A stretch of DNA of 64,000 bases from Magnetococcales bacterium (GTDB taxonomy: Bacteria > Pseudomonadota > Magnetococcia > Magnetococcales > JADFWU01). The stretch lies in assembly GCA_015234045.1 (NCBI GenBank), contig JADFWU010000010.1:21632-85631 (forward strand), written 5' to 3'. Shown one piece after another: positions 1 to 64,000 of this stretch. The notes under the pieces are model-generated. The model was not told the origin of the DNA. It did not search any database and saw only the letters and a program-made list of their open reading frames with translations. Numbering within the stretch: the first letter of the stretch is position 1; every line of letters starts with the position of its first letter. The position numbers were made by a program, and so were the translations under genes.

Positions 1-90
1 CATTGTAAATTTTCCATGTTGCCGATAGGATTCACACTCTTCTTCTCAGTTGGTTGCCCGCCTCATTCATAATGTCAAGGTTTCACTCAC

Positions 91-966
91 ATGATTGATC
101 AATTAAAGAAATTTTATTATTTTTTGTTACAGGAAAAAGAGACCCGTAACCAAGTTGGTTTGCTACGCAACTATCTGAATTCTGGACAGTCTCTTAATCT
201 CGTACATCAGATGGGGCGTGTTGGATCAATGACATTGATCAGAACCATTGAGGCTGTCAATTCCGGTGTGCCAGTATGGCACTCACACTACCTGCATCCA
301 AAACAGCTTGAAGAGAACTGGGCGATGCGTAAAAAGCATCAGTTCTATATTTGGCAACGCCACATGCGTATTGCCCAGGTACTTTCTCAGGAAATACAGA
401 ATAAGTCATTGGATAAACGGACTTGGAATATTGTCACCGTAGTGCGGGAACCGGTCAGTCGAAATATGTCCACTTATTTTCTAGGATTGGATAATCATCA
501 TTTGGCGGGTATCTATGAAAAACAGGAAAAGAGAGAAGCAGATATTGATATGGTAGTGAATGATTTCATGGCCTTTTCCAGGGATCTGGAAACGCTACAT
601 GAAACATGGTTTGATCAAGAAATCAAAGCGTTGTTTGATATTGATGTGTATGATTACCCCTTTCCAACCGATCAAGGCTATCTCATCATTAATAAAGGAT
701 CGGTCAATCTGCTCATTTTGAAATTGGAACAGATGGATTCCTGTCTTCTCGCTGCATTGGAGGCCTTTTTTAATCAGAAAGCCAATCAGCAGGTTGATAT
801 GCATCGGACAGAGAAAGATGATCGTGCTGGTGTGTTTTACAAGCAGTTTAAAAAGCATATTTCTTTTGAAACGGAATATCTCGATCAATACTATAATGGT
901 CGATATATGAAACACTTTTATAGTGCTGAAGAAATTGATGGATTTCGTCAACGTTGGTCACAATAA
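91..966 (+). CDS. NKWYS/sulfotransferase-like surface polysaccharide protein
   Basis: A 291-residue soluble protein. It has a sulfotransferase-type 5'-phosphosulfate loop (GRVGSMTL, residues 42-49) and a second conserved block, VVREPVSRNMS, near residues 117-127, which resembles the 3'-phosphate-binding segment. The C-terminal YMKHFYSAEEI segment is also typical of this fold. The pattern fits the 'putative capsular polysaccharide synthesis' (NKWYS) family, which is thought to modify surface glycans. Its place at the edge of a polysaccharide locus agrees. It converges on the O-ligase gene with only 23 bases between the stop codons. The donor and acceptor cannot be read from sequence; a PAPS-dependent sulfotransferase role is inference. 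Confidence 0.7.
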   Translation: MIDQLKKFYYFLLQEKETRNQVGLLRNYLNSGQSLNLVHQMGRVGSMTLIRTIEAVNSGVPVWHSHYLHPKQLEENWAMRKKHQFYIWQRHMRIAQVLSQEIQNKSLDKRTWNIVTVVREPVSRNMSTYFLGLDNHHLAGIYEKQEKREADIDMVVNDFMAFSRDLETLHETWFDQEIKALFDIDVYDYPFPTDQGYLIINKGSVNLLILKLEQMDSCLLAALEAFFNQKANQQVDMHRTEKDDRAGVFYKQFKKHISFETEYLDQYYNGRYMKHFYSAEEIDGFRQRWSQ

Positions 967-989
967 ATATAGAAGTACGTTAACACGCT

Positions 990-2492
990 CTACCGTGGGA
1001 AAATCGATTTGAAGTCTTCTTGACTCGGCTTTTTTCGTGCAGATGGTTCAATTTTGGAAGAAGAAACAGGCCAAGTTTTCGGCCTCATCAGTTTAGACTT
1101 GGTATCGTACGGTTTTTGGGTGCGTGAAGGAATAGTTTGACCTGAAAAAATTGAGGTTTCTGTTTTGATCATCGGGCTAATAACAGTAGAATGTCGCGGC
1201 GCTTCTTGTGAGAGTTTATGGCTAACAAATGACTTTAAGATGACAAGTATCGAAATGAAGTGGTATGGAAGGTCAAAATATGCCAATCCAAGAAATATTC
1301 CCGATGCCCAATAGCCAACCAATCCAATCTGGATAGATGTGGCCATTTCAGAAGCCCATTTCAAGTCAGGTCTTCTTTTAGTGCGGCGCAGGACCCAAGA
1401 ACCACTTCGGAATGCTAATAAATGCAAGGATATAAATATGAAAAATCCGCCCCATCCTTGTTCACCAATAACTTCAAAATAAATACTATGAGAGTCATGC
1501 AGCATCCAGGGGGCTGGTGCGTATTTCAAGAAAAGAAAATATTGAAAAGTTTGGAATCCACCGCCAAAAGGGATGTGGTCGTTGGCAAGATTGACGGCAA
1601 ATTTCCACGCATTGAGTCGTCCAAGGCTGGATGTGTCAAGTATGGAATTTGAAGCAATAATTGCTGTACTAACAGTCTGTTGATCTGATTGTAACAGATC
1701 CATGCGGGCTTTCCAGCGATCAGGCATGAAATGATTGGTAGAAAAGGCAATGACTGCAAACGAGACCAATAAGGTAAGACGCCGTGGCGTTTTTAACCAG
1801 AAAAAGACCGCAAGAACCGCTAAACCCAAAAATCCACCACGAGAATATGTACCTAAAATAGCCAGAATACACATGATGGCTAATATTATTAAAGATATTT
1901 TACCTAGGCGGTTTTTTGTTTGAGTGAATAGATAACGAATAAGAGGCACAGTCATAACCAGTGCCAATGCAAGGCCGTTATTGTCGTGGAAAAAACTGCC
2001 AGGAGGGCCATAAACACGATGGAATCCACCGGTTAATACCGAAAAAATGGCTCCTTTCCATCCCCAAAAGCAAATAGAAATAACAACAACCCAAATAATT
2101 CTATGTAGCCATTTTTGATCAGTTATTAGCATATATGTTGCCAATATCATGACCTGAATTTTCATAAAGCGCTGCCATTCCCAGTTTGCACCCGTAGGAT
2201 TGTACGCATTAAGAGTTGTTATGGTTATCCAAATCATAAACATCACGGATAATATTGTAATAGCATTTATTGGTGGACGACGGGCAATGGTCTCATCTTT
2301 GGAAAAAATAACACCAAGAATGGTCACGATGGCGATAATATAAACAAAGCGGAAATCGTAGGCAAAACCCCAGGTTAATCGATGCGGACTCATATAGCTT
2401 ACCCATGTCCACATTAAAAGGCCGATACGAGGCTGCGAAAAGCAGACCGGTAGCATGCCGAATATGAACAGTGTCAAAACTAAGTCACGCAT
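990..2492 (-). CDS. Wzy_C-type O-antigen/O-glycosylation ligase, exosortase-A-associated type
   Basis: A 500-residue polytopic inner-membrane protein with about ten hydrophobic segments and a polar cytoplasmic tail of about 70 residues. The N-terminal pattern (MRDLVLTLFIFGMLP, then GLLMWTWVSYMSPHRL near residues 24-39) is the signature of the putative O-glycosylation ligase found in exosortase A / PEP-CTERM exopolysaccharide loci. The periplasmic loop with YSRGGFLGL and the later HDSHSIYFEVIGEQGW block are the Wzy_C/WaaL hallmarks. It would join or polymerise lipid-linked glycans in the periplasm. It is the last gene of the leftward glycan cluster. Family assignment is firm; whether it acts as polymerase or ligase is open. 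Confidence 0.85.
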   Translation of the reverse strand: MRDLVLTLFIFGMLPVCFSQPRIGLLMWTWVSYMSPHRLTWGFAYDFRFVYIIAIVTILGVIFSKDETIARRPPINAITILSVMFMIWITITTLNAYNPTGANWEWQRFMKIQVMILATYMLITDQKWLHRIIWVVVISICFWGWKGAIFSVLTGGFHRVYGPPGSFFHDNNGLALALVMTVPLIRYLFTQTKNRLGKISLIILAIMCILAILGTYSRGGFLGLAVLAVFFWLKTPRRLTLLVSFAVIAFSTNHFMPDRWKARMDLLQSDQQTVSTAIIASNSILDTSSLGRLNAWKFAVNLANDHIPFGGGFQTFQYFLFLKYAPAPWMLHDSHSIYFEVIGEQGWGGFFIFISLHLLAFRSGSWVLRRTKRRPDLKWASEMATSIQIGLVGYWASGIFLGLAYFDLPYHFISILVILKSFVSHKLSQEAPRHSTVISPMIKTETSIFSGQTIPSRTQKPYDTKSKLMRPKTWPVSSSKIEPSARKKPSQEDFKSIFPR

Positions 2493-2599
2493 GATGGAGG
2501 AGTCTCATTGTTATCTTATTTGGGGGCTTGTTCAGAGACAGTGTATCTCAAAATAAACGCTGTTTAAGTGAGTCTACGGCACTCAAGCAGAAGAAGCAT

Positions 2600-3784
2600 T
2601 TATTTTTTTTCAATAATTGATCGGAAAAGTGCCAGCTGACCATCCGTTGTATCCTGCCAGGAGAATTGTTCAGCATGGTGTCTTGTTTCAGAACTGTTTG
2701 GTTTGTTTAAGAAAAGTGTGTTTACGCCAGCAGTAACACCAGCAGGTGATCGTTCAGGCATGAGTACGCCAGCTGCTTGATTGGTCACGACCTCCGGTGT
2801 GCCCCAGACATTGGAGGCGACAACAGGTGTGCCGCACGCCATGGATTCCAACAGAACATTAGCCCAACCTTCCCGGCTGGATGCCAAAATGAGCGCATCC
2901 GCAGCTCGGTAACAATCGGGTAACTGTTCCTGTGGTAATGCACCAAGGAAACGCACACGATCAGAAACCTGACATTGATCTGCCAACGCCCGAAGTGAAT
3001 TCTCTTCAGGGCCACTCCCTGCAATCAACAGGTCAGTATCAGGTAGATCCATGAGTGCTTTAATGGCCAGATCATGCCCTTTTCGAGTGATAAGGTGACC
3101 GACAGAAAGCAGAGTGCGTCGGGTTAACGACAATGCCTGACGGGCTTGTTGGCGGTCGCCAGGCTGGAAGCGGACCAGATCAACACCATTACGCAGTACG
3201 GTGACTTTTCGAGCATCAATACCCAGCTCAACCAGCGACTCTTTCAATGCAGCACAAACGGTTATCATGCCAGCAGAGTGTTCAGCAGCCCATTTGATCA
3301 TACGGCGGGGCAGAGCATATTTTGGTATCAGGTTAATATCAGTGCCACGTGCCGTAATCACTACGGGAACACCGAGTTGTTTACCCAACCAAGCGGCAGC
3401 AACACCATCTGGATAGAAATAGTGTGCATCAATTACCTGAAAAGGAAATATGTTTTTATGTATATGAAATAGTGATTTAGCCACTGAAAGCGCCATCAAC
3501 ATGGGTGCTGCACTCATGCCGATTTTGGGAATGACGGGATAGCGTGGATGGCTAACGGGTACGTTGTCCAAACAATGGTCCTGGGCTGAGATTTTGGCAA
3601 ATTGTCCATAATCACCAAACCGAGAATGGGACCACGGAAACCATGGCACAGGTGCCATTACTCGGCTGTCAATCTGGCCACTTTGACGAAGATATCCTAA
3701 ACGGGTTTGGACGAATATACCGTGTGTTTTCTGTATTTTGTTTGGGAATAGTGTGCTGAATGTCAATATTTTAAGGTTGGACAT
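2600..3784 (-). CDS. Glycosyltransferase family 4
   Basis: A GT-B glycosyltransferase of about 394 residues. The N-terminal acceptor domain has the THGIFVQTRL motif and the C-terminal domain has LSVGHLITRKGHDLAIKAL and the EGWANVLLESMACGTPVV segment with the E-x7-E nucleotide-sugar contacts of GT4 enzymes. I place the start at the ATG at 3784, preceded by GGAG at about ten bases, not at the upstream TTG at 3826, which would add 14 unconserved residues. The enzyme would transfer a sugar from an NDP-donor to a lipid-linked acceptor on the cytoplasmic face. Donor specificity is unknown. Confidence 0.85.
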   Translation of the reverse strand: MSNLKILTFSTLFPNKIQKTHGIFVQTRLGYLRQSGQIDSRVMAPVPWFPWSHSRFGDYGQFAKISAQDHCLDNVPVSHPRYPVIPKIGMSAAPMLMALSVAKSLFHIHKNIFPFQVIDAHYFYPDGVAAAWLGKQLGVPVVITARGTDINLIPKYALPRRMIKWAAEHSAGMITVCAALKESLVELGIDARKVTVLRNGVDLVRFQPGDRQQARQALSLTRRTLLSVGHLITRKGHDLAIKALMDLPDTDLLIAGSGPEENSLRALADQCQVSDRVRFLGALPQEQLPDCYRAADALILASSREGWANVLLESMACGTPVVASNVWGTPEVVTNQAAGVLMPERSPAGVTAGVNTLFLNKPNSSETRHHAEQFSWQDTTDGQLALFRSIIEKK

Positions 3785-3871
3785 GAATGATTTGCTCCAA
3801 AATACAGATAGTCGTTCGCTTTTCAATCGATTGTGAAAGAGGGATGATGAATGAAAAGAGTGTTGTTTTAA

Positions 3872-4807
3872 TTATTGTTCAGTATTGTTCTTTCTTATAA
3901 TAAACAGGGGGCGTGATTTTTGTTCATCATAAACTTTTGATAAATATACTGCAATAACACCAAGGCTGCAAAGAATTGCGCCACCAATAATGATGATAAG
4001 TAAAATGATGGTGGTGAATCCATCCGCTGCAATACCAATAAAATAATTATATAATGTATGAAGCCCAAGAGCTATTCCTGAAATAACAGTAAAAAGGCCA
4101 ATCCAAGCAATCAGTATCAATGGACGTGAAGAAAAGGCGATAATATTGTTTGCAGAATATTTAATAAGATTCCAAGTTGACCATTTGCTTTTTCCACCAC
4201 CAAGCCGTTCTTCAACATTGAAGTATAGTTCAATGGATCGGTAGCCTACCCACGCGACCAATCCCCTGAAAAAACGATTTCTTTCAGGAAAACTGTTTAT
4301 AACATCAACGACTTGTCGATCCAACAACTTGAAATCGGAAGAGCGGCTCATATCCTTGCCAGTGGCATCACCAAGCAACATATAAAAAAGTTTGGCAAAT
4401 AGGCGGTATGATGCGCCTTCCTTGCCCCGTTTAGCCTTTATGGCATCGACAATATCGTAACCGTCTTGCCAATGTTTGATCATATCAGGGATCAACGAGG
4501 GTGGGTGTTGCATGTCTGCATCCATGAGAATAACCGCTTGGCCTGTAGCGACTTCCAGGCCAGCTGCCAGCGCAGCCTCTTTGCCAAAACATCGGGATAG
4601 AGAGACGTAATGCACGCGGGAATCCGATGCCGCAACGTGTTGCACATGGATGGCGGTTTCATCTTGTGAACCATCGTCAACAACAATGATGTCAAAGTGC
4701 TCAGTTATCGGTACAAGTATATTGATCACGGTGGCCAGACTGGACGCAATGATTGCTTCCTCATTATGGGCCGGAATGATGATAGAGATATGGGGAGTGT
4801 CTTTCAT
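3872..4807 (-). CDS. Family 2 glycosyltransferase, DPM1/GtrB type
   Basis: The N-terminal GT-A domain begins ISIIIPAHNEE and carries IVVDDGSQDET and the metal-binding ILMDADMQHPP (DxD-type) motif, followed by the acceptor loop with RSSDFKLLDR. Two hydrophobic C-terminal hairpin helices follow. This is the layout of bactoprenyl-phosphate glucosyl/mannosyl transferases (GtrB, ArnC, DPM1), which make undecaprenyl-phosphate sugars. The ATG at 4807 is preferred over the longer ORF start at 4855, which adds 16 hydrophobic residues. Two GtrA-like proteins encoded just upstream in the same block are the expected flippase partners, so a GtrA/GtrB-type sugar-donor pathway is likely. Confidence 0.85.
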   Translation of the reverse strand: MKDTPHISIIIPAHNEEAIIASSLATVINILVPITEHFDIIVVDDGSQDETAIHVQHVAASDSRVHYVSLSRCFGKEAALAAGLEVATGQAVILMDADMQHPPSLIPDMIKHWQDGYDIVDAIKAKRGKEGASYRLFAKLFYMLLGDATGKDMSRSSDFKLLDRQVVDVINSFPERNRFFRGLVAWVGYRSIELYFNVEERLGGGKSKWSTWNLIKYSANNIIAFSSRPLILIAWIGLFTVISGIALGLHTLYNYFIGIAADGFTTIILLIIIIGGAILCSLGVIAVYLSKVYDEQKSRPLFIIRKNNTEQ

Positions 4808-4904
4808 CAGCTTAGTATACCCATTTACCAATAATACTGAGAAGAAAAAAGGCACAGCAAGAGGTCTCTCTCCGCTGTGCAGCCATGAAATATTTACATT
4901 AAAA

Positions 4905-5774
4905 TCAAGCGCGTTGGGCGATCATTGCCAAAGAGGTGCCCGGAATCCAGATTGGCACGGTTTGCAACGCCTCAGGAAGTGATAATCCTGCGAAGCCTGC
5001 CAATATGTCTAATGGAAAAGCGTGTGGATAGGCGATTCTTTGTACGTTTGTGAATCCATTACGCTCAAAAAGGGTGCGTAAATCCGTTTCATTCAGATAG
5101 AGCAGATGTTCGGGAATTTTAAAAGAGGGCCAACGTGTACCTAAGAGAGGTCGCATCCAGCTACCTCGGTCCGGGACAACGATAGCGGCGAAGCCATCGG
5201 GCGCAAGTCGTTGTGCGATACCTGAAAGAAAGGGATCAGGATCATAAACATGTTCAAGGACTTGAATCGCTGCAATCAGATCGAATGGACCGTCTGGTGC
5301 TTGTTCAATACCACCAACCAGAACCGAATCCGCATAGGCTGAGGCTTCAGAAGCAGCCTCAGTACTTAAATCCATTCCAATACGTTCATCAAAATAGCCT
5401 TCAGATGCCCTCAGAAACCAGCCAAGTCCAGAGCCCAGTTCCAACAAACGTCCACCAAGACAGCCTCGACGTTCAAGGCGTTTTAAAAATGATTGAAAAG
5501 TACGTGACAGTGAGCGCTCTTGTTTTCGATAGTCCTGATAGTTGGCCCCATCAAAGTAAGCCAACTGTGCATAGCGTTCTGCCATGGCCTGCTCTTTGAG
5601 CCGTGGATGCAGATAAAGGGTGCCGCACTCCATACACCAAGCCGCTGTAAAGGGTGGTTCAAAGCGATAGCCTTCACGCCGCTTAGACGAACCACATATT
5701 GGACAGCCAGTGTACTCATAGGGCGTATCCGTCTCTGGCGCGCCATCAATATTTTCATTTGTGTCAGTAGGCAT
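4905..5774 (-). CDS. Zinc-ribbon class I SAM methyltransferase
   Basis: The N-terminus has a CPIC...CMEC zinc ribbon (cysteines near residues 24, 27, 47 and 50). A class I Rossmann methyltransferase follows, with motif I LLELGSGLGWFL near residues 119-130 and LIAAIQVLEHVYDP as the motif IV region. This domain pair is common in polysaccharide loci, where such enzymes methylate sugars or modify glycan ends. It lies one base from the downstream end of the GtrA gene at 5776, so both are probably on one transcript. The substrate is not evident. Confidence 0.8.
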   Translation of the reverse strand: MPTDTNENIDGAPETDTPYEYTGCPICGSSKRREGYRFEPPFTAAWCMECGTLYLHPRLKEQAMAERYAQLAYFDGANYQDYRKQERSLSRTFQSFLKRLERRGCLGGRLLELGSGLGWFLRASEGYFDERIGMDLSTEAASEASAYADSVLVGGIEQAPDGPFDLIAAIQVLEHVYDPDPFLSGIAQRLAPDGFAAIVVPDRGSWMRPLLGTRWPSFKIPEHLLYLNETDLRTLFERNGFTNVQRIAYPHAFPLDILAGFAGLSLPEALQTVPIWIPGTSLAMIAQRA

Positions 5775-5775
5775 A

Positions 5776-6264
5776 TCAGTATCGTGATTGGGCTGAAGGA
5801 GAAGGGGTTGGTTTGAATGTCCAGTAATAATTCAAAATAAAATTGTTGATGGGAATCAGGACAATGACAATCCCCTGTCCGATCAGATAGTGGAGATTGA
5901 AGGTGATCGTCGTCAAGTGCATGCAGCCAGCATTCAATGCCAAGCCAATACAGGAAATAATAACATAGCGATACAGTGCTGTGCTCGCAATTTCCCGTGT
6001 ATCAAACGTCCAGTGTTTGTTTATGTGAAAGGTCACAACAACCGTCACAATGAAGCCGACTGTGGTTGACAAGGTAGGATTGAGGTCCAGCCATTGAACC
6101 AGTAAAACCAGAATACCCGTGTGGAGGGTTGCGCCCAATACGCCTGCAATACCATATCGTACCATTTGTTTCAGCAAGTGTGATTGGTCTTGAGTGGCGG
6201 ATAGCTCTGCTTTCTTGATGGTATTCATATCAGTCAATATTGAGCGCCTTTTTATGTGGATCAT
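5776..6264 (-). CDS. GtrA family membrane protein (first copy)
   Basis: About 162 residues with four hydrophobic segments: GIAGVLGATLHTGILVLLV, TTVGFIVTVVVTFHINK, YVIISCIGLALNAGC and GIVIVLIPINNFILNY. It carries the GtrA/DPMS signatures HINKHWTF and NYYWTF. GtrA proteins are thought to flip undecaprenyl-phosphate-linked sugars. The ATG at 6264 is chosen because it overlaps the upstream gene's TGA in an ATGA and has a GGGG stretch about eight bases upstream; the ATG at 6228 is an alternative without a clear ribosome site. Confidence 0.8.
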   Translation of the reverse strand: MIHIKRRSILTDMNTIKKAELSATQDQSHLLKQMVRYGIAGVLGATLHTGILVLLVQWLDLNPTLSTTVGFIVTVVVTFHINKHWTFDTREIASTALYRYVIISCIGLALNAGCMHLTTITFNLHYLIGQGIVIVLIPINNFILNYYWTFKPTPSPSAQSRY

Positions 6265-6728
6265 CGTGCCCCAAAAGTCCACAGATGATGCACGATATAT
6301 GTCTGAATCGGTGTGATTACCTGTGCCAGAATCAAGGCGGGCAGATAATGCAATTGAAACCATTCAATACCAATAGCCACGATAGTATTTAACGAGATCA
6401 GGCTGAGAAGTGTGGCGATCACAAATCGAGGCAGCTCGAATCGGTGGCTGGCATCACTTTGAAAGGCCCAATATTTATTTCCCGCATAGGAAACAAGGGC
6501 AGCAATTATGGAACTGGCAAGATTGGCAGCATGCACCCAGAGATCCAGCCATTCAACAAAGACATAAATACAACCAATATGGGTCAGAGAAGCCAGAATA
6601 CCGGTTATGCCAAAACGCCAGCCCTGCATAAAATGGATACGCATGGTGGCGGAGGATATACCAAAAATCGAGCCAACCCGGATTGCAATTCTGAGTATCA
6701 CGCTATCATGTACAGCCACTCTATTCAT
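6261..6728 (-). CDS. GtrA family membrane protein (second copy)
   Basis: A 155-residue protein with four membrane segments and the GtrA motifs GWRFGITGILASLTH, YAGNKYWAF and HHLWTF. It is clearly divergent from the neighbouring GtrA copy, not a recent duplicate. It ends in an ATGA overlap with that gene, indicating translational coupling. Two adjacent GtrA genes may form a heteromeric flippase or act on two donors; this is inference. Confidence 0.8.
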   Translation of the reverse strand: MNRVAVHDSVILRIAIRVGSIFGISSATMRIHFMQGWRFGITGILASLTHIGCIYVFVEWLDLWVHAANLASSIIAALVSYAGNKYWAFQSDASHRFELPRFVIATLLSLISLNTIVAIGIEWFQLHYLPALILAQVITPIQTYIVHHLWTFGAR

Positions 6729-6743
6729 CTGGTTGACTACGCT

Positions 6744-8198
6744 CTAAGGCTTTTCAGTGGGTTGAAGGTATAGTTTTTCAAAGCCAAAATAGCGGGCAAT
6801 GTCTCCATTTTGCCATGAGTCGGGTTGATCAATAATATCCCCAAAAAATAGCAACTTAGGCTTGCTTTGTAAGGGCTTCCAGTATACATCCTTTGCGCCA
6901 GTATCCAATGCATTTCCAACCTGTTCAAAACGTTCAGTATAGCTATTTCTATAGGACCAGGCCGGTCCAGTAAGCGAGTAGATCCCTGTCAATAGATTGT
7001 TGGGTGGCAGTAGAAATCTATCACCGGGCACAAAACAGGCTAAAATGAACAGAATTGGCATGATACGCGCGGTGCTCAGACGCTCAAATCGTGTTTTTAC
7101 GCCGCGATTGATCCAGGCGGCGACAAATAGATGAAGTTGAGTAAACCAGAGAACGAGGAAGATGAAATAGACTTGATTTGCCGCGCGTTTGGGCATTTCC
7201 AAGCCGACCGCAGCTGGAATGAACCATGAAAACCAGATGACACCGGGTAGCAGTATCATGGCTAATAACCAATGGTGGATACGCACTTTTTGAAAAAAGT
7301 GGTGGCCATCCACTACTTTGGCGGCAAAGGGTAACAGAATGAGACTGGAAACCAGTAACAGCGGGCTGCACACCCAGGAAAGATAGTAGCGACCACTCCA
7401 ATGAATACTGTCGATAATGGCTGGAATGAGTTGGAATGTTTCCGTTGAAGAGGCGGCTTGGGCCACTTCCATGCGGTTCCACATGGCAGGGGATAAAAAC
7501 GGTATGGGCAGGCAGAGTATGGCGGTGATTAGACACGTCAACCAAAGCCACGCTGATGGGCTTTGCATGCGTCGGGAAATGAGGGTTCCAAAGAACAGGC
7601 TTGTGCCAAGAAAAAAGATGAGAATTTCATTGGTGCCGATGGCGCAAACGGTACACACAATGGCAATAAGCGCATAAATAAAGCGGGCGGGTGATGTGGT
7701 TCGACCAAAATTGAAAAGCGATGACAGAATCAGCAGAAATAGAATAGTGCCGGTATGGTAGCCAAAAGCACCGCTGGCCCAATACAGTCCTGATGCAGGG
7801 CGGGGCATGTGAATAAAATAGATCAGAATCAGGCAAAGTACGCCAAAAGAGACCCATCCCCGTGGAAAACGATTATCACCATATCCCATAGAGCGTGCCA
7901 AGGCGCGTAAAGGCAGAAAAAATGCGGCTATCACTAGAATAGGCAGGGCATGATACGCATCCAGGGCTGTGAATGGGTCAAACTGTTTGGCAATTGTGCT
8001 CATTACATAGCCGATGAAGGTAACCTGGAAATAACGGCCATTATGAGTTTGATAGAGGTGGCTGACTTTATCAAATAGATCGAATTCACGGAACTCGGTC
8101 ATGAATCCATAATCATCCAAAGTAGGAAAGGCCGCTAGCCCCAGCAATAGAAAAACACCGAAAGCCAGTGGAACAAAAATGAGAATGGGACGATTCAT
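6744..8198 (-). CDS. DUF6056-like polytopic membrane protein, possible GT-C glycosyltransferase
   Basis: A 484-residue inner-membrane protein with about ten to twelve hydrophobic segments. The first periplasmic loop contains LDDYGF and later HNGRYFQV, an acidic/NGRY pattern typical of DUF6056 and related GT-C-fold enzymes, where a loop-1 Asp pair is catalytic. A soluble C-terminal tail of about 90 residues follows. As the first gene of the leftward operon, beside GtrA and GtrB-like genes, it could be the third member of the triad, transferring a lipid-linked sugar to the glycan outside the membrane. That role is inferred from context only. Confidence 0.65.
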   Translation of the reverse strand: MNRPILIFVPLAFGVFLLLGLAAFPTLDDYGFMTEFREFDLFDKVSHLYQTHNGRYFQVTFIGYVMSTIAKQFDPFTALDAYHALPILVIAAFFLPLRALARSMGYGDNRFPRGWVSFGVLCLILIYFIHMPRPASGLYWASGAFGYHTGTILFLLILSSLFNFGRTTSPARFIYALIAIVCTVCAIGTNEILIFFLGTSLFFGTLISRRMQSPSAWLWLTCLITAILCLPIPFLSPAMWNRMEVAQAASSTETFQLIPAIIDSIHWSGRYYLSWVCSPLLLVSSLILLPFAAKVVDGHHFFQKVRIHHWLLAMILLPGVIWFSWFIPAAVGLEMPKRAANQVYFIFLVLWFTQLHLFVAAWINRGVKTRFERLSTARIMPILFILACFVPGDRFLLPPNNLLTGIYSLTGPAWSYRNSYTERFEQVGNALDTGAKDVYWKPLQSKPKLLFFGDIIDQPDSWQNGDIARYFGFEKLYLQPTEKP

Positions 8199-8666
8199 AA
8201 TGTGCTACCTGTATGATTTTGATGGATGATTCATATTTACATATTATTACCGGTTTCTCTGTCGGATCACAACCTGATTTTGTCCGCAGTTCTTTGTGTC
8301 GTGCAGTCATGGTAGAAATACAATGTTATTGATTTTTCACTTAATTACACGCTATTCAAACTGTCTGTGAATCAGTGCCAATAGTATGCGACAGTGACAC
8401 CATCGGGTTTGTTTTCTTGACATTTTGCTGAAAAAAACACTTAATCATCAGGGTTTGTTCGTCTTAGCTTATAGATACGTGTTTCCTGATGTTTTTCACG
8501 CTCTTTTCAATAGATTCTAATCAATGGGGAAGGGGTGAAGAGGCGAACAGGGCATAGGAATTGCTTTCCCTTCCTTTTAGCTTTGCATGATTTAATGATG
8601 ATGGCGATAACCCTCCAGGAATAGTTTATAAATGGAAAAAAACCAAGCCCCTCAGAGGCACAGTCA
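8199..8666. promoter_or_regulatory. Divergent intergenic region between the two glycan operons
   Basis: These 468 non-coding bases separate the leftward operon from the rightward wzm/wzt operon, so both promoters should lie here. A rightward -35-like TTGACA sits at 8417-8422 with a weak CTTAAT 17 bases further on. No other convincing element or gene was seen. The region is AT-rich. Confidence 0.4.
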
Positions 8667-9479
8667 ATGATGGCTCACACAAAAGGTGTTTATCAAAGTA
8701 CAGGCCGAGATGGTGGATTTAATCAGTTTATTTTTCTGGTTACTTCATTGGTGTTGCGTGAGTTCAAAGGTCAATACAGGCGGGCGTTCCTAGGACCAAT
8801 ATGGGCGCTGATTAAGCCTATTGGTTACATGATGGTATTCATCTTTTTACGTGGTGTGTTTGATATCAAAAGCGATGGGGCACCCTTTGCCCTGTTTACT
8901 TTTTGTGCACTGGTGCCTTGGACCTTTTTCAATACCGCTCTTTCTCGTTGTGCACCATCGGTTGTTTCCAATGGCATGATCCTGAAAAAAGCGGATATCC
9001 CTCGGGAAATCTTTCCGATTGCCACTGTGGGTATTGCGTTGTTTGACCTGTTGATCTCCATGATCGTTCTGGTGGGGATGCTGGTTTGGTACGAAGCGCC
9101 CGCATTTGGTTGGAATTTGATCTGGTTGCCGATTCTTATTCTTTTGACAGGGCTGATGGCCTTGGGCATGGGGTTTGGCGCGGCTTTGATTGCCACTGTC
9201 CGGCGGGATATCGTTTTTGCCATGCCTTTTATGATGCAGTTTTGGATGTTGGCCAGTCCGGTGATGTATCCGTTGAGCCAAGTACCTGAACGTTGGCACA
9301 GTATTGTGGTGATTAATCCCATGGTGGGTATCATCGAGGGATTTAGAAACGTTCTGATCCATGGTAAAGCTCCAGATATGGATTTGCTCTCTGTATCTAT
9401 CATCGTAACTGTGGTTGTTTGGGTAGTTTTTCTACCGCTCTACCATCAAATGTCCAAATATTTTTCAGACGTGCTATAG
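8667..9479 (+). CDS. wzm: ABC-2 type polysaccharide export permease (Wzm/KpsM-like)
   Basis: A 270-residue permease with six hydrophobic segments and the ABC-2 signatures REFKGQYRRAFLGPIW near the N-terminus, LVPWTFF, and ASPVMYPLSQVP followed by NPMVGIIEGFR. It is the membrane subunit of an exporter for undecaprenyl-linked polysaccharide. The start could be ATG 8667 or the adjacent ATG 8670. It is followed after three bases by its ATPase gene. Confidence 0.9.
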   Translation: MMAHTKGVYQSTGRDGGFNQFIFLVTSLVLREFKGQYRRAFLGPIWALIKPIGYMMVFIFLRGVFDIKSDGAPFALFTFCALVPWTFFNTALSRCAPSVVSNGMILKKADIPREIFPIATVGIALFDLLISMIVLVGMLVWYEAPAFGWNLIWLPILILLTGLMALGMGFGAALIATVRRDIVFAMPFMMQFWMLASPVMYPLSQVPERWHSIVVINPMVGIIEGFRNVLIHGKAPDMDLLSVSIIVTVVVWVVFLPLYHQMSKYFSDVL

Positions 9480-9482
9480 ATT

Positions 9483-10682
9483 ATGAAGCAAGAGACACTG
9501 GTTGAAGTAGAAGGGTTATGGAAGCAGTATGGTTTCCCGATAACGCCCTATATACATCGTCTGAAGCATCGGGTTGGCAGTCTGTTGACGCGACAGCCCT
9601 ATGTGCGTCCTGAACTGCCTTGGGCTATTCAGGATCTTTCGTTCTCGGTTCGTCGGGGCGAAACCCTGGGCATCATCGGACGCAACGGTTCTGGAAAATC
9701 CACCCTGCTCAAGACATTGGCCGGTGTGACACCACCGCGTCGCGGTGTTGTGAAGCTCAAGGGACGGATCTTTCCGATGATTGAGCTGCATGCGGGCATC
9801 CATGTGGAACTGACGGGTGCTGAGAATATCCGTCTGCTTGGTGCTCTCAACGGTCTTACACAGCAGGAACTTAAAGAAAAACTGCCTAAAATTATCGATT
9901 TCTGTGAATTGGGTCCATGGTTGGACCGTCCGGTTCGCATGTACTCCTCCGGCATGGTCGTGCGGCTAGGTTTTGCTGTTGGTGCCTTTGTTGATGCCGA
10001 TATTCTTTTGATTGATGAGGTGATGGCGGTTGGTGATACCGCATTTTACAATAAATGCCTGCGCCATTTGGAATATTTGCGTTCCCTGGGCACCTGTATG
10101 CTTTTTGTCTCTCACAATATGAACAAGATGAAGCGGGTTTGTGACCGAATTCTGTTGATGGATTACGGTGTACCGCTTTTCTTGGGTGAGCCTGACGTGG
10201 CTGTGGCCAAGTATGAGAAGCTGATCCGGCCCAAAGAAGGATCTGAAGCGCTGTCTGCCCTGGTGATGGATGATCTGGGGGTTGAGCTGGATAATCTCAC
10301 GCTGACTTCAGCGGATGGAAATCGTATTGACATTCTCAATCCGGGCGATGATCTGATTCTGACTTTTGATCTGAATCTCTCAGAAATGATTGAAGATGCA
10401 ACCCTCAATGTCTCCATGGAAAACATGGAGGCAATACCGATTATTTGGGAAAGCCTGCCTCTTGAGAAGATTAAGGCCGGGTTGAATCGGTTTCGTCTCC
10501 ATTTACATCAGTTGCGGGTCCAAAATGGACTCTATTTTTTGCGTATCAGCATTGATGTCGGACAGTACGCACGGACCGGTTTCCAGGTAACGCGCGCCGC
10601 ACAAATACAGGCCCAGGGCGTGCCACACTCCATTGGACTCTATAAGCCGGAACGGGATTTCAGCTGTATAGAACACCCCTGA
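9483..10682 (+). CDS. wzt: ABC transporter ATP-binding protein for polysaccharide export (Wzt-like) with C-terminal glycan-binding domain
   Basis: 399 residues. The ATPase domain has the Walker A GRNGSGKST, the signature YSSGMVVRLGF, Walker B ILLIDEVMAVGD and an H-loop FVSHNMNKM. A C-terminal domain of about 150 residues follows and fits the Wzt carbohydrate-binding domain that recognises a terminal cap on the finished glycan. Such domains occur in exporters that read a chain-terminating modification, often a methyl or phosphate group. That gives a possible job to the methyltransferases in this locus, though this link is inference. Confidence 0.9.
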   Translation: MKQETLVEVEGLWKQYGFPITPYIHRLKHRVGSLLTRQPYVRPELPWAIQDLSFSVRRGETLGIIGRNGSGKSTLLKTLAGVTPPRRGVVKLKGRIFPMIELHAGIHVELTGAENIRLLGALNGLTQQELKEKLPKIIDFCELGPWLDRPVRMYSSGMVVRLGFAVGAFVDADILLIDEVMAVGDTAFYNKCLRHLEYLRSLGTCMLFVSHNMNKMKRVCDRILLMDYGVPLFLGEPDVAVAKYEKLIRPKEGSEALSALVMDDLGVELDNLTLTSADGNRIDILNPGDDLILTFDLNLSEMIEDATLNVSMENMEAIPIIWESLPLEKIKAGLNRFRLHLHQLRVQNGLYFLRISIDVGQYARTGFQVTRAAQIQAQGVPHSIGLYKPERDFSCIEHP

Positions 10683-10702
10683 TTGGTGATGGATCGCAGG
10701 CA

Positions 10703-11611
10703 ATGACCAACTCTAATAATCCACTGGTCACGGTGGTGATCCCTGCCTATAACAGTGCCTGGTGCATCAATAAAGCAGTTGATTCGGTTCTTGCTCAAAG
10801 CTGGCCACATCTTGAGGTGTTGATCATCAATGATGGCAGTACCGATGACCTGGCTGATGTGCTCCAGCCATATGGTCGTCGTGTTCGTATCATTTACCAG
10901 AACAACCAAGGGCTGAGTGCAGCGAGGAACACCGGTATTCGAGAAGCGAAAGGCGTGTATATCGCCTTTCTGGATTCAGATGATTATTGGTTGCCCGGGA
11001 AAATTCATGCACAGGTAACCCTGATGCAGGAAAATGCATCCGTTGGTTTTTGTTCAACCAATACCCAGTTACAAACCTTGGATGGAAAAGTGTTGCGCCA
11101 TTGGCCCTGTCCTGGCCCAGATAAATCCGACTCTCTGTTGGCATCAATCTTTGATCAGTTGTCGCTTATTCCGGGTAGTGGTTCCGGCGTGATGGTTCGA
11201 ACAGAAATCATTCGTCAAACCGATGGCTTTGATATCACTTTGAGAAGTCTCGAAGATATTGATATGTGGATGCGTCTCGCTTGCCTAACCAACTATCAGT
11301 GCATTGAAGCTCCGTTGAGTGTGGTGATCTGGCGTGAAGACAGTATGAGTCGTGATCCTTTGGTCATGAAGCAGTCTGCCATGCAGGTGCTTAACCAAAA
11401 TAGACATCGGCTGCCATCCAGTCTGCGAGGGCGTTTTTGGCGGCGTTGCCTGGCTCAGGTTTTTGCTGAATACGGCAAATGGGCCTATCGGGATGGAAAA
11501 ATCGGGTTGGCATTGCGTCTCTTTCTGCAAGGATTGTTCACTGCGCCGCTGGGGGCTGGACGGCTCAATCTGAGCATGATCGTTGCGGTATTGAAACGTG
11601 AGCCGTTTTGA
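10703..11611 (+). CDS. Glycosyltransferase family 2
   Basis: A 302-residue GT-A enzyme with VTVVIPAYNSAWCINKAVDS, then LIINDGSTDD, GLSAARNTGI and the metal-binding FLDSDDYW. The LEDIDMWMRL block is the usual catalytic ED motif region. There is no membrane helix, so it is a cytoplasmic transferase adding a sugar to the growing glycan. It is transcribed with wzm and wzt. Confidence 0.85.
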   Translation: MTNSNNPLVTVVIPAYNSAWCINKAVDSVLAQSWPHLEVLIINDGSTDDLADVLQPYGRRVRIIYQNNQGLSAARNTGIREAKGVYIAFLDSDDYWLPGKIHAQVTLMQENASVGFCSTNTQLQTLDGKVLRHWPCPGPDKSDSLLASIFDQLSLIPGSGSGVMVRTEIIRQTDGFDITLRSLEDIDMWMRLACLTNYQCIEAPLSVVIWREDSMSRDPLVMKQSAMQVLNQNRHRLPSSLRGRFWRRCLAQVFAEYGKWAYRDGKIGLALRLFLQGLFTAPLGAGRLNLSMIVAVLKREPF

Positions 11612-11641
11612 TTAATACTCAACTCTATCAGGGCATCCCGG

Positions 11642-12658
11642 ATGGCCAATCTTCTCAAGCAACGCCTCATGCGGTTTAAAGAGTGGCCACGTCTGCACCC
11701 TCGGCGTTTTGCTGTGATCAAGCTGTTTGTGCTGTTGGTCGTTGTGGTGTTGGCTTATCTTTCGTTAGAGTTTAATTCTGATGATCTGACCCGCTTATCT
11801 TCCCATTGGTTGATCGCGGCATTGGTGATGGCAATCCTGTGGCAGTGGATACAGGCGGTGCGTTGGGACTACTGTTTACACTGTTTGGCACCGGATCAAC
11901 CCAGAGCGTCTTTGCTCAGATTGGGTGCGATTTTGTTGGTTGGCAATTTGGTCTCCCTCTCACTGCTTCCTTCGGTTATTGGTCAGACCTCTGTCAAGCT
12001 GGTCAAGTGGCGTAGTGTCAGTAACAGACTGAAAGTGGTGACACAATCCGTTATCATGACCTTGATCGCCGGAATGGCCAGTGTTATCTGTCTGGGTCTG
12101 TTTGGCTTGTATGGTTTGGTGTTGATTGAAACGCATAGCCAGAGTCAGTTGGTGGGGCTTATGCCTTATTCATCCCTCATAACGCTTTTGGCAATTGCAG
12201 CTGTTGTTGGGCTTGTTCTGCATCAACGGGTTATTATTTGGTTGTTGGCATTATTAAAGCGTATGGGAATGGATGGGCGTTTGACCACGGTGCGTGAGGT
12301 GGTTTGTCACATTCGTTGGCCACTGTTACTTCAAGCCATTGCAGGCCAATTGTTGTTTGTGGGTATGGCGGTGTGCGCGTTATGGGCGGTGCGGGATTTG
12401 GCTGTGCTGACCAGTGTGGCGATTACCGCTGCCGCCGCTTTGGGGCGATTGGTGCCGTTGTCCATCCTTGGCGTGAGTCTGGGCGAGGGGATTCTTTCGC
12501 TGTTTTTGGCTGGTTTGGGTTGGTCACCTGCGGAAATCCTGATGGGTGCATCGCTGCCGGTATTACTGTTCTATCTGGTATCACTGCCTGGCTTGGTAAT
12601 GGAGTTGATGCCTCAGCAGCATGTGGTGGATTTTTCTGTTGATAAATCTGTCCGTTAA
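11642..12658 (+). CDS. Lysylphosphatidylglycerol-synthase-TM/flippase-like family membrane protein
   Basis: A 338-residue protein with about eight hydrophobic segments. The pattern (ALVMAILWQWIQAVRWDYCL, GNLVSLSLLPSVIGQTSVKLVKW, then AALGRLVPLSILGVSLGEG) matches the UPF0104/AglD/MprF N-terminal flippase-like domain (PF03706). Members in polysaccharide loci are thought to move lipid intermediates across the membrane. There is no lysyl-transfer domain, so lysyl-PG synthesis is unlikely. The exact role is unknown. Confidence 0.75.
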   Translation: MANLLKQRLMRFKEWPRLHPRRFAVIKLFVLLVVVVLAYLSLEFNSDDLTRLSSHWLIAALVMAILWQWIQAVRWDYCLHCLAPDQPRASLLRLGAILLVGNLVSLSLLPSVIGQTSVKLVKWRSVSNRLKVVTQSVIMTLIAGMASVICLGLFGLYGLVLIETHSQSQLVGLMPYSSLITLLAIAAVVGLVLHQRVIIWLLALLKRMGMDGRLTTVREVVCHIRWPLLLQAIAGQLLFVGMAVCALWAVRDLAVLTSVAITAAAALGRLVPLSILGVSLGEGILSLFLAGLGWSPAEILMGASLPVLLFYLVSLPGLVMELMPQQHVVDFSVDKSVR

Positions 12659-12701
12659 TCGGACAGTTGATGCTTTTCACTGGTATAAGAGGAATGATCC
12701 A

Positions 12702-13442
12702 ATGGGATTTTGGAGTCGTAAAATGGCGCGGGAGTGGGATGATCGCGCTGATAAGAATGCGCCGCTCTATATCTATACCGATGAAAAGTTTGAAGAAGAG
12801 TTTGATGAAGACTTTTTCTTTAAAAGTGGTCAGCAGGACGTTGATCAAACGTTGGCTGCCATGCATGTTCATCCGAAACCAGATTGGCGGGTGTTGGATA
12901 TCGGTTGTGGTATCGGACGACTCACCCGACGTTTGGATCAATTGGCTGGTGAAGCCATCGGTGTGGATGTCTCTGCCGGTATGGTTCAGAAGGCGGGCCA
13001 ATTCAATCCGGGGATCACTTTTCAGCAGATCTCTGGAGTGGATCTGAAACTGTTTCCTGATAATCATTTTGATTTTGTTTTTTCATTTATTGTTTTTCAA
13101 CATTTGCCGCGCACCAGCTTGGTGATGGGCTATCTTGAAGAGATCGAACGGGTATTGAAACCCAGTGGTATCACTGTATTTCAGATGAAGACCTCTTTTC
13201 ATCCTGCCTGGAAACGTGCCTACTGGAACTGGCGACGTCCCAAACATCGTGATATGGATCGTAACTCCAGTACCTTTGTGGGATGTGAAACACGTGTGGG
13301 TGCGATTCAGGAAAAAGCCCGCCAATTGGGTATGGTTACCGATATGGTGCTCTACGAAGGCAGCTACCGTACCTATTTTCGCCTCTCAAAAGGTGATCCC
13401 GACAAGATTAAAGTCAATTTGGATAATCTGTTGAATCCTTGA
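12702..13442 (+). CDS. Class I SAM-dependent methyltransferase
   Basis: About 246 residues. SAM motif I is VLDIGCGIGRLTRRL, followed by AIGVDVSAGMVQKA and the DFVFSFIVFQHLPR post-I block. It belongs to the Methyltransf_11/25 group. The ATG at 12702 is preferred, with AGAGGA about nine bases upstream; the longer ORF from 12621 overlaps the preceding gene and adds unconserved residues. In this operon it probably methylates a glycan or lipid-linked intermediate. Confidence 0.8.
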   Translation: MGFWSRKMAREWDDRADKNAPLYIYTDEKFEEEFDEDFFFKSGQQDVDQTLAAMHVHPKPDWRVLDIGCGIGRLTRRLDQLAGEAIGVDVSAGMVQKAGQFNPGITFQQISGVDLKLFPDNHFDFVFSFIVFQHLPRTSLVMGYLEEIERVLKPSGITVFQMKTSFHPAWKRAYWNWRRPKHRDMDRNSSTFVGCETRVGAIQEKARQLGMVTDMVLYEGSYRTYFRLSKGDPDKIKVNLDNLLNP

Positions 13443-13446
13443 CTCT

Positions 13447-14625
13447 ATGGTTTGGCAGATGACATCAGTACAGCAAATTTCCGAAGCAGATTGGATGAAT
13501 CAGGCCCGGCGTACGCCGGGTCGCTTACTGCTTACTGTTTGGCGGATACCGGCGTGCTATCCTGATTTGCCGGTCATGGTTCGGGAAGTGGTGCTGGATA
13601 CCGCTTTCAGAGCGGGCATGATGGCCAGTTTTGCCGAACGTTTGATTCAGTTCGACTGTTGGCCGTTGATCAGCCAGCGTGAACGGGATGTGCTTGATGG
13701 CATGCGGATGATTGCCAATGAACACTGTCGTATGTTGCGCTGGGAAGTTGATCGGGTTCACCGTGCTTTGATGGATACTGGCCTGAAGATCGTATTGCTC
13801 AAAGGGGCCGCCTTTGATCGATTGGGTTTGCCCAATAGTGCCGGGCGCTTGGTGGCAGATCTGGATATCTTGGCCGATCGCGCTGATTTGAAAGAGATTG
13901 AATCCTGTTTTAATGACCATGGGTGGCACTCTGCCATCAAAGATGATTACGATCAGAAATATTATCGTCAGTGGATGCATGAGATCCCTCCCATGCGCCA
14001 TCAGAGCCGTTTGACTGAGGTAGATGTTCATCACACCATCCTGCCTGTGACAAGCCGTTTGGCACCTGATCCGGTGCGTATGATGGCTGATGCGGTTTTC
14101 CTGCCGGAGGAATCTGCTGAAGAGGGGCGTGGTGTTTGGTTGCTCTCACCGGTGGATATGACGCTACACTGTGTGGTGCATCTGTTTTACGACAGTGATT
14201 TTGGGCGAGGACTGCGGGATCTTATGGATCTGGATGGTCTCTTGCGTCATTTCAGTAGACAGGATGTCCAGTTTTGGGATGCGCTTGTTGAACGCAGTCA
14301 ATCCATGCAGTTGGGCCGTCCGCTCTATTATGCACTGACATTGGTACATCAGCTGGTTGGTACGCCAGTACCTGAGGCCACTCTTACAGCGGTGAGTAAA
14401 AACCGGCCCTGGTTTGGGCTGCGAAGGTTGATGCATTGGTTGATCCCTCGGGTATTGTTACCCGGACCGTTGGAGAAGCGCGACAGGTTAGCCTCGTTTG
14501 CCTGGTTGCTTCTCTATATCCGTTCCCACTGGTTACGCATGCCGCCTGGGATGTTGTTTGCCCATTTGTCACGCAAGACCAAACGCCGAATGAGCCCCGA
14601 TGTGCGGAATCGCCGGACTATTTGA
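13447..14625 (+). CDS. Nucleotidyltransferase family protein (NTP_transf_5)
   Basis: A 392-residue protein of the polysaccharide-associated nucleotidyltransferase-5 family. Diagnostic are LKIVLLKGAAFDRL followed by GRLVADLDILADR, which supplies the Asp pair of a minimal nucleotidyltransferase fold, and a later EVDVHHTI motif. The family often occurs in PEP-CTERM/exosortase loci next to the asparagine-synthase-like gene, as here. The 3' end overlaps that gene by 26 bases, so expression is coupled. The substrate is not known. Confidence 0.75.
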   Translation: MVWQMTSVQQISEADWMNQARRTPGRLLLTVWRIPACYPDLPVMVREVVLDTAFRAGMMASFAERLIQFDCWPLISQRERDVLDGMRMIANEHCRMLRWEVDRVHRALMDTGLKIVLLKGAAFDRLGLPNSAGRLVADLDILADRADLKEIESCFNDHGWHSAIKDDYDQKYYRQWMHEIPPMRHQSRLTEVDVHHTILPVTSRLAPDPVRMMADAVFLPEESAEEGRGVWLLSPVDMTLHCVVHLFYDSDFGRGLRDLMDLDGLLRHFSRQDVQFWDALVERSQSMQLGRPLYYALTLVHQLVGTPVPEATLTAVSKNRPWFGLRRLMHWLIPRVLLPGPLEKRDRLASFAWLLLYIRSHWLRMPPGMLFAHLSRKTKRRMSPDVRNRRTI

Positions 14626-16486
14626 CCTCAACGGCCACCGACCGGTTGTTGATACTCTTCTCAAAGGAATGACTCGAACCTTGAGCCATCGTGGACCCGA
14701 TGCCGAAGGATATCATGTTGATCCTGGCATAGGGCTTGGCCATCGTCGTCTCTCCATTATTGATCTTTCTGGCGGCAATCAGCCGCTCTACAACGAAGAG
14801 GGTTCGGTTGCGGTCGTTTTCAATGGTGAGATTTACAATTTTCAGCCTCTGGTGACCGAGTTAGAGCAGCTGGGGCATCGTTTCAAAACCCGTTCTGATA
14901 CCGAAGTAATTGTGCATGCCTGGGAAGCGTGGGGTGCTGACTGTGTCCACCGGTTCCAGGGTATGTTCGCGTTTGCACTGTGGGACCGCCATCAGGAAAC
15001 GCTGTTTCTGGCGCGAGATCCGCTGGGTATTAAACCTGTCTATTATAGTTTGACGGCAGATGGTTGGTTGCTGTTTGGATCAGAGCTGAAAGTGTTGTTG
15101 CACCATCCCGCGTTAAATAAACAGCTCGATCCACACGCTGTTGAATCTTATATGGCATTGGGATATGTGCCCGATCCCATGAGTATTTACCAAGGCGTTA
15201 AGAAGCTACCGCCTGGCCATCACATGGTACTGGTCCGAGGCAAAAGCCTACCAGTGCCACAGCAATATTGGAATATCTCTTTTTCAAACCAGCTTCCTAT
15301 AGGAGAAGCAACGGGTGAAGCGCTGATTGAGCGTCTGAAGGATGCCATTAAATTGCATCAGATTGCGGATGTTCCGGTTGGCGCTTTTTTGTCTGGCGGT
15401 GTGGACTCCAGCGCTGTGGCGGCCATTATGGCCGAGCAGCGCAGTGATCCTGTGATCGCCTGTACAGTGTCATTTGGTGATCGTTCTGTGGACGAGCTGC
15501 CCTATGCCAAACAGGTGGCTGAACAGTTTGGCATGGATCACCGGGTGGAGCAGGCCACACCGGATCACCATGATCTTATTCAAAAGCTGGTTTCCGTCTA
15601 CGATGAGCCTTTTGCTGATCAGTCGGCACTGCCTACCTGGTTGGTGTGTGGCTTGGCACGCCGACATGTAAAGGTGGTGCTCTCAGGAGATGGTGGTGAT
15701 GAGAATCTGGCTGGTTATCGGCGTTATGGTCTGTGTAATCGGGAGAACCAGGTGCGCCGAGTATTGCCGAGCACTATTCGTCAACCACTGTTTGGCGCTC
15801 TGTCACATCTCTATCCAAAAATGGATCGCGCACCGCGTTTTTTACGGGCTAAAAGTACATTTGAATCGTTGGCGCGTGATCCGGTGGCGGGTTACTTTCA
15901 CGCCGTTTCAATTATTCCTGATCCTTGGCGAAAGCGACTTTTTTCCAAAGCATTTCAACGGGATTTACAAGGTTATCGCGCCGTATCAGTATTTCATGAG
16001 CATGCTAAACAGGCGGATGTGCCGGATTATTTGTCGTTGATGCAATATATCGATTTCAAGACCTTTTTGGCTGGGCGCGTATTGGTCAAAGTAGATCGTG
16101 CCAGTATGGCGCATGGTCTTGAGGTGCGCGTGCCGATTCTTGAGCATCGTTTCTGCGATTGGATGGCCTCTTTGCCCTCAGCTGTCAAACTGCATAACGG
16201 TTCTGGCAAGCATATTTTGAAAAAAGCACTGGAGCCGCTCCTCTCCAAACAGATTCTGTATCGGCCAAAAATGGGTTTTGTCATGCCCATTGCAGAGTGG
16301 ATGCGTGGTCCACTGCGTGATCGGATCAGTACGGATCTATTAACTGGTCCGATGCTGGATACCGGATGGTTTAATCCCGATTATCTCAAGAGCATGGTAC
16401 AGGACCATCTCTCCGGGCGACGGGATTATGGTGAAGCGCTGTGGGTTTTGATGATGTTTAATGGATTTATAAAAAAGAGTGCATAG
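14600..16486 (+). CDS. Asparagine-synthase-type amidotransferase, XrtA/PEP-CTERM type
   Basis: 628 residues. It starts MCGIAGLF, with Cys2 as the class II glutaminase nucleophile, followed by LSHRGPDAEG and VFNGEIYNF. The C-terminal synthetase domain has the PP-loop FLSGGVDSSAVAAIM and VKVVLSGDGGDENLAGY. The overall pattern is that of the XrtA/PEP-CTERM system amidotransferase, thought to amidate a uronic acid or similar acid in the exported glycan. It overlaps the nucleotidyltransferase gene by 26 bases and is the last clear gene of the rightward operon. Confidence 0.88.
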   Translation: MCGIAGLFDLNGHRPVVDTLLKGMTRTLSHRGPDAEGYHVDPGIGLGHRRLSIIDLSGGNQPLYNEEGSVAVVFNGEIYNFQPLVTELEQLGHRFKTRSDTEVIVHAWEAWGADCVHRFQGMFAFALWDRHQETLFLARDPLGIKPVYYSLTADGWLLFGSELKVLLHHPALNKQLDPHAVESYMALGYVPDPMSIYQGVKKLPPGHHMVLVRGKSLPVPQQYWNISFSNQLPIGEATGEALIERLKDAIKLHQIADVPVGAFLSGGVDSSAVAAIMAEQRSDPVIACTVSFGDRSVDELPYAKQVAEQFGMDHRVEQATPDHHDLIQKLVSVYDEPFADQSALPTWLVCGLARRHVKVVLSGDGGDENLAGYRRYGLCNRENQVRRVLPSTIRQPLFGALSHLYPKMDRAPRFLRAKSTFESLARDPVAGYFHAVSIIPDPWRKRLFSKAFQRDLQGYRAVSVFHEHAKQADVPDYLSLMQYIDFKTFLAGRVLVKVDRASMAHGLEVRVPILEHRFCDWMASLPSAVKLHNGSGKHILKKALEPLLSKQILYRPKMGFVMPIAEWMRGPLRDRISTDLLTGPMLDTGWFNPDYLKSMVQDHLSGRRDYGEALWVLMMFNGFIKKSA

Positions 16487-16591
16487 CGTATAAATGGGTA
16501 TGCTTTTTGCTGTGAATATTGGTGTGTTCCTACAATAAACAAGGGAAGCATCACAATGATGATTTCCCGGATTCGTAATAAGGAAATCACC

Positions 16592-16753
16592 ATGAACAAG
16601 CACACAGTCATATACATCCTGCGTCCAGGTATCAAATTTAGAATCAAAGCATGGCTCGGACGTATCGAAGATCGTTTTATCACCCTTGATGATGCTCTGA
16701 AAGCATTGCCTTCATTTCCTCCTGGATCACGTTTGGTGGCCAGTGCTGGCTGA
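16592..16753 (+). CDS. Possible small protein of unknown function
   Basis: A 53-codon ORF starting MNKHTVIYILRPGIKFRIKA and ending FPPGSRLVASAG. It has AAGGAAA six bases before the ATG. It is basic, with no membrane segment and no family I recognise. It lies between the glycan operon and a repeat copy. It could be a chance ORF. Confidence 0.3.
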   Translation: MNKHTVIYILRPGIKFRIKAWLGRIEDRFITLDDALKALPSFPPGSRLVASAG

Positions 16754-16793
16754 ATAATATCGCTTTTATCCATGAGTGTCGCGTAGCGCTTTT

Positions 16794-16880
16794 TATTGTG
16801 GCTTCGTCTAAGATTTGAACAGTCAGTCGTTCTAGCACTGGTTGTGAATTGTTGTCAAATTTTGGGTCGAAATGACTATA
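16794..16880. repeat. Repeat family A, internally deleted copy (87 bp)
   Basis: It starts TATTGTGGCTTCGTC and ends GTCGAAATGACTATA, matching both termini of the 161-bp repeats at 33376, 40874 and 48481. The central ~75 bp, which contain the inner inverted repeat, are absent. Its right end lies over the first codons of the long ORF that precedes fetA, so the true fetA start must be further downstream. Confidence 0.8.
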
Positions 16881-16931
16881 AGGTTTGAGGCCAGCCTGCG
16901 CCATTTATGTATGAACAGTTGTCAAAAGGGT

Positions 16932-17534
16932 ATGGCTTTGACTGTATTGCGTGTTGAATCTTTGACGACAACGCTCGGTCAAGCCGTTTCTTTGGCGCTT
17001 GCTTCAGGCGAGATCCTTGGTATACGTGGTGCTTCAGGCTGTGGCAAGTCACTACTGCTCCGCGCTTTGGTAGATCTTGATCTGAATACCGGTGAAGTGT
17101 GGTTGGATAATCGTGCACGAAGCACGATCCCTGCCCATCAGTGGCGTCGTCAGGTGGGATTATTGCCTGCGGAAAGCCACTGGTGGTCGGATCGGGTAGG
17201 GGATCACTTTCCCAAGTTGCTTTGGCCTGACGAATGGCTCTCTCAACTTGGTTTGAATCAGGAAGCTCTTTCCTGGTCAGTCAATCGTCTCTCCAGTGGT
17301 GAGCGCCAGCGTTTGGCGCTGTTACGTCTGTTGGCCAGTCGGCCAAACGTGCTTCTTCTGGATGAACCCACCGCCAATCTGGATGGTGAAACTACCCTCA
17401 ATGTTGAAAAGATATTGCTTGATTTGAGACAGGATCAACAGATTCCTATGATTTGGGTCAGCCATGATCCGAATCAACTGGCTCGTGTGGCTGATCGGGT
17501 ATTGGTCATGGAAGCGGGTGGTTTTATTTCATGA
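16932..17534 (+). CDS. fetA: ABC transporter ATP-binding protein (FetA/YbbL-like)
   Basis: About 200 residues with Walker A GASGCGKSLLL, signature LSSGERQRLALLRLL, Walker B NVLLLDEPTANLD and an H-loop WVSHDP. It pairs with the UPF0014 permease that follows through an ATGA overlap; together they form the FetAB type, linked in E. coli to iron export under oxidative stress. The start is uncertain: the ORF is open from 16872, but that part lies in a repeat end. ATG 16932 gives the conserved N-terminus (MALTVLRVESL); ATG 16911 is possible. Confidence 0.82.
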   Translation: MALTVLRVESLTTTLGQAVSLALASGEILGIRGASGCGKSLLLRALVDLDLNTGEVWLDNRARSTIPAHQWRRQVGLLPAESHWWSDRVGDHFPKLLWPDEWLSQLGLNQEALSWSVNRLSSGERQRLALLRLLASRPNVLLLDEPTANLDGETTLNVEKILLDLRQDQQIPMIWVSHDPNQLARVADRVLVMEAGGFIS

Positions 17535-18322
17535 GTATCATTCAACTGACACCCCTTGATATTGGTCTGGCCGCGCTGTTGGTGTTTCTACTGGCTCTGT
17601 TGAGTTGGCATTGGCAGTTGGGTGTTGGAAAATCGCTGTTGATTGCTGCGGTGCGTACCGTAGTTCAGTTGAGCTTGATCGGGATGGTGTTGAAAACACT
17701 GTTTGATCAAACGGCTCTACTTTGGGTCGCTGTCATGGCATCCGTGATGTGGCTGGTGGCTGGACGAGAGGTGATCGCCCGGCAAAAACGCCGGTTTGCT
17801 GGTCCGTGGAGCTACGGCATCGGCGCGTCAGCGATGTTTCTGTCTTCCTTTGTGATCACGCTGTTTTCGCTCCTGGTGGTTATCTCTCCAGATCCTTGGT
17901 TTACGCCCCAATATGCCATCCCATTGTTGGGCATGATGCTTGGTAACACCCTCAACAGTATTGCGTTAAGCTTGGATCGATTTACTCATGAAATATGGCG
18001 TGAACGCAGCGTTGTGGAAGGGCGGCTCTTAATGGGGATGACGTGGAAGAAAGCCGTGCGACCCTATCAAAAACAAGCGCTTAGATCAGGTATGATACCA
18101 ACCATCAATGCAATGGCTGCGGCTGGGTTGGTTAGTCTGCCGGGCATGATGACCGGTCAGATTCTGGGTGGTAATCCACCTGTTGTTGCGGTGATGTATC
18201 AGATTATGATCATGTTCATGATCGCCAGCGGTGCAGGATTTGGTGCCATGTTGGCAATCTGGCTCAGTGGTAAACGCTTATCCGACCACCGACAACGGCT
18301 TCGATTGGATCGTCTGACATAG
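17531..18322 (+). CDS. fetB: UPF0014 family ABC permease (FetB/YbbM-like)
   Basis: A 263-residue protein with about seven hydrophobic segments and the family blocks RTVVQLSLIGMVLKTLF, GMMLGNTLNSIALSLDRF and GLVSLPGMMTGQILGG. This is the UPF0014/FetB permease, proposed to export iron or another metal together with FetA. It shares ATGA with fetA. A strong stem-loop terminator lies about 50 bases after the stop. Confidence 0.9.
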   Translation: MSIIQLTPLDIGLAALLVFLLALLSWHWQLGVGKSLLIAAVRTVVQLSLIGMVLKTLFDQTALLWVAVMASVMWLVAGREVIARQKRRFAGPWSYGIGASAMFLSSFVITLFSLLVVISPDPWFTPQYAIPLLGMMLGNTLNSIALSLDRFTHEIWRERSVVEGRLLMGMTWKKAVRPYQKQALRSGMIPTINAMAAAGLVSLPGMMTGQILGGNPPVVAVMYQIMIMFMIASGAGFGAMLAIWLSGKRLSDHRQRLRLDRLT

Positions 18323-18373
18323 AGATAAGTCTAATTCAGAAATATACAAATAATAACAAGGTGTACCGCTCTG

Positions 18374-18416
18374 AAAAAGCCATCATACCCGCTTTCACGG
18401 GAATGATGGCTTTTTC
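18374..18416 (+). terminator. Rho-independent terminator after fetB
   Basis: AAAAAGCCATCATACCCG pairs with CGGGAATGATGGCTTTTT around a short loop (one mismatch in the upper stem), with a T-tract. The A-tract on the other side would let it also work on leftward transcripts. Confidence 0.8.
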
Positions 18417-18420
18417 TAAT

Positions 18421-18712
18421 TAAACCGCATCCAGTTTGAAAAGTGTAATTTGTGACTCCGAATACGCCCCTGCGGGGCTACAATAAATAACGAAATTGGC
18501 TCGCACATAAAGTCGGCCCTACGAGCCTCCAATTGTGTGGCTCTTCGAGCCACGGCGCTACGCATTTTCCGCGCTTTGCGCAAAAAATGCTCCGTATGCT
18601 AACGCGCCATTTCGTTTAATGTGGGCGTTGCCCACACCCAGCAGAGGCGGCACAGCCTCCTCTGCACTCCAACCAGTTTTAGAACTACGTTTTTCTAAGT
18701 TGGTGCGGTTTA
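18421..18712. repeat. Repeat family C: 292-bp MITE-like element rich in palindromes
   Basis: The termini are imperfect inverted repeats: left TAAACCGCATCCAGTTTGAA, right end reading inward TAAACCGCACCAACTTAGAA. Both ends carry TA. Inside are several perfect hairpins: GCCCC/GGGGC at 18466-18478, GTGGCTC/GAGCCAC at 18537-18553, GTGGGC/GCCCAC near 18624, and GCAGAGG/CCTCTGC near 18645. There is no ORF of note. The 18531-18553 segment recurs at the right end of the window. Confidence 0.65.
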
Positions 18713-18771
18713 TTTGATGTAGCAATTAATTATTCTCAACCAAGCGCCATTGAGCCATTAGTCAGCAATAT

Positions 18772-21087
18772 CTACAGTTGAAACCGACTCAGATCTGCAT
18801 TCAGATGGGCGGCCACATCTTTCAAGGACTCTGCCTGTTCATGAACGGTTTTGCTTAACTGATCAAGGTGTTCTACAGCACGATTAACGCCCAGCATACT
18901 CTCAGAAACTGCGTGAGCCGCGTGATCACTTTCGGAGATTTGTTCAACAATGCTGTTACTGGCCTGGCTGGCCTCAGAGACAGTGGCGGACATGGCTTGT
19001 GCGCCGGTTGCAGCATCGGCAACGTTGCGCGTTACTTCCTGAATACCGCTGGAAATTTCCTGTGCATTGCGACTGACCTCTTCAACAGCATGGTTTGATT
19101 CTTCTGCCAGTCGGGAAACTTCACCGGTTTCCGATGAAGCGTCGCTCATAGCGTTGGCAATTTCTGACATGGTTGTGTTCTGTTCATCAACTGAATAGAG
19201 GATGTCATCATTGGCTTCACGGGTAACGCCAACGATTCGGGAAACCTCTTCAATGGTTTCAGCAACCTCGTTGGTATTGTTCTGGATAGTGCTTACCTGT
19301 TGGGAAATTGTTTGGGTAGCTTCACCGGTTTGTCTGGCCAAATCTTTGACCTCGTTGGCCACTACGGCAAAGCCTTTGCCTGCTTCACCGGCACCGGCGG
19401 CTTCGATAGAGGCGTTGAGGGCCAACATATTCGTTTGTTCGGCGATATTGTTGATTGTATCGACAACCTGACCGATTTCGCTCGCTGACTTGGTGAGTTG
19501 TTTGATCACTGTCATGGCTTGAGCGGCGTGGGTGTCGGCTTTCTGTGTCTCTGTGCTGGCTGTTTCGCATTTTGCTCGCACTGCTTGGAGGGATGTGGTC
19601 ATTTGTTCCACAGCAGAGGCGACACTATTGATATTGCCAGAAGAGCGTTGTGCAGATTCACGCACATGAGAGACATTAGCGCTTACCTCTTCGGTTGCGG
19701 CCGCAACTGTAGTGAGATTGATACTGGCCTCTTCAGCAGCGGCTGAGATGGTAGTCATGTTCATGTTCATCATTTCAGAGGCTTCAGTAACCGCGTCTAT
19801 GCTACTGTTCAACTGTTGAGAGGATGACGCGATGGCTTGGATATTGTTCTGCATTTGTTCAGTATTGTCAGCAACGGTTTGTGCTCGGTCTGAGAGTATT
19901 TCGGAACCATTGTTGAGGCCTGTTACCACGTTATTGAGGTTTTCCGCATTGGTTGCCACACGGGCTGCCCTGTCAATGATGTTTTGAATCATCTCTTTGA
20001 GATTTTCTGCCATGGTATTCATGGCGTACATCAATGCACCGATTTCATCCCGACGGTCGGTATCAATTTGTGCTGTGAGATCGCCTTGAGCCAGTTTTTG
20101 AGAAAATTCTACGGCTTTTTTGATTGGTCTGAGGACCATCTTATTGAAGAGCAGGAAGATGATCACACTGATTACAATACTCAAAATAAGATTAATTCCA
20201 ATACGCAACCACAGACTGGTCTGGAGGTCATGGATGGTATCAGAGATATCTTTAAACACACGTACTTCACCGATCTTCTGACCGCTATAATCCGTGAGGA
20301 AAAAAGCGGTGCCGACCAGGTATTGACCATTGTCAAGATCAATCAATGAACCATCGGTTGGTAGGCCATGCCGCATCATGGTGCTCAAATGCTCATCAGA
20401 GAAGGTATAGAACACCAATTCACCATCCACCAGATCTGATTCTTTATTTTGAAACCGTCGGGCGGCCTTGAATACTTCTTGATAGATGCCGATGGCGAAC
20501 TGCGTGTCAGTAATGGATTGTGCGGTATCCAGAATGGCTTTTAAACTGCCACCAAACTCCACGCTACCAATATGTTTATTATCTTTGGACACAGGATAAA
20601 CAACCCGAAGACCCGGCCCGGCTCGGCCAACTTCAATGCCGATAACGGGTTTCTTATCTCGATTGGTAGTGACCACTGTCTTGCGGAACGCAGAAAGGTC
20701 ATCATCAAATTTCTGCGGCTTATGAACTCTAAAAAAGCTGGTGGCAGGTGGTAGATGAAACTGAAATTGACGAATATTAAAGTCAGGCTTCAAACGGGAT
20801 TTGAAGATTGGCAGAGTATGTTGAGAGAGTTTTTCTCGGTTGCTTTGCGCAAAGGCTGTGACAACCTCCTTATCATTCAGTAAAAGTTCAACAGACATGG
20901 CCAAATCATGGCTTTTTGCTGCCACTTCTGTCTGAACAATCTGCTCAAAACTGTTGATAAACTGACGTGTGTGATCAAGTACCGTGTTACGTGCTTCCAT
21001 CATGCTGGCTATTGTAAGAACAATGCCTAGGACCAGTGTGATGACGAGTAATGCTGTAAATGTCTTTGCCTTAAGACTGCTGAACAT
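18772..21087 (-). CDS. Methyl-accepting chemotaxis protein with periplasmic Cache domain
   Basis: 771 residues. TM1 is near residues 9-28 and is followed by a periplasmic sensor domain of about 260 residues, which fits the dCache_3 type ([43 protein letters not shown]). TM2 is near 294-316, with a HAMP domain ([20 protein letters not shown]) after it. The cytoplasmic signalling domain has the conserved hairpin tip [20 protein letters not shown]. No CheR-binding pentapeptide is seen at the C-terminus. The ligand is unknown. Confidence 0.9.
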
Positions 21088-21286
21088 AATCTCCGTGCCC
21101 CTACAAATATATTATGACCAAGTTTCGCAGGCTACATTGTAAGTATCGAAACATAATCTGAAAACTTTAATAAAAAAAAATCTACAGAAGCAAAAAAATA
21201 TTTGTGTAGACATAAAAATGCTATTGGAACCAGATGTTCTTTTTACTATTCAAATTGGAAACAGTATCTAATAGTTGAGGAGCGTG

Positions 21287-22735
21287 ATGATGGCCTTGAA
21301 ACTGTTTGAAAATCTGTCAGAGTTATTCCCTGATAATCTGAAACCATCCGAATTATCACAATTTAAAACAGTATTTTATAAAGAGCTGTCTTTAGCCTGT
21401 CATCAATACTATCAGGGCAAAATGATGACCATTCCCAAGGCGGGGTTTTACGGCTTGGAGTGGTTTAATGTGTGGTATACGCCAGGCATTTCAAAAATAT
21501 CTACGACCATTCGTGACGATGAAATGGCCTCTTTTTCGCTCACCAGTCGCGGTAGTCAAGTAGCTGTGATCAGCGATTCTACGCGGGTTCTGGGTGATGG
21601 TGATGTGACACCAGCGGGTGGTTTGGGTGTTATGGAGGGCAAAGCATATTTGATCAAATTGCTGGGTGGGCTGGATGCTACGCCGCTTTGTATCAATAGT
21701 CGCAATAGGTCAGGACAGCCAGATCCCGAGCGGATTATCCAGTTTGTCGAGATGGTTCAACACTCTTTTGCAGCGATTAATTTGGAAGATATTTCGCAGC
21801 CGAACTGTTATCGGGTGTTGGATCAATTGCGAGAACGTTGCACCATTCCTGTGTGGCATGATGATGCACAGGGTACAGGCAGTGTGGTTTTGGCGGGTTT
21901 GATGAATGCGTTGAAGCTGGTCAATAAGTCGCTTTCGGATGTACGTATTGTATTTATCGGTGCCGGAGCTGCGAACACATCAACAGCGCGATTGATCATC
22001 AGTGCAGGTGGTGATCCACACCGTATGGTGCTGTTTGACAGTAAAGGTGGGTTGTCGCGTCAACGACAGGATATAGCTGAACGCCCAGAATTTTATAGAA
22101 AATGGCAATTGTGTGAGCAGACTAATCCAGACGCTATTACGTCCATAGATCAGGCTGTCAAAGAGGCGGATGTGCTCATCTCTATTTCACGTCCAGGACC
22201 GGATCGTATTGATCCCACTTGGATTCAGCAGATGGCGCATAAGCCTATCGTTTTTGCCTTGGCTAATCCGGTTCCCGAGATATATCCCTATGCGGCCAAA
22301 GAAGCGGGCGCTTTTATTGTTGCTACCGGACGGGGTGACTTTGACAATCAAGTGAACAATTCACTGGGCTTTCCTGCGATTCTCAAAGGGGCTGTGATGG
22401 CCAGAGCCAGTCGGATAACGGATACAATGGCTGTTGCCGCAGCACGGAGTCTGGCCGGTTTTGCTGAAAAGCGTGGTCTAACACCGAGTACCATATTGCC
22501 GATAATGACAGAAAAAGGTTTCATGAGTCAGGAAGCGGCAGATGTTGCCATGCAGGCTGTAAAAGATGGGGTCGCTCGGGATGTTAGGACGCGGGATGAG
22601 TATCTACGACAAGCTCATGAAGATATGATGGAATCCCGAAATCTCCATCAGCACCTTATGGATGCAGGGATTATTAAAACGCCGCCTGAATCACTGATTC
22701 GACAAGCCATTCAGAATGCGTTAGAACAGATTTAA
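21287..22735 (+). CDS. Malic enzyme (NAD(P)-dependent)
   Basis: About 482 residues. The N-terminal malic domain has GLGVMEGKAYLIKLLGG and the catalytic-site region NLEDISQPNCYRVLDQLR followed by PVWHDDAQGTGSVVLAGL. The NAD-binding domain has VFIGAGAANTSTARL, and later ALANPVPEIYP and GRGDFDNQVNNSLGFPAI. It oxidatively decarboxylates malate to pyruvate. It has no phosphotransacetylase extension, so it is the short type. A TTG-started ORF begins at 21275, but GAGGAG at 21277-21282 serves as the ribosome site for ATG 21287 or ATG 21290. Confidence 0.9.
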   Translation: MMALKLFENLSELFPDNLKPSELSQFKTVFYKELSLACHQYYQGKMMTIPKAGFYGLEWFNVWYTPGISKISTTIRDDEMASFSLTSRGSQVAVISDSTRVLGDGDVTPAGGLGVMEGKAYLIKLLGGLDATPLCINSRNRSGQPDPERIIQFVEMVQHSFAAINLEDISQPNCYRVLDQLRERCTIPVWHDDAQGTGSVVLAGLMNALKLVNKSLSDVRIVFIGAGAANTSTARLIISAGGDPHRMVLFDSKGGLSRQRQDIAERPEFYRKWQLCEQTNPDAITSIDQAVKEADVLISISRPGPDRIDPTWIQQMAHKPIVFALANPVPEIYPYAAKEAGAFIVATGRGDFDNQVNNSLGFPAILKGAVMARASRITDTMAVAAARSLAGFAEKRGLTPSTILPIMTEKGFMSQEAADVAMQAVKDGVARDVRTRDEYLRQAHEDMMESRNLHQHLMDAGIIKTPPESLIRQAIQNALEQI

Positions 22736-22866
22736 TTGGAGAAAATGAGCTGTCAGGACTTGTCATAAATCCCCACTATTGGATATAAGGTAATGTTCAG
22801 GTACCTTTTTTGACCGAGTTTGTTTCAGATCGGTTACATCTTGAAATGAATAAATGGAGAGATAAT

Positions 22867-23367
22867 ATGGCCCAGATTACTCTGAAGGGTAACGCCATCA
22901 ACACCTGTGGAACTTTGCCAGCCGTTGGTTCAGCTGCTGCTGATTTTTCTTTGACCAATACCGATTTGGCTGATGTCTCCCTGGCCAGCTTTTCCGGTAA
23001 ACGGATCGTGCTGAATATCTTCCCAAGCGTTGATACACCGGTATGTGCGGCTTCTGTACGTCGCTTTAATGAGGCGCTTTCCTCATTGGAGAACACCGTT
23101 GTTCTGTGTGTTTCTCTGGATCTGCCATTCGCACACAAACGCTTCTGCGGTGCCGAAGGGCTTGAAGATGTGATGTCCGTTTCTGAAATGCGGGCGCGTG
23201 GTTTTGGTGAAGATTATGGCGTGCGTATTGTCGATGGTCCGCTGGCTGGACTGCTTTCTCGTGCGGTTGTGATTGTGGATGAGAACGGAAAAGTTGCTTA
23301 TACTCAACAAGTTCCTGAAATTGTTGAAGAGCCTGATTACGATGCAGCCATGGCTGCCTTGAAGTAG
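22867..23367 (+). CDS. tpx: Thiol peroxidase, atypical 2-Cys peroxiredoxin
   Basis: 166 residues. The peroxidatic cysteine is in SVDTPVC (Cys60) and the resolving cysteine is in KRFCGAEGL (Cys94), spaced as in Tpx proteins. The N-terminus [18 protein letters not shown] and the [16 protein letters not shown] block are typical. The ATG at 22867 has GGAGAG about six bases upstream; the ORF is open further upstream without conservation. It reduces hydroperoxides using thioredoxin. Confidence 0.95.
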
Positions 23368-23686
23368 GTTTTGTTGTTGAATGGGTGCAGGGGGAAGATG
23401 TTGTCAAATCCTCCTGCATCTATTCTCACGCTGTGATGCATATCAACGTCATCCAAAGAATGTTGAATTTCTGATCCTCAAACAGCGATTCACTATTGAT
23501 ACTGTTTGCGAGCATAGTAGCATTTTCCATTTGATATGATTTAAAAAAACAGGATTCCATTGAACAGTTAATCCTGTATACTGTAAACGACACAATTCCA
23601 AAGTAGTCGCTTCTGATGCTGTGTGTTGTCACCAGACGCATTCGGTTTTTGAAGAAGGATATACCTTTTCACTTGTGGTCGTTTAT
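23368..23686. other. Intergenic region before the first hybrid kinase
   Basis: About 320 bases without a convincing gene. A stem (TGCAGGGGG with CTCCTGCA, about 23386-23418) follows tpx but lacks a T-tract. The promoter of the following kinase should lie here, but no clear boxes were seen. Confidence 0.4.
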
Positions 23687-26600
23687 ATGCCAGAATTATC
23701 ACCAACGCCTGAAAAGCGCCTCTCCAAACAGTTCCACCAAGCAATTCTGGTGGCTGGTGGTCTTATGATTCTTCTCATGGGTGTGATTCTTGTCGCCCGT
23801 TATCTGGAAGAGTCGGCTGAACAACATCTTCATATTCGTGAATTGACTCAGAGCCGTGCCGCTGAAATCGATAGCGCCATGAAACGGGTGATCGACCGGG
23901 TTGATGCGCTTGCCGGGTTGACGGTCTATGGTTTGGAGCATCGAAAAGAACTGCCGCGTCATCCGATATATGAGAAATTGGGTGAGAATGCCAAGATTGG
24001 TCGGTTCTCTTTGGAGTATGGTGATCCCTCCTTTGATTTAACAAAGTATGGCAATCTGCATGGAGCAGGTTTGATCTCCGAAATGACCGCAGATCAGAAA
24101 GATATTCTCAATGCTTCAGCCGGATTGATGCCCTATCTCGGCGTTGCGCTTAAAACAACGCCACATCTTGCTTACCTCTACTACCAAGGCACTTTTCCCT
24201 TTGGGGCTATCATTCCGCCTATTATGGAAAAGGATGTGTTTGTCATATTCGGTTCTATGAAGGCGTTTTCCAAGGCGGCCTATACTGAACCTTACTGGAG
24301 TATGGCAATACCTGAGAATAATCCCAGTAGACAGCCTGTTTGGAGTGCTGTCTATATGGATATTACCGGGCGTGGTCTGTTTGTCAGTTACTCTCTGCCA
24401 CTGTATGTAAAAAATCAGTTTGAGGGCATTATTGGTGCGGATATCATGTTGAATTTTCTTAATGATATCTTGAGAAAACCGAGTTACCACGCGGGACAGT
24501 TCTACTTGGTCAGTAGTCTGTCACAGGTTCTTGGTCATATGCATCCTGAGCTGGATGATTCCAAAGATGTAAGCCTGTTGGCTGATGTGTTGCCGGAGTC
24601 TCTGAGTCAGTATTTTCAGAAGGAAGGTGCTCTGGCTGATTTGAAAGAGGTTGTCACTGTTGATGGGTATTCACTATCCAGTATTCAACTCCAGTCAGCC
24701 CCTTGGCACTTGATTCATATCGTTCCCAAACATGACACAATGATGCGTATTTTGCGGGATGTGCTCGCGGATGTGGTTTTTTTATTGGTGGTCATGATCG
24801 TGTTGGTTTTGGGCTTTTGGCAGTTTCGTCGCCACTATATTCAGCCTGCTTTTGCTCTGGTTGGCCATATCGGTAAGAAATCGCGGGATGAGCCGACACT
24901 TCCGCCGAATCAGCTTGTGCCGCACTTGTGGCAGGACTGGTTTACACAGGTATCACATGCTTTTGATACGAGTCGGGAAAACGAACAGCGTTTTCGAGGG
25001 TATTTCGAACTGGGTCTGATCGGAATGGCCATTATCAGATCGGATAAAAGCTGGATTGATTTTAATGATAAACTGTGTCGATTATTGGGCTATGATCATG
25101 AAACGTTGACACGTCTGCGTTGGTCTGAACTCATTCATCCGAGTGACTTGGACCTGGACAGGCGACAGATCGCTCTCATTAAATCTGGTGAAATAGACGG
25201 CTACGCTCAGGATAAACGCTTTGTTAAAAAAGATGGCACGACGCTCTATGCCAGTGTTTCCAGTCGTTGTGTACGTTTGTCTGATGGGTCAGTGGACTAT
25301 TTTGTCACATTTATCCAAGATCTTACCGAACGAAAAAAAGCGGAACAGCAGATTCATAAGCTCAATGCCGAATTGGAAGGGCGTGTACGCCAACGCACTT
25401 TGCAATTGGAAATGACCAACCAGGAGTTGAAAACGGCCATTGAGCGGGCTGAAAACGCCAACCAGGCTAAGAGTATATTCCTCGCTAATATGAGTCATGA
25501 GTTGAGAACGCCGCTGAATGCGGTGTTGGGATTTTCCCAACTTATGAGTCGAGATTCTTCGGTGACAGAGAGTCAGCAACGGAATCTGGTTGTTATCCAG
25601 CGTAGTGGCTACCATCTGTTGGATTTGATCAATGATGTGTTGGATATGTCCAAGATCGAAGCTGGTCGCACGGTGTTGGAGATGGAGAACACCGATCTGT
25701 TCCGTTTGGTGGAAGATATCTTTGATATGATGCTGGTGCGTGCTTCAGAGGGTGGCCTGACGGGGCGTTTGGAGTATCCGCCAGATCTGTCACGCTATAT
25801 TCGTACTGACCCTGGAAAACTCCGTCAGATTTTAATCAACCTGTTGAGCAATGCGATCAAATATACCAATTCTGGTGAGGTTGGGTTGATCATCTCCGAT
25901 CAGGTTTCTGGAGGTAGCGGTGATCATGCGCTGAGCATGATCTTTACCGTATGGGATACCGGTGCTGGCATTGCGCCTGAAGATCTTGATCGGGTATTTG
26001 ATCCGTTTGTCCAGGCTGGACGCAGTGCGAGCACCACTAAAGGTACAGGCTTGGGGTTGGCTATCAGTCGGCAATTTGCCCGATTAATGGGAGGTGATCT
26101 GACAGTAAGCAGTGTTGTGGAAGAGGGAACACGCTTTACGTTGACCTTGCCAATGGATGTGGTTACCTCGGCGGATATTCCAGCACAGGATGTGCCTGCC
26201 AGAATAGTGACGGGTCTGACAGATCCTTCCAGGCAATTGCGTGTTCTCATTGTTGATGACATGCCTGATAATCGCTTATTGCTTTCTCGACAGCTTGAGA
26301 TTGTTGGTGCGCAAACCCGAGAAGCCAAAAACGGTCAGGAAGCACTGGAGATTTTCGGCCGTTGGCATCCTGATCTTATCTGGTTGGATATGCGTATGCC
26401 GGTGATGGATGGCTATGAGACTGTACGGCGTATTCGCTCTCTTGCTGATGGACAGGATGTGGTGATTGTTGCCCTGACGGCCAGTGCATTCAAAGAAGAT
26501 GTTGGCCGGATTACTGATGCGGGATGTAATGCTGTGTTGCATAAGCCCTATCAGGAGTATGAAATTTTTGACTTGATGGCCGAGTTGCTTGGGCTTTCCT

Positions 26601-26884
26601 ATACGTATCAGACGTTGGATGCGGAAGGTGATACACTGAAAGTTGATGCTAAAACTGATCAAATGACCTTGATTAGAGGATTGATCGGTATATCAACTCG
26701 GGTACGTCAGACGCTGTATGATGCTGCCAGCCGCTTGGATGTGGAGGCTACTCTGGAAGCACTTGTGCCTATTCGGACCCAGAACGCTGACCTCGCTCAA
26801 ATTCTGGAAGCTATGGCAGTCAATTATCAATATGATCGGTTGTTGGAAATCCTGGAGGCTTCAGAAAAGGATATCTCCTCTTGA
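23687..26884 (+). CDS. Hybrid sensor histidine kinase: Cache-PAS-HisKA-HATPase-REC
   Basis: About 1065 residues from ATG 23687 (the ORF is open from a GTG at 23621, but the extra residues look unrelated). TM1 is near residues 19-40, a large periplasmic dCache-like sensor reaches about 365, and TM2 follows near 372-394. A PAS domain (RFRGYFELGLIGMAIIRSD) comes next, then HisKA with FLANMSHELRTPLNAVLGF, a HATPase domain with the N box NLLSNAIKY and GTGLGLAISRQF, and a receiver from about residue 852 with phospho-Asp near 901 (LIWLDMRMP). A tail of about 100 residues after REC resembles no domain I can name. It is followed after 16 bases by a second hybrid kinase. Confidence 0.88.
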   Translation: MPELSPTPEKRLSKQFHQAILVAGGLMILLMGVILVARYLEESAEQHLHIRELTQSRAAEIDSAMKRVIDRVDALAGLTVYGLEHRKELPRHPIYEKLGENAKIGRFSLEYGDPSFDLTKYGNLHGAGLISEMTADQKDILNASAGLMPYLGVALKTTPHLAYLYYQGTFPFGAIIPPIMEKDVFVIFGSMKAFSKAAYTEPYWSMAIPENNPSRQPVWSAVYMDITGRGLFVSYSLPLYVKNQFEGIIGADIMLNFLNDILRKPSYHAGQFYLVSSLSQVLGHMHPELDDSKDVSLLADVLPESLSQYFQKEGALADLKEVVTVDGYSLSSIQLQSAPWHLIHIVPKHDTMMRILRDVLADVVFLLVVMIVLVLGFWQFRRHYIQPAFALVGHIGKKSRDEPTLPPNQLVPHLWQDWFTQVSHAFDTSRENEQRFRGYFELGLIGMAIIRSDKSWIDFNDKLCRLLGYDHETLTRLRWSELIHPSDLDLDRRQIALIKSGEIDGYAQDKRFVKKDGTTLYASVSSRCVRLSDGSVDYFVTFIQDLTERKKAEQQIHKLNAELEGRVRQRTLQLEMTNQELKTAIERAENANQAKSIFLANMSHELRTPLNAVLGFSQLMSRDSSVTESQQRNLVVIQRSGYHLLDLINDVLDMSKIEAGRTVLEMENTDLFRLVEDIFDMMLVRASEGGLTGRLEYPPDLSRYIRTDPGKLRQILINLLSNAIKYTNSGEVGLIISDQVSGGSGDHALSMIFTVWDTGAGIAPEDLDRVFDPFVQAGRSASTTKGTGLGLAISRQFARLMGGDLTVSSVVEEGTRFTLTLPMDVVTSADIPAQDVPARIVTGLTDPSRQLRVLIVDDMPDNRLLLSRQLEIVGAQTREAKNGQEALEIFGRWHPDLIWLDMRMPVMDGYETVRRIRSLADGQDVVIVALTASAFKEDVGRITDAGCNAVLHKPYQEYEIFDLMAELLGLSYTYQTLDAEGDTLKVDAKTDQMTLIRGLIGISTRVRQTLYDAASRLDVEATLEALVPIRTQNADLAQILEAMAVNYQYDRLLEILEASEKDISS

Positions 26885-26900
26885 ATAGGAATACTCAGGC

Positions 26901-28592
26901 ATGACATCATTTGGTGACATGGGTAACATTCTGATTGTGGATGATAATCCTGCTAATCTGGAGTTGTTGCAGAGCATTTTGACAGGTGCTGGTTTCAGGA
27001 CGCGTCCGGCCATTAGTGGTGTGCTGGCATTACGCAGTATCGCTGTTGAAAAGCCTGATCTGATTTTGCTGGATATCATGATGCCCAAGTTGAACGGCTT
27101 TGATGTGTGTCAGCGTATCAAGGAAGGTTCTGATTGTCCTGAATGTCCGGTAATTTTCATCAGTGCCAAAAGTGATCCACTGGATAAGGTGCGTGCTTTT
27201 CGAGTGGGTGGAGTGGACTATATTACCAAGCCATTCAGTCCTGAAGAGGTGTTGGCGCGGGTGCGGACCCATCTTTCACATTATCGTTTACATCAACGTC
27301 TGGCCGAGCGTAAACAGAATCTTGAACATCTCGTACACGAACGGACCGCTGCTCTGACTGCCGCGAATAAAGCCTTACAATTGGCTACTGAAGAAGCCGA
27401 AGCCGCAACCAAAAAGGCTGAAGCTGCCAGTCAGGCGAAGAGCGAGTTTCTGGCGGTAATGAGTCACGAGATTCGCACACCTATGAACGCTATTATCGGC
27501 ATGGGTGATCTTCTCACCGAGACACAACTCTCTTCTGAACAGCGCAACTATGTCACCACGTTTCAACGTGCGGGCGATCTTTTGCTTGATCTCATTGATG
27601 ATATTTTAGATATTTCACGGATTGAGTCTGGAGAAATGGTGCTGGAGACAGCCAGTTTTTTACTGAAGGATGTCGTACAGCGTCTTGAAATGACGGTTGG
27701 CCAAGAGGCGATTAAAAAGGGGTTGGCGTTCTCTATTCATGTGGCGGAAAAAACCCCACTTGAGCTGGATGGAGATCTGCATCGATTGTGGCAGATTCTG
27801 GCTAATTTGATCAGCAATGCCGTTAAATTCACTAACGCAGGTGTTGTTACCGTAGAGATCGAACCTGCTTTGGAGCAGCAACAGAATGAAGATGGCGCTT
27901 GGGTCTGTTTTAGGGTGTCAGATACCGGTATAGGTATTTCGGAAGAGCAGAAGCGAGCAATTTTTCATCCGTTTACTCAAGGTGATTCTTCGGTAACGCG
28001 TCGATATGGTGGTTCTGGTCTTGGTTTGGCTATTGCTCGGCGTCTCGTGGATCTGTTCGGTGGTACCATCAGCCTGGATAGTACGCTGGACAAAGGCAGT
28101 ACCTTTGAGGTTATTCTGCCTTTTAAAGAGAATGATGAGTGTATCAATAGCAAACAGTCTCACGATGGGAGTGTCATTAGCTCAGGATCGGATCTACTTG
28201 TTGAAGAAACGTCCTGTCGTATTCTATTGGCAGAGGATTCTGAAGATAATGCACTGTTGGTCCAGGCATTTTTAAAAAACACCACATGTCAGTTGACCAT
28301 GGTTGAGAACGGACAGATGGCTGTAGAATACTGTAAAAACGAGCGATTTGATCTGGTTTTGATGGATATGCAGATGCCGGTGATGGATGGCTATACCGCT
28401 ACCCGCGCCATTCGCAATTGGGAAAAAGAGATCGGTAATCCGCCGACGCCGATTGTTGCACTGACAGCGCATGCCCTTAAGGAAGATGAGAAGAAGAGCT
28501 TGGATGCAGGATGTGATGGGCACCTGACAAAACCCATTCGTAAACGCCGCCTTTTGGACGCAATTAAGCAGTATCGGTTATCAGTGAGTTAG
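26901..28592 (+). CDS. Soluble hybrid kinase: REC-HisKA-HATPase-REC
   Basis: 563 residues without membrane helices. The N-terminal receiver has phospho-Asp58 (LILLDIMMP). A coiled-coil linker near 128-180 leads to HisKA with His189 in [12 protein letters not shown]. The HATPase domain has [10 protein letters not shown] and [13 protein letters not shown] second receiver (about 437-555) has LVLMDMQMP. The layout suggests it receives phosphate from the membrane kinase encoded 16 bases upstream and relays it on. No output domain or HPt is present. Confidence 0.88.
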
Positions 28593-28661
28593 ATCTGGTT
28601 GTGACAGCAGATATTCTCCCATACAATCTCATATCAAAGGATGTTTGGTTTTAGATACTAG

Positions 28662-28805
28662 GCGTTACGCAGTTGAATGAATCTTGTGCCCGTCATTCCC
28701 GCAGAAGCGGGAATCCAGTTTGGTTCTCTGTCTCCTGGATTCCTTCTTCTGCGTGAATGATGATACACGCTTTGATGTCTGTTTCAACCGGCAACTGCGT
28801 AACTC
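28662..28805. repeat. Repeat family B: 140-bp MITE-like element with GTTACGCAGTTG ends
   Basis: Perfect 12-bp inverted ends GTTACGCAGTTG (28664-28675) and CAACTGCGTAAC (28792-28803). Inside lies a second palindrome: GTCATTCCCGC...GCGGGAATCCAG against CTGGATTCC...GAATGATG. The inner part resembles the widespread ATTCCCGC/GCGGGAAT genomic repeats. The same 12-mer bounds the transposase remnant at 63.15 kb, so this is probably a non-autonomous relative. Confidence 0.75.
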
Positions 28806-28837
28806 ATAAGATATGTCAACACGGTGAATAAGAGAGT

Positions 28838-31800
28838 ATGAAACGATTTTTCCAACTCTGTTTTGCAATGAAATGGAGATATTGGTTTTGGTTGTTATTG
28901 CTTATTTCTCATCCAGTTGTTGCATCTGGGGTGGACGGTGAAACGCGCCATGTGCTTCTGTTGCACTCTTATCATAGTACGTTGGACTGGACATCTACGC
29001 TGAGTGATGCAGCGCGGAAAGAGCTTACCTCCTCAGGATTTCCGGTTGAACTCCATGAAGAATTCATGGATACAAAACGGCTTTATACGCCTGACTATCT
29101 GGAAAAAGTTCGGTCAATATTTGCACTAAAATACCAAACAAAAAAAATAGATATAATCATAGTGTCTGATAACAATGCTTTTGATTTTATAAGAAAAAAT
29201 CGGGATAGTCTGTTTCCTGGTGTGCCAGTGGTATTTTGTGGTGTCAATAACTTCTCTGACAACTGGCTTGATGGGCTCAGTGACTTTACTGGTGTGGCAG
29301 AGATGTTTGATGCTCATGCCACGGTCTCCACATTGTCGCGTCTACATCCAAATATAAAAGAGATTTTTGTATTACATGATCAGACACCAACAGGTCTGGC
29401 GTGGGCTGAAACCGTTCGACAGCAGGTAAAGCCCTTAACCGGTACACTGCGTTTTCGTTACAGCGACCCGTTTACCTTGGAGACGCTTGTCGAAAAAATA
29501 AAAGGGCTGTCACAGGATACCGCTGTTCTGATGACTGTCTATTTCCGAGATGATGTAGGGCAGTATCACTCTCCAGATCGATTGATGCGTCAATTAGCGC
29601 AAATAAGCACAGTACCTATTTATGCCATGTTGGACTTTTTCCTAAGGAATGGTGCAGTTGGTGGCAATATGATTGGTGGTGCGTCGCAGGGGGAGGCGGC
29701 GGCTGTTTTGGCGTTGCGTGTACTTCGGGGTGAGAAAGCGGGCGATATTCCGGTTGTGAAAAGTGGCGTAAATCGTTGGCAATTTGACCATAATCAACTG
29801 GCACGCTTCCAGATTTCAGAAAAACTATTACCGCATGGCAGTGAGGTGATAAACACGCCTTCCAGTCTCTATCACGACTATCAGAAAGAGTTTTGGTCGG
29901 CTCTGGTTGTAGTGTTTTTATTGACCATACTATCAATAGCGCTGGCAGCCAATGTCATTCGGCGCAGACGGATTGAGCGGGCGTTGACGCAATATCAGGA
30001 AGCATTGGAAACACGGGTTGAGGAGCGTACGGAACATCTTTCCAAGGAGATTAATAACCGTCTGGACGCAGAGGCGGATCTGAAGCAATCTCAAGAGGCG
30101 TTACGCATAATTATCAATAATATCCAGGATGCGGTATTTATTTATCAGTTTAATGGAGAGATTGTCGATATCAACCATAAGATGCTCAAGATGTATGATT
30201 TGGAAGAGGATGACGTTATTGGCAAATCTCTTTTGGACTTCTTTGTCACAAATCAGGAAAACGCACACTATGAACAGATATGGGCTCGGGTTGAGCAGGG
30301 TGAAAAAATCAGTTTTGTGTGGCAGGCGTTAGCGCCTAATCGTAAGCAAGTATTTGATGTCGAAGTTGTTCTTAGACAAGTTGAACTGTTTGATATGCCT
30401 TTGATATTGGCCAATGTGCGGGATATTACCCATCAATTGGAATATGAGCGGCGAATTTCCGAAAGTGAGAATCACTTCCGTACGTTGGTAGAATCGACCA
30501 AAGCAGTGCCATGGCGTTTGGAATTAGCCACGGGCCGGTTTACGTATATGGGATCTCAAATTGAATCTGTTCTTGGTTATCCGGCGGAGAGTTGGAAGAC
30601 CATTCACGATTGGAAAGATCGTCTACATCCTGATGATGTAGAGCAGGCATTTGAATATTGTTTGACCCGTTCTAATCGCTTGGAAAATCATGAATTTCAG
30701 TATCGTGCTTTGACTGCGGATAATCGTATTGTATGGATTCGTGATGTGGTAACGGTGATTTCAGAGGCAGGTAAAGCCACTGAATTGCTTGGTTTTATGT
30801 TTGATATCGATGATTTGAAGTCTATTCAACGGGATCTGGAGGAGAAGAGCCATTTGGCCGGTGTGGCGAATCAGGCAAAGAGTGATTTTCTTGCTACAAT
30901 GAGCCATGAGATTCGCACGCCCATGAATACCGTTATTGGCATGGGTGAAGCGCTTCTGGACACAGATATTACGCAGGAGCAGCGGAATTTTATTCAAATT
31001 CAACAGCATGCTGGAGAGGCTCTGTTGGATCTGATCAATGCGATTTTAGATCTATCCAAGATTGAGGCGGGTCATTTTGAGTTAAATCATGAGCCGTTCA
31101 ACCTGTACCGAATGATTGAAGAGACCTGTCATGTGATGAATGTACAGGCAAGTCGCAAGTCGCTTGGTTATGAATATGCCATTGATAAACAGTTGCCTCA
31201 GTGGATTGAGGGAGATTCAGCGCGATTAAGGCAGATCCTTATCAACCTGATTGGTAATGCAATTAAGTTTACCGAGACCGGTAAGATCTCAATTAAAGTC
31301 CAGCACAGCAAGGACGATACAGATCAAAACAGTATCTATTTTCTGATTGCCGATACGGGAATTGGCATTTCTTCCAGCCAGGTCAGTAAGATTTTTGATA
31401 AATTTTCTCAAGGAGATCCGAGTGTCGTACGTTCTTTTGGTGGAACGGGCTTGGGGCTCTCTATTACTCAGCATTTAGTGAACATGATGCATGGGCGTAT
31501 CTGGGTGGAGAGTGAAATCAACGCGGGAAGTTCATTTATTTTTACCATTCCTTATGTTGCGGTAGAGCCAGAAGTTGTAGAGACCGGTGATACGCCTCAT
31601 CCGGTTTCGATAGTCGCATCAGATAGGGAAGAAGTGAGAATTTTATTGGTTGAGGATGCACCGGATAACCGCATGTTGATAGAGACCTATCTGAAGCGGA
31701 CCGATTACCATTTGGATACTGCGGAAGATGGTGAGCAGGGCGTACAAAAGGCTTTGGCAACCCCCTATGATTTGATTCTGATGGATGTTCAGATGCCGGT

Positions 31801-32035
31801 GGTTGACGGGTATTCTGCTACACGACGCATTAGAGCATGGGAGAAGTCTCACGGTAGGGCAGCTGTTCCTATTGTTGCCTTGACGGCACATGCACTGGCC
31901 AGTGACCGGGAAAAAAGTCTTCAGGCGGGATGTACAGATCATGTAACAAAGCCGGTAAAGAAGGCTGTCTTGATGGATACGATCAGGCAATATATTGAAA
32001 GAGCACCTCTTTCAAAAGGAATACGTCATGGATGA
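28838..32035 (+). CDS. Hybrid sensor kinase with ABC substrate-binding-like periplasmic domain
   Basis: 1065 residues. A signal-type N-terminus (about 1-30) is followed by a periplasmic domain of about 300 residues matching the ABC_sub_bind family (VLLLHSYHSTLDWT, IIIVSDNNAFDFI, PGVPVVFCGVNNF, GGNMIGGASQGE). A TM segment near 345-370 and a coiled coil come next, then two PAS domains, HisKA ([14 protein letters not shown]), HATPase (NLIGNAIKFT, GTGLGLSIT) and a receiver from about 933 with phospho-Asp983 (LILMDVQMP). It overlaps the following SGNH gene by eight bases. The sensed ligand is unknown. Confidence 0.88.
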   Translation: MKRFFQLCFAMKWRYWFWLLLLISHPVVASGVDGETRHVLLLHSYHSTLDWTSTLSDAARKELTSSGFPVELHEEFMDTKRLYTPDYLEKVRSIFALKYQTKKIDIIIVSDNNAFDFIRKNRDSLFPGVPVVFCGVNNFSDNWLDGLSDFTGVAEMFDAHATVSTLSRLHPNIKEIFVLHDQTPTGLAWAETVRQQVKPLTGTLRFRYSDPFTLETLVEKIKGLSQDTAVLMTVYFRDDVGQYHSPDRLMRQLAQISTVPIYAMLDFFLRNGAVGGNMIGGASQGEAAAVLALRVLRGEKAGDIPVVKSGVNRWQFDHNQLARFQISEKLLPHGSEVINTPSSLYHDYQKEFWSALVVVFLLTILSIALAANVIRRRRIERALTQYQEALETRVEERTEHLSKEINNRLDAEADLKQSQEALRIIINNIQDAVFIYQFNGEIVDINHKMLKMYDLEEDDVIGKSLLDFFVTNQENAHYEQIWARVEQGEKISFVWQALAPNRKQVFDVEVVLRQVELFDMPLILANVRDITHQLEYERRISESENHFRTLVESTKAVPWRLELATGRFTYMGSQIESVLGYPAESWKTIHDWKDRLHPDDVEQAFEYCLTRSNRLENHEFQYRALTADNRIVWIRDVVTVISEAGKATELLGFMFDIDDLKSIQRDLEEKSHLAGVANQAKSDFLATMSHEIRTPMNTVIGMGEALLDTDITQEQRNFIQIQQHAGEALLDLINAILDLSKIEAGHFELNHEPFNLYRMIEETCHVMNVQASRKSLGYEYAIDKQLPQWIEGDSARLRQILINLIGNAIKFTETGKISIKVQHSKDDTDQNSIYFLIADTGIGISSSQVSKIFDKFSQGDPSVVRSFGGTGLGLSITQHLVNMMHGRIWVESEINAGSSFIFTIPYVAVEPEVVETGDTPHPVSIVASDREEVRILLVEDAPDNRMLIETYLKRTDYHLDTAEDGEQGVQKALATPYDLILMDVQMPVVDGYSATRRIRAWEKSHGRAAVPIVALTAHALASDREKSLQAGCTDHVTKPVKKAVLMDTIRQYIERAPLSKGIRHG

Positions 32036-33293
32036 GCAGCAGTTTATAATTAAGTTAAAGCGTTTGACTGGAATTATTTTGTTACTGGTGCTTCTGATTG
32101 TTAATCCGGTGACATTGAATGTATTAAGTGGTGATGCGCTGAAAGAGATCTCTCTGTATGTGACGCGCTATCTTTGGATGATTGATTTATGGATATTACT
32201 GGCCTTTATTTCTTTATTTATCAGAGGAATGGTTCGCAAAGGCCATATGGTGGTTTTTATACTGTTCAGCTTGTTTGTCGCGGTAGAATTGACCTCTGCG
32301 ATAGCCTATCGGATCAGTTATGGACGATGGCATATTACCGAACGGCCGTATAATTCGATATTTGAGCGCCATCCTTACATAGTGGGTACGCCACGTCCCA
32401 ACGCGATTATGAGTGATCGCAAGAACCCTGACAAGACTATTCAAATTAATCGGTATGGGCAACGGGGCCAGGATTATCCATTGGAGAAGCCCAAAGGTGT
32501 GAAACGGTTGGTGGCCATCGGTGGTTCAACCACTTTTTGCACAGGGGTGGATAATGCACAGACTTGGCCGTATCTGCTGGAAAAAGCGCTGAAGGACGAT
32601 CATTTCCAGGTGATCAATATGGGCGCGCCGGGATATGCGACATCTGAACATGTTATCCAAACAGCATTTCATCTCTATGATGTGCAACCGGATTATGTGC
32701 TTTACTATGTCGGTTGGAATGATCTACGTAACGCACATATTCGCAATTTGAAATCGGATTATAGTGGATTTCACGGCCGGTCTCAGTACAGCAATCTGAG
32801 GTTGCCGCCTATTTTAACGAACCGCAATTTGGCATCTTTGGTTTTTCTGACCAAATTTCTCCAGAAACGGGCGATATTGAGTACATCGTTGTCAGACACG
32901 CGTTATAAATCGGGTGAGCTAAGTCATGAGCCGGATATCCGGGCAATGGACATCTATGAGAGCAACTTGAACAGCCTGATTGTGTTATCCCGTAACAAAG
33001 GTGCGCAACCAGTGATGATTCCGCAGATCTTGAATAAAGATGCATTAACTGGTGAAGGAGTCTACGGTTGGGTTCCCTATGTAAGAGATAAGGATGTGAT
33101 GGGTTTCAATAAACGCTATAATGCGGCGTTGAAGAGTGTTGCCCTTGAACACAATGTACCCTTCCTTCATGAAGTCCAGGATGTGGATTGGAAAGCAGAT
33201 GATTTTGTTGATCAAGGGCATTTTTCTTTTAAGGGGAATCGGCGCTTTGCAGTCGCTGTGAGTCAGGGATTGAAGCGGATAATGGCCAAGTAA
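32028..33293 (+). CDS. Membrane-anchored SGNH/GDSL hydrolase-like protein
   Basis: About 421 residues. Three hydrophobic segments lie in the first ~105 residues, then a hydrolase domain: VAIGGSTTFCTG (block I Ser), GAPGYATSEH, VLYYVGWNDLRN (block III-like, W-N-D) and DQGHFSFKGNRRFA with a candidate catalytic His. Such proteins often act as extracytoplasmic esterases or O-acetyl hydrolases on glycans. The ATG at 32028 has AAAAGGA about seven bases upstream and overlaps the preceding kinase gene, so the two are co-expressed. The substrate is unknown. Confidence 0.75.
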   Translation: MDEQQFIIKLKRLTGIILLLVLLIVNPVTLNVLSGDALKEISLYVTRYLWMIDLWILLAFISLFIRGMVRKGHMVVFILFSLFVAVELTSAIAYRISYGRWHITERPYNSIFERHPYIVGTPRPNAIMSDRKNPDKTIQINRYGQRGQDYPLEKPKGVKRLVAIGGSTTFCTGVDNAQTWPYLLEKALKDDHFQVINMGAPGYATSEHVIQTAFHLYDVQPDYVLYYVGWNDLRNAHIRNLKSDYSGFHGRSQYSNLRLPPILTNRNLASLVFLTKFLQKRAILSTSLSDTRYKSGELSHEPDIRAMDIYESNLNSLIVLSRNKGAQPVMIPQILNKDALTGEGVYGWVPYVRDKDVMGFNKRYNAALKSVALEHNVPFLHEVQDVDWKADDFVDQGHFSFKGNRRFAVAVSQGLKRIMAK

Positions 33294-33322
33294 CTAACCC
33301 CCAAATATTGAGCTGTCAATAA

Positions 33323-33376
33323 ACAGCCTGTTTAGGTGGCGCTTGCTATACTTTTTCGCGTTTCTAAACAGGCTGT
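33323..33376. repeat. Inverted repeat (13-bp arms) between convergent genes
   Basis: ACAGCCTGTTTAG (33323-33335) pairs with CTAAACAGGCTGT (33364-33376) across a 28-base spacer. It abuts the repeat A copy. It could act in termination for the SGNH gene, but there is no clear T-tract. Confidence 0.5.
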
Positions 33377-33536
33377 ATAGGAATTTCGTCTACAATTTGA
33401 ACAGTCAGCCGTTTCAGCCCTGGTGATATTTTTGCTCTGATGATCTGCTTCGCGTATCAAAAGCGGCGCAAAAATATCACCAGGGCTTCCACTCGGGTTG
33501 TGATTCATTTTCAGATTTTGGATCGAAATGACTATA
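33376..33536. repeat. Repeat family A, full copy (161 bp)
   Basis: It starts TATAGGAATTTCGTC and ends GATCGAAATGACTATA, forming imperfect terminal inverted repeats with TA at both ends. Inside are perfect 18-bp arms: CCCTGGTGATATTTTTGC at 33418-33435 and its complement at 33468-33485. It lies between convergent genes and ends seven bases before the stop of the pseudouridine synthase gene. It has no coding capacity. Confidence 0.85.
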
Positions 33537-33543
33537 ATGTCCC

Positions 33544-34248
33544 TCAAATGTTCGTTGAAAAATATTTTTCTACTGTTTTTTCAAAGTGTTCAGGAAGTGG
33601 GGCAGTCACTGAAACAGGTTCTTTTTTCGCATGGAGAGGCACACTAATCGCCTGAGCATGCAGATGAAGGGCAGGACCCTCTTTACGTTTTTCCCCATAA
33701 AAAAAGTCACCTAAAATAGGCATTTTTAAAGCAGCGCAGTGAACCCGTAATTGATGTGTACGTCCAGTCAATGGTTTAAGCTCGAGCCATGTGAGTGTAT
33801 CGCTCTGGCCGAGCACCTTATAATGGGTTTGAGATGGACGGCCTTTATTTTCGTTTACTTCTACCCACATTCGACCGCGTGGGCGTTTGCGTTTCCACAA
33901 GGGCAGGTCTATTACTCCTTCTTGCTCGGGAGGGTGGCCTTGCACGACCGCCCAGTATGTTTTATCAATTTTTCCTTCAGAAAAGAGCCCGCCCAGCAGT
34001 CCCAATGCCTTACGATGGCGGCCCAAAACCAGGCAACCACTGGTATCTCGATCCAGTCGATGGGCCAGAGCTGGGGGCTTTGGCAGACCAAATCTCAGTG
34101 CATCAAAATAGTTCTCCAGAGAAGGACTGCGACCTGGTCCATTATGAACCATAATGCCAGGTGGTTTATTGATGATTAGAATCAGGCCATCCCGATGTAA
34201 AATACGCCCAACAGGAAAATCATGCTCATCTTGCCAAGGGTATGACAT
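33544..34248 (-). CDS. RluA-family pseudouridine synthase
   Basis: About 234 residues. The catalytic motif is ALAHRLDRDTSGCLVLGR, with the Asp that attacks the ribose C1' of the target uridine. LIINKPPGIMVHNGPG at the N-terminus and LKPLTGRTHQLRVHCA near the end are the other RluA family motifs. There is no S4 domain, so it is the short TruC/RluA type. The ATG at 34248 has AAAGGT six bases upstream; the ORF is open to 34389, but those residues are unconserved. Which RNA position it modifies is unknown. Confidence 0.9.
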   Translation of the reverse strand: MSYPWQDEHDFPVGRILHRDGLILIINKPPGIMVHNGPGRSPSLENYFDALRFGLPKPPALAHRLDRDTSGCLVLGRHRKALGLLGGLFSEGKIDKTYWAVVQGHPPEQEGVIDLPLWKRKRPRGRMWVEVNENKGRPSQTHYKVLGQSDTLTWLELKPLTGRTHQLRVHCAALKMPILGDFFYGEKRKEGPALHLHAQAISVPLHAKKEPVSVTAPLPEHFEKTVEKYFSTNI

Positions 34249-34707
34249 TTTTTGACCTTTAAAGCCTATTTGAGGAACGTTTTTTTGAATGATAACTAAT
34301 TGATATTGCGACAAGTCAATATATAGGGTAGTGGCGTGTTTGTCAGCGTATGTCGTGCACGGTGAAAAAAATGTCGGCACGGGTGGCATTCTGGATAATT
34401 TTTAGATAGGATCATGTGAGGTTCATCCCGATTGGCCCGGGTTAGGCCATTCAATAATAATCTGAACCGCTCTAAACTGGATGTCGTGTGCTGCCATTGT
34501 GCTGTTTTAGAATCTGATTGATACATAATTGTTCACTTCAGCCTGGAATGTGAACCGCTCTTGAAAGTTATTGTGTGTTTGGCAATAAGAGCGCCATTCA
34601 AAACCTCTGTATTCGGCTGATGTGTCAGAAATATCAAATAGATTTGAAACAGGTTTGGTGTGTGACATCCCTATATTTGGTTGGGAAACAGTACGAGGAA
34701 ATAATTC
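34249..34707. other. Intergenic region between divergent pseudouridine synthase and CNNM genes
   Basis: About 460 bases with no supported gene, repeat or RNA. Promoters for both flanking genes should be here; I saw no box strong enough to place. Confidence 0.4.
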
Positions 34708-36129
34708 ATGGAATTTGTCATTGTTGGTAAGTTGGTCGCTATCCTGTTCTTGGTGGCGGGCAACGCGTTCTTTGTTGGATCTGAAATCGCTATCACTGCT
34801 GCACGTCGTAGTCGTATCATTCAGTTGGCTGATATGGGTAATGGTCGCGCGAAGGCTGTTCAAAAACTACATGAAGAGCCCACGCGGTTTTATGCAGTCA
34901 CACAGATCGGTATTACCCTGGTCTCCATGGCTTTGGGTGCCATTGGTATGTCCACGCTCTCAGTTCTGTTTGATCCGATGTTTGAAGCCGTTTTTCCGGC
35001 AACACCGGAAATGCTTGAATGGGCGCATATTGCTTCTTGGACCTTGGCCTTTTTGGTAATCTCCTTCTTGCATATCGTGGCCGGTGAATTGGCACCAAAG
35101 GTGCTCGCCTACCATAAATCAGAACAGTTGAGTATTGGCGTTGGTTGGTTGATCAACATCCTATACATCACCTGGATTCCAATTATCTGGTTGATGAATC
35201 ATGCCTCCAACTATTTGTTGATCGCTTGCGGGCAAGGCGACATCGTTGGTCATGGTGATGGTCATGGTGATAGCTCTTCCATAACCCTGGACGAGTTGAC
35301 CATGGTTGTGACTGCAAGTACTGCTGACGGTTCAATCAAGCCAGACCAAGGTCGTATGCTCCAAGGTGTCTTTGATCTGGAAGAGACCAGCGCCTCCGAG
35401 GCTATGGTGTCCCGTGCGGAAATGCACAGCTTGCGTGCTTCTCAGACTGTCGAAGAGGCCATGGATTTCTTCGCAAGAACCAACCATCTTCGCTATCCTG
35501 TCTTTGCTGATGAGGAAGAAAAAGTGGTTGGTGTGTTGGTAATCAAAAAATTGATTCATCTCTTCAATGAAATCGGAGATGATCCAGCACCTCTACTCGC
35601 TAAAACAGTTGCCGATGTTATGCGTAAGACACCAATGATCGTTGGTAAAGATGATAAGCTCTCTTCAGTTCTGGCTGAGCTACGCAAACAACGCCGTCAG
35701 ATCGCAGTTGTTACTGGTGAGAATGACGAAGCGCTTGGTGTGGTGACACCTGATAATATCATGTCTCGGTTGATTGGTGAGTATCAGGATGAGTTTGCAC
35801 CTTCGTTGGACAATGTACGTAAGTTGCAGGGTTCTGAATGGGAAATCAGCGGTGGTGTTCGCTTGAGTGATCTTCAAGACTATTTGAAAATTGATCTGCC
35901 GGCAGATCCGTCCTACAAGAGCCTCAGTGGCTTGGTTTTCCATCGTTTAGGTCGCAACCCTCAAGCTGGTGATGAAGTATTTCTGGACAACAGTGTCCGC
36001 ATCCAGGTTGTTGAGGACCAGGGTCTGAATATTCGTCTGGCTCGGATGACCGCTGATAAATCTGGTTTGGCTGATTCTGTTTCACCAGCCGACCCGGTAT
36101 TAGAAGAGATAAATAGCAACGCAGCCTGA
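34708..36129 (+). CDS. CNNM/CorC-HlyC-family membrane protein with CBS pair
   Basis: 473 residues. The DUF21/CNNM transmembrane domain (GNAFFVGSEIAITAARRSRI, GITLVSMALGAIGM, ISFLHIVAGELAPKVLA) occupies about residues 1-190. Two CBS domains follow (TVEEAMDFFARTNHLRYPVF and SSVLAELRKQRRQIAVVT...GVVTPDNIM). The C-terminal CorC_HlyC domain is about 375-450. The family is implicated in Mg2+/Co2+ handling; the older 'hemolysin' label is not informative. A short GHGDGHGDS stretch lies between the membrane and CBS parts. A strong terminator follows. Confidence 0.9.
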   Translation: MEFVIVGKLVAILFLVAGNAFFVGSEIAITAARRSRIIQLADMGNGRAKAVQKLHEEPTRFYAVTQIGITLVSMALGAIGMSTLSVLFDPMFEAVFPATPEMLEWAHIASWTLAFLVISFLHIVAGELAPKVLAYHKSEQLSIGVGWLINILYITWIPIIWLMNHASNYLLIACGQGDIVGHGDGHGDSSSITLDELTMVVTASTADGSIKPDQGRMLQGVFDLEETSASEAMVSRAEMHSLRASQTVEEAMDFFARTNHLRYPVFADEEEKVVGVLVIKKLIHLFNEIGDDPAPLLAKTVADVMRKTPMIVGKDDKLSSVLAELRKQRRQIAVVTGENDEALGVVTPDNIMSRLIGEYQDEFAPSLDNVRKLQGSEWEISGGVRLSDLQDYLKIDLPADPSYKSLSGLVFHRLGRNPQAGDEVFLDNSVRIQVVEDQGLNIRLARMTADKSGLADSVSPADPVLEEINSNAA

Positions 36130-36176
36130 ATTGCTGATCCATCGCTTTCGTGATCGTGATTTGGTCTGATGCATTG

Positions 36177-36212
36177 AACGCCCTGTCTGGATTGTCAGAC
36201 AGGGCGTTTTTG
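36177..36212 (+). terminator. Rho-independent terminator after the CNNM gene
   Basis: AACGCCCTGTCTG pairs with CAGACAGGGCGTT around the loop GATTGT, followed by a T-run. It isolates the CNNM gene from the coiled-coil operon. Confidence 0.9.
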
Positions 36213-36471
36213 TTTGCTTTGATATGAATCAATGGGACTATGGCAGAGATAATGATGATAAGTCGTCAGTGAAGATCATGTTTTATCTTCATTCATCGTT
36301 TGCTTATGGTCACTGTTTGGTCGTAATATGCTAAGGATAAACTGAGTGTATGGCTTGACAGAAAGAGTCATTCGCTCATTCAGTCAATTTTTCAGTTATA
36401 GATATCTGTTTCAAAGAATATTTGAAAGATAATTCCAGATTTGGTCATCTTAACAGGGGGGAGCCTGTTCC

Positions 36472-37788
36472 ATGCCATCGGATCAGGATAGATCAGCCAA
36501 ACTGCATCAAGCAGAAATAGAGATTCGTTATCTGCAAGAGACCATTCAAGCTCAACGTGATGAGATTGAACGCTTGGCCTATGATAAGAGCCGAAACGTT
36601 CAGGAAGCCCATGTCACCAGAGAGCAGGAAGTTGACCAACTCCATAATACCATCTCAGCCGTTCGTGATGAGATGGATCAGCGCCAGCATGATAATCTCA
36701 AAGCGGTTCAAAAGGCGCTTTCCCACCGTGAACAGGATATTATACAGCTAAAAGAGACAATAGCCGGTCTGCGTGATCGCCTGGAAGAGGCTCAGTATCA
36801 AGCCGGGCGTGACGTGCAAAAAACACGACTGCAAGGTCAGCAAGAGTCAGAGCAGTTGATCACCACGATCAATGGTCTACGCGATGAGATTGATGCGCTC
36901 CAATACGAAAAGCAGAAAAGCATTCAACAGGCGTGGAGTAGTCGTCAGCAAGAGATCGACATGCTTGAGGAGACCGTTAGCACTCTGCGTGATGAGATGG
37001 AAAATATCCGCTACGAGATGAGTCGTAAAGTTCAAGAAGCTGTGGTGGCCGGTCAACAAGAGATCAATCAACTGGTTGAGACCGTTGAGCATTTGCGTGA
37101 CACAATAGATGATATTCAGCATGAGAAGCAAAAAAGTGTTCAAGAGGCTATTTCACAAGGAAATCAGGTTGTTCGGCAGATGGAAAAAACCATCTCTGCT
37201 CTGCGTGATGAAATGGACTCCATTCAGTATGAAAAAAGCAGGAGTGTTCAGAAAGCGGTTGTATCCGGTGCACGTCAGGCAGAACTGCTTCAAGAGACAG
37301 TGCAAAAGTTACGTGATTCGTTGGATGAAATGGGACACGAAAAGCATAAGGCCGTTCAACAGGCCGTTGTAGATGGCCATCACGAAGCCTCTTTGCTTCA
37401 AGATACCATTCAATCCTTGCGCGATAATCTGGACAGTCTGAACTATGAAAAAGGCAAAGCGGTTCAGCAGGCAGTGGTGACCGGACAAAATGAAGTTCAG
37501 CAGCTTCAAGAGGCTGCTTCAGCGCTGCGTGATCGGCTGGATGACATACGCTATGAAGGTCAAAAAACATCACAGCAGATTCGTGCTCATTCGGAGCAGG
37601 ACTCCAAACAGTTTCAACATACCATTAGTTCATTGCGTGATGAGATGGATCAGATGCGCTATGAACATGAGAAACAAATTCAGGCTATGGTCAAGCAGGA
37701 ACGCGATCAGGCCAACCATCTAAAAGAGATGATCGTCGTATTACGGACGCAACTGGAGCAGCAGCATGACCAACCCAAACTCGGATAA
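36472..37788 (+). CDS. Coiled-coil protein of eleven exact 36-residue repeats
   Basis: 438 residues, almost entirely helical and charged, with no signal peptide or membrane segment. Residues 28-423 are eleven consecutive 36-residue repeats with no insertion or deletion. The consensus starts [L/Q/V]RDE[M/I], then a [Q/R]Y-x-[K/S] region, V-Q-x-A, Q-x-E, L, and ends E-T-[I/V]-S. Residues 1-27 are a partial repeat and 424-438 start a twelfth. Thirty-six is not a heptad multiple, but it equals ten turns of an ideal helix or 7+7+11+11, so a nearly straight rod is expected. I recognise no family. The gene overlaps the cyclase gene by 23 bases, suggesting a structural or localising partner. Confidence 0.85.
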   Translation: MPSDQDRSAKLHQAEIEIRYLQETIQAQRDEIERLAYDKSRNVQEAHVTREQEVDQLHNTISAVRDEMDQRQHDNLKAVQKALSHREQDIIQLKETIAGLRDRLEEAQYQAGRDVQKTRLQGQQESEQLITTINGLRDEIDALQYEKQKSIQQAWSSRQQEIDMLEETVSTLRDEMENIRYEMSRKVQEAVVAGQQEINQLVETVEHLRDTIDDIQHEKQKSVQEAISQGNQVVRQMEKTISALRDEMDSIQYEKSRSVQKAVVSGARQAELLQETVQKLRDSLDEMGHEKHKAVQQAVVDGHHEASLLQDTIQSLRDNLDSLNYEKGKAVQQAVVTGQNEVQQLQEAASALRDRLDDIRYEGQKTSQQIRAHSEQDSKQFQHTISSLRDEMDQMRYEHEKQIQAMVKQERDQANHLKEMIVVLRTQLEQQHDQPKLG

Positions 37789-40102
37789 TAAGGCCAGTTC
37801 CGCATCAAAGCCCGCGACAAAGCCTGTAACAAAGGCGCGGGCAGCAACACGCAGCTATAAATCCGAGCTGGATCGGATGACCATGCTGCTCAACATCTCC
37901 AAGGAGGTGGCCGCAGCGGATAATCTTGATGGTATGTTGCGTACCATCGTGGATCTGGTGGTCAAAGAGACCGGTTCAGAGCGGGGATCTGTTTTTCTTT
38001 ATGATAAGCAGACTGGAGAGCTCTATTCACGCTATGCCAAGGGCAGTTTCAAGCGAGAAATTCGAATACTGAGCAATAAAGGCGTTGCGGGTCATGTGTT
38101 CACAAATGGTGAAGGGCTGATTATTCATGATGCCTACAGTGATGAGCGCTTTGATTCTTCTGTTGACAAAGAGACAGGCTTTGTAACCAAGTGTATCCTT
38201 TGTGCGCCGATTTATAATGTGCGTAGAGAAGTTATCGGTGTTGTCCAGGCATTGAATAAAGCGTCATCCCGTTACAATGAAAAAGATTTGCATTTTCTTG
38301 AGTCCATGTCCACACAGGTGGCCATCACCCTTGAAAGCGCCCAGCATATTGAATTGATGGAGCAGACCCGCAAGCAGGAGATGAAGTTCCTGGATATGGT
38401 CTCGGACATTACCTCAGAAATTGAGATTGATACTCTGCTACAAAAGGTGATTTCTGAAGCAACCCGTATGCTCAAAGCGGATCGTGGCACACTGTTTCTT
38501 AACGATGAAAAGAGCAAAGAGCTGTTTAGTCGTGTAGCCATGGGCGACTCCATCGGTGAGATTCGATTGCCCAATACTGTTGGGATTGCGGGTGCCGTTT
38601 TCGCTTCTAAAGAGACCATTAACATCCCATACGCCTATGCGGATCTGCGTTTTAATCCGGCGTTCGATAAAAAGACCGGATACTTCACACGGTCAATTCT
38701 GTGTGTGCCGGTGATTAATAAAAAAGGTGTGACCATTGGTGTCACCCAAATGCTCAATAAGAAGGGCGGTGTCTTTACACAGGAGGATGAATCCCGACTC
38801 AAGGCGTTCACGGCTCAGGTCTCCATTGCTTTGGAGAATGCGAAACTGTTTGAAGATATCCAACGTATCAAAAATTACAATGAAAGCATGTTGGAAAGTA
38901 TGTCAAACGGCGTGATCACCATCAGTGATGAGGGTGAGATTGTCACATGTAATAAGTCGGGTTTGCATATTCTACAGGTCACTGCTGACGAGATGTTGCA
39001 TAAGCCAGCCAAAGAGTTTTTCGTAGATGAGAACGAATGGATTCTTGAGCGGGTAGATCATATGTCCGAAACGTTGGAAATGGACATCATGATGGATGTG
39101 GAAATCCTCTGTGGTGAAGCGCAAGAGAAGGTTTCGGTGAATTTGTCGTTTCTGCCATTGATGAGTGGTGATAATCAGCGACTCGGTTCCATGATCATGA
39201 TTGAGGATATCAGCTCTGAGAAGCGGGTGAAGTCTACCATGGCGCGGTACATGGACGCGGGCATTGCGGATCAGCTCATGGCTGGTGGTGATGATCTACT
39301 TGGCGGTAAGAGTATTGAGGCAACGGTGTTGTTCTCTGATATTCGAAGCTTTACCACGTTAACTGAATCACTGGGTGCGCAAGGTACGGTTCAGCTGTTA
39401 AATGAGTATTTCACCATCATGGTGGATGTGATCCAAGATGAAGGCGGCATGCTGGATAAGTTTATCGGTGATGCCATGATGGCTGGTTTTGGTCTGCCGG
39501 TTGCTCATGGTGATGATACGGACCGCGCGTTGCGGGCGGCAATTCTGATGATTGTCAAGCTCAACGAGTTTAACGAAGCGCGGGCCAAAGAAGGTAAAAT
39601 GGAAGTGAAGATGGGCATTGGTCTGAACACCGATATGGTGGTGGCCGGTAATATTGGTTCACCCAAGCGGATGGACTATACCATGATCGGAGATGGTGTG
39701 AATCTGGCTGCCCGTTTGGAGAGTGCCTGTAAAACTTATTTTTCGCAGATTTTGATCAGTGAATACACCTACCGTAAACTCAAAGGCACCTATCGGATGC
39801 GTGAAATTGATCTGGTGATTGTCAAAGGCAAGACCAAGCCCGTTGGCATCTATGAGGTGTTGGACTACCACACGGAAGAGACTTTTCCCAATCTTATGGA
39901 TACGGTGAATCACTTCTCCGCTGGATTACAACGGTATCGAAAGGGTTTTTTCCAGACTGCGCTTGAGAGTTTCGAAGAAGCGTTGGCGCACAATCCCAGC
40001 GACAAGTTATCTGCTATGTATATTGAACGGTGCCAGCATCTGATCGAAGAGCCACCACCCGAAGAGGAGTGGGATGGTATCTGGGTCATGAAAACCAAAT
40101 AG
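37766..40102 (+). CDS. Class III adenylate cyclase with GAF-GAF-PAS sensor
   Basis: 778 residues, soluble. GAF1 is about 45-195 and GAF2 about 215-365. GAF2 has the NK-xn-F-x3-DE motif (NKKGGVFTQEDE) of cyclic-nucleotide-binding GAF domains as in Anabaena CyaB1; GAF1 has a partial form. A PAS domain is about 370-490. The cyclase domain has metal Asp525 (LFSDIRSF) and Asp569 (FIGDAMM), base-reading Lys565 and Asp637 (DYTMIGD), and Asn646/Arg650. Lys plus Asp predicts ATP, not GTP, as substrate. A TPR-like C-terminal segment (FFQTALESFEEALAHNP) follows. It is translated from within the end of the coiled-coil gene. Confidence 0.92.
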   Translation: MTNPNSDNKASSASKPATKPVTKARAATRSYKSELDRMTMLLNISKEVAAADNLDGMLRTIVDLVVKETGSERGSVFLYDKQTGELYSRYAKGSFKREIRILSNKGVAGHVFTNGEGLIIHDAYSDERFDSSVDKETGFVTKCILCAPIYNVRREVIGVVQALNKASSRYNEKDLHFLESMSTQVAITLESAQHIELMEQTRKQEMKFLDMVSDITSEIEIDTLLQKVISEATRMLKADRGTLFLNDEKSKELFSRVAMGDSIGEIRLPNTVGIAGAVFASKETINIPYAYADLRFNPAFDKKTGYFTRSILCVPVINKKGVTIGVTQMLNKKGGVFTQEDESRLKAFTAQVSIALENAKLFEDIQRIKNYNESMLESMSNGVITISDEGEIVTCNKSGLHILQVTADEMLHKPAKEFFVDENEWILERVDHMSETLEMDIMMDVEILCGEAQEKVSVNLSFLPLMSGDNQRLGSMIMIEDISSEKRVKSTMARYMDAGIADQLMAGGDDLLGGKSIEATVLFSDIRSFTTLTESLGAQGTVQLLNEYFTIMVDVIQDEGGMLDKFIGDAMMAGFGLPVAHGDDTDRALRAAILMIVKLNEFNEARAKEGKMEVKMGIGLNTDMVVAGNIGSPKRMDYTMIGDGVNLAARLESACKTYFSQILISEYTYRKLKGTYRMREIDLVIVKGKTKPVGIYEVLDYHTEETFPNLMDTVNHFSAGLQRYRKGFFQTALESFEEALAHNPSDKLSAMYIERCQHLIEEPPPEEEWDGIWVMKTK

Positions 40103-40119
40103 AGAAAGGGAACGGGATC

Positions 40120-40587
40120 ATGACTGAGACAGAAATCAACTCCTCTGAGACACTGTTAACTGTATTAAAAAATGTTTCACAAAACGCTACCAAAGCCGGA
40201 CTTGATTCGCTATTGGTTGATATGGTTTCTGAGACAATCGACAAGGTGAATTCGTATCGTTTTGCCGAGCAGTTGGGTATGGTAGGCGGTGCGAATCGTA
40301 CTGACGCGCAGGTCAACAAACGCGAAAACTATCGCGTAGCCACCGAGCAAGAAGGGTTGGTTATCCGCGATGGCAACAAAACCCGCATTTTGATTCTCGA
40401 TATGAGTCCGCAGGGATTCGGCATAGAAAGCCCGGTACGCATTCCCAGTCATAAACAGGTGATGCTGGAGTTACACTCTTCTGAAGGTGGCAACGATCTG
40501 TTTTCTTGCCAAGTGGCGGCGTGTCAGAAGAAAGAGAAAGTCTTCCGTGTTGGTTTGAAAGTAATGGATATGTTGCCGAGGTTTTAA
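40120..40587 (+). CDS. PilZ domain protein
   Basis: 155 residues. A helical N-terminus of about 70 residues leads to a PilZ domain with RENYR (the RxxxR c-di-GMP-binding motif) and DMSPQGFGIES (the D-x-S-x-x-G motif). It should bind c-di-GMP. The ATG at 40120 lies 17 bases after the cyclase stop; the longer ORF from 40030 overlaps the cyclase. It is the third gene of the coiled-coil/cyclase operon, placing a cAMP producer and a c-di-GMP receptor on one transcript. Confidence 0.88.
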   Translation: MTETEINSSETLLTVLKNVSQNATKAGLDSLLVDMVSETIDKVNSYRFAEQLGMVGGANRTDAQVNKRENYRVATEQEGLVIRDGNKTRILILDMSPQGFGIESPVRIPSHKQVMLELHSSEGGNDLFSCQVAACQKKEKVFRVGLKVMDMLPRF

Positions 40588-40591
40588 TTGG

Positions 40592-40842
40592 TGTCAATAG
40601 GCATTGAATGTTGACCCCCCCATCGGTGTCGAAAATTGACCCCCCATTTTCAAAAAAAATCACTTCCTACGTCGTTTCATCCTCCAACTCTCATTCCCGG
40701 ATTCTATGATGTCACAATGATGGGTCAGTCGGTCCAATAAGGCAGTGGTCATCTTGGTGTCTCCAAACACCTTGGACCATTCACCGAATGTCAGATTGGT
40801 GGTCACCATCAGTGATGTCTTTTCATATGGACGGCTGAGCAC
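40592..40842 (-). pseudogene. istB: IS21-family right end with truncated istB
   Basis: On the minus strand the last ~60 codons of IstB remain ([32 protein letters not shown]), ending at 40660. Beyond the stop are repeated TTGACCCCCC blocks and an outer end TGTCAATAGGCATTGAATG at 40592, which matches the IS21 left end at 43821. The ATPase core of IstB is missing. Confidence 0.85.
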
Positions 40843-40873
40843 CGGGAGGCGTTGTCCGTAAATCGGGTGCTGA

Positions 40874-41034
40874 TATAGTGCTTTCGTATAAAATTTGAAC
40901 AGTCAACCGTTCCAGCCCTGGTGATATTTTTGCTCTGATGATCTGCTTCGCATATCAAAAGCGGCGCAAAAACATCACCAGGGCTTCCACTCAGGTGGTG
41001 ATTCATTGTCTAATTTTGAATCAAAATTACTATA
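40874..41034. repeat. Repeat family A, full copy (161 bp)
   Basis: It has the same length and internal arms as the copies at 33376 and 48481, with inner arms CCCTGGTGATATTTTTGC and GCAAAAACATCACCAGGG (one mismatch). The termini are somewhat more diverged (TATAGTGCTTTCG and AAAATTACTATA). It lies beside the IS21 remnant, upstream of the TacAT pair. Confidence 0.85.
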
Positions 41035-41233
41035 CAGGAGTTGGAAGCCGTGAAACGGCTATTAGCCTGCTACCAGGAGTTTGCATTTTGAAAGCCGGTA
41101 GACTCAGACCATTCATCGTGATTGAGCGGCAATCTCGAATACGGGGCAGATCCGGCCAGCGTGAGGAGCAGTGGCAGATGGTCATTTTTGGTAAAGAAGT
41201 GGTGTGATTCCGACAAATCACCGTACAAAACTA

Positions 41234-41262
41234 TTGACAATACCGGCGAATTGCCGTACATT
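41234..41262 (+). promoter_or_regulatory. Probable tacAT promoter with palindromic operator
   Basis: TTGACA at 41234-41239 and TACATT at 41257-41262 are separated by 17 bases. The spacer contains CGGCGAATTGCCG, a near-palindrome, and CCGTACA occurs both before the -35 and over the -10. Such symmetry fits autoregulation by a ribbon-helix-helix antitoxin. Confidence 0.6.
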
Positions 41263-41332
41263 TAATTTGAGTTACTATCGTAAAAAAATTAACAACAGCA
41301 TTATTGAACAATCAATTAAGGGGTAAAATTCG

Positions 41333-41605
41333 ATGGCAGCAGCAACTCAGAGAATTGATTTGCGACTGAAACCAGAAGCTAAACAGATCATCAGCGAAGC
41401 CGCTGACGCTATGGGAGTGAGTATTTCAAATTTTGTCACCAGCTGTGTGCTGGAAAAAGCGCGAAGAGTTATTCAAGAAAGAGATGTAATCCGACTATCA
41501 AGTCGGGATCACGATGCCTTTATGGAGGCAATTAATAATCCGGCACCCCCCAATGAAAAATTGATCAAGGCTGTCAAAAACTATCGTGAAAGAGGTTTTA
41601 CATGA
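41333..41605 (+). CDS. tacA: TacA-like DUF1778 antitoxin
   Basis: 90 residues. An N-terminal ribbon-helix-helix (ATQRIDLRLKPEAKQIISEA, then MGVSISNFVTSCVLEKAR) binds DNA. The C-terminal tail (DHDAFMEAINNPAPPNEKL) is the usual neutralising segment of DUF1778 antitoxins. It overlaps the toxin gene by four bases (ATGA). The pair lies inside the mobile region and probably came with it. Confidence 0.88.
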   Translation: MAAATQRIDLRLKPEAKQIISEAADAMGVSISNFVTSCVLEKARRVIQERDVIRLSSRDHDAFMEAINNPAPPNEKLIKAVKNYRERGFT

Positions 41606-42117
41606 AGCGAGATACAGTCAACCAAGGTGTGCCACTCACCAAGCACCACAACCGAAATTTATTTGATTGTGGTGTTACAGAGCTAGATGAATATCTTAAG
41701 AAATTTGCACTTCAGCATAGCAAAAAAGATATTTCTAAACCCTACGTAATTTTGACTAAAGATGGTCCCGCTCGGATTTGCGGCTATTACACCATCAGCA
41801 CAGCTCATGTGATGCGCGATCAGTTGCCAGAGAATGAGCAGAAAGGCCTGTCAGGACATCCGGTTCCTGTTATACGCATAGGCCGACTGGCTGTTGACCG
41901 TACTATGCAGGGTCAAGGTATTGGTAGTGATTTACTCACTGATGCCATGAATAAAGCCATGCAGATTGCCGACATGGTTGGCGTTAGAGCGGTAATTGTC
42001 GATGCTAAAGATGAGTCCGCAAAGGCTTTCTACGCTGGATTCGGCTTTGTTGCACTCAAGGATACCCCCTTGAATCTGTACATGTCCTTAAAGACGTACA
42101 GGACTGCATGGACATAA
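41602..42117 (+). CDS. tacT: TacT-like GNAT acetyltransferase toxin
   Basis: 171 residues. The GNAT fold has the acetyl-CoA loop RTMQGQGIGSDLL and the GFVAL segment, after IRIGRLAVD. The N-terminus (FDCGVTELDEYLKKFALQH) is typical of TacT/AtaT-type toxins, which acetylate the amino group of charged tRNAs and so block translation. It appears intact. The activity is from family knowledge. Confidence 0.88.
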   Translation: MKRDTVNQGVPLTKHHNRNLFDCGVTELDEYLKKFALQHSKKDISKPYVILTKDGPARICGYYTISTAHVMRDQLPENEQKGLSGHPVPVIRIGRLAVDRTMQGQGIGSDLLTDAMNKAMQIADMVGVRAVIVDAKDESAKAFYAGFGFVALKDTPLNLYMSLKTYRTAWT

Positions 42118-42140
42118 AACAAGAATCAAATCAAGCCAAA

Positions 42141-42169
42141 AAAAAACCCGTCCCAGTGGCGGTTTTTTT
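42141..42169 (+). terminator. Possible terminator after tacT
   Basis: An A-run, a short bulged stem (CCCGTCC against GGCGG) and a run of seven T lie about 25 bases after the tacT stop. Confidence 0.55.
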
Positions 42170-42205
42170 ATGCCTTTTTCACAGTTGTCATGTGTATACC
42201 GGCAA

Positions 42206-42249
42206 TGAGCCGTGATGGACTCGAACCATCGACCCGCAGATTAAAAGTC
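42206..42249. other. att-like 44-bp copy of the tRNA-Lys 3' part
   Basis: These 44 bases are identical to 44023-44066, the T-arm, variable and anticodon-side part of tRNA-Lys, in the same orientation. The rest of the tRNA is absent. This is the usual form of the distal attachment site left by a tRNA-targeting integrase. Confidence 0.85.
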
Positions 42250-42366
42250 AGTGGATAGGGTTTTCACGGCACCTCATTTTCAATCATTTCCCTTTACTAA
42301 ACATTTAGTTCTGGATATTCTCAATTCATCGGTTTTCACCCGAAATACCCCTAAATCCCGTTCGAG

Positions 42367-42602
42367 ACCATCACACCACCAGAAGGTGTGGTTCCTTTCA
42401 AGGAGAAGTCACGGGAAAGGTTTCTGCAAGGTGATGAGCTTCCTCGGTTTTTCAAAGCATTGGCCGAGGAGCTAAATGAAACGGCACGTGATTTTTTTTG
42501 GTCTCTCTGTTAGCTGGCGGTAGGCGTGCAAATGTGCTGGCCATGCGATGGGATCAGATTCGGTTTGATGTCGCTACGTGGACCATTCTTCTGACAATGT
42601 GA
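42367..42602 (+). pseudogene. Tyrosine integrase remnant, frameshifted
   Basis: Frame one reads KEKSRERFLQGDELPRFF, then ALAEELNETARDFFWSLC, and stops at TAG 42511-42513. A second frame from 42507 continues LLAGGRRANVLAMRWDQIRF and DVATWTI to a TGA at 42600. Together they match the core-to-catalytic region of phage-type integrases, with the Arg of the R-x-x-N-V-L-A-M-RW motif. The N-terminus and the catalytic HxxR/Tyr are gone. It lies next to the att-like copy. Confidence 0.8.
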
Positions 42603-42725
42603 TTGATTTGGATGAGCATCGCCAACAGCATTTAAAACAGGTGGGGCATTCAACATAATTATGCAATTTGGGTGAATACCAGTTATGATTGACATCAAAT
42701 ATGAATAGGTCTAGGGAGTAAGAGT

Positions 42726-42986
42726 ATGTCCCAAACAATTACCTTTGATACACACAAGTTCATAAAAACTCTTAAAGAGGCGGGGCTTTCTGATGAACTT
42801 GCAGAGGCTCACGCAGAAGCTTTGAAAGAAGCGCATGCCTCTCAATCGGAAGATCTGGCTACTAAAGGTGGCCTAAGAGAAATGGAGGCGCGTGTCATAG
42901 GTGAGATCCGCTTGGTTAAGTGGATGTTGGCTCTAGTCATTGCTGCAACGGTTCTGCCAATTGTGAAAAACCTATTCACTCCCTGA
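42726..42986 (+). CDS. Small DUF1640/CCDC90-like coiled-coil membrane protein
   Basis: 86 residues. The first ~60 are helical and charged (FDTHKFIKTLKEAGLSDELA, then AHAEALKEA and LATKGGLREMEARV); the C-terminal ~20 form a membrane segment (WMLALVIAATVLPIV). This matches the bacterial DUF1640 group, which is frequent on mobile DNA and of unknown function. It is intact. Confidence 0.65.
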   Translation: MSQTITFDTHKFIKTLKEAGLSDELAEAHAEALKEAHASQSEDLATKGGLREMEARVIGEIRLVKWMLALVIAATVLPIVKNLFTP

Positions 42987-43000
42987 AAGAGGCTTGATCT

Positions 43001-43240
43001 TTGATTTCGGTTACTCTTCCGCTAGACATGGAAACCAAATTAAGGGCCATGGCTAATCAAAACAGTCAGAGTCTGGATGAATGTCTAACTAAAGTAGTGC
43101 AATGGTACTTCGAAGAGCTGGAAGAAGATCGGATGCAATTGGAGTCTGCCCGCACATCACTGGCTGAATGGGAAAGGAGTGGTGAGGGTGTCACCCTTGA
43201 GAATATGAAACAAGAAATTGGCTGCGTTAAAGTGCAATGA
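43001..43240 (+). CDS. Small RHH-like antitoxin candidate
   Basis: 79 residues, starting with TTG. The N-terminus (SVTLPLDMETKLRAMANQNS) resembles a ribbon-helix-helix or CopG-like DNA-binding region, and the rest is acidic and helical. It overlaps the MNT gene by four bases (ATGA), making a three-gene string with MNT and HEPN. The function is inferred from position. Confidence 0.5.
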   Translation: MISVTLPLDMETKLRAMANQNSQSLDECLTKVVQWYFEELEEDRMQLESARTSLAEWERSGEGVTLENMKQEIGCVKVQ

Positions 43241-43527
43241 TGGACCTTTCTGAAGTGCAATCCAAACGCCATGAAATATTCAATCTGGCCAAACAGTACG
43301 GCATCAAAAGTATTCGCCTGTTTGGTTCTATCGTTACAGGAATGAACACGCCTGAGAGCGATATTGATTTTTTGGTGGAAGTGGAATCAGAGTGGAGCTT
43401 GTTGGATCGAATTGCATTAATTCAGGAGCTGGAAGAGCTGTTGGATTGCCCTGTAGATCTGGTACAGGCAAAGAGTCTGCATTGGTATGTTCAGGATAAG
43501 ATTCTATCTGAAGCAGTCCAGCTATGA
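43237..43527 (+). CDS. MNT-domain nucleotidyltransferase (MntA-like antitoxin)
   Basis: 96 residues. The minimal nucleotidyltransferase motif is LFGSIVTGMNTPESDIDFLVEV, split here as GS-x10-D-x-D. In HEPN/MNT systems this protein AMPylates and silences the HEPN toxin encoded next to it. The gene looks intact. It overlaps the downstream hepT fragment by ATGA. Confidence 0.85.
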   Translation: MMDLSEVQSKRHEIFNLAKQYGIKSIRLFGSIVTGMNTPESDIDFLVEVESEWSLLDRIALIQELEELLDCPVDLVQAKSLHWYVQDKILSEAVQL

Positions 43528-43733
43528 GCAAAGACCCGGCTCTTTATCTTCATCACATACTGGAATGTATTGATAAGGTCCAGCGGTATACCCGGAATGG
43601 TCGTGATTCTTTTCTCCATGAGGAGCTGGTACAGGATGCTGTTTACCGTAACCTTGAAATCATAGGTGTGATAACGCCTGATCTTCGCAATGGTTTCCAT
43701 AATCAACATCCTCTGAATTCCCCCATGGCCTGA
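43524..43733 (+). pseudogene. hepT: HEPN (HepT-like/DUF86) toxin, truncated by IS21 left end
   Basis: The first 48 codons match HepT (YLHHILECIDKVQRYT, HEELVQDAVYRNLEIIG). From 43668 the sequence becomes the reverse complement of the istA start, adding about 21 foreign codons before a stop. The catalytic R-x4-6-H motif would lie in the lost C-terminal half, so the toxin should be inactive. Confidence 0.85.
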
Positions 43734-43821
43734 GTGGTCATGAAGGGAGTAGCACAAAGGGGGGGCAATTTTGGACGCTTATTTGGCCTCCAAAGGGGTC
43801 ATTATTGGATGCCGATTCACA
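43668..43821 (-). mobile_element. istA: IS21-family left end with the first codons of istA
   Basis: On the minus strand an outer end starting TGTGAATCGGCATCC (43821) is followed by TGACCCC and GCGTCCAAAATTG blocks, then AGAGG and ATG at 43709 coding MLIMETIAKIRRYH, the IstA N-terminus. The gene stops abruptly at the junction with hepT. The end matches the IS21 right end at 40592 in inverted orientation. Confidence 0.82.
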
Positions 43822-43978
43822 AGGGTTAAATCGCACTTAAAATTGCGCCAAACCATTCGCCGCGTTACATCTAACTGGTAACATTCCAGGCCGCGCGTTA
43901 CAAAAAGTGGTCCAACTCAAATCGCTGCGTTACAGTTACACAAAACCATTCACCGTGTATTTTTGGTGACTCAAACAA

Positions 43979-44013
43979 AAAGGGCTTAGACATAAATTTG
44001 TCCAAGCCCTTCT
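43979..44013 (-). terminator. Terminator downstream of tRNA-Lys
   Basis: On the minus strand AAGGGCTTGGACA pairs with TGTCTAAGCCCTT (one mismatch), followed by a T-run, seven bases after the tRNA. Confidence 0.85.
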
Positions 44014-44019
44014 TTAAAT

Positions 44020-44095
44020 TGGTGAGCCGTGATGGACTCGAACCATCGACCCGCAGATTAAAAGTCTGCTGCTCTACCACCTGAGCTAACGGCCC
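44020..44095 (-). tRNA. tRNA-Lys (anticodon TTT)
   Basis: The minus strand gives a complete cloverleaf of 76 bases starting GGGCCGTTAGCTCAGG. The anticodon arm is CAGACTTTTAATCTG, the T-arm contains GGTTCGAGTCC, and the CCA end is encoded. The 3' 44-base part is duplicated at 42206-42249, so this is the target of the integrated element. Confidence 0.97.
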
Positions 44096-44343
44096 TTCGA
44101 TACGACAAACGAAGCGTAAGTAAGATCACCCACCAACAAGGTTTCAAACTCAACAGCCCCGTGGCGCGAAACTATAGCAAACTCGCCCTGTGAAAAGAAG
44201 TCATAAAATGCGTAGTATCGAAATTTCATCACGATTGGTGTACACTCCAAAGTGTCAAAAAGAGTATGATTTGTTTATCATATTGTTTATAAAGGGAATT
44301 TGTAAAAATTCCTCAGTTTTTATCTTCAGGGAGTTTGTGACTG

Positions 44344-44772
44344 ATGAGTGCGGGTATCCCGGAAATTTCTGTTTCGTTCCCCGGAGGCAAGAAGGTTGAT
44401 GCCTCTGTTGACGGTTTTACCATTCATACCGATCAGCCGGTCAAAGTAGGTGGAAATGATAGCGCTCCTGCGCCATTTTTGCTCTTTCTGTCGTCATTGG
44501 CGACCTGTGCCGGGATATATGTTCTGGCCTTTTGCCAAAATAGAAATCTGCCTACTGAAGGCATTACCTTGAATCAAAGCCATGAATATGGTCCTGGTGC
44601 CGCTCCTGGAACAGTGCGTCTGTCTAAAGTGGCTATTGATGTGCAAGTGCCTGCTGACTTCCCAGAGAAGTATCATGAGGCTTTGGTGCGGGTTGCCAAT
44701 AAATGTGCTGTTAAACAGGTGGTGATGGATCCGCCTGAGTTCGAAATTCGTACGGTTGTTGCTTCAGAATAA
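44344..44772 (+). CDS. OsmC family protein
   Basis: 142 residues. The two conserved cysteines of OsmC/Ohr folds lie in LATCAGIYVLAFC and NKCAVKQ. The N-terminal region GFTIHTDQP and FLLFLSSLATC match the YhfA-like OsmC group. Such proteins reduce hydroperoxides or handle thiols; the exact substrate is unclear. AGGGAG is about 15 bases before the ATG, which is rather far. Confidence 0.85.
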   Translation: MSAGIPEISVSFPGGKKVDASVDGFTIHTDQPVKVGGNDSAPAPFLLFLSSLATCAGIYVLAFCQNRNLPTEGITLNQSHEYGPGAAPGTVRLSKVAIDVQVPADFPEKYHEALVRVANKCAVKQVVMDPPEFEIRTVVASE

Positions 44773-45128
44773 ACATGAGAATAGAGTAGGGCGTAGCTTT
44801 AGAATATGTGGCTACGCCTTATTCTTGGTTCTTGAGCATCGTGTCTACATGCTCTGCATCACGCCTGAATCAGTAAAAACCGCGATTGAAATTAATCAAT
44901 TATTTATTGACAAAATTTTGATATTCTAAAAATGTGCACCGCGCATCGTTCGGCTATATGCTGATAATACCTTGTTTAGCGAATGAAAAGTGGTAGGGGG
45001 AGGCAGACGGAGTTCTGTCGTAAACCATAGAAATCCTTTTCTATGGCTTGCTGTTGCTTTGATGCTTGGGAAAACATCAATGTAACGCATGCAGCAGGCA
45101 CAACATGGAAATAGGATGGAGAATGATC
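44773..45128. other. Intergenic region with two hairpins before the haem/CZB chemoreceptor
   Basis: A stem GGCGTAGC/GCTACGCC (44790-44818) may end the OsmC transcript. A second stem CCATAG...CTATGG (45025-45046) lies in the likely leader of the chemoreceptor mRNA. I could not match it to a known riboswitch. No gene was seen. Confidence 0.45.
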
Positions 45129-47465
45129 ATGTTTCGATTTCTGCAGAAATCCATCGCTTATCGTATCCTGGCTGCAATTGGATTGGTCGGTATGATCAGT
45201 TTGGGAGTGGTTGGTGTCATATCGGTTAATCGAATGGAATCCAGTTTGATTGACCAGAATCGAATCAATTTGGAAAAAATGATTCACAGTGCCAGTCTTG
45301 GCCTACAGAACCTCATGTTGGCAGGTGCTAATGAAACAGCCAAAGAATATGCTGAGGATCTTAAATCAATTGAAGGGCTGGAGGATTTTCGCATCTTCCG
45401 AAACGATGGTTCCATCGCATTTCAAGAAGAAATGGGTAGTCAGTCTATAAAAGACGATACGCGATTTAAACAGGCCCTTACATCCAAAGATACAGTGATC
45501 TATTCAGATTTTTCTGAAGAGGGTGTTCAGAGGATGAACTTCCTGGTGCCGGTGCTCAATCGAGAGCCATGCCAGGCCTGTCATGGTGATGACCATGAAG
45601 TGCGCGGTGTTTTCCGGGTCAGCATCTCTTTACAGGAGACAGAAGAGAAGATTGCAAGCTTGGAGTGGGAACTGCTGGGTGTTCTCATTATCTCCATGCT
45701 GGCATTTTTGGTGACGCTGGTTTGGATTATTCGCTCTACTTTACGTGTTCGCCTTGAAAAGGCCAGTCAAACCATTCAGGAGATTGCAGAGGGTGATTTG
45801 ACCAGGCGGGTTACCATCAAAAAAGGTCCTTTGGACGAAGTTGGATTCATTTCTTATGAAATCAATCAGATGGCATCCAGCTTTGCTCAAATGATAAAAA
45901 TGCTCATGTTGCAAACACACTCCATGTCTGCTTGTGTTCGTGAGTTGACTGAAGCAAAAGATGGTTTGGCATCAGACTCCAGTGAGAATTACCAACTGGC
46001 TAAACTGGTGGTCAGTCAACATGAACAGGTTGAAGAGAGTGTTCAATCTATCAATCACGCAAGCAGTAGTGTACTTGAGGAAGCTAAGTCCATGGCAGAC
46101 GCTACTGAACAGCTGAATCAAACAGTTGTTACCATTGCCAATAATGCTGAAGTTACTTCTCACAACGTTTCAACTATGGCATCGGCAGCGGAACAGATGA
46201 GTGCCAATATTGCTGGCGTTAATAGCAGTCTGCAATCGGTCAACCACTCTGTGAATACCGTGGTGTCCGCTGTTGATGAGATGAATCAAGCGCTGGATAC
46301 TGTGCGGCATCGGTGTGAAAAAGCGACAGAACGCTCCAATATGGCTACTGCCAATGTTGGACAGGCCGCCGATGTGATGCATAAGCTGGTGGACTCTGCC
46401 AAAGAGATTGACAATGTGGTTGAAGTTATCAATAGCATTGCTGAACAAACCAATATGTTAGCATTGAATGCATCCATTGAAGCGGCTGGAGCAGGTGAAG
46501 CGGGTAAAGGTTTTGCCGTTGTGGCCAATGAAGTTAAGGATCTGGCACGTCAGACCGGTGATGCCACTCGTATGATCTCCAATAATATCCAAGAGATTCA
46601 ACAGCGTACTGATGAAGCCATGGATGTGGTGTCTCGGACGGTACACTTGATCGAAGAGATCAACGAATCGAATGAATCCATCACAGAAAGTGTCGATGAA
46701 CAATCCGCAACGACTCATGGTATTTCCAGTGCAATCAATACAGTATCCACTGCCAGTGGTGAAGTGACACGCAACGCCGAAGAGTTGGAAGCTGCCGCAC
46801 ATGAAGTCGCCAGGGCGGCAGCGGAATCCGCATCAGGTTCCCATGAAATCGCTACCGCAGCGGCTGGTATTGCCGATACAACCAATAGCTTGGTTGAACG
46901 CAATCAAGCGCTGTGTAAAGCTTCTGAACAGACATCACGTTCTGCTGATGAAGTGTCTGCGTCCATTGGGGAAGCGGATGAAAATCTGCGTAAGATCTTC
47001 CGTAATATCTCACTGATTGATGGTGCCATTCATCACACATCTTTGTTGATCGACTCCACGGGTATTCCTGGTGAAAAATTACGCAAGGCAGCAGGCGCTT
47101 TGGAAATTGGGGCGCAGCCGATGGATGTTGAGAGCATTAAAAAGGCGCATCTTTCCTGGTTGGGTAAGCTGGAAGGGGTCATTCGAGGTCGTTCTCAGCT
47201 AAAGCCTGAAGAAGTGGCCAGTGGTCGGCAGTGTGACTTTGGTAAGTGGTACTATTCCGAAGGAACAGAACGCTATGGTGAGATTGAAAACTTCCGAGCG
47301 ATTGAATCTGTCCATCTGAGAGTTCATGAAATGGCTCGGGAAATTGTTGCTCTGTCAGAAGAGGGGAATATCTCCGAAGCTGAAAAACAGATGGATGCTT
47401 TCAATGCAGTGAAAGATCAGTTGTTTGAGCTGTTGGATCTGGTCTACATGGAAGCGGTTGGGTAA
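45129..47465 (+). CDS. Chemoreceptor with periplasmic CxxCH haem site and C-terminal CZB zinc domain
   Basis: 778 residues from ATG 45129, with GGAG about eight bases upstream. TM1 is near residues 11-33. The periplasmic domain (34-181) has a single c-type haem motif CQACH at 148-152. TM2 is near 182-204, then HAMP. The cytoplasmic MCP domain has [20 protein letters not shown] at its tip. The last ~105 residues are a CZB domain with His674, Cys702 (CDFGKWYY), His729 and His733 as the zinc set. It probably senses redox state or a haem ligand outside and zinc or oxidants inside. It is followed after four bases by a CobW-family GTPase gene. Confidence 0.92.
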
Positions 47466-47469
47466 GCGC

Positions 47470-48480
47470 GTGTCAGTTCCGGTCAATCTTATCACCGGAT
47501 TTCTCGGTGTCGGCAAAACAACCGTGATTCGTAATTTGCTGGAACAAGGTACGCTGGGCCGTGTGGCAGTTTTGGTCAATGAGTTTGGCGATGTGGCTAT
47601 TGATCAGGCGATTCTGCCGGGTTCTGGTGATGGTTTGGCGGTGAAGGAGATCGCAGGCGGTTGTATCTGTTGTAGTGCTGAAGTGGGCTTGAAAGCGGCT
47701 TTGGTGGAGATATTGCGTCGTTTCAAGCCCGAGCGCCTGCTCATTGAGCCAACTGGGTTGGGACATCCGGCGGGTGTTGTGGATATTCTTACCAGTGCCG
47801 ATTTTTGCGAACATGTCAATTTGAAACCATTGGTCTGTTTAGTAGATCCACGCCGCTTCAATGATCCACGTCTGACTGGATCGGAAACCTTTCGTGACCA
47901 GATATTGATGGCTGATGTACTGGTCGCCGCCAAGGCGGATCTGGCAACTGATCAGCAGTTGAAACAGTTCCACGACTGGTCAGCAACACTATTTCCAGCC
48001 AAAGTTGCCGTTGATGAAGTGCATAACGGTCGTCTTGACCCAGGTTTATTGGACAAGCCGGTACGTGTCCGCATTCCCATAGCTTCTGCATCGGTCCATT
48101 TGCATCATCACAGTCATCGGCAGCCTCAACCAGTTGAAGTGTCACCAGAAGTTGGTAAGCCGTTGCGCTTTGAAAATCGTGGGCTTGGTTATCAAGGCTG
48201 TGGATGGATTTTTTCACCGGATGAGCGCTTTATTCAGAAAGAGTTGGAAGCGTTTTTTACCGATAAAGCAGGACCATTACATTCAGTTGAGCGTTTGAAG
48301 GGGTTGTTCCGGGTTGGACCGGGTCGGCGCATTCTGGTGGATCAGGTAGCTGGTGAGTTGACAGTTACCGATTGGGTTGCCTATCGGCGTGATAGCCGGG
48401 TTGAGGTGATTCTGCCCACAGCTGAAGCCATTAAATGGGATGATGTTGAACATGGTCTGCTGCGTTGTCTGAAGCGATGA
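47470..48480 (+). CDS. CobW/G3E family GTP-binding metallochaperone
   Basis: About 336 residues from the GTG at 47470. Walker A GFLGVGKTT, the metal-binding GCICC (CxCC) motif, IEPTGLGHP and a divergent base motif AAKAD mark the CobW/YjiA/ZNG1 family. A His-rich segment (VHLHHHSHR) precedes the C-terminal CobW_C domain. Members insert or deliver zinc or cobalt using GTP. It starts four bases after the CZB chemoreceptor, an unusual pairing. The ORF is open upstream into the chemoreceptor gene. Confidence 0.88.
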   Translation: MSVPVNLITGFLGVGKTTVIRNLLEQGTLGRVAVLVNEFGDVAIDQAILPGSGDGLAVKEIAGGCICCSAEVGLKAALVEILRRFKPERLLIEPTGLGHPAGVVDILTSADFCEHVNLKPLVCLVDPRRFNDPRLTGSETFRDQILMADVLVAAKADLATDQQLKQFHDWSATLFPAKVAVDEVHNGRLDPGLLDKPVRVRIPIASASVHLHHHSHRQPQPVEVSPEVGKPLRFENRGLGYQGCGWIFSPDERFIQKELEAFFTDKAGPLHSVERLKGLFRVGPGRRILVDQVAGELTVTDWVAYRRDSRVEVILPTAEAIKWDDVEHGLLRCLKR

Positions 48481-48641
48481 TAGAGTAGTTTCGTCTAAAA
48501 TTTGAACAGTCAGCCGTTCCAGACCTGGTGATATTTTTGCTCTGATGATCTGCTTCGCATATCAAAAGCGGCGCAAAAACATCACCAGGGCTTCCACTCA
48601 GGTTGTGATTCATTGTCAAATTTTGGATCGAAATGACGATA
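48481..48641. repeat. Repeat family A, full copy (161 bp)
   Basis: It starts TAGAGTAGTTTCGTC directly after the CobW-family stop codon and ends GATCGAAATGACGATA. The inner arms match the other full copies, with one mismatch. It lies between convergent genes, as does the copy at 33376. Confidence 0.85.
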
Positions 48642-48646
48642 ACTGG

Positions 48647-48658
48647 CAACTGCGTAAC
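48647..48658. repeat. Solo end of repeat family B
   Basis: CAACTGCGTAAC, the 12-bp end of the element at 28662, stands alone five bases after repeat A. No partner end is present nearby. Confidence 0.6.
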
Positions 48659-48688
48659 GCCTAAACCTGTTTATCACTTTTCCTTTCC

Positions 48689-51600
48689 TCAGATAATCCC
48701 GTCCAGAATCTTATGAACTTCTTGCACCGTCAGCTCTAATTTTTCCAAGCCGTTAGCCAGTAGATCGGGTTGTGCTTTTCTGGCAATCAGTGTCAGTCGG
48801 AGCGCTGCGGTCTTGATCTGTTCAGCTCCGATTGCTTTGGACGCATCACGCAGTTCTAAAAGTGTGGATTCCAAAGTGGCATAGTCACGCTGTTCAACAG
48901 CGTGCGTTATCGTTCGCATTAACGTGGAAGAGTGCTCAAGAAACGCTTGACGAGCGCTTTGGTCGTCAATGGATGTTTTGAGAACTGCGCCCTGAGCGCG
49001 TTTGGCGATTTCATCACGGATGCGTTTATGGGATGCTGATTCTGATGACATGACTGTTTCAATAATATTAATCAGATCATCCATGCGGTACGGTTTGGTA
49101 AGATAGTCATCCATACCCGCTTGTATGCACTGTTTTCTATCTGTATCCAGCGCATGAGCGCTAATGCCGATGATGGGTATATTGGCATTGGGTACGCTTG
49201 ACGCACGTATGGTACGGGTCACTTCAATGCCGTCCATCTCCGGCAAGGAAACATCCATTAATACCAGATCAAAGGGCTCTTTGGAGAGTTGTTCAATGGC
49301 ACGGTGTCCGTTTGGTGCAATGATAACGGAGTGATTTTTCTTGACCAAAATCTCAGAGGCGAGGCGTTGACTCTCCTGGTTGTCCTCAACCAACAAAATT
49401 CGAAAACTTCCATGTGGTTGAATACGATTCAAAGAGCGCACTACCGTTGCTTGATCAGAGGGTGTCTCTTCATCACCATGCAGAAGGCGAGAGATCATCC
49501 GTAACATCAGGGTACGATTGACGGGCTTGATCAGTGTGCCGGAGATTTCAAGCTCCTTACAGCGCGGCATATCGTTTTTGCGGTGGCTTGTAGGTAGAAT
49601 AATGACTGTATTATCAATACATGCAGTGCTCTCTTTGATGGATGACGCTACTTCCATACCACCTATATCCGGCATGCGGCAGTCAAAGATCATTAGATCA
49701 AAATGGTTGCCTTTTTGGTCGGTTTTAGTAATGATATCCATGGCTTGTTGGCCACTCTCAACATCTGTAACAATGGCACCACACATGGAAAGCGTGCGTT
49801 TAAGAATAGTACGGGTGTGGATATTATTTTCTGCCAGCAGAATTTGGCGTCCAGTCAGATCGGCATATTGTGTGAAGATCGCCTGAGCCTGTTCATCCTG
49901 AAACACACCAAAATATGCAGTAAAATGGAACACGCTGCCACGACCAATGGTGCTTTCCACCCACATGGTGCCCTGCATCAAATCAGTAAGCTGGCGTGAG
50001 ATGGTTAGTCCAAGGCCCGATCCGCCAAATTTACGATTGGTATGGGATTCAGCCTGTGAAAATCGCTGGAATATAATATCCAATTTGTCCGATGAAATGC
50101 CGATACCGGTATCAGATACCGAGAAGTGCAATCGAGTTTTTGGTTGCGGCACATTCTGTTCATTCTCACTGTTTGATGCTGTATCTTCGTCCAACTCAAT
50201 ACGCAAAATAATCTCGCCATATTGGGTAAACTTAACGGCATTGCTCAAAAGATTTACGAGAATCTGGCGCAGACGGTTAGGATCACCTTCCAGATAGAGC
50301 GGTACTGCTGGGTGAATGTCGTAGAGCAGTTCAAGATTTTTCTTATGTGCCTGAACGGCAACTGTTGAGCAGGATTTTTCAACGATTTCCAATAGATCAA
50401 ATTGAATGATTTCCAAAGAGAGGCGATTGGCTTCGATCTTGGAAAAGTCGAGGATGTCGTTGATCAGCGCCAGTAGAGATTCAGCGGATTGCTGAACGAT
50501 ATCCATGTATTGGTGCTGAATGGGTGTCATCTTGGTTTGCAACGCCAGATCCGTCATTCCTATAATGGCGTTCATCGGACTGCGGATTTCATGGCTCATG
50601 CTGGCCAAAAAGGCGCTTTTTGCCTTGGAAGCTGCTTCCGCCATTTTACGGGCGACCAAGGATTCTTGAGCCTGTTTTCGGTCGGTGATGTCATGCAGAT
50701 AGGCGGTAAAGAAACGCTGATCATCAATCTTAATAGCCGTGATGGTCATCTCAACGGGAAACTGACTACCATCCGCCCGAAGGGCTGGCATTTCAATACG
50801 TTGGTCAAGAATGGTGCTGATATTCGTTGCCGCCATGCGGGCCAGCCCGTTTTCATGTCTGGCGCGCAGTTCAGCTGGTACGATTAGTTCTGAAATTGAT
50901 TGACCAACCGCATCCTTGTTTTTGTATCCGAATGTCTGTTCAGCAGCGGGATTGAAGGCCACGACATTGCCAAGGTGATCAATAGTGATAATAGCGTCCA
51001 TGGCGGCATTGAGAATGGCGCGTTGTCGTGCTTCACTGTCTTGTAATCGTTTTTCCGCTTGTTTGCGGGCGGTGATGTCACGCACCACGCTTACCAATCC
51101 GATCAAACTGCCATCATCTTCAAGAATTGGCGCACGCAATGTTTCCATATGGCGGGTTGCACCACTTTGTTCCCGCATTTGCACGATAGAAACAACGGTT
51201 TTACCGGTTTCTATGACCTGTTGATCATCCACGCGACAGTGGCGGGCCAAATCGGGCGGTAATGCTGATGCTTCATAGGTGCCGACAAGTTCGGCACGGG
51301 ATCGATGAGTCAGGACTTCAAACGAGCGATTGACTTCGATGATTTTACCATCAAGCTTCTTGAAACAGACAAAATCAGGCAAGGCTTGAATCAAACTTGA
51401 AAGACGGGCATTGAGGTCACGGAATTGTTCATTGGATTTTAACAGGGCTTCGGTGCGTTCTTCAACGCGGTCTTCCAATACCTGGCGGGCATGATCCAGA
51501 GCGCTATGAGCTTCTCGGCGCTCATACATCATGGCAGCAAGGATCATGGCAGCACCGGAGAATAAACCAAAAAAGCTCAACAGATAGAGTAGGGAATCAT

Positions 51601-52375
51601 GCCAATTGTCCAGTGCAAAAGGTCCATGACCTTGGGCGGTGGCAAAAAAAGCCATGATGGCAACTAATAGGGTGAGTAGTGTTACGCCACGCTGTTTAAG
51701 GCGGAGTGCAGCCCAGATCACCAGCGGAAAAATCAGATGAATCAACGGTACGCTGAATTCGGAAAAATAGCCGAAAACTGTATAACCGGTGATAATAGTA
51801 ACCAAGGTGAGTGCCAGGGATTCGGTAAACCGTTTTGGTCGCCAACCTTGTCCCAGGGCTGTACCGTAAGTCAGTATAGGTGCGCCGAGCAGTAATATGC
51901 CCATAGCATCACCGAACCACCAACCAAACCATGCAGAGAAAAAGCCGAAATTAGGAATCCCCGATAACAGTAAGGTTAACGAACCAATGGTGGCACTGAT
52001 CATTGGAATGATCAGGACGGCAAAAATCAGAAAGGGAAAAAGATCTTTTAGTCGTGTCAGGGCGGTCTGAATAGCCCACCGGGACTGATAGAGAATTCTC
52101 CAACCAGCAATGGCCATCAATGTGTTGCCAGTGGTAATACCCAGCGCGGTAAAGAGGGTTGTGTCACCAGTCGTGATATTGGTCAGAAAAGCGCCTAATG
52201 CCACGCCAGGCCAGAGCCGGACTCCGCCGAGCAGTAGAGCGGCCAGAGCAATACCAGCCGGTGGCCAGATCAATGTGACGCTGGTGTTGTAAAAGGGAGC
52301 AAGCAGGCCCAATTTTCCAGTGATCGTATAACTGGCAGCTACTATGAGATTCAGAAAAAATATCGTTCGAGTCAC
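48689..52375 (-). CDS. MASE1 hybrid histidine kinase with two receivers and a degenerate HPt-like domain
   Basis: 1228 residues. MASE1 (about 1-290, eight or more helices, with TLIWPPAGIALAALLL) is an integral-membrane sensor. Two PAS domains lie at about 325-440 and 445-570. HisKA (FLASMSHEIRSPMNAI) and HATPase (NLLSNAVKFT, GSGLGLTISRQL) follow. REC1 (about 835-955) has FDCRMPD and REC2 (991-1105) has phospho-Asp1041 (LMDVSLPE). The last ~88 residues align with HPt domains, but the phospho-His position is Leu1173 (LLELRDASKAIGA), so phosphotransfer to it is unlikely. Confidence 0.88.
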   Translation of the reverse strand: MTRTIFFLNLIVAASYTITGKLGLLAPFYNTSVTLIWPPAGIALAALLLGGVRLWPGVALGAFLTNITTGDTTLFTALGITTGNTLMAIAGWRILYQSRWAIQTALTRLKDLFPFLIFAVLIIPMISATIGSLTLLLSGIPNFGFFSAWFGWWFGDAMGILLLGAPILTYGTALGQGWRPKRFTESLALTLVTIITGYTVFGYFSEFSVPLIHLIFPLVIWAALRLKQRGVTLLTLLVAIMAFFATAQGHGPFALDNWHDSLLYLLSFFGLFSGAAMILAAMMYERREAHSALDHARQVLEDRVEERTEALLKSNEQFRDLNARLSSLIQALPDFVCFKKLDGKIIEVNRSFEVLTHRSRAELVGTYEASALPPDLARHCRVDDQQVIETGKTVVSIVQMREQSGATRHMETLRAPILEDDGSLIGLVSVVRDITARKQAEKRLQDSEARQRAILNAAMDAIITIDHLGNVVAFNPAAEQTFGYKNKDAVGQSISELIVPAELRARHENGLARMAATNISTILDQRIEMPALRADGSQFPVEMTITAIKIDDQRFFTAYLHDITDRKQAQESLVARKMAEAASKAKSAFLASMSHEIRSPMNAIIGMTDLALQTKMTPIQHQYMDIVQQSAESLLALINDILDFSKIEANRLSLEIIQFDLLEIVEKSCSTVAVQAHKKNLELLYDIHPAVPLYLEGDPNRLRQILVNLLSNAVKFTQYGEIILRIELDEDTASNSENEQNVPQPKTRLHFSVSDTGIGISSDKLDIIFQRFSQAESHTNRKFGGSGLGLTISRQLTDLMQGTMWVESTIGRGSVFHFTAYFGVFQDEQAQAIFTQYADLTGRQILLAENNIHTRTILKRTLSMCGAIVTDVESGQQAMDIITKTDQKGNHFDLMIFDCRMPDIGGMEVASSIKESTACIDNTVIILPTSHRKNDMPRCKELEISGTLIKPVNRTLMLRMISRLLHGDEETPSDQATVVRSLNRIQPHGSFRILLVEDNQESQRLASEILVKKNHSVIIAPNGHRAIEQLSKEPFDLVLMDVSLPEMDGIEVTRTIRASSVPNANIPIIGISAHALDTDRKQCIQAGMDDYLTKPYRMDDLINIIETVMSSESASHKRIRDEIAKRAQGAVLKTSIDDQSARQAFLEHSSTLMRTITHAVEQRDYATLESTLLELRDASKAIGAEQIKTAALRLTLIARKAQPDLLANGLEKLELTVQEVHKILDGII

Positions 52376-52657
52376 GTTGATTTATCCTGAAAACAAACAA
52401 CTCTATGAACACGGTGTCAGGGCAGTAACAAAGATATAAAACAGTTTGATTGTTAATCAGGTAGATCTATCTTGCTAATAGAAAGAGTATGACAAGATCG
52501 TGTGAATGCCATAATCTCCCTCATTCTAACATATTCTTTCCTCTGATAGGGTAACCAATATCTTGCATGCTACAAAAGGTAATGGTGGTGAGAGGATAGC
52601 ACGATTCAAAACACGCTCAGTGCATTGTAAAGTGTAGGGAAAGGAGCGATCCATTTT
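52376..52657. other. Divergent intergenic region before the QseBC-like pair
   Basis: About 280 AT-rich bases between divergent regulatory genes. No repeat, RNA or clear promoter box was identified. Confidence 0.4.
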
Positions 52658-53317
52658 ATGCGTATATTGCTTGTGGAAGATGATGTGTTACAAGGAGATA
52701 GTATCCGTATCGCCTTGCGTCAGGAAGGCTATACCGTGGAGTGGTTGAAAGATGGTTTTCATGCTCAGAATGCGCTGGAAACCGATGAATTTGATCTAAT
52801 GCTATTGGACTTGGGATTGCCAGGCCAAAGTGGTTTAAGTGTATTGGAATGGGTACGTCGTCAAGGAGACAAAACGCCGGTTCTGGTTTTGACAGCACGG
52901 GATAGTATTGATGATCGGGTCGGCGGTTTGGATGCCGGGGCGGATGATTATATGGTCAAACCCTTTGATCTGGATGAGTTGAGTGCACGGATACGGGCAT
53001 TGATCCGACGCAGCCAGGGACGCGCACATCCTTTGTTGCAGGTGGGGTCTGTTATTCTGGATCCTGCTTCACGGCAGATTACCTGCGAGGGTCAGCCGCT
53101 GGAACTGTCACCTCGGGCTTATATGTTGCTGCATCTTCTTATGGAACGGGCAGGTCAGGTGCTAACCCGCAGTCGCCTGGAGGAAAAGCTTTATGGATGG
53201 GATGGTGGTGTGGTGAGCAATACCCTGGAAGTCTATATTCACCAGTTGCGAAAGGTGTTGGGTAAGGAGTTTATTCGTACCGTGCGCGGGGTCGGCTATT
53301 TGATTGATAAGGTATAG
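52658..53317 (+). CDS. OmpR-family response regulator (QseB/PmrA-like)
   Basis: 219 residues. The receiver has phospho-Asp51 (LMLLDLGLPGQSG) and the KPFDLDEL end. The winged-helix output domain has LSPRAYMLLHLLMERAG and NTLEVYIHQLRKVLG, then TVRGVGYLI. It is closest to the QseB/PmrA group. It is followed after three bases by its kinase gene. Confidence 0.92.
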   Translation: MRILLVEDDVLQGDSIRIALRQEGYTVEWLKDGFHAQNALETDEFDLMLLDLGLPGQSGLSVLEWVRRQGDKTPVLVLTARDSIDDRVGGLDAGADDYMVKPFDLDELSARIRALIRRSQGRAHPLLQVGSVILDPASRQITCEGQPLELSPRAYMLLHLLMERAGQVLTRSRLEEKLYGWDGGVVSNTLEVYIHQLRKVLGKEFIRTVRGVGYLIDKV

Positions 53318-53320
53318 GGA

Positions 53321-54676
53321 ATGTATTCGATTCGTAGTCGTATTACGTTGATTGTTTTTGGCATCTTTATTGTTGGTATGGTGGTTATTTCCGCTGCACT
53401 CTATGATCATACTGAGCATGAATTGGCAGAGGTGTTGGATACGGGAATGGGGCGGGTTGCTGGACTGATTTTGACCTTGAAGCATTCGGAACACACAGTA
53501 ACACACAATATGGCATCTCAGATTCTGGCGGAAGTTGATGTTGGCCTTCATCACTACAAACGTCTGTTGGCCTATCAGGTATTTCATGAAGGTGTTTTGA
53601 TTTTTCGCTCTCCTGGAGCACCTGAAGAACCGTTTAGCATTGCGCCGGGTTTTGATTTGATCCAACGGGATGGCGTTTCCTGGCGCGTCTTTACCACAGC
53701 TATTGATGCGGCAGATGGCATGGTTGTGCATGTGGCTGAAAAAGTGAGTTTAAGACAGAATCTGGTCATGGAAATCACGCTGGGTTCATTGTCTACGATC
53801 TTACCCATTGCATTGGCGGTGGTGTTTGCATTGTATTTTGGATTGGGGCATGGCCTCAGGCCGTTGAAACGCGCTGCCAATGCTGTGGCGAGTCGTTCCT
53901 CTGACAATCTGTCACTGCTAACTTTGCCTGAAACACCGAGTGAGTTGTTACCGTTGGTTGATGAAATCAATGGGTTGATGAGTCGTCTGCATGCCACTTT
54001 GGAGCGAGAACGCCAGTTCACCGCCAATGCCGCCCATGAGTTGCGCACGCCTCTGTCAGTTCTGAAAATACAATCCCAAGTACTGCTCAGGCCTCTCAGT
54101 CAGGAAGAGCGTCAACATGTTCTTAAACAAATGGCTTCTGGCGTTGATCGTGCTACCCATTTGGTGTCTCAACTATTGACATTGGCACGTTTGGACCCTT
54201 TGGCCAGCAGTGAAAATATGAATACGGTGCATCTTGAACCGTTGCTGGAAGAGACATTAGCCAGTTTGGTGCCGTTGGCGACAGATCGTGACATTGAGAT
54301 TCGTCTGGCCAGCAAAGGCGCGTCCACTGTGTGGGGCAATGTGGATGCATTACAGATATTGTTTTCCAATCTGGTACGTAATGCGCTGATCTATACGCCT
54401 GTGGGTGGTCAGGTTCAGGTTAAAGTAGAGTCTCAACAGGATGCGCTATTGGTACGGGTTGAAGACAGTGGTCCGGGTGTGCCTGTTGAGGAGAGGCAGA
54501 GTGTATTTAACCGCTTCCACCGTGGTGTGACAGCATCAAGCAATACCGAAGGGTGTGGTTTAGGGTTGTCCATTGTTAAACGTATTGCTGAACTGCATGG
54601 TGCAACGCTTGAGTTAAATACAGCTTCTTTGGGTGGTCTTTCTGTTACGGTCTTATTTCCCAGGAACGTGCCGTAG
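53321..54676 (+). CDS. Sensor histidine kinase (QseC/PmrB-like)
   Basis: 451 residues. TM1 is near residues 8-27, then a 2CSK_N-type periplasmic domain of about 130 residues, TM2 near 158-180, a HAMP-like linker, HisKA with FTANAAHELRTPLSVL and HATPase with NLVRNALIYTP and GCGLGLSIVKRI. It is the cognate kinase of the regulator encoded just upstream. The stimulus is unknown. Confidence 0.92.
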   Translation: MYSIRSRITLIVFGIFIVGMVVISAALYDHTEHELAEVLDTGMGRVAGLILTLKHSEHTVTHNMASQILAEVDVGLHHYKRLLAYQVFHEGVLIFRSPGAPEEPFSIAPGFDLIQRDGVSWRVFTTAIDAADGMVVHVAEKVSLRQNLVMEITLGSLSTILPIALAVVFALYFGLGHGLRPLKRAANAVASRSSDNLSLLTLPETPSELLPLVDEINGLMSRLHATLERERQFTANAAHELRTPLSVLKIQSQVLLRPLSQEERQHVLKQMASGVDRATHLVSQLLTLARLDPLASSENMNTVHLEPLLEETLASLVPLATDRDIEIRLASKGASTVWGNVDALQILFSNLVRNALIYTPVGGQVQVKVESQQDALLVRVEDSGPGVPVEERQSVFNRFHRGVTASSNTEGCGLGLSIVKRIAELHGATLELNTASLGGLSVTVLFPRNVP

Positions 54677-54749
54677 TTTCTTTTTGTACATTTTCACATT
54701 GCCTTCCAAATCTTGCCTGATGCTGCATTTCTGACATTTATTTATGATC

Positions 54750-54766
54750 CTTAAGCAAATCTTAAG
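54750..54766 (+). promoter_or_regulatory. PmrA/QseB-box-like direct repeat
   Basis: CTTAAG-CAAAT-CTTAAG is a direct repeat with 11-bp period, the known spacing of PmrA/QseB half-sites (CTTAA-type). It lies about 90 bases before the multihaem cytochrome ATG and just after a PmrAB/QseBC-like gene pair, so the pair may regulate the cytochrome. A TATATT at 54816-54821 is a possible -10. Confidence 0.6.
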
Positions 54767-54853
54767 AAAATAAATGCACACTGCACGGCAACGAGTCTGG
54801 CTGTCAGGAAGAGGGTATATTCTTATCCGTAATGCTCAATGGAGTAGGCAAAC

Positions 54854-57163
54854 ATGAAAATGAAACGATGGATGCGTAGCGTGGGGGCTGTGTGTGCTCT
54901 TGGCATGTTGACCGCTTGTGGTGGCGGTGGTGGTGGTGGGTCCACTCAACAGACAGTCACTCTGTCTGGTACAGTTCCGGGCACGCTTATTGAGGCGTTT
55001 GGGGATAACGGGTTCTATACTAAAACGACATCAACGGACAATGGCACTGGTCAACACCCTTTTACATTGGAGGTTCCGGCTGATATTGGCTTTCAGATGG
55101 TCATGACCATGAACGAAAATCAGGCGAATGCGATAAGTATTCCGATTCGTTTCAATGCGATTGATGGCAATAGTACCCAAAGTCGGCTTCGTTTGAGCAA
55201 GGGCAATGATTTGGCTTTGGGTCATATTGATCTTAGCCAGGCTGTGGACCTGGATGGTGATTCTCTCAGCGATGCCCCTTTGGATCTGACCTTTGCTGAT
55301 AGTGCAAAACATCCATTGAGATTGTCTGACCTGGATGGCGATGGTACGGTTGATCAGCTTGATACAAATACGGTCTCAACCAGCAATCAGGATCCTGATA
55401 ACGATGGCTGGCCTAACAGCTATGATCCTGATGACGATGGCGATTCGATACTGGATGAGAATGACAGTGATCATCTCTCTTCAGCGCAAGATGCGGATGG
55501 CGATGGTATACACGATGAAAGTGATGCTGATCCGCATAATGATGACGATAGCGATGACCGTTACGATTCCAGCCTGGATCATGACCACGATGGTTACATT
55601 GACGATGAGGACCACGACTACACAACTGGCACCAGCAACGGTGACTCAACCGCGCCTATTACGCGCAGCAGTCATTTAGTGTTGGCCAGCAATGATCTTG
55701 GGATGCATTGTTTGGATAAAGACTATTCGGTTTTTTCGTTGTTGCCGCCGTATAATGTGGTGAATGCTCAGGTTGTCGAGCGCGGTCTGCGTCCGAAGAT
55801 TCTGAGTTCAAGTGAAGCGTCGGTGAGCTATTCGGCCACTACGGACAGTACTGGATCAATCAATAGAACAAGTTCAGATAAAGTGAATTTCTGGACCCAT
55901 GCAGAAGCTCTGTTTGGTCAACAACTTTCTGATGAGGTTGGCTTGAGTGGTCAGCGTATGCCTGGTAATGGTTCAGAGGATTTTCAACAATACGATTCAA
56001 CGCATAAATGGTTCACCGCAGCCGGAATTCCTATCACGCCTTATGATGACGCGGGCAATACCAATGCATATCCTGTGCTAAAAGTGCAAGCCAAAAGCAC
56101 CAATGGACAGAGCCTTGCGGAAGCGGATGTTGTGCTACCGGTTTCAGATGAGACCGATTGTGCCAGTTGTCATGATACCGGAGAGCAAGGGGCGAATCGT
56201 TCCAGTATAACCTGGACGGATTCCAGCACCGTTGCGGATAAGGATACACGCGCTAAAATCAATATTCTGATTTTGCATGATGTGGAAAATGCAACCAACC
56301 TGCAAAACCAGACACCAGTGATGTGTGGATCGTGTCACGAGGCCGGTGCTTCGGCATTGATCAGCAATCATCAGAGCAATAGTTCGGTGCCTTCTCTGTC
56401 CAAAGCGTTACATAGTCGGCATGCGTTTATTTCTCAGTCCAGCAGTACGGGTGATGCTTGTTATGCGTGTCATCCTGGTCAGGATACCCGCTGTTTGCGT
56501 GGTGCCATGGGTAGTTCCGAGGAGATTGTTTGTGAAGATTGTCATGGTGATATGAACACTGTGGCCAGTTCGACTCGAACACCTTGGGTTGATTTGCCGC
56601 GTTGTGAGTCGTGTCATACCGGTGATGCCGTTGACAATGATGGCGCAATTCGTCGTACCAATGCATTCGATAACAGCACGCTCCACACTTCCAGCAACAG
56701 CCGGTTTTCTGAAAGCAGCGACACATTGTTCAAAGACAGTTTAGGACATGGTGGCGTAGCTTGCCGTGGTTGTCATGGTAGTCCGCATGCGATTTGGCCG
56801 TCACTTAAGGAGAATGACAACCTCATCAGCGAAACCCAACAAGGACATGCGGGCACGCTCTCCGAGTGCAGTATTTGTCACAGTTCATTGGAGCTAACCA
56901 CCAATGGTCCGCACGGAATGCACAATGTAAATGATAGTCGCTGGGCGGATGAGCATGAAGATTTCTATGAGGCAAATCCAAATAGTTGCAAAAGCTGTCA
57001 TGGTACAGACCTGAAGGGCACTGTGCTTTCACGCACCGCAGACGCACGTGTTTATCATACTGAGGAGGGCACCTTTTCAGCAGCTAAGGGACAAATGATC
57101 TCTTGTTCTCTGTGCCACGGGAATCCGTCCAGAGGGTCAAGTCATGATGACGATGATGATTGA
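54854..57163 (+). CDS. Nine-haem c-type cytochrome lipoprotein with calcium-binding repeats
   Basis: 769 residues. A lipobox LTAC with Cys22 after MKMKRWMRSVGAVCALG marks a lipoprotein, followed by a poly-Gly linker. Residues about 150-260 are Asp-rich DxDxDG repeats of the thrombospondin-type-3 kind. A domain starting ASNDLGMHCLDKDYSVFSL comes next. Then nine CxxCH motifs lie between about 430 and 765 (CASCH, CGSCH, CYACH, CEDCH, CESCH, CRGCH, CSICH, CKSCH, CSLCH). It probably carries electrons at the outer membrane or outside it. No porin or other electron-transfer partner is encoded nearby. Confidence 0.9.
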   Translation: MKMKRWMRSVGAVCALGMLTACGGGGGGGSTQQTVTLSGTVPGTLIEAFGDNGFYTKTTSTDNGTGQHPFTLEVPADIGFQMVMTMNENQANAISIPIRFNAIDGNSTQSRLRLSKGNDLALGHIDLSQAVDLDGDSLSDAPLDLTFADSAKHPLRLSDLDGDGTVDQLDTNTVSTSNQDPDNDGWPNSYDPDDDGDSILDENDSDHLSSAQDADGDGIHDESDADPHNDDDSDDRYDSSLDHDHDGYIDDEDHDYTTGTSNGDSTAPITRSSHLVLASNDLGMHCLDKDYSVFSLLPPYNVVNAQVVERGLRPKILSSSEASVSYSATTDSTGSINRTSSDKVNFWTHAEALFGQQLSDEVGLSGQRMPGNGSEDFQQYDSTHKWFTAAGIPITPYDDAGNTNAYPVLKVQAKSTNGQSLAEADVVLPVSDETDCASCHDTGEQGANRSSITWTDSSTVADKDTRAKINILILHDVENATNLQNQTPVMCGSCHEAGASALISNHQSNSSVPSLSKALHSRHAFISQSSSTGDACYACHPGQDTRCLRGAMGSSEEIVCEDCHGDMNTVASSTRTPWVDLPRCESCHTGDAVDNDGAIRRTNAFDNSTLHTSSNSRFSESSDTLFKDSLGHGGVACRGCHGSPHAIWPSLKENDNLISETQQGHAGTLSECSICHSSLELTTNGPHGMHNVNDSRWADEHEDFYEANPNSCKSCHGTDLKGTVLSRTADARVYHTEEGTFSAAKGQMISCSLCHGNPSRGSSHDDDDD

Positions 57164-57193
57164 ATATAAACGCTGATTGCTTGCCAGGTATTG

Positions 57194-57226
57194 AAGGCCG
57201 GATATGATGAATATCCGGCCTTTTTT
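57194..57226 (+). terminator. Rho-independent terminator after the cytochrome gene
   Basis: AAGGCCGGATAT pairs with ATATCCGGCCTT around GATGA, followed by TTTT. Confidence 0.93.
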
Positions 57227-57332
57227 ATATTTTAAATTGATCAACTTCCTTGATACATGGTGCTCCATCAGGGTTAGAGGGTAAGATAATCTGTAAATCT
57301 ATCATCGTTATTCACATAGTGGAGAGAGTCGC

Positions 57333-58181
57333 ATGAAGTGGGTCGGCGCACATGTCAGTATTTCCGGTGGTGTGTCCAATGCGCCGATTAATGCGCGGGA
57401 TATTGGTGCAAAAGCCTTTGGCATGTTTACTAAAAATCAACGCCAATGGAAGGCAAAACCGCTTACTGATGAACAGATTGATGGATTTAAAAGCAATCTG
57501 GAGGCGTTTGGCTACACGCCGGAACAGATTCTGCCGCATGACAGTTATTTGATTAATCTGGGGCATCCTGATCCAGTGGCGCGGAAAAAATCGTTGGACG
57601 CATTTATTGATGAGTTACAACGTTGTCATCAATTGGGATTGGTTTATTTAAACTTTCATCCTGGTAGCCATTTGAGAAAAATATCAGAATCCGAATGTCT
57701 GGCATTGATCGCTGAATCCATGAACACTGCGTTGAATGAGACAGAAAATGTGGTAGCGGTGTTGGAAAATACCGCTGGGCAGGGTTCCAATGTTGGTTTC
57801 CGGTTTGAGCATTTGGCTGAAATTATTGATCAGGTTGAGGATAAAAGCCGGGTTGGTGTCTGTTTGGATACCTGTCACGCCTTTGCAGCGGGTTATGATT
57901 TGCGTACGGAGGCAGACTATAAAAGCACTATGGATCAGTTTGATTCGGTGATTGGATTGGACTATCTGCGCGCGCTCCATCTCAATGATGCCAAGTCAGC
58001 CTATGAAAGCCGGGTAGATCGTCATCATAGCCTTGGGGAAGGCAATATTGGTTGGGATTTGTTCCGTTTTCTGATGAATGATCCACGGTTGGAAGACAAG
58101 CCGATGATTCTTGAAACCATTGATCAACAACGCTGGCCTGAAGAGATTCGTCAACTCTATGGTATGATAAGTACTCAGTAA
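57333..58181 (+). CDS. nfo: Endonuclease IV (AP endonuclease)
   Basis: 282 residues. The TIM-barrel metal-site motifs are present: [61 protein letters not shown] with [11 protein letters not shown], and MILET. This is a complete AP endonuclease of base-excision repair. GGAGAG lies about ten bases upstream of the ATG. Confidence 0.96.
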
Positions 58182-58224
58182 CTGAAGCCGATAAAAGTTT
58201 TTAGTACAGGATGGACACGGTGCC

Positions 58225-58596
58225 ATGTCTCAAAAAATGATATCCCTGCGTATCTCAAGTGCGTTACTGGATCGGGTGGAGCAGTTGGTTACCGCCTTGA
58301 AAGAGGATGCTGATTTCTCGCCGCGTGGTAATTTGACTCGGGCAGAGGTATTGCGTGAGGCGATTGTTCAGGGCTGCGGACAGTTGGAAAAGCGGGTAAA
58401 AGGGGAAGATAGTGCCGCTGATGTCCAGGCGGAAACTCCTATGCCGGCGACTGATCCTATGACCGACGGTTCCATGAATATGATGGTGCCGACGATTCGG
58501 GAAGCGGCCATGCTCTCTTTTCTGGATGCACAAGGACGAGAGGTTGAACGGGCAAGATTGAGCGATGAGAAGGATAAGGAGTTTGAGCCGTTTTAA
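58225..58596 (+). CDS. Small RHH-like protein of unknown function
   Basis: 123 residues. The N-terminal ~60 (MISLRISSALLDRVEQLVTA, then NLTRAEVLREAIVQGC) look like a ribbon-helix-helix DNA-binding domain; the rest is acidic and low-complexity. Its stop overlaps the next ATG (TAATG), so it is co-translated with the phosphopantetheinyl transferase. No toxin partner is seen. Confidence 0.6.
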   Translation: MSQKMISLRISSALLDRVEQLVTALKEDADFSPRGNLTRAEVLREAIVQGCGQLEKRVKGEDSAADVQAETPMPATDPMTDGSMNMMVPTIREAAMLSFLDAQGREVERARLSDEKDKEFEPF

Positions 58597-59384
58597 TGGT
58601 CACGCCGGATTGTGAACAGGTGCAGCAGCAGTCACACTCCTGGGTCGGACAGAGACCGGATGCTCTGAGTTGTTGGATTTGGCAACTTGACCTGGATGAA
58701 CTCCGCTTGGATGAGGATCAATTGTCTGGGTGGCTCTCGGTCCATGAAAAAGAGCGGGCAGGGCGGTTATCCAATCGTATTCTGCGAGAGCGATTTCTCA
58801 AGAGTCGTTATATTCTGCGTGGTGTTCTGGCACTCTGCCTGGCCTGTAAACCGAGCGATATCTATTTTTTATTGAATAAAAATGGCAAACCCGCCCTTGA
58901 TGGTGTGGATTCCAAGGGGTTACGCTTCAATCTGTCGCATTCGGGTTCACGTATGGTTCTGGCGGTTGGTCAGGATGTAGCGTTGGGAGTGGATGTAGAA
59001 GGCATACGTGATGTGACGGATATCTTGCGGCTTGGCAAACGCTTCTTTACCCTGGAAGAGTTCCAGCAGCTTCAATCATGGCCTCAAGAGCATCGTGAAC
59101 AGGCTTTTTTAGCGTGTTGGACGCGCAAAGAAGCGGTTGTTAAGGCGTTTGGTGCTGTCATGTGGCAGTGGATGGGACATTTTCAAGTCAACATTGATCC
59201 GCACGCCTCTCCTAGAATTATTGACAGTGATTCGACTTTGCCGGATCTGAGTCAATGCCGCTTATACCCTTTGACAGGGATGACACCGGCAATAGGTGTG
59301 TTGGCGGCCCAAAAAAAGCTGGTGCATGTGTGCTATCAGCCTGTGATGTCATGGATGGCACAATTTGATCACGCTTGTTTATGA
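58596..59384 (+). CDS. 4'-phosphopantetheinyl transferase, Sfp type
   Basis: 262 residues. The Sfp-family motifs are LRFNLSHSGSRMVLAV, LGVDVEGIRDV (Mg-binding Asp and Glu) and WTRKEAVVKAFG. It loads the phosphopantetheine arm of CoA on carrier proteins. No polyketide or peptide synthetase is in the window, so it may serve the fatty acid carrier protein or a distant cluster. Confidence 0.9.
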   Translation: MVTPDCEQVQQQSHSWVGQRPDALSCWIWQLDLDELRLDEDQLSGWLSVHEKERAGRLSNRILRERFLKSRYILRGVLALCLACKPSDIYFLLNKNGKPALDGVDSKGLRFNLSHSGSRMVLAVGQDVALGVDVEGIRDVTDILRLGKRFFTLEEFQQLQSWPQEHREQAFLACWTRKEAVVKAFGAVMWQWMGHFQVNIDPHASPRIIDSDSTLPDLSQCRLYPLTGMTPAIGVLAAQKKLVHVCYQPVMSWMAQFDHACL

Positions 59385-59436
59385 TTTTTCCAATGAAAAA
59401 TTGATTTATAAACAGGCACTGAGACCGATTACCTGA

Positions 59437-60801
59437 ATGATCATGTTCAAGCAACTGTTTCTCATCACCGTAACTGCGGCGTTTCTACTCACTGCTGGAC
59501 ACTCAGTCCAGGCTGAGGATGAGCCGTTTAACTATGCGGTCCAAGTGGCATCTTATCGAAAGTTAATGGATGCTGAAGAGCGCTTGTTAGTGTTGCGAGA
59601 TATGGGTCTTCAACCCTATGTGGTGCGGATTTTTGATCAGGATCAGCGCCCATGGCATACGGTTATGGTTGGTCGTTTTGCGGGTTATTCCAAAGCAAGA
59701 CAAAAGGCGGATGCGCTTCAGGATGATTATGACGTTGATGCCTTTGTTCAATCCATGGGCCGATTTTCCGAGACGCTGAGACATTCTGCATTGACTCAGT
59801 TGAACGCCTATCAACAGAACGATCAACAAAATCCGGTATCAACACCGTTCAAACTGGCCAATCAGCCTCCTTCAGCGCCGTTGAGCACTGCGCCTGTTGT
59901 AAACGTTGCTGCACAGCAGCGCCGTGTTGTTATTCGTGATCGGGCTGAGTCGGTAACACAGAGTGTTGCTGAAACGTCAGACATGTCAGATACAGTGCAG
60001 CCAGCAATAATGAATCGCGTTGATCCTGCACCGAGTTTGACAAAAGATTTGCCAGTATCCACAGCGCTGAATGCACTGCCTGAATCTGTCGAGCCGATTG
60101 AATCGTCCTCTGATCAGAGGGAAACTCAGTTTGAGCAGATCAGTATTGCCCCAGAAACAGCGAAACGGAACAATGCCATGCAGCGTGATCCAGTGATCAT
60201 GCGTCATGGAAAGAACGGTACACAGCAACCCGTGGATCACGCGGCCTATTCAATTCCTCAGGAGCCAGGTCAGCCAATTTTACTGCGTAAGCGTGTGAAG
60301 GGTAATCAAACGCGGGCGGATAAGCTCTATCAAAAGGCTTTGAATGAGCAGGGCACCAAACAAGAAGATCTTCTTCAACGTGTGTTGAAATCCTGGCCGG
60401 ATCATCGTGATGCGCGTTGGCGGTTAGCGCGTTTAATGGCCAGTGATAGCCGTCATCAAGAGGCATTGACAGTTCTTGCACCGATGGTTGGTAATAATCC
60501 AGGCGAGACATTGGCCTTGGATGATCCGGGTATGGCAGAGTTTGTTGCTTCGCTCTATCAACAGACGGGCAGTGATTGGAAAGCGGTTGCGCTGTTTGAA
60601 GCGTTGTTGCGCCGTTCCGGTGGTTCGAGAAACTGGCGCACGGCCGATCGACAGGGTGTTTGGTGGATGGGTGTTGCCATCTCATTAGAGCGTCTTGGAG
60701 AGCGTAATGAAGCGCTGTCAGCCTATAGAAAATCCTTACAAACCGGTCAGCTGAGCCAACGGCTACGCGCCTTTGTCAAAGGGCGTATCCAAAGTTTATA
60801 G
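59437..60801 (+). CDS. SPOR-domain and TPR-containing exported protein
   Basis: 454 residues. A signal peptide (FKQLFLITVTAAFLLTAGHS) is followed by a SPOR domain near 30-105 (NYAVQVASYRKLMDAEERL, WHTVMVGRFAGYSKA). A low-complexity Ser/Pro/Gln linker comes next, and the C-terminal half has TPR-like helices (RWRLARLMASDSRHQEALTV, SLERLGERNEALSAYRKSL). SPOR binds denuded peptidoglycan. The gspF-like gene that follows suggests a pilus or secretion role, similar in layout to MshN. Start at ATG 59437 or 59443. Confidence 0.75.
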   Translation: MIMFKQLFLITVTAAFLLTAGHSVQAEDEPFNYAVQVASYRKLMDAEERLLVLRDMGLQPYVVRIFDQDQRPWHTVMVGRFAGYSKARQKADALQDDYDVDAFVQSMGRFSETLRHSALTQLNAYQQNDQQNPVSTPFKLANQPPSAPLSTAPVVNVAAQQRRVVIRDRAESVTQSVAETSDMSDTVQPAIMNRVDPAPSLTKDLPVSTALNALPESVEPIESSSDQRETQFEQISIAPETAKRNNAMQRDPVIMRHGKNGTQQPVDHAAYSIPQEPGQPILLRKRVKGNQTRADKLYQKALNEQGTKQEDLLQRVLKSWPDHRDARWRLARLMASDSRHQEALTVLAPMVGNNPGETLALDDPGMAEFVASLYQQTGSDWKAVALFEALLRRSGGSRNWRTADRQGVWWMGVAISLERLGERNEALSAYRKSLQTGQLSQRLRAFVKGRIQSL

Positions 60802-60837
60802 CCGATAACGGCGCTTACCTTTTCCCCAGGCTGGACC

Positions 60838-62052
60838 ATGCCAAAATTTCAATACAAGGGCCGTAATGCAAAAGGTGAGGTGGTCGAGAGCCAATCCACA
60901 GCGGTAAACCGTGCTGTTTTAGCTGAACAGCTTATCGGTCAAGGCATTACGCCGCTGAAGATTACCGAATCCAAAGAGTCTGCTCAGTCGGCCTTCTCTT
61001 TTCTTGATGTAGGTGGTTGGCCTGAAGAGGATGAAATTATTCTCTTCACCCGCCAGCTCAACGCGCTTGTCAAAGCGGGTGTCCCTATTTTGCGCTCGTT
61101 GCAAGGTTTGCGCGAAAGCATGCCGAATAAAAAATTTGCGGCCATTCTTGGCGAGGTTGGTCGAGAGTTGGAGTCTGGTCGAGATCTCTCCAGTGCCATG
61201 TCCGATCATCGAAAAGTGTTCAACAATATTTACGTCCGCATGGTCGCTATTGGCGAAAATACCGGCATGTTGGATGAGGCGTTGGCGCAGCTTTTTAAGT
61301 ATCTTGAGGCAGAGAGAGATACCAGTAAACAGATTAAAAGTGCATTACGGTATCCGACATTTATCGTTATTGCGATGTTTTTGGCTATTTTTATTCTGAA
61401 TTATTTTGTGATTCCGGCTTTTGCAGGGATTTTTGAAAGATCCGGAACCGAACTGCCTTGGGCAACGCAGGTCTTGTTGACGACATCACGATTTACCCAA
61501 AACTACTGGTATTTGATTATTGGTGGTGCGGTTGGTGTGGTAATGGCTATCAAGGTCTATATTCAGTCAAAAAACGGCCAACGGGTTTGGGACCGATATA
61601 AAATCCGCATGCCGATCATTGGATCAATTCTCAGGCGTGCGACGTTATCCCGTTTTGCCCGTTCTTTCTCCATGGGTGCAGAAGCGGGCGTACCGGTATT
61701 GGACACGCTTCGTTCTGTCTCTCAGGCCGTAAATAATGTGTATGTGGGCGAAAAAATCCTCGAGATGCGCGACAACATTGAACGCGGCGAAAGCCTGACC
61801 AATGCTGCACATAAAACCGAGCTATTCACACCGCTCGTGATGCAGATGTTAAGCGTAGGCGATGAAACCGGCCAGATGGACGAAATGATGCGCGAGGTGG
61901 CCGAGTTTTATGAGCGTGAAGTGGATTATGATGTAAAAGCGTTGAGCTCGGCAATTGAGCCGATTTTGCTGTTATTCCTTGGTGTGGTCATTGTGATTTT
62001 GGCCCTAGGTATTTTCCTGCCGATGTGGGATATGAGTAGTGCGATTAAGTAA
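60838..62052 (+). CDS. Type II secretion/type IV pilus inner-membrane protein (GspF/PilC/MshG family)
   Basis: 404 residues with two T2SSF domains: ILFTRQLNALVKAGVPILRS...GENTGMLDEALAQL and ATLSRFARSFSMGAEAGVPV...GDETGQMDEMMREVA, each followed by membrane helices. It is the platform protein that links the cytoplasmic ATPase to pilin assembly. No ATPase or pilin gene is in the window. The size and upstream SPOR/TPR gene are compatible with MshG. Confidence 0.9.
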   Translation: MPKFQYKGRNAKGEVVESQSTAVNRAVLAEQLIGQGITPLKITESKESAQSAFSFLDVGGWPEEDEIILFTRQLNALVKAGVPILRSLQGLRESMPNKKFAAILGEVGRELESGRDLSSAMSDHRKVFNNIYVRMVAIGENTGMLDEALAQLFKYLEAERDTSKQIKSALRYPTFIVIAMFLAIFILNYFVIPAFAGIFERSGTELPWATQVLLTTSRFTQNYWYLIIGGAVGVVMAIKVYIQSKNGQRVWDRYKIRMPIIGSILRRATLSRFARSFSMGAEAGVPVLDTLRSVSQAVNNVYVGEKILEMRDNIERGESLTNAAHKTELFTPLVMQMLSVGDETGQMDEMMREVAEFYEREVDYDVKALSSAIEPILLLFLGVVIVILALGIFLPMWDMSSAIK

Positions 62053-62144
62053 ATGTGGCTCCTCGCTGTTTCAAGTGGGTTGAGGCGGTTATATAATGGG
62101 CATCATCCAACTTCCAAGGAGACAAAGACCAGTTACCGGATTAT

Positions 62145-62423
62145 ATGAGTGATAATCAGTATAAAGACCTTCAGAAAGTACTCGTTCAAAACCCGGAATT
62201 AGGCGTCATAATCCGAGGTGGTGGTGGAATTCGGAAGCTCAGATGGCAGTCAACCAAACACGGCAAAGGCAAACGAGGAGGAGTCCGAACCATCTATTAC
62301 TTCCACGTCCAAAATACTCAAATCTATTTTCTGACACTGTATAGGAAAGGTGAGGTCAGTGATTTGACCAAGAACGAACTTAACATGTTGAGGAAGCTTG
62401 TGCTGAGGTGGAATGATGGCTAA
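62145..62423 (+). CDS. RelE/ParE-like toxin, probably N-terminally frameshifted
   Basis: 92 residues. GGGGIRKLRWQSTKHG, then GKRGGVRTIYYFHV and FLTLYRKGE match RelE toxins that pair with NadS-like antitoxins. The family normally has about 16 more N-terminal residues. An ATG at 62096 reads MGIIQ in another frame, and the frame in use is open from 62097, so a one- or two-base slip near 62110 probably separates start from body. It overlaps the antitoxin frame by eight bases. Confidence 0.7.
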   Translation: MSDNQYKDLQKVLVQNPELGVIIRGGGGIRKLRWQSTKHGKGKRGGVRTIYYFHVQNTQIYFLTLYRKGEVSDLTKNELNMLRKLVLRWNDG

Positions 62424-62727
62424 ACGGAATCTGTTTGAGGAGTTGGTCGATGGCATCGAAGAGATTGATCAATTTCAGGGAAAGCAATTGACGTTACGCA
62501 ACTATACTGTCGAAGCGGATAGCATTGATGAGATACAGCCTGACCTCATAAAAAAGATTCGTGGAAACATGTCCCAAAGCGTGTTTGCTTAGTTTCTTCG
62601 CGTATCCGTGGCAACACTGAGAAATTGGGAACAGGGCCGCACATGCCCCTCTCCAATGGCTGCGGCGCTGCTTTTAATGGTAAAAAAATACCCAGATACT
62701 TTGGAAAGGTTAAGGTCTTTAACCTAA
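62416..62727 (+). pseudogene. NadS-like XRE antitoxin, interrupted by an amber codon
   Basis: From ATG 62416 the frame codes 58 residues (MAKRNLFEELVDGIEEIDQF...IRGNMSQSVFA), then TAG at 62590-62592, then FLRVSVATLRNWEQGR and on to a TAA at 62725. The part after the stop is the helix-turn-helix core. A Gln-to-amber change (CAG to TAG) would explain it. The truncated product would lack DNA binding. Confidence 0.8.
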
Positions 62728-63148
62728 GTTAAATACAATTAAATTTATCATTCACACATCATATTGATCTCGTCCTCACTGCCGTTTTGGAACTGTAGAT
62801 ATACAATCCTGAAAAACAGCTATTTATCAAATAATTGCATATGGGCCCCAAAAATGGCGTGTACCTACTGAAAGTTCAGGCCATCTTCGATAGGTGAAAC
62901 AGAAAAAGTCCTTTTATGAAGAGGGGTTGAGAGTTTTTTTTAAGATGATGTCGGCTTTTTCTGATGGCCGATTTCTCTGAAAAAATTCAAAATTTCCTGA
63001 GCGAAATTTACTGACCTGCAACGCTTGACCGAACTTTCTATAAGGAATCCATCGCAACTGACTGATGAATCATTGTTATTCTGAATATATGGTATCATTT
63101 GTACCCATGTAAAAATCTATAAAGTTCTTGAAAAGTTTTTAATTAGGA
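62728..63148. other. Intergenic region before the transposase remnant
   Basis: About 420 AT-rich bases with no supported gene, RNA or repeat. Confidence 0.4.
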
Positions 63149-63871
63149 GTTACGCAGTTGCCTCTATCGGCAAGACACAAAACGGCTTTGCCAAATAAAG
63201 GCGAACAGCTTCTCGAACGATGCCGGTTTTGATATCAAACCAGCTTCGTCCAGTGGCAAAACTGAATCGCTCCAGGCGGAGAAATGCCCGTATTGCACAG
63301 CCGATATGATTTCGTTGTGCCACTGCTCCACGAACCTGGGAACGTTCAACACCACAGAATTGTTTGAGGCCCCGATGGTAGTTTTCGATAGCCCAACTCC
63401 ATTCAGTATAGGGTAGAATTGATAGTTCATCTGAATCAACATCATTGGTTGCCCAATGCTCAATGTCACCTTTTTGGGAGACGATCTTGAACACCTTGAT
63501 CAGGCCAAAACCTTTAAGATGAACTACCGTTCCTTCACGAGATATCTCGACTTTCCTGATGGGCACATTCCCAGAGCGATCTGGATTAACAAGCCGATTG
63601 GATTGTAGACGAGTTAACCATTTCCAATTGTTTTTACGAACTAATTTTAGATTCTCCAAGCTGCTATACTAGCTATCAAATGCAATATATAAAGGCTCTA
63701 AGCCACGCAATTTGGCTTTTTCCAGCATTGCTCGGAAATGGTCGTTTTTTGTCAGATTATCTGTTTCCTTGGCGTAAACCCGATAGTCACATGGAATTTG
63801 GCTATCTCCATCAGTCCATAGCAAAGTGATCAGGTTGATCCCTTTTACCATAATGTTTGATATTATTATGA
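63149..63871 (-). pseudogene. IS701/IS4-like transposase, N-terminally truncated and amber-interrupted
   Basis: The minus-strand frame from 63851 reads MVKGINLITLLWTDG, NLTKNDHFRAMLEKAK and LYIAFDS, then TAG at 63669-63671, and continues in the same frame YSSLENLKLV to a stop at 63150. Related transposases read FDSWY here, so a Trp codon became amber. The second Asp (AFDS) and the catalytic Glu region (WAIENYHRGLKQFCGVE) remain; the first Asp and ~100 N-terminal residues are missing. The stop codon lies in the CAACTGCGTAAC end. Confidence 0.82.
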
Positions 63872-64000
63872 GTTACGCAGTTGGTGGCCTGTCTGTGTTT
63901 TGCGCCGCTTCGCGGCTATGCCATCGGCATGCCAGCCCTTTGGGCTGGGACGGCTGCTACGCAGCCTATTAATTGTGTGGCCCTTTGGGCCACGCGGGGC
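63872..64000. repeat. Second family B end followed by palindrome-rich DNA, cut by the window edge
   Basis: GTTACGCAGTTG at 63872-63883 is in direct, not inverted, orientation to the copy at 63149-63160. It is followed by hairpins (GCCGCTTCGCGGC, GCATGCCAGCCCTTTGGGCT, GTGGCCCTTTGGGCCAC). The AATTGTGTGGC...GCCACG part also occurs in repeat C at 18531-18553. Confidence 0.6.

Follow-up and report, generated by a model that had tools for sequence, protein, structure and literature searches.

A bacterial rod protein of in-phase 36-residue repeats encoded next to a CyaB-type adenylate cyclase

The window analysed in this work, a stretch of 64,000 nucleotides from a Magnetococcales bacterium, contains a gene for a repetitive protein, hereafter called the rod, whose 3' end overlaps the start of a gene for a class III adenylate cyclase (Table 1). 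A gene encoding a PilZ-domain protein follows, and it is possibly carried on the same transcript as the rod and cyclase genes. PilZ is of the c-di-GMP receptor type, and its position beside a cyclase could allow cross-talk between cAMP and c-di-GMP in the window lineage. A three-gene operon with PilZ was considered and rejected, as flank clustering of about 95 loci showed no conserved third gene next to the rod-cyclase pair. In two other loci (L058 3258-4202, forward strand; L059 6886-7842, reverse strand) a protein with two cyclic-nucleotide-binding-like domains, recognised by eye, is encoded directly upstream of the pair and is a candidate cAMP receptor.

Table 1. Features of the rod-cyclase locus in the window
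Feature	Position	Strand	Basis and remarks
Rod gene, 438 aa	36472..37788	+	ORF
Probable ribosome binding site of rod gene, AGGGGGGAG	36455..36463	+	Sequence, 8 nt before ATG 36472
Rod N-terminal half-unit, residues 9-27	36496..36552	+	Conserved in homologues as (L)xAxxEIRxLKxTIxA
Eleven contiguous 36-aa units, rod residues 28-423	36553..37740	+	Lag analysis
Rod C-terminal half-unit and tail (LRTQLEQ...), rod end	37741..37785	+	Homologue comparison
GAF-GAF-PAS class III adenylate cyclase with TPR-like C-terminal end, 778 aa	37766..40102	+	Pfam; 23-nt overlap with rod gene end
Probable ribosome binding site of cyclase, GGAG, inside rod gene	37755..37758	+	Sequence, 7 nt before ATG 37766
PilZ-domain protein	40120..40587	+	PF07238, 4.3e-07; 17 nt after cyclase stop

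The rod is built from eleven consecutive units of exactly 36 amino acids, with neither gap nor indel, as had been claimed in an earlier, sequence-only reading of this DNA. The mean BLOSUM62 score of the protein was 1.77, 1.93 and 1.73 at lags of 36, 72 and 108, against a best value at any lag of -0.02 in 500 shuffles. Unit columns R2, D3, Y/H10 and Q17 are kept in all eleven units and V/I16 in ten, so that most of the motif proposed in that reading stands; its lysine is a tendency, since K12 is present in only six units. The array extends past the eleven units, with residues 9-27 matching the latter half of a unit and residues 424-432 the start of a further one. Compared with each other, the units of the window rod share 37-40% amino acid identity and 48-51% DNA identity, the latter over a background of about 29%, and Tandem Repeats Finder returned nothing at the array in the window. 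From this inter-unit DNA identity and the lack of a Tandem Repeats Finder match it follows that the repeat is old, and that conservation acts on the protein. The rod has no signal or transmembrane stretch (maximum Kyte-Doolittle value over 19 residues, 0.2) and no cysteine, its only prolines are at residues 2 and 435, and it is net acidic, with 82 D/E to 58 K/R. No paralogue was found elsewhere in the same genome, and a phage origin was rejected, as there was no match in phage records.

Over the homologues, the unit has the consensus LRDELEELRFEKDEAVQEAVAAAQDEIRQLKETIAA, and its most conserved segment is DEIxQLKxTIxxLRDELE (E26 in 318, L30 in 332 and R2 in 318 of 347 units). In the same 347 units the hydrophobic core columns are 1, 5, 8, 12, 16, 19, 23, 27, 30 and 34, spaced 4-3-4-4-3-4-4-3-4-3, that is, 7+11+11+7 = 36 residues in ten turns. 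The spacing of 7+7+11+11 that had been suggested earlier is the same in cyclic order. Core position 12 is polar, being mostly lysine. The canonical heptad does not describe the rod, as ten core columns in 36 residues give a period of 3.6 and not 3.5 residues, a value partly set by the unit length because a 36-residue tile can peak only at 36/k. An AlphaFold2 model of a single chain, made with an alignment of 16 homologues, has helix at residues 4-233 and 241-432 (mean pLDDT 77, pTM 0.23), in agreement with the long continuous helix that had been anticipated. The break at residues 234-240 was treated as an artefact, since pLDDT is below 50, the run was of a single chain and there is no proline. 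The rod is thus predicted to be a long helix; as a single-chain run with a pTM of 0.23, the model carries no information on oligomer or coiled coil. With a helical rise of 0.15 nm per residue and an indel-free register, each unit would add about 5.4 nm, and the predicted length of the rod is a whole multiple of this value.

The sequence-only reading had supposed a strict register, to be given up if homologues proved irregularly spaced. In 76 rods, all 359 strong units keep to a single phase, modulo 36, within each protein, with none off phase; looser matches in a wider set of 95 proteins gave 486 units in phase and 0 out of phase at i-E<0.01. As a power control, 1-11 residues were deleted from the interior of 59 rods, once per rod, and the test picked up a second phase for every one of these 59 simulated indels. 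Yet the number of units varies from about 1 to 11, being mostly 3-5, with the window rod joint highest, and a single genus (f13/g13) spans 4 to 10. Many homologues are short, with 2-4 units and about 15-25 nm. At least 37 changes in unit count were mapped on a FastTree tree of 95 cyclases, a figure that includes detection noise and is upper-biased because weak units can be missed. Thus, the phase of the rod is held while its length is free. Near-identical 108-bp tandem DNA repeats are present in the rod gene of Magnetovibrio and of one Rhodospirillales bin (L129 3214-3839, L110 3196-3806), indicating recent whole-unit expansion; such repeats are the raw material expected for the gain or loss of whole units. 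Internal units share 52% identity within one protein, compared with 41% to internal units of other proteins. They resemble the last and the first unit of their own protein at only 35% and 31%, respectively. The rod therefore has ends that differ from its homogenised interior, a pattern to be expected if two specialised termini flank a spacer or binding array.

Searches of Pfam, NCBIfam and PDB place the rod in no described family, and here too the sequence-only reading held. In Pfam-A the window rod matched Tnp_22_trimer at 27 bits against a cut-off of 22.2, with no stretch significant alone and only 20 residues aligned, and other rods rose narrowly above the cut-offs of unrelated models: CENP-F_leu_zip (35.4/34.5), DUF6779 (28.4/28.1) and Tail_P2_I (22.5/20.6). 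Since the model is a different one each time, the matches reflect coiled-coil composition and not membership; a place in a Pfam-A family, including the transposon trimerisation domain and eukaryotic coiled coils, was discarded as inconsistent between members. No NCBIfam model was above its cut-off for the window rod, and the best, SMC_prok_B, gave 34.3 bits against 567, so far below that an SMC protein was rejected; the other rod members were all below the curated cut-off. Relatives of the rod in the PDB amounted to no chain at E<=0.01 with a single sequence and none at 0.001 with a profile. Within the limited literature searched, nothing relevant was found on coiled coils with a 36-residue unit, on scaffolds for a cyclase or on a rod-cyclase operon.

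Several long bacterial coiled coils, among them crescentin, intermediate-filament-like proteins and DivIVA/GpsB, act as scaffolds, but these are heptad-based or have membrane-binding heads and, unlike the rod, have no 36-residue unit. FilP and Scy have a repeat of 51 residues. The resemblance of these two proteins to the rod is one of kind, both being bacterial and cytosolic (for the rod, by prediction) with long non-heptad repeats; they differ in unit length (51 versus 36 residues), have no cyclase partner and belong to another phylum. No sequence link between the rod and FilP/Scy was found, and a 51-residue unit does not fit the rod, whose homologues all have the 36-residue unit with 0 off phase. 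FilP and Scy have been described as a novel coiled-coil repeat variant (Walshaw 2010, cited in PMC6599971). The signalling-helix or coiled-coil linkers of cyclases and histidine kinases also place, as the rod does, a coiled coil ahead of a sensor-cyclase; however, they are short and lie inside the enzyme, whereas the rod is a separate protein of up to 11 units that is fused in one genome only. The rod is therefore of the bacterial coiled-coil scaffold kind, but its unit and partner are unreported and the conservation of its phase is unusual.

The downstream protein has, in Pfam order, a tandem GAF, a PAS, a class III cyclase domain and a TPR-like C-terminus. The domain order of CyaB1 is PAS-cyclase-TPR, and the window cyclase shows the CyaB1/CyaB2-type architecture, with the TPR-like end tentative (PF07719, 16.5 bits, below its own cut-off of 27 bits). 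We know of no rod protein reported beside CyaB1 or CyaB2. With both Anabaena proteins the window cyclase has in common the tandem GAF, the class III cyclase domain and the NKFDE motif in GAF-B (PDB 1ykd, PMC4411481), and the closest solved structure of its GAF pair is that of CyaB2 (PDB 1ykd, E 1.9e-41). The word "operon" is absent from the text of the CyaB2 paper (PMC4411481). Catalytic residues are invariant in 17 orthologues (metal D525/D569, adenine-specifying K565/D637, transition-state N646/R650), and judging from them the active site is intact and of the adenylate type. GAF-B carries NKFDE, the motif of cAMP-binding GAF domains, in 17 of 17 cyclases, and GAF-A has NK[FY]D followed by a variable last residue in the same 17. 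Helices are predicted before GAF-A and between the domains, and residues 1-27 are predicted to be disordered (pLDDT <50). Most cyclases begin with a low-complexity N-terminal tail; its net charge averages +4.1 and is +2 or higher in 75 of 92 tails, the start codons that define the tails being guesses, and rod units average -2.2.

Among 48 genomes of the order, ten carry the rod, and the same ten carry an orthologue of the cyclase over its full length (67-71% identity), adjacent to the rod in each. In an eleventh genome of the order, G006, rod repeats are fused to the N-terminus of the cyclase (L048 6225-8933; cyclase 58%), and no separate rod was found there. The fused segment comprises the half-unit, a single exact unit of 36 residues and a decayed remnant, and a proline-rich stretch lies between it and the cyclase. 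Within 398 genomes of the phylum, the cyclase was detected in 25 at E<=1e-130 and rod matches in 14 at E<=1e-12, all of them within the 25 and all at the cyclase locus. Apart from L069, where the contig stops within the cyclase, the remaining families have short rods directly upstream of the cyclase, recognised by eye and with the unit profile. Scanning genome contigs with the cyclase alignment yielded 80 loci; going by the deposited names, which may be wrong for some bins, they belong to alpha-, beta-, delta- and zetaproteobacteria, Verrucomicrobia and planctomycetes. A rod ORF lies directly upstream in 76 of the 80, and in the four loci without it (L112, L117, L136, L139) the contig begins no more than 313 nt upstream. 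It must be taken into account that these loci, found by scanning for the cyclase, test for the rod given the cyclase, and that the cyclase given the rod was tested only by the rod searches of the 48-genome order and 398-genome phylum sets. The cyclase start lies between -35 and +30 nt from the rod stop in 57 of the 69 loci with a scorable ATG, with an exact ATGA overlap in 11 of them. Pairing as a habit of any cyclase was rejected, as the less related cyclase loci L049 and L050 of the order have no rod upstream. The rod-cyclase partnership is thus strongly supported by genomics; the gene pairing and the one fusion show a functional link, as distinct from binding.

With a constant cyclase partner and no described family that covers it, the rod looks like an overlooked signalling scaffold. 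A ruler, filament or scaffold had been suggested from the repeats; the ruler of set length is disfavoured because the length varies, and the adenylate cyclase as an obligate neighbour, which was absent from that reading, points away from a filament standing on its own and towards a scaffold for signalling. On balance we lean, with moderate confidence, towards a rod that is a register-locked, near-straight coiled coil and scaffolds the downstream cyclase as a dedicated partner. Two or more chains would assemble into a cytosolic, near-straight alpha-helical coiled coil, in which the core stripe would be back on the same face every 36 residues, or ten turns. The conserved half-units at both ends would be functional termini, and the interior would be a spacer or an array of several sites. 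It would gain or lose length only in whole units, since the stripe would be interrupted by a change of any other size. Binding of the cyclase by the rod may occur, in the simplest case via the flexible, usually basic N-tail of the latter on the acidic rod surface, although such electrostatics cannot be general, since 10 of 92 tails have a net charge of -1 or lower. In this way the rod would hold or cluster cyclase dimers. It has been reported that cAMP binding to the GAF domains of Anabaena CyaB2 raises cyclase activity (PMC4411481). Clustering would favour local self-activation by cAMP, given the NKFDE motif of GAF-B: cAMP from one dimer could reach GAF-B of the next, and the threshold for self-activation would fall, as in Anabaena CyaB1/CyaB2. 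A more speculative extension, to which we give rather little credence, is that these register-locked rods form an as yet unreported class of second-messenger scaffold in bacteria that co-assembles with self-activating CyaB1-type cyclases, with the unit number serving as an evolvable dial for the number of cyclases clustered and thus for the cAMP feedback threshold.

The rod could instead be a direct allosteric regulator, one end of which docks onto the cyclase's N-terminal helix and passes on a rotation or the signal of another partner, acting as a relay and not as a scaffold. The predicted cyclase helices, the position-specific rod ends and the near one-to-one pairing are consistent with this possibility, which we nevertheless consider doubtful. 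A continuous helix would be expected in a relay, but most cyclases start with the low-complexity tail, the unit number varies freely, and the natural fusion has the proline-rich, probably flexible stretch between repeats and cyclase, which favours tethering over rigid signal relay. Less probable still is a cytoskeletal filament former similar to crescentin or FilP, with the co-transcribed cyclase as only one client. The rod is a long soluble coiled coil, by prediction, with stretched repeats, and FilP of Streptomyces, another bacterial rod, forms striated filaments (PMC6599971). However, in the 398-genome search the rod was found beside the cyclase only, many homologues are short rods of 2-4 units, and a fused single-unit version exists. 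A translational or chaperone helper, whose gene would mainly provide translational coupling or assist assembly of the cyclase dimer, agrees with the overlapping starts and the constant upstream position; it is improbable, as it explains neither the 36-residue phase across phyla nor the growth to 11 units. A fixed-length ruler for a cell structure, although suggested by a length that is an exact multiple of the unit, is very improbable in view of the spread of unit numbers within one genus and the many changes on the cyclase tree.

A widespread unannotated rod family gains a testable function, that of constant partner to an adenylate cyclase in several phyla. If the rod does cluster a cAMP-activated cyclase, it would be a dedicated bacterial cAMP scaffold, and such a role is more often associated with the anchoring proteins of eukaryotes. 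For coiled-coil physics, too, the rod offers a natural experiment: it has 36 residues in ten turns at 3.6 per turn, and whole-unit length changes are allowed and all others apparently excluded in at least three phyla.

Elsewhere in the window, some other features were noticed. A 90-aa ribbon-helix-helix-like ORF overlaps by 4 nt a 171-aa GNAT acetyltransferase (41333-42117, forward strand), and by eye the two have the look of a TacAT-type toxin-antitoxin pair. A 96-aa MNT-type nucleotidyltransferase-like ORF (RLFGSIVTGMNTPESDIDFLVEV) is followed by a short HEPN-like ORF (43237-43733, forward strand), also by eye a possible MNT/HEPN pair. After a two-component system there is a 769-aa lipoprotein-like ORF that combines Asp-rich repeats of the calcium-binding type with many CxxCH haem motifs (54854-57163, forward strand), and a transposase remnant at 63150-63659 on the reverse strand resembles, by eye, the IS1595 type.
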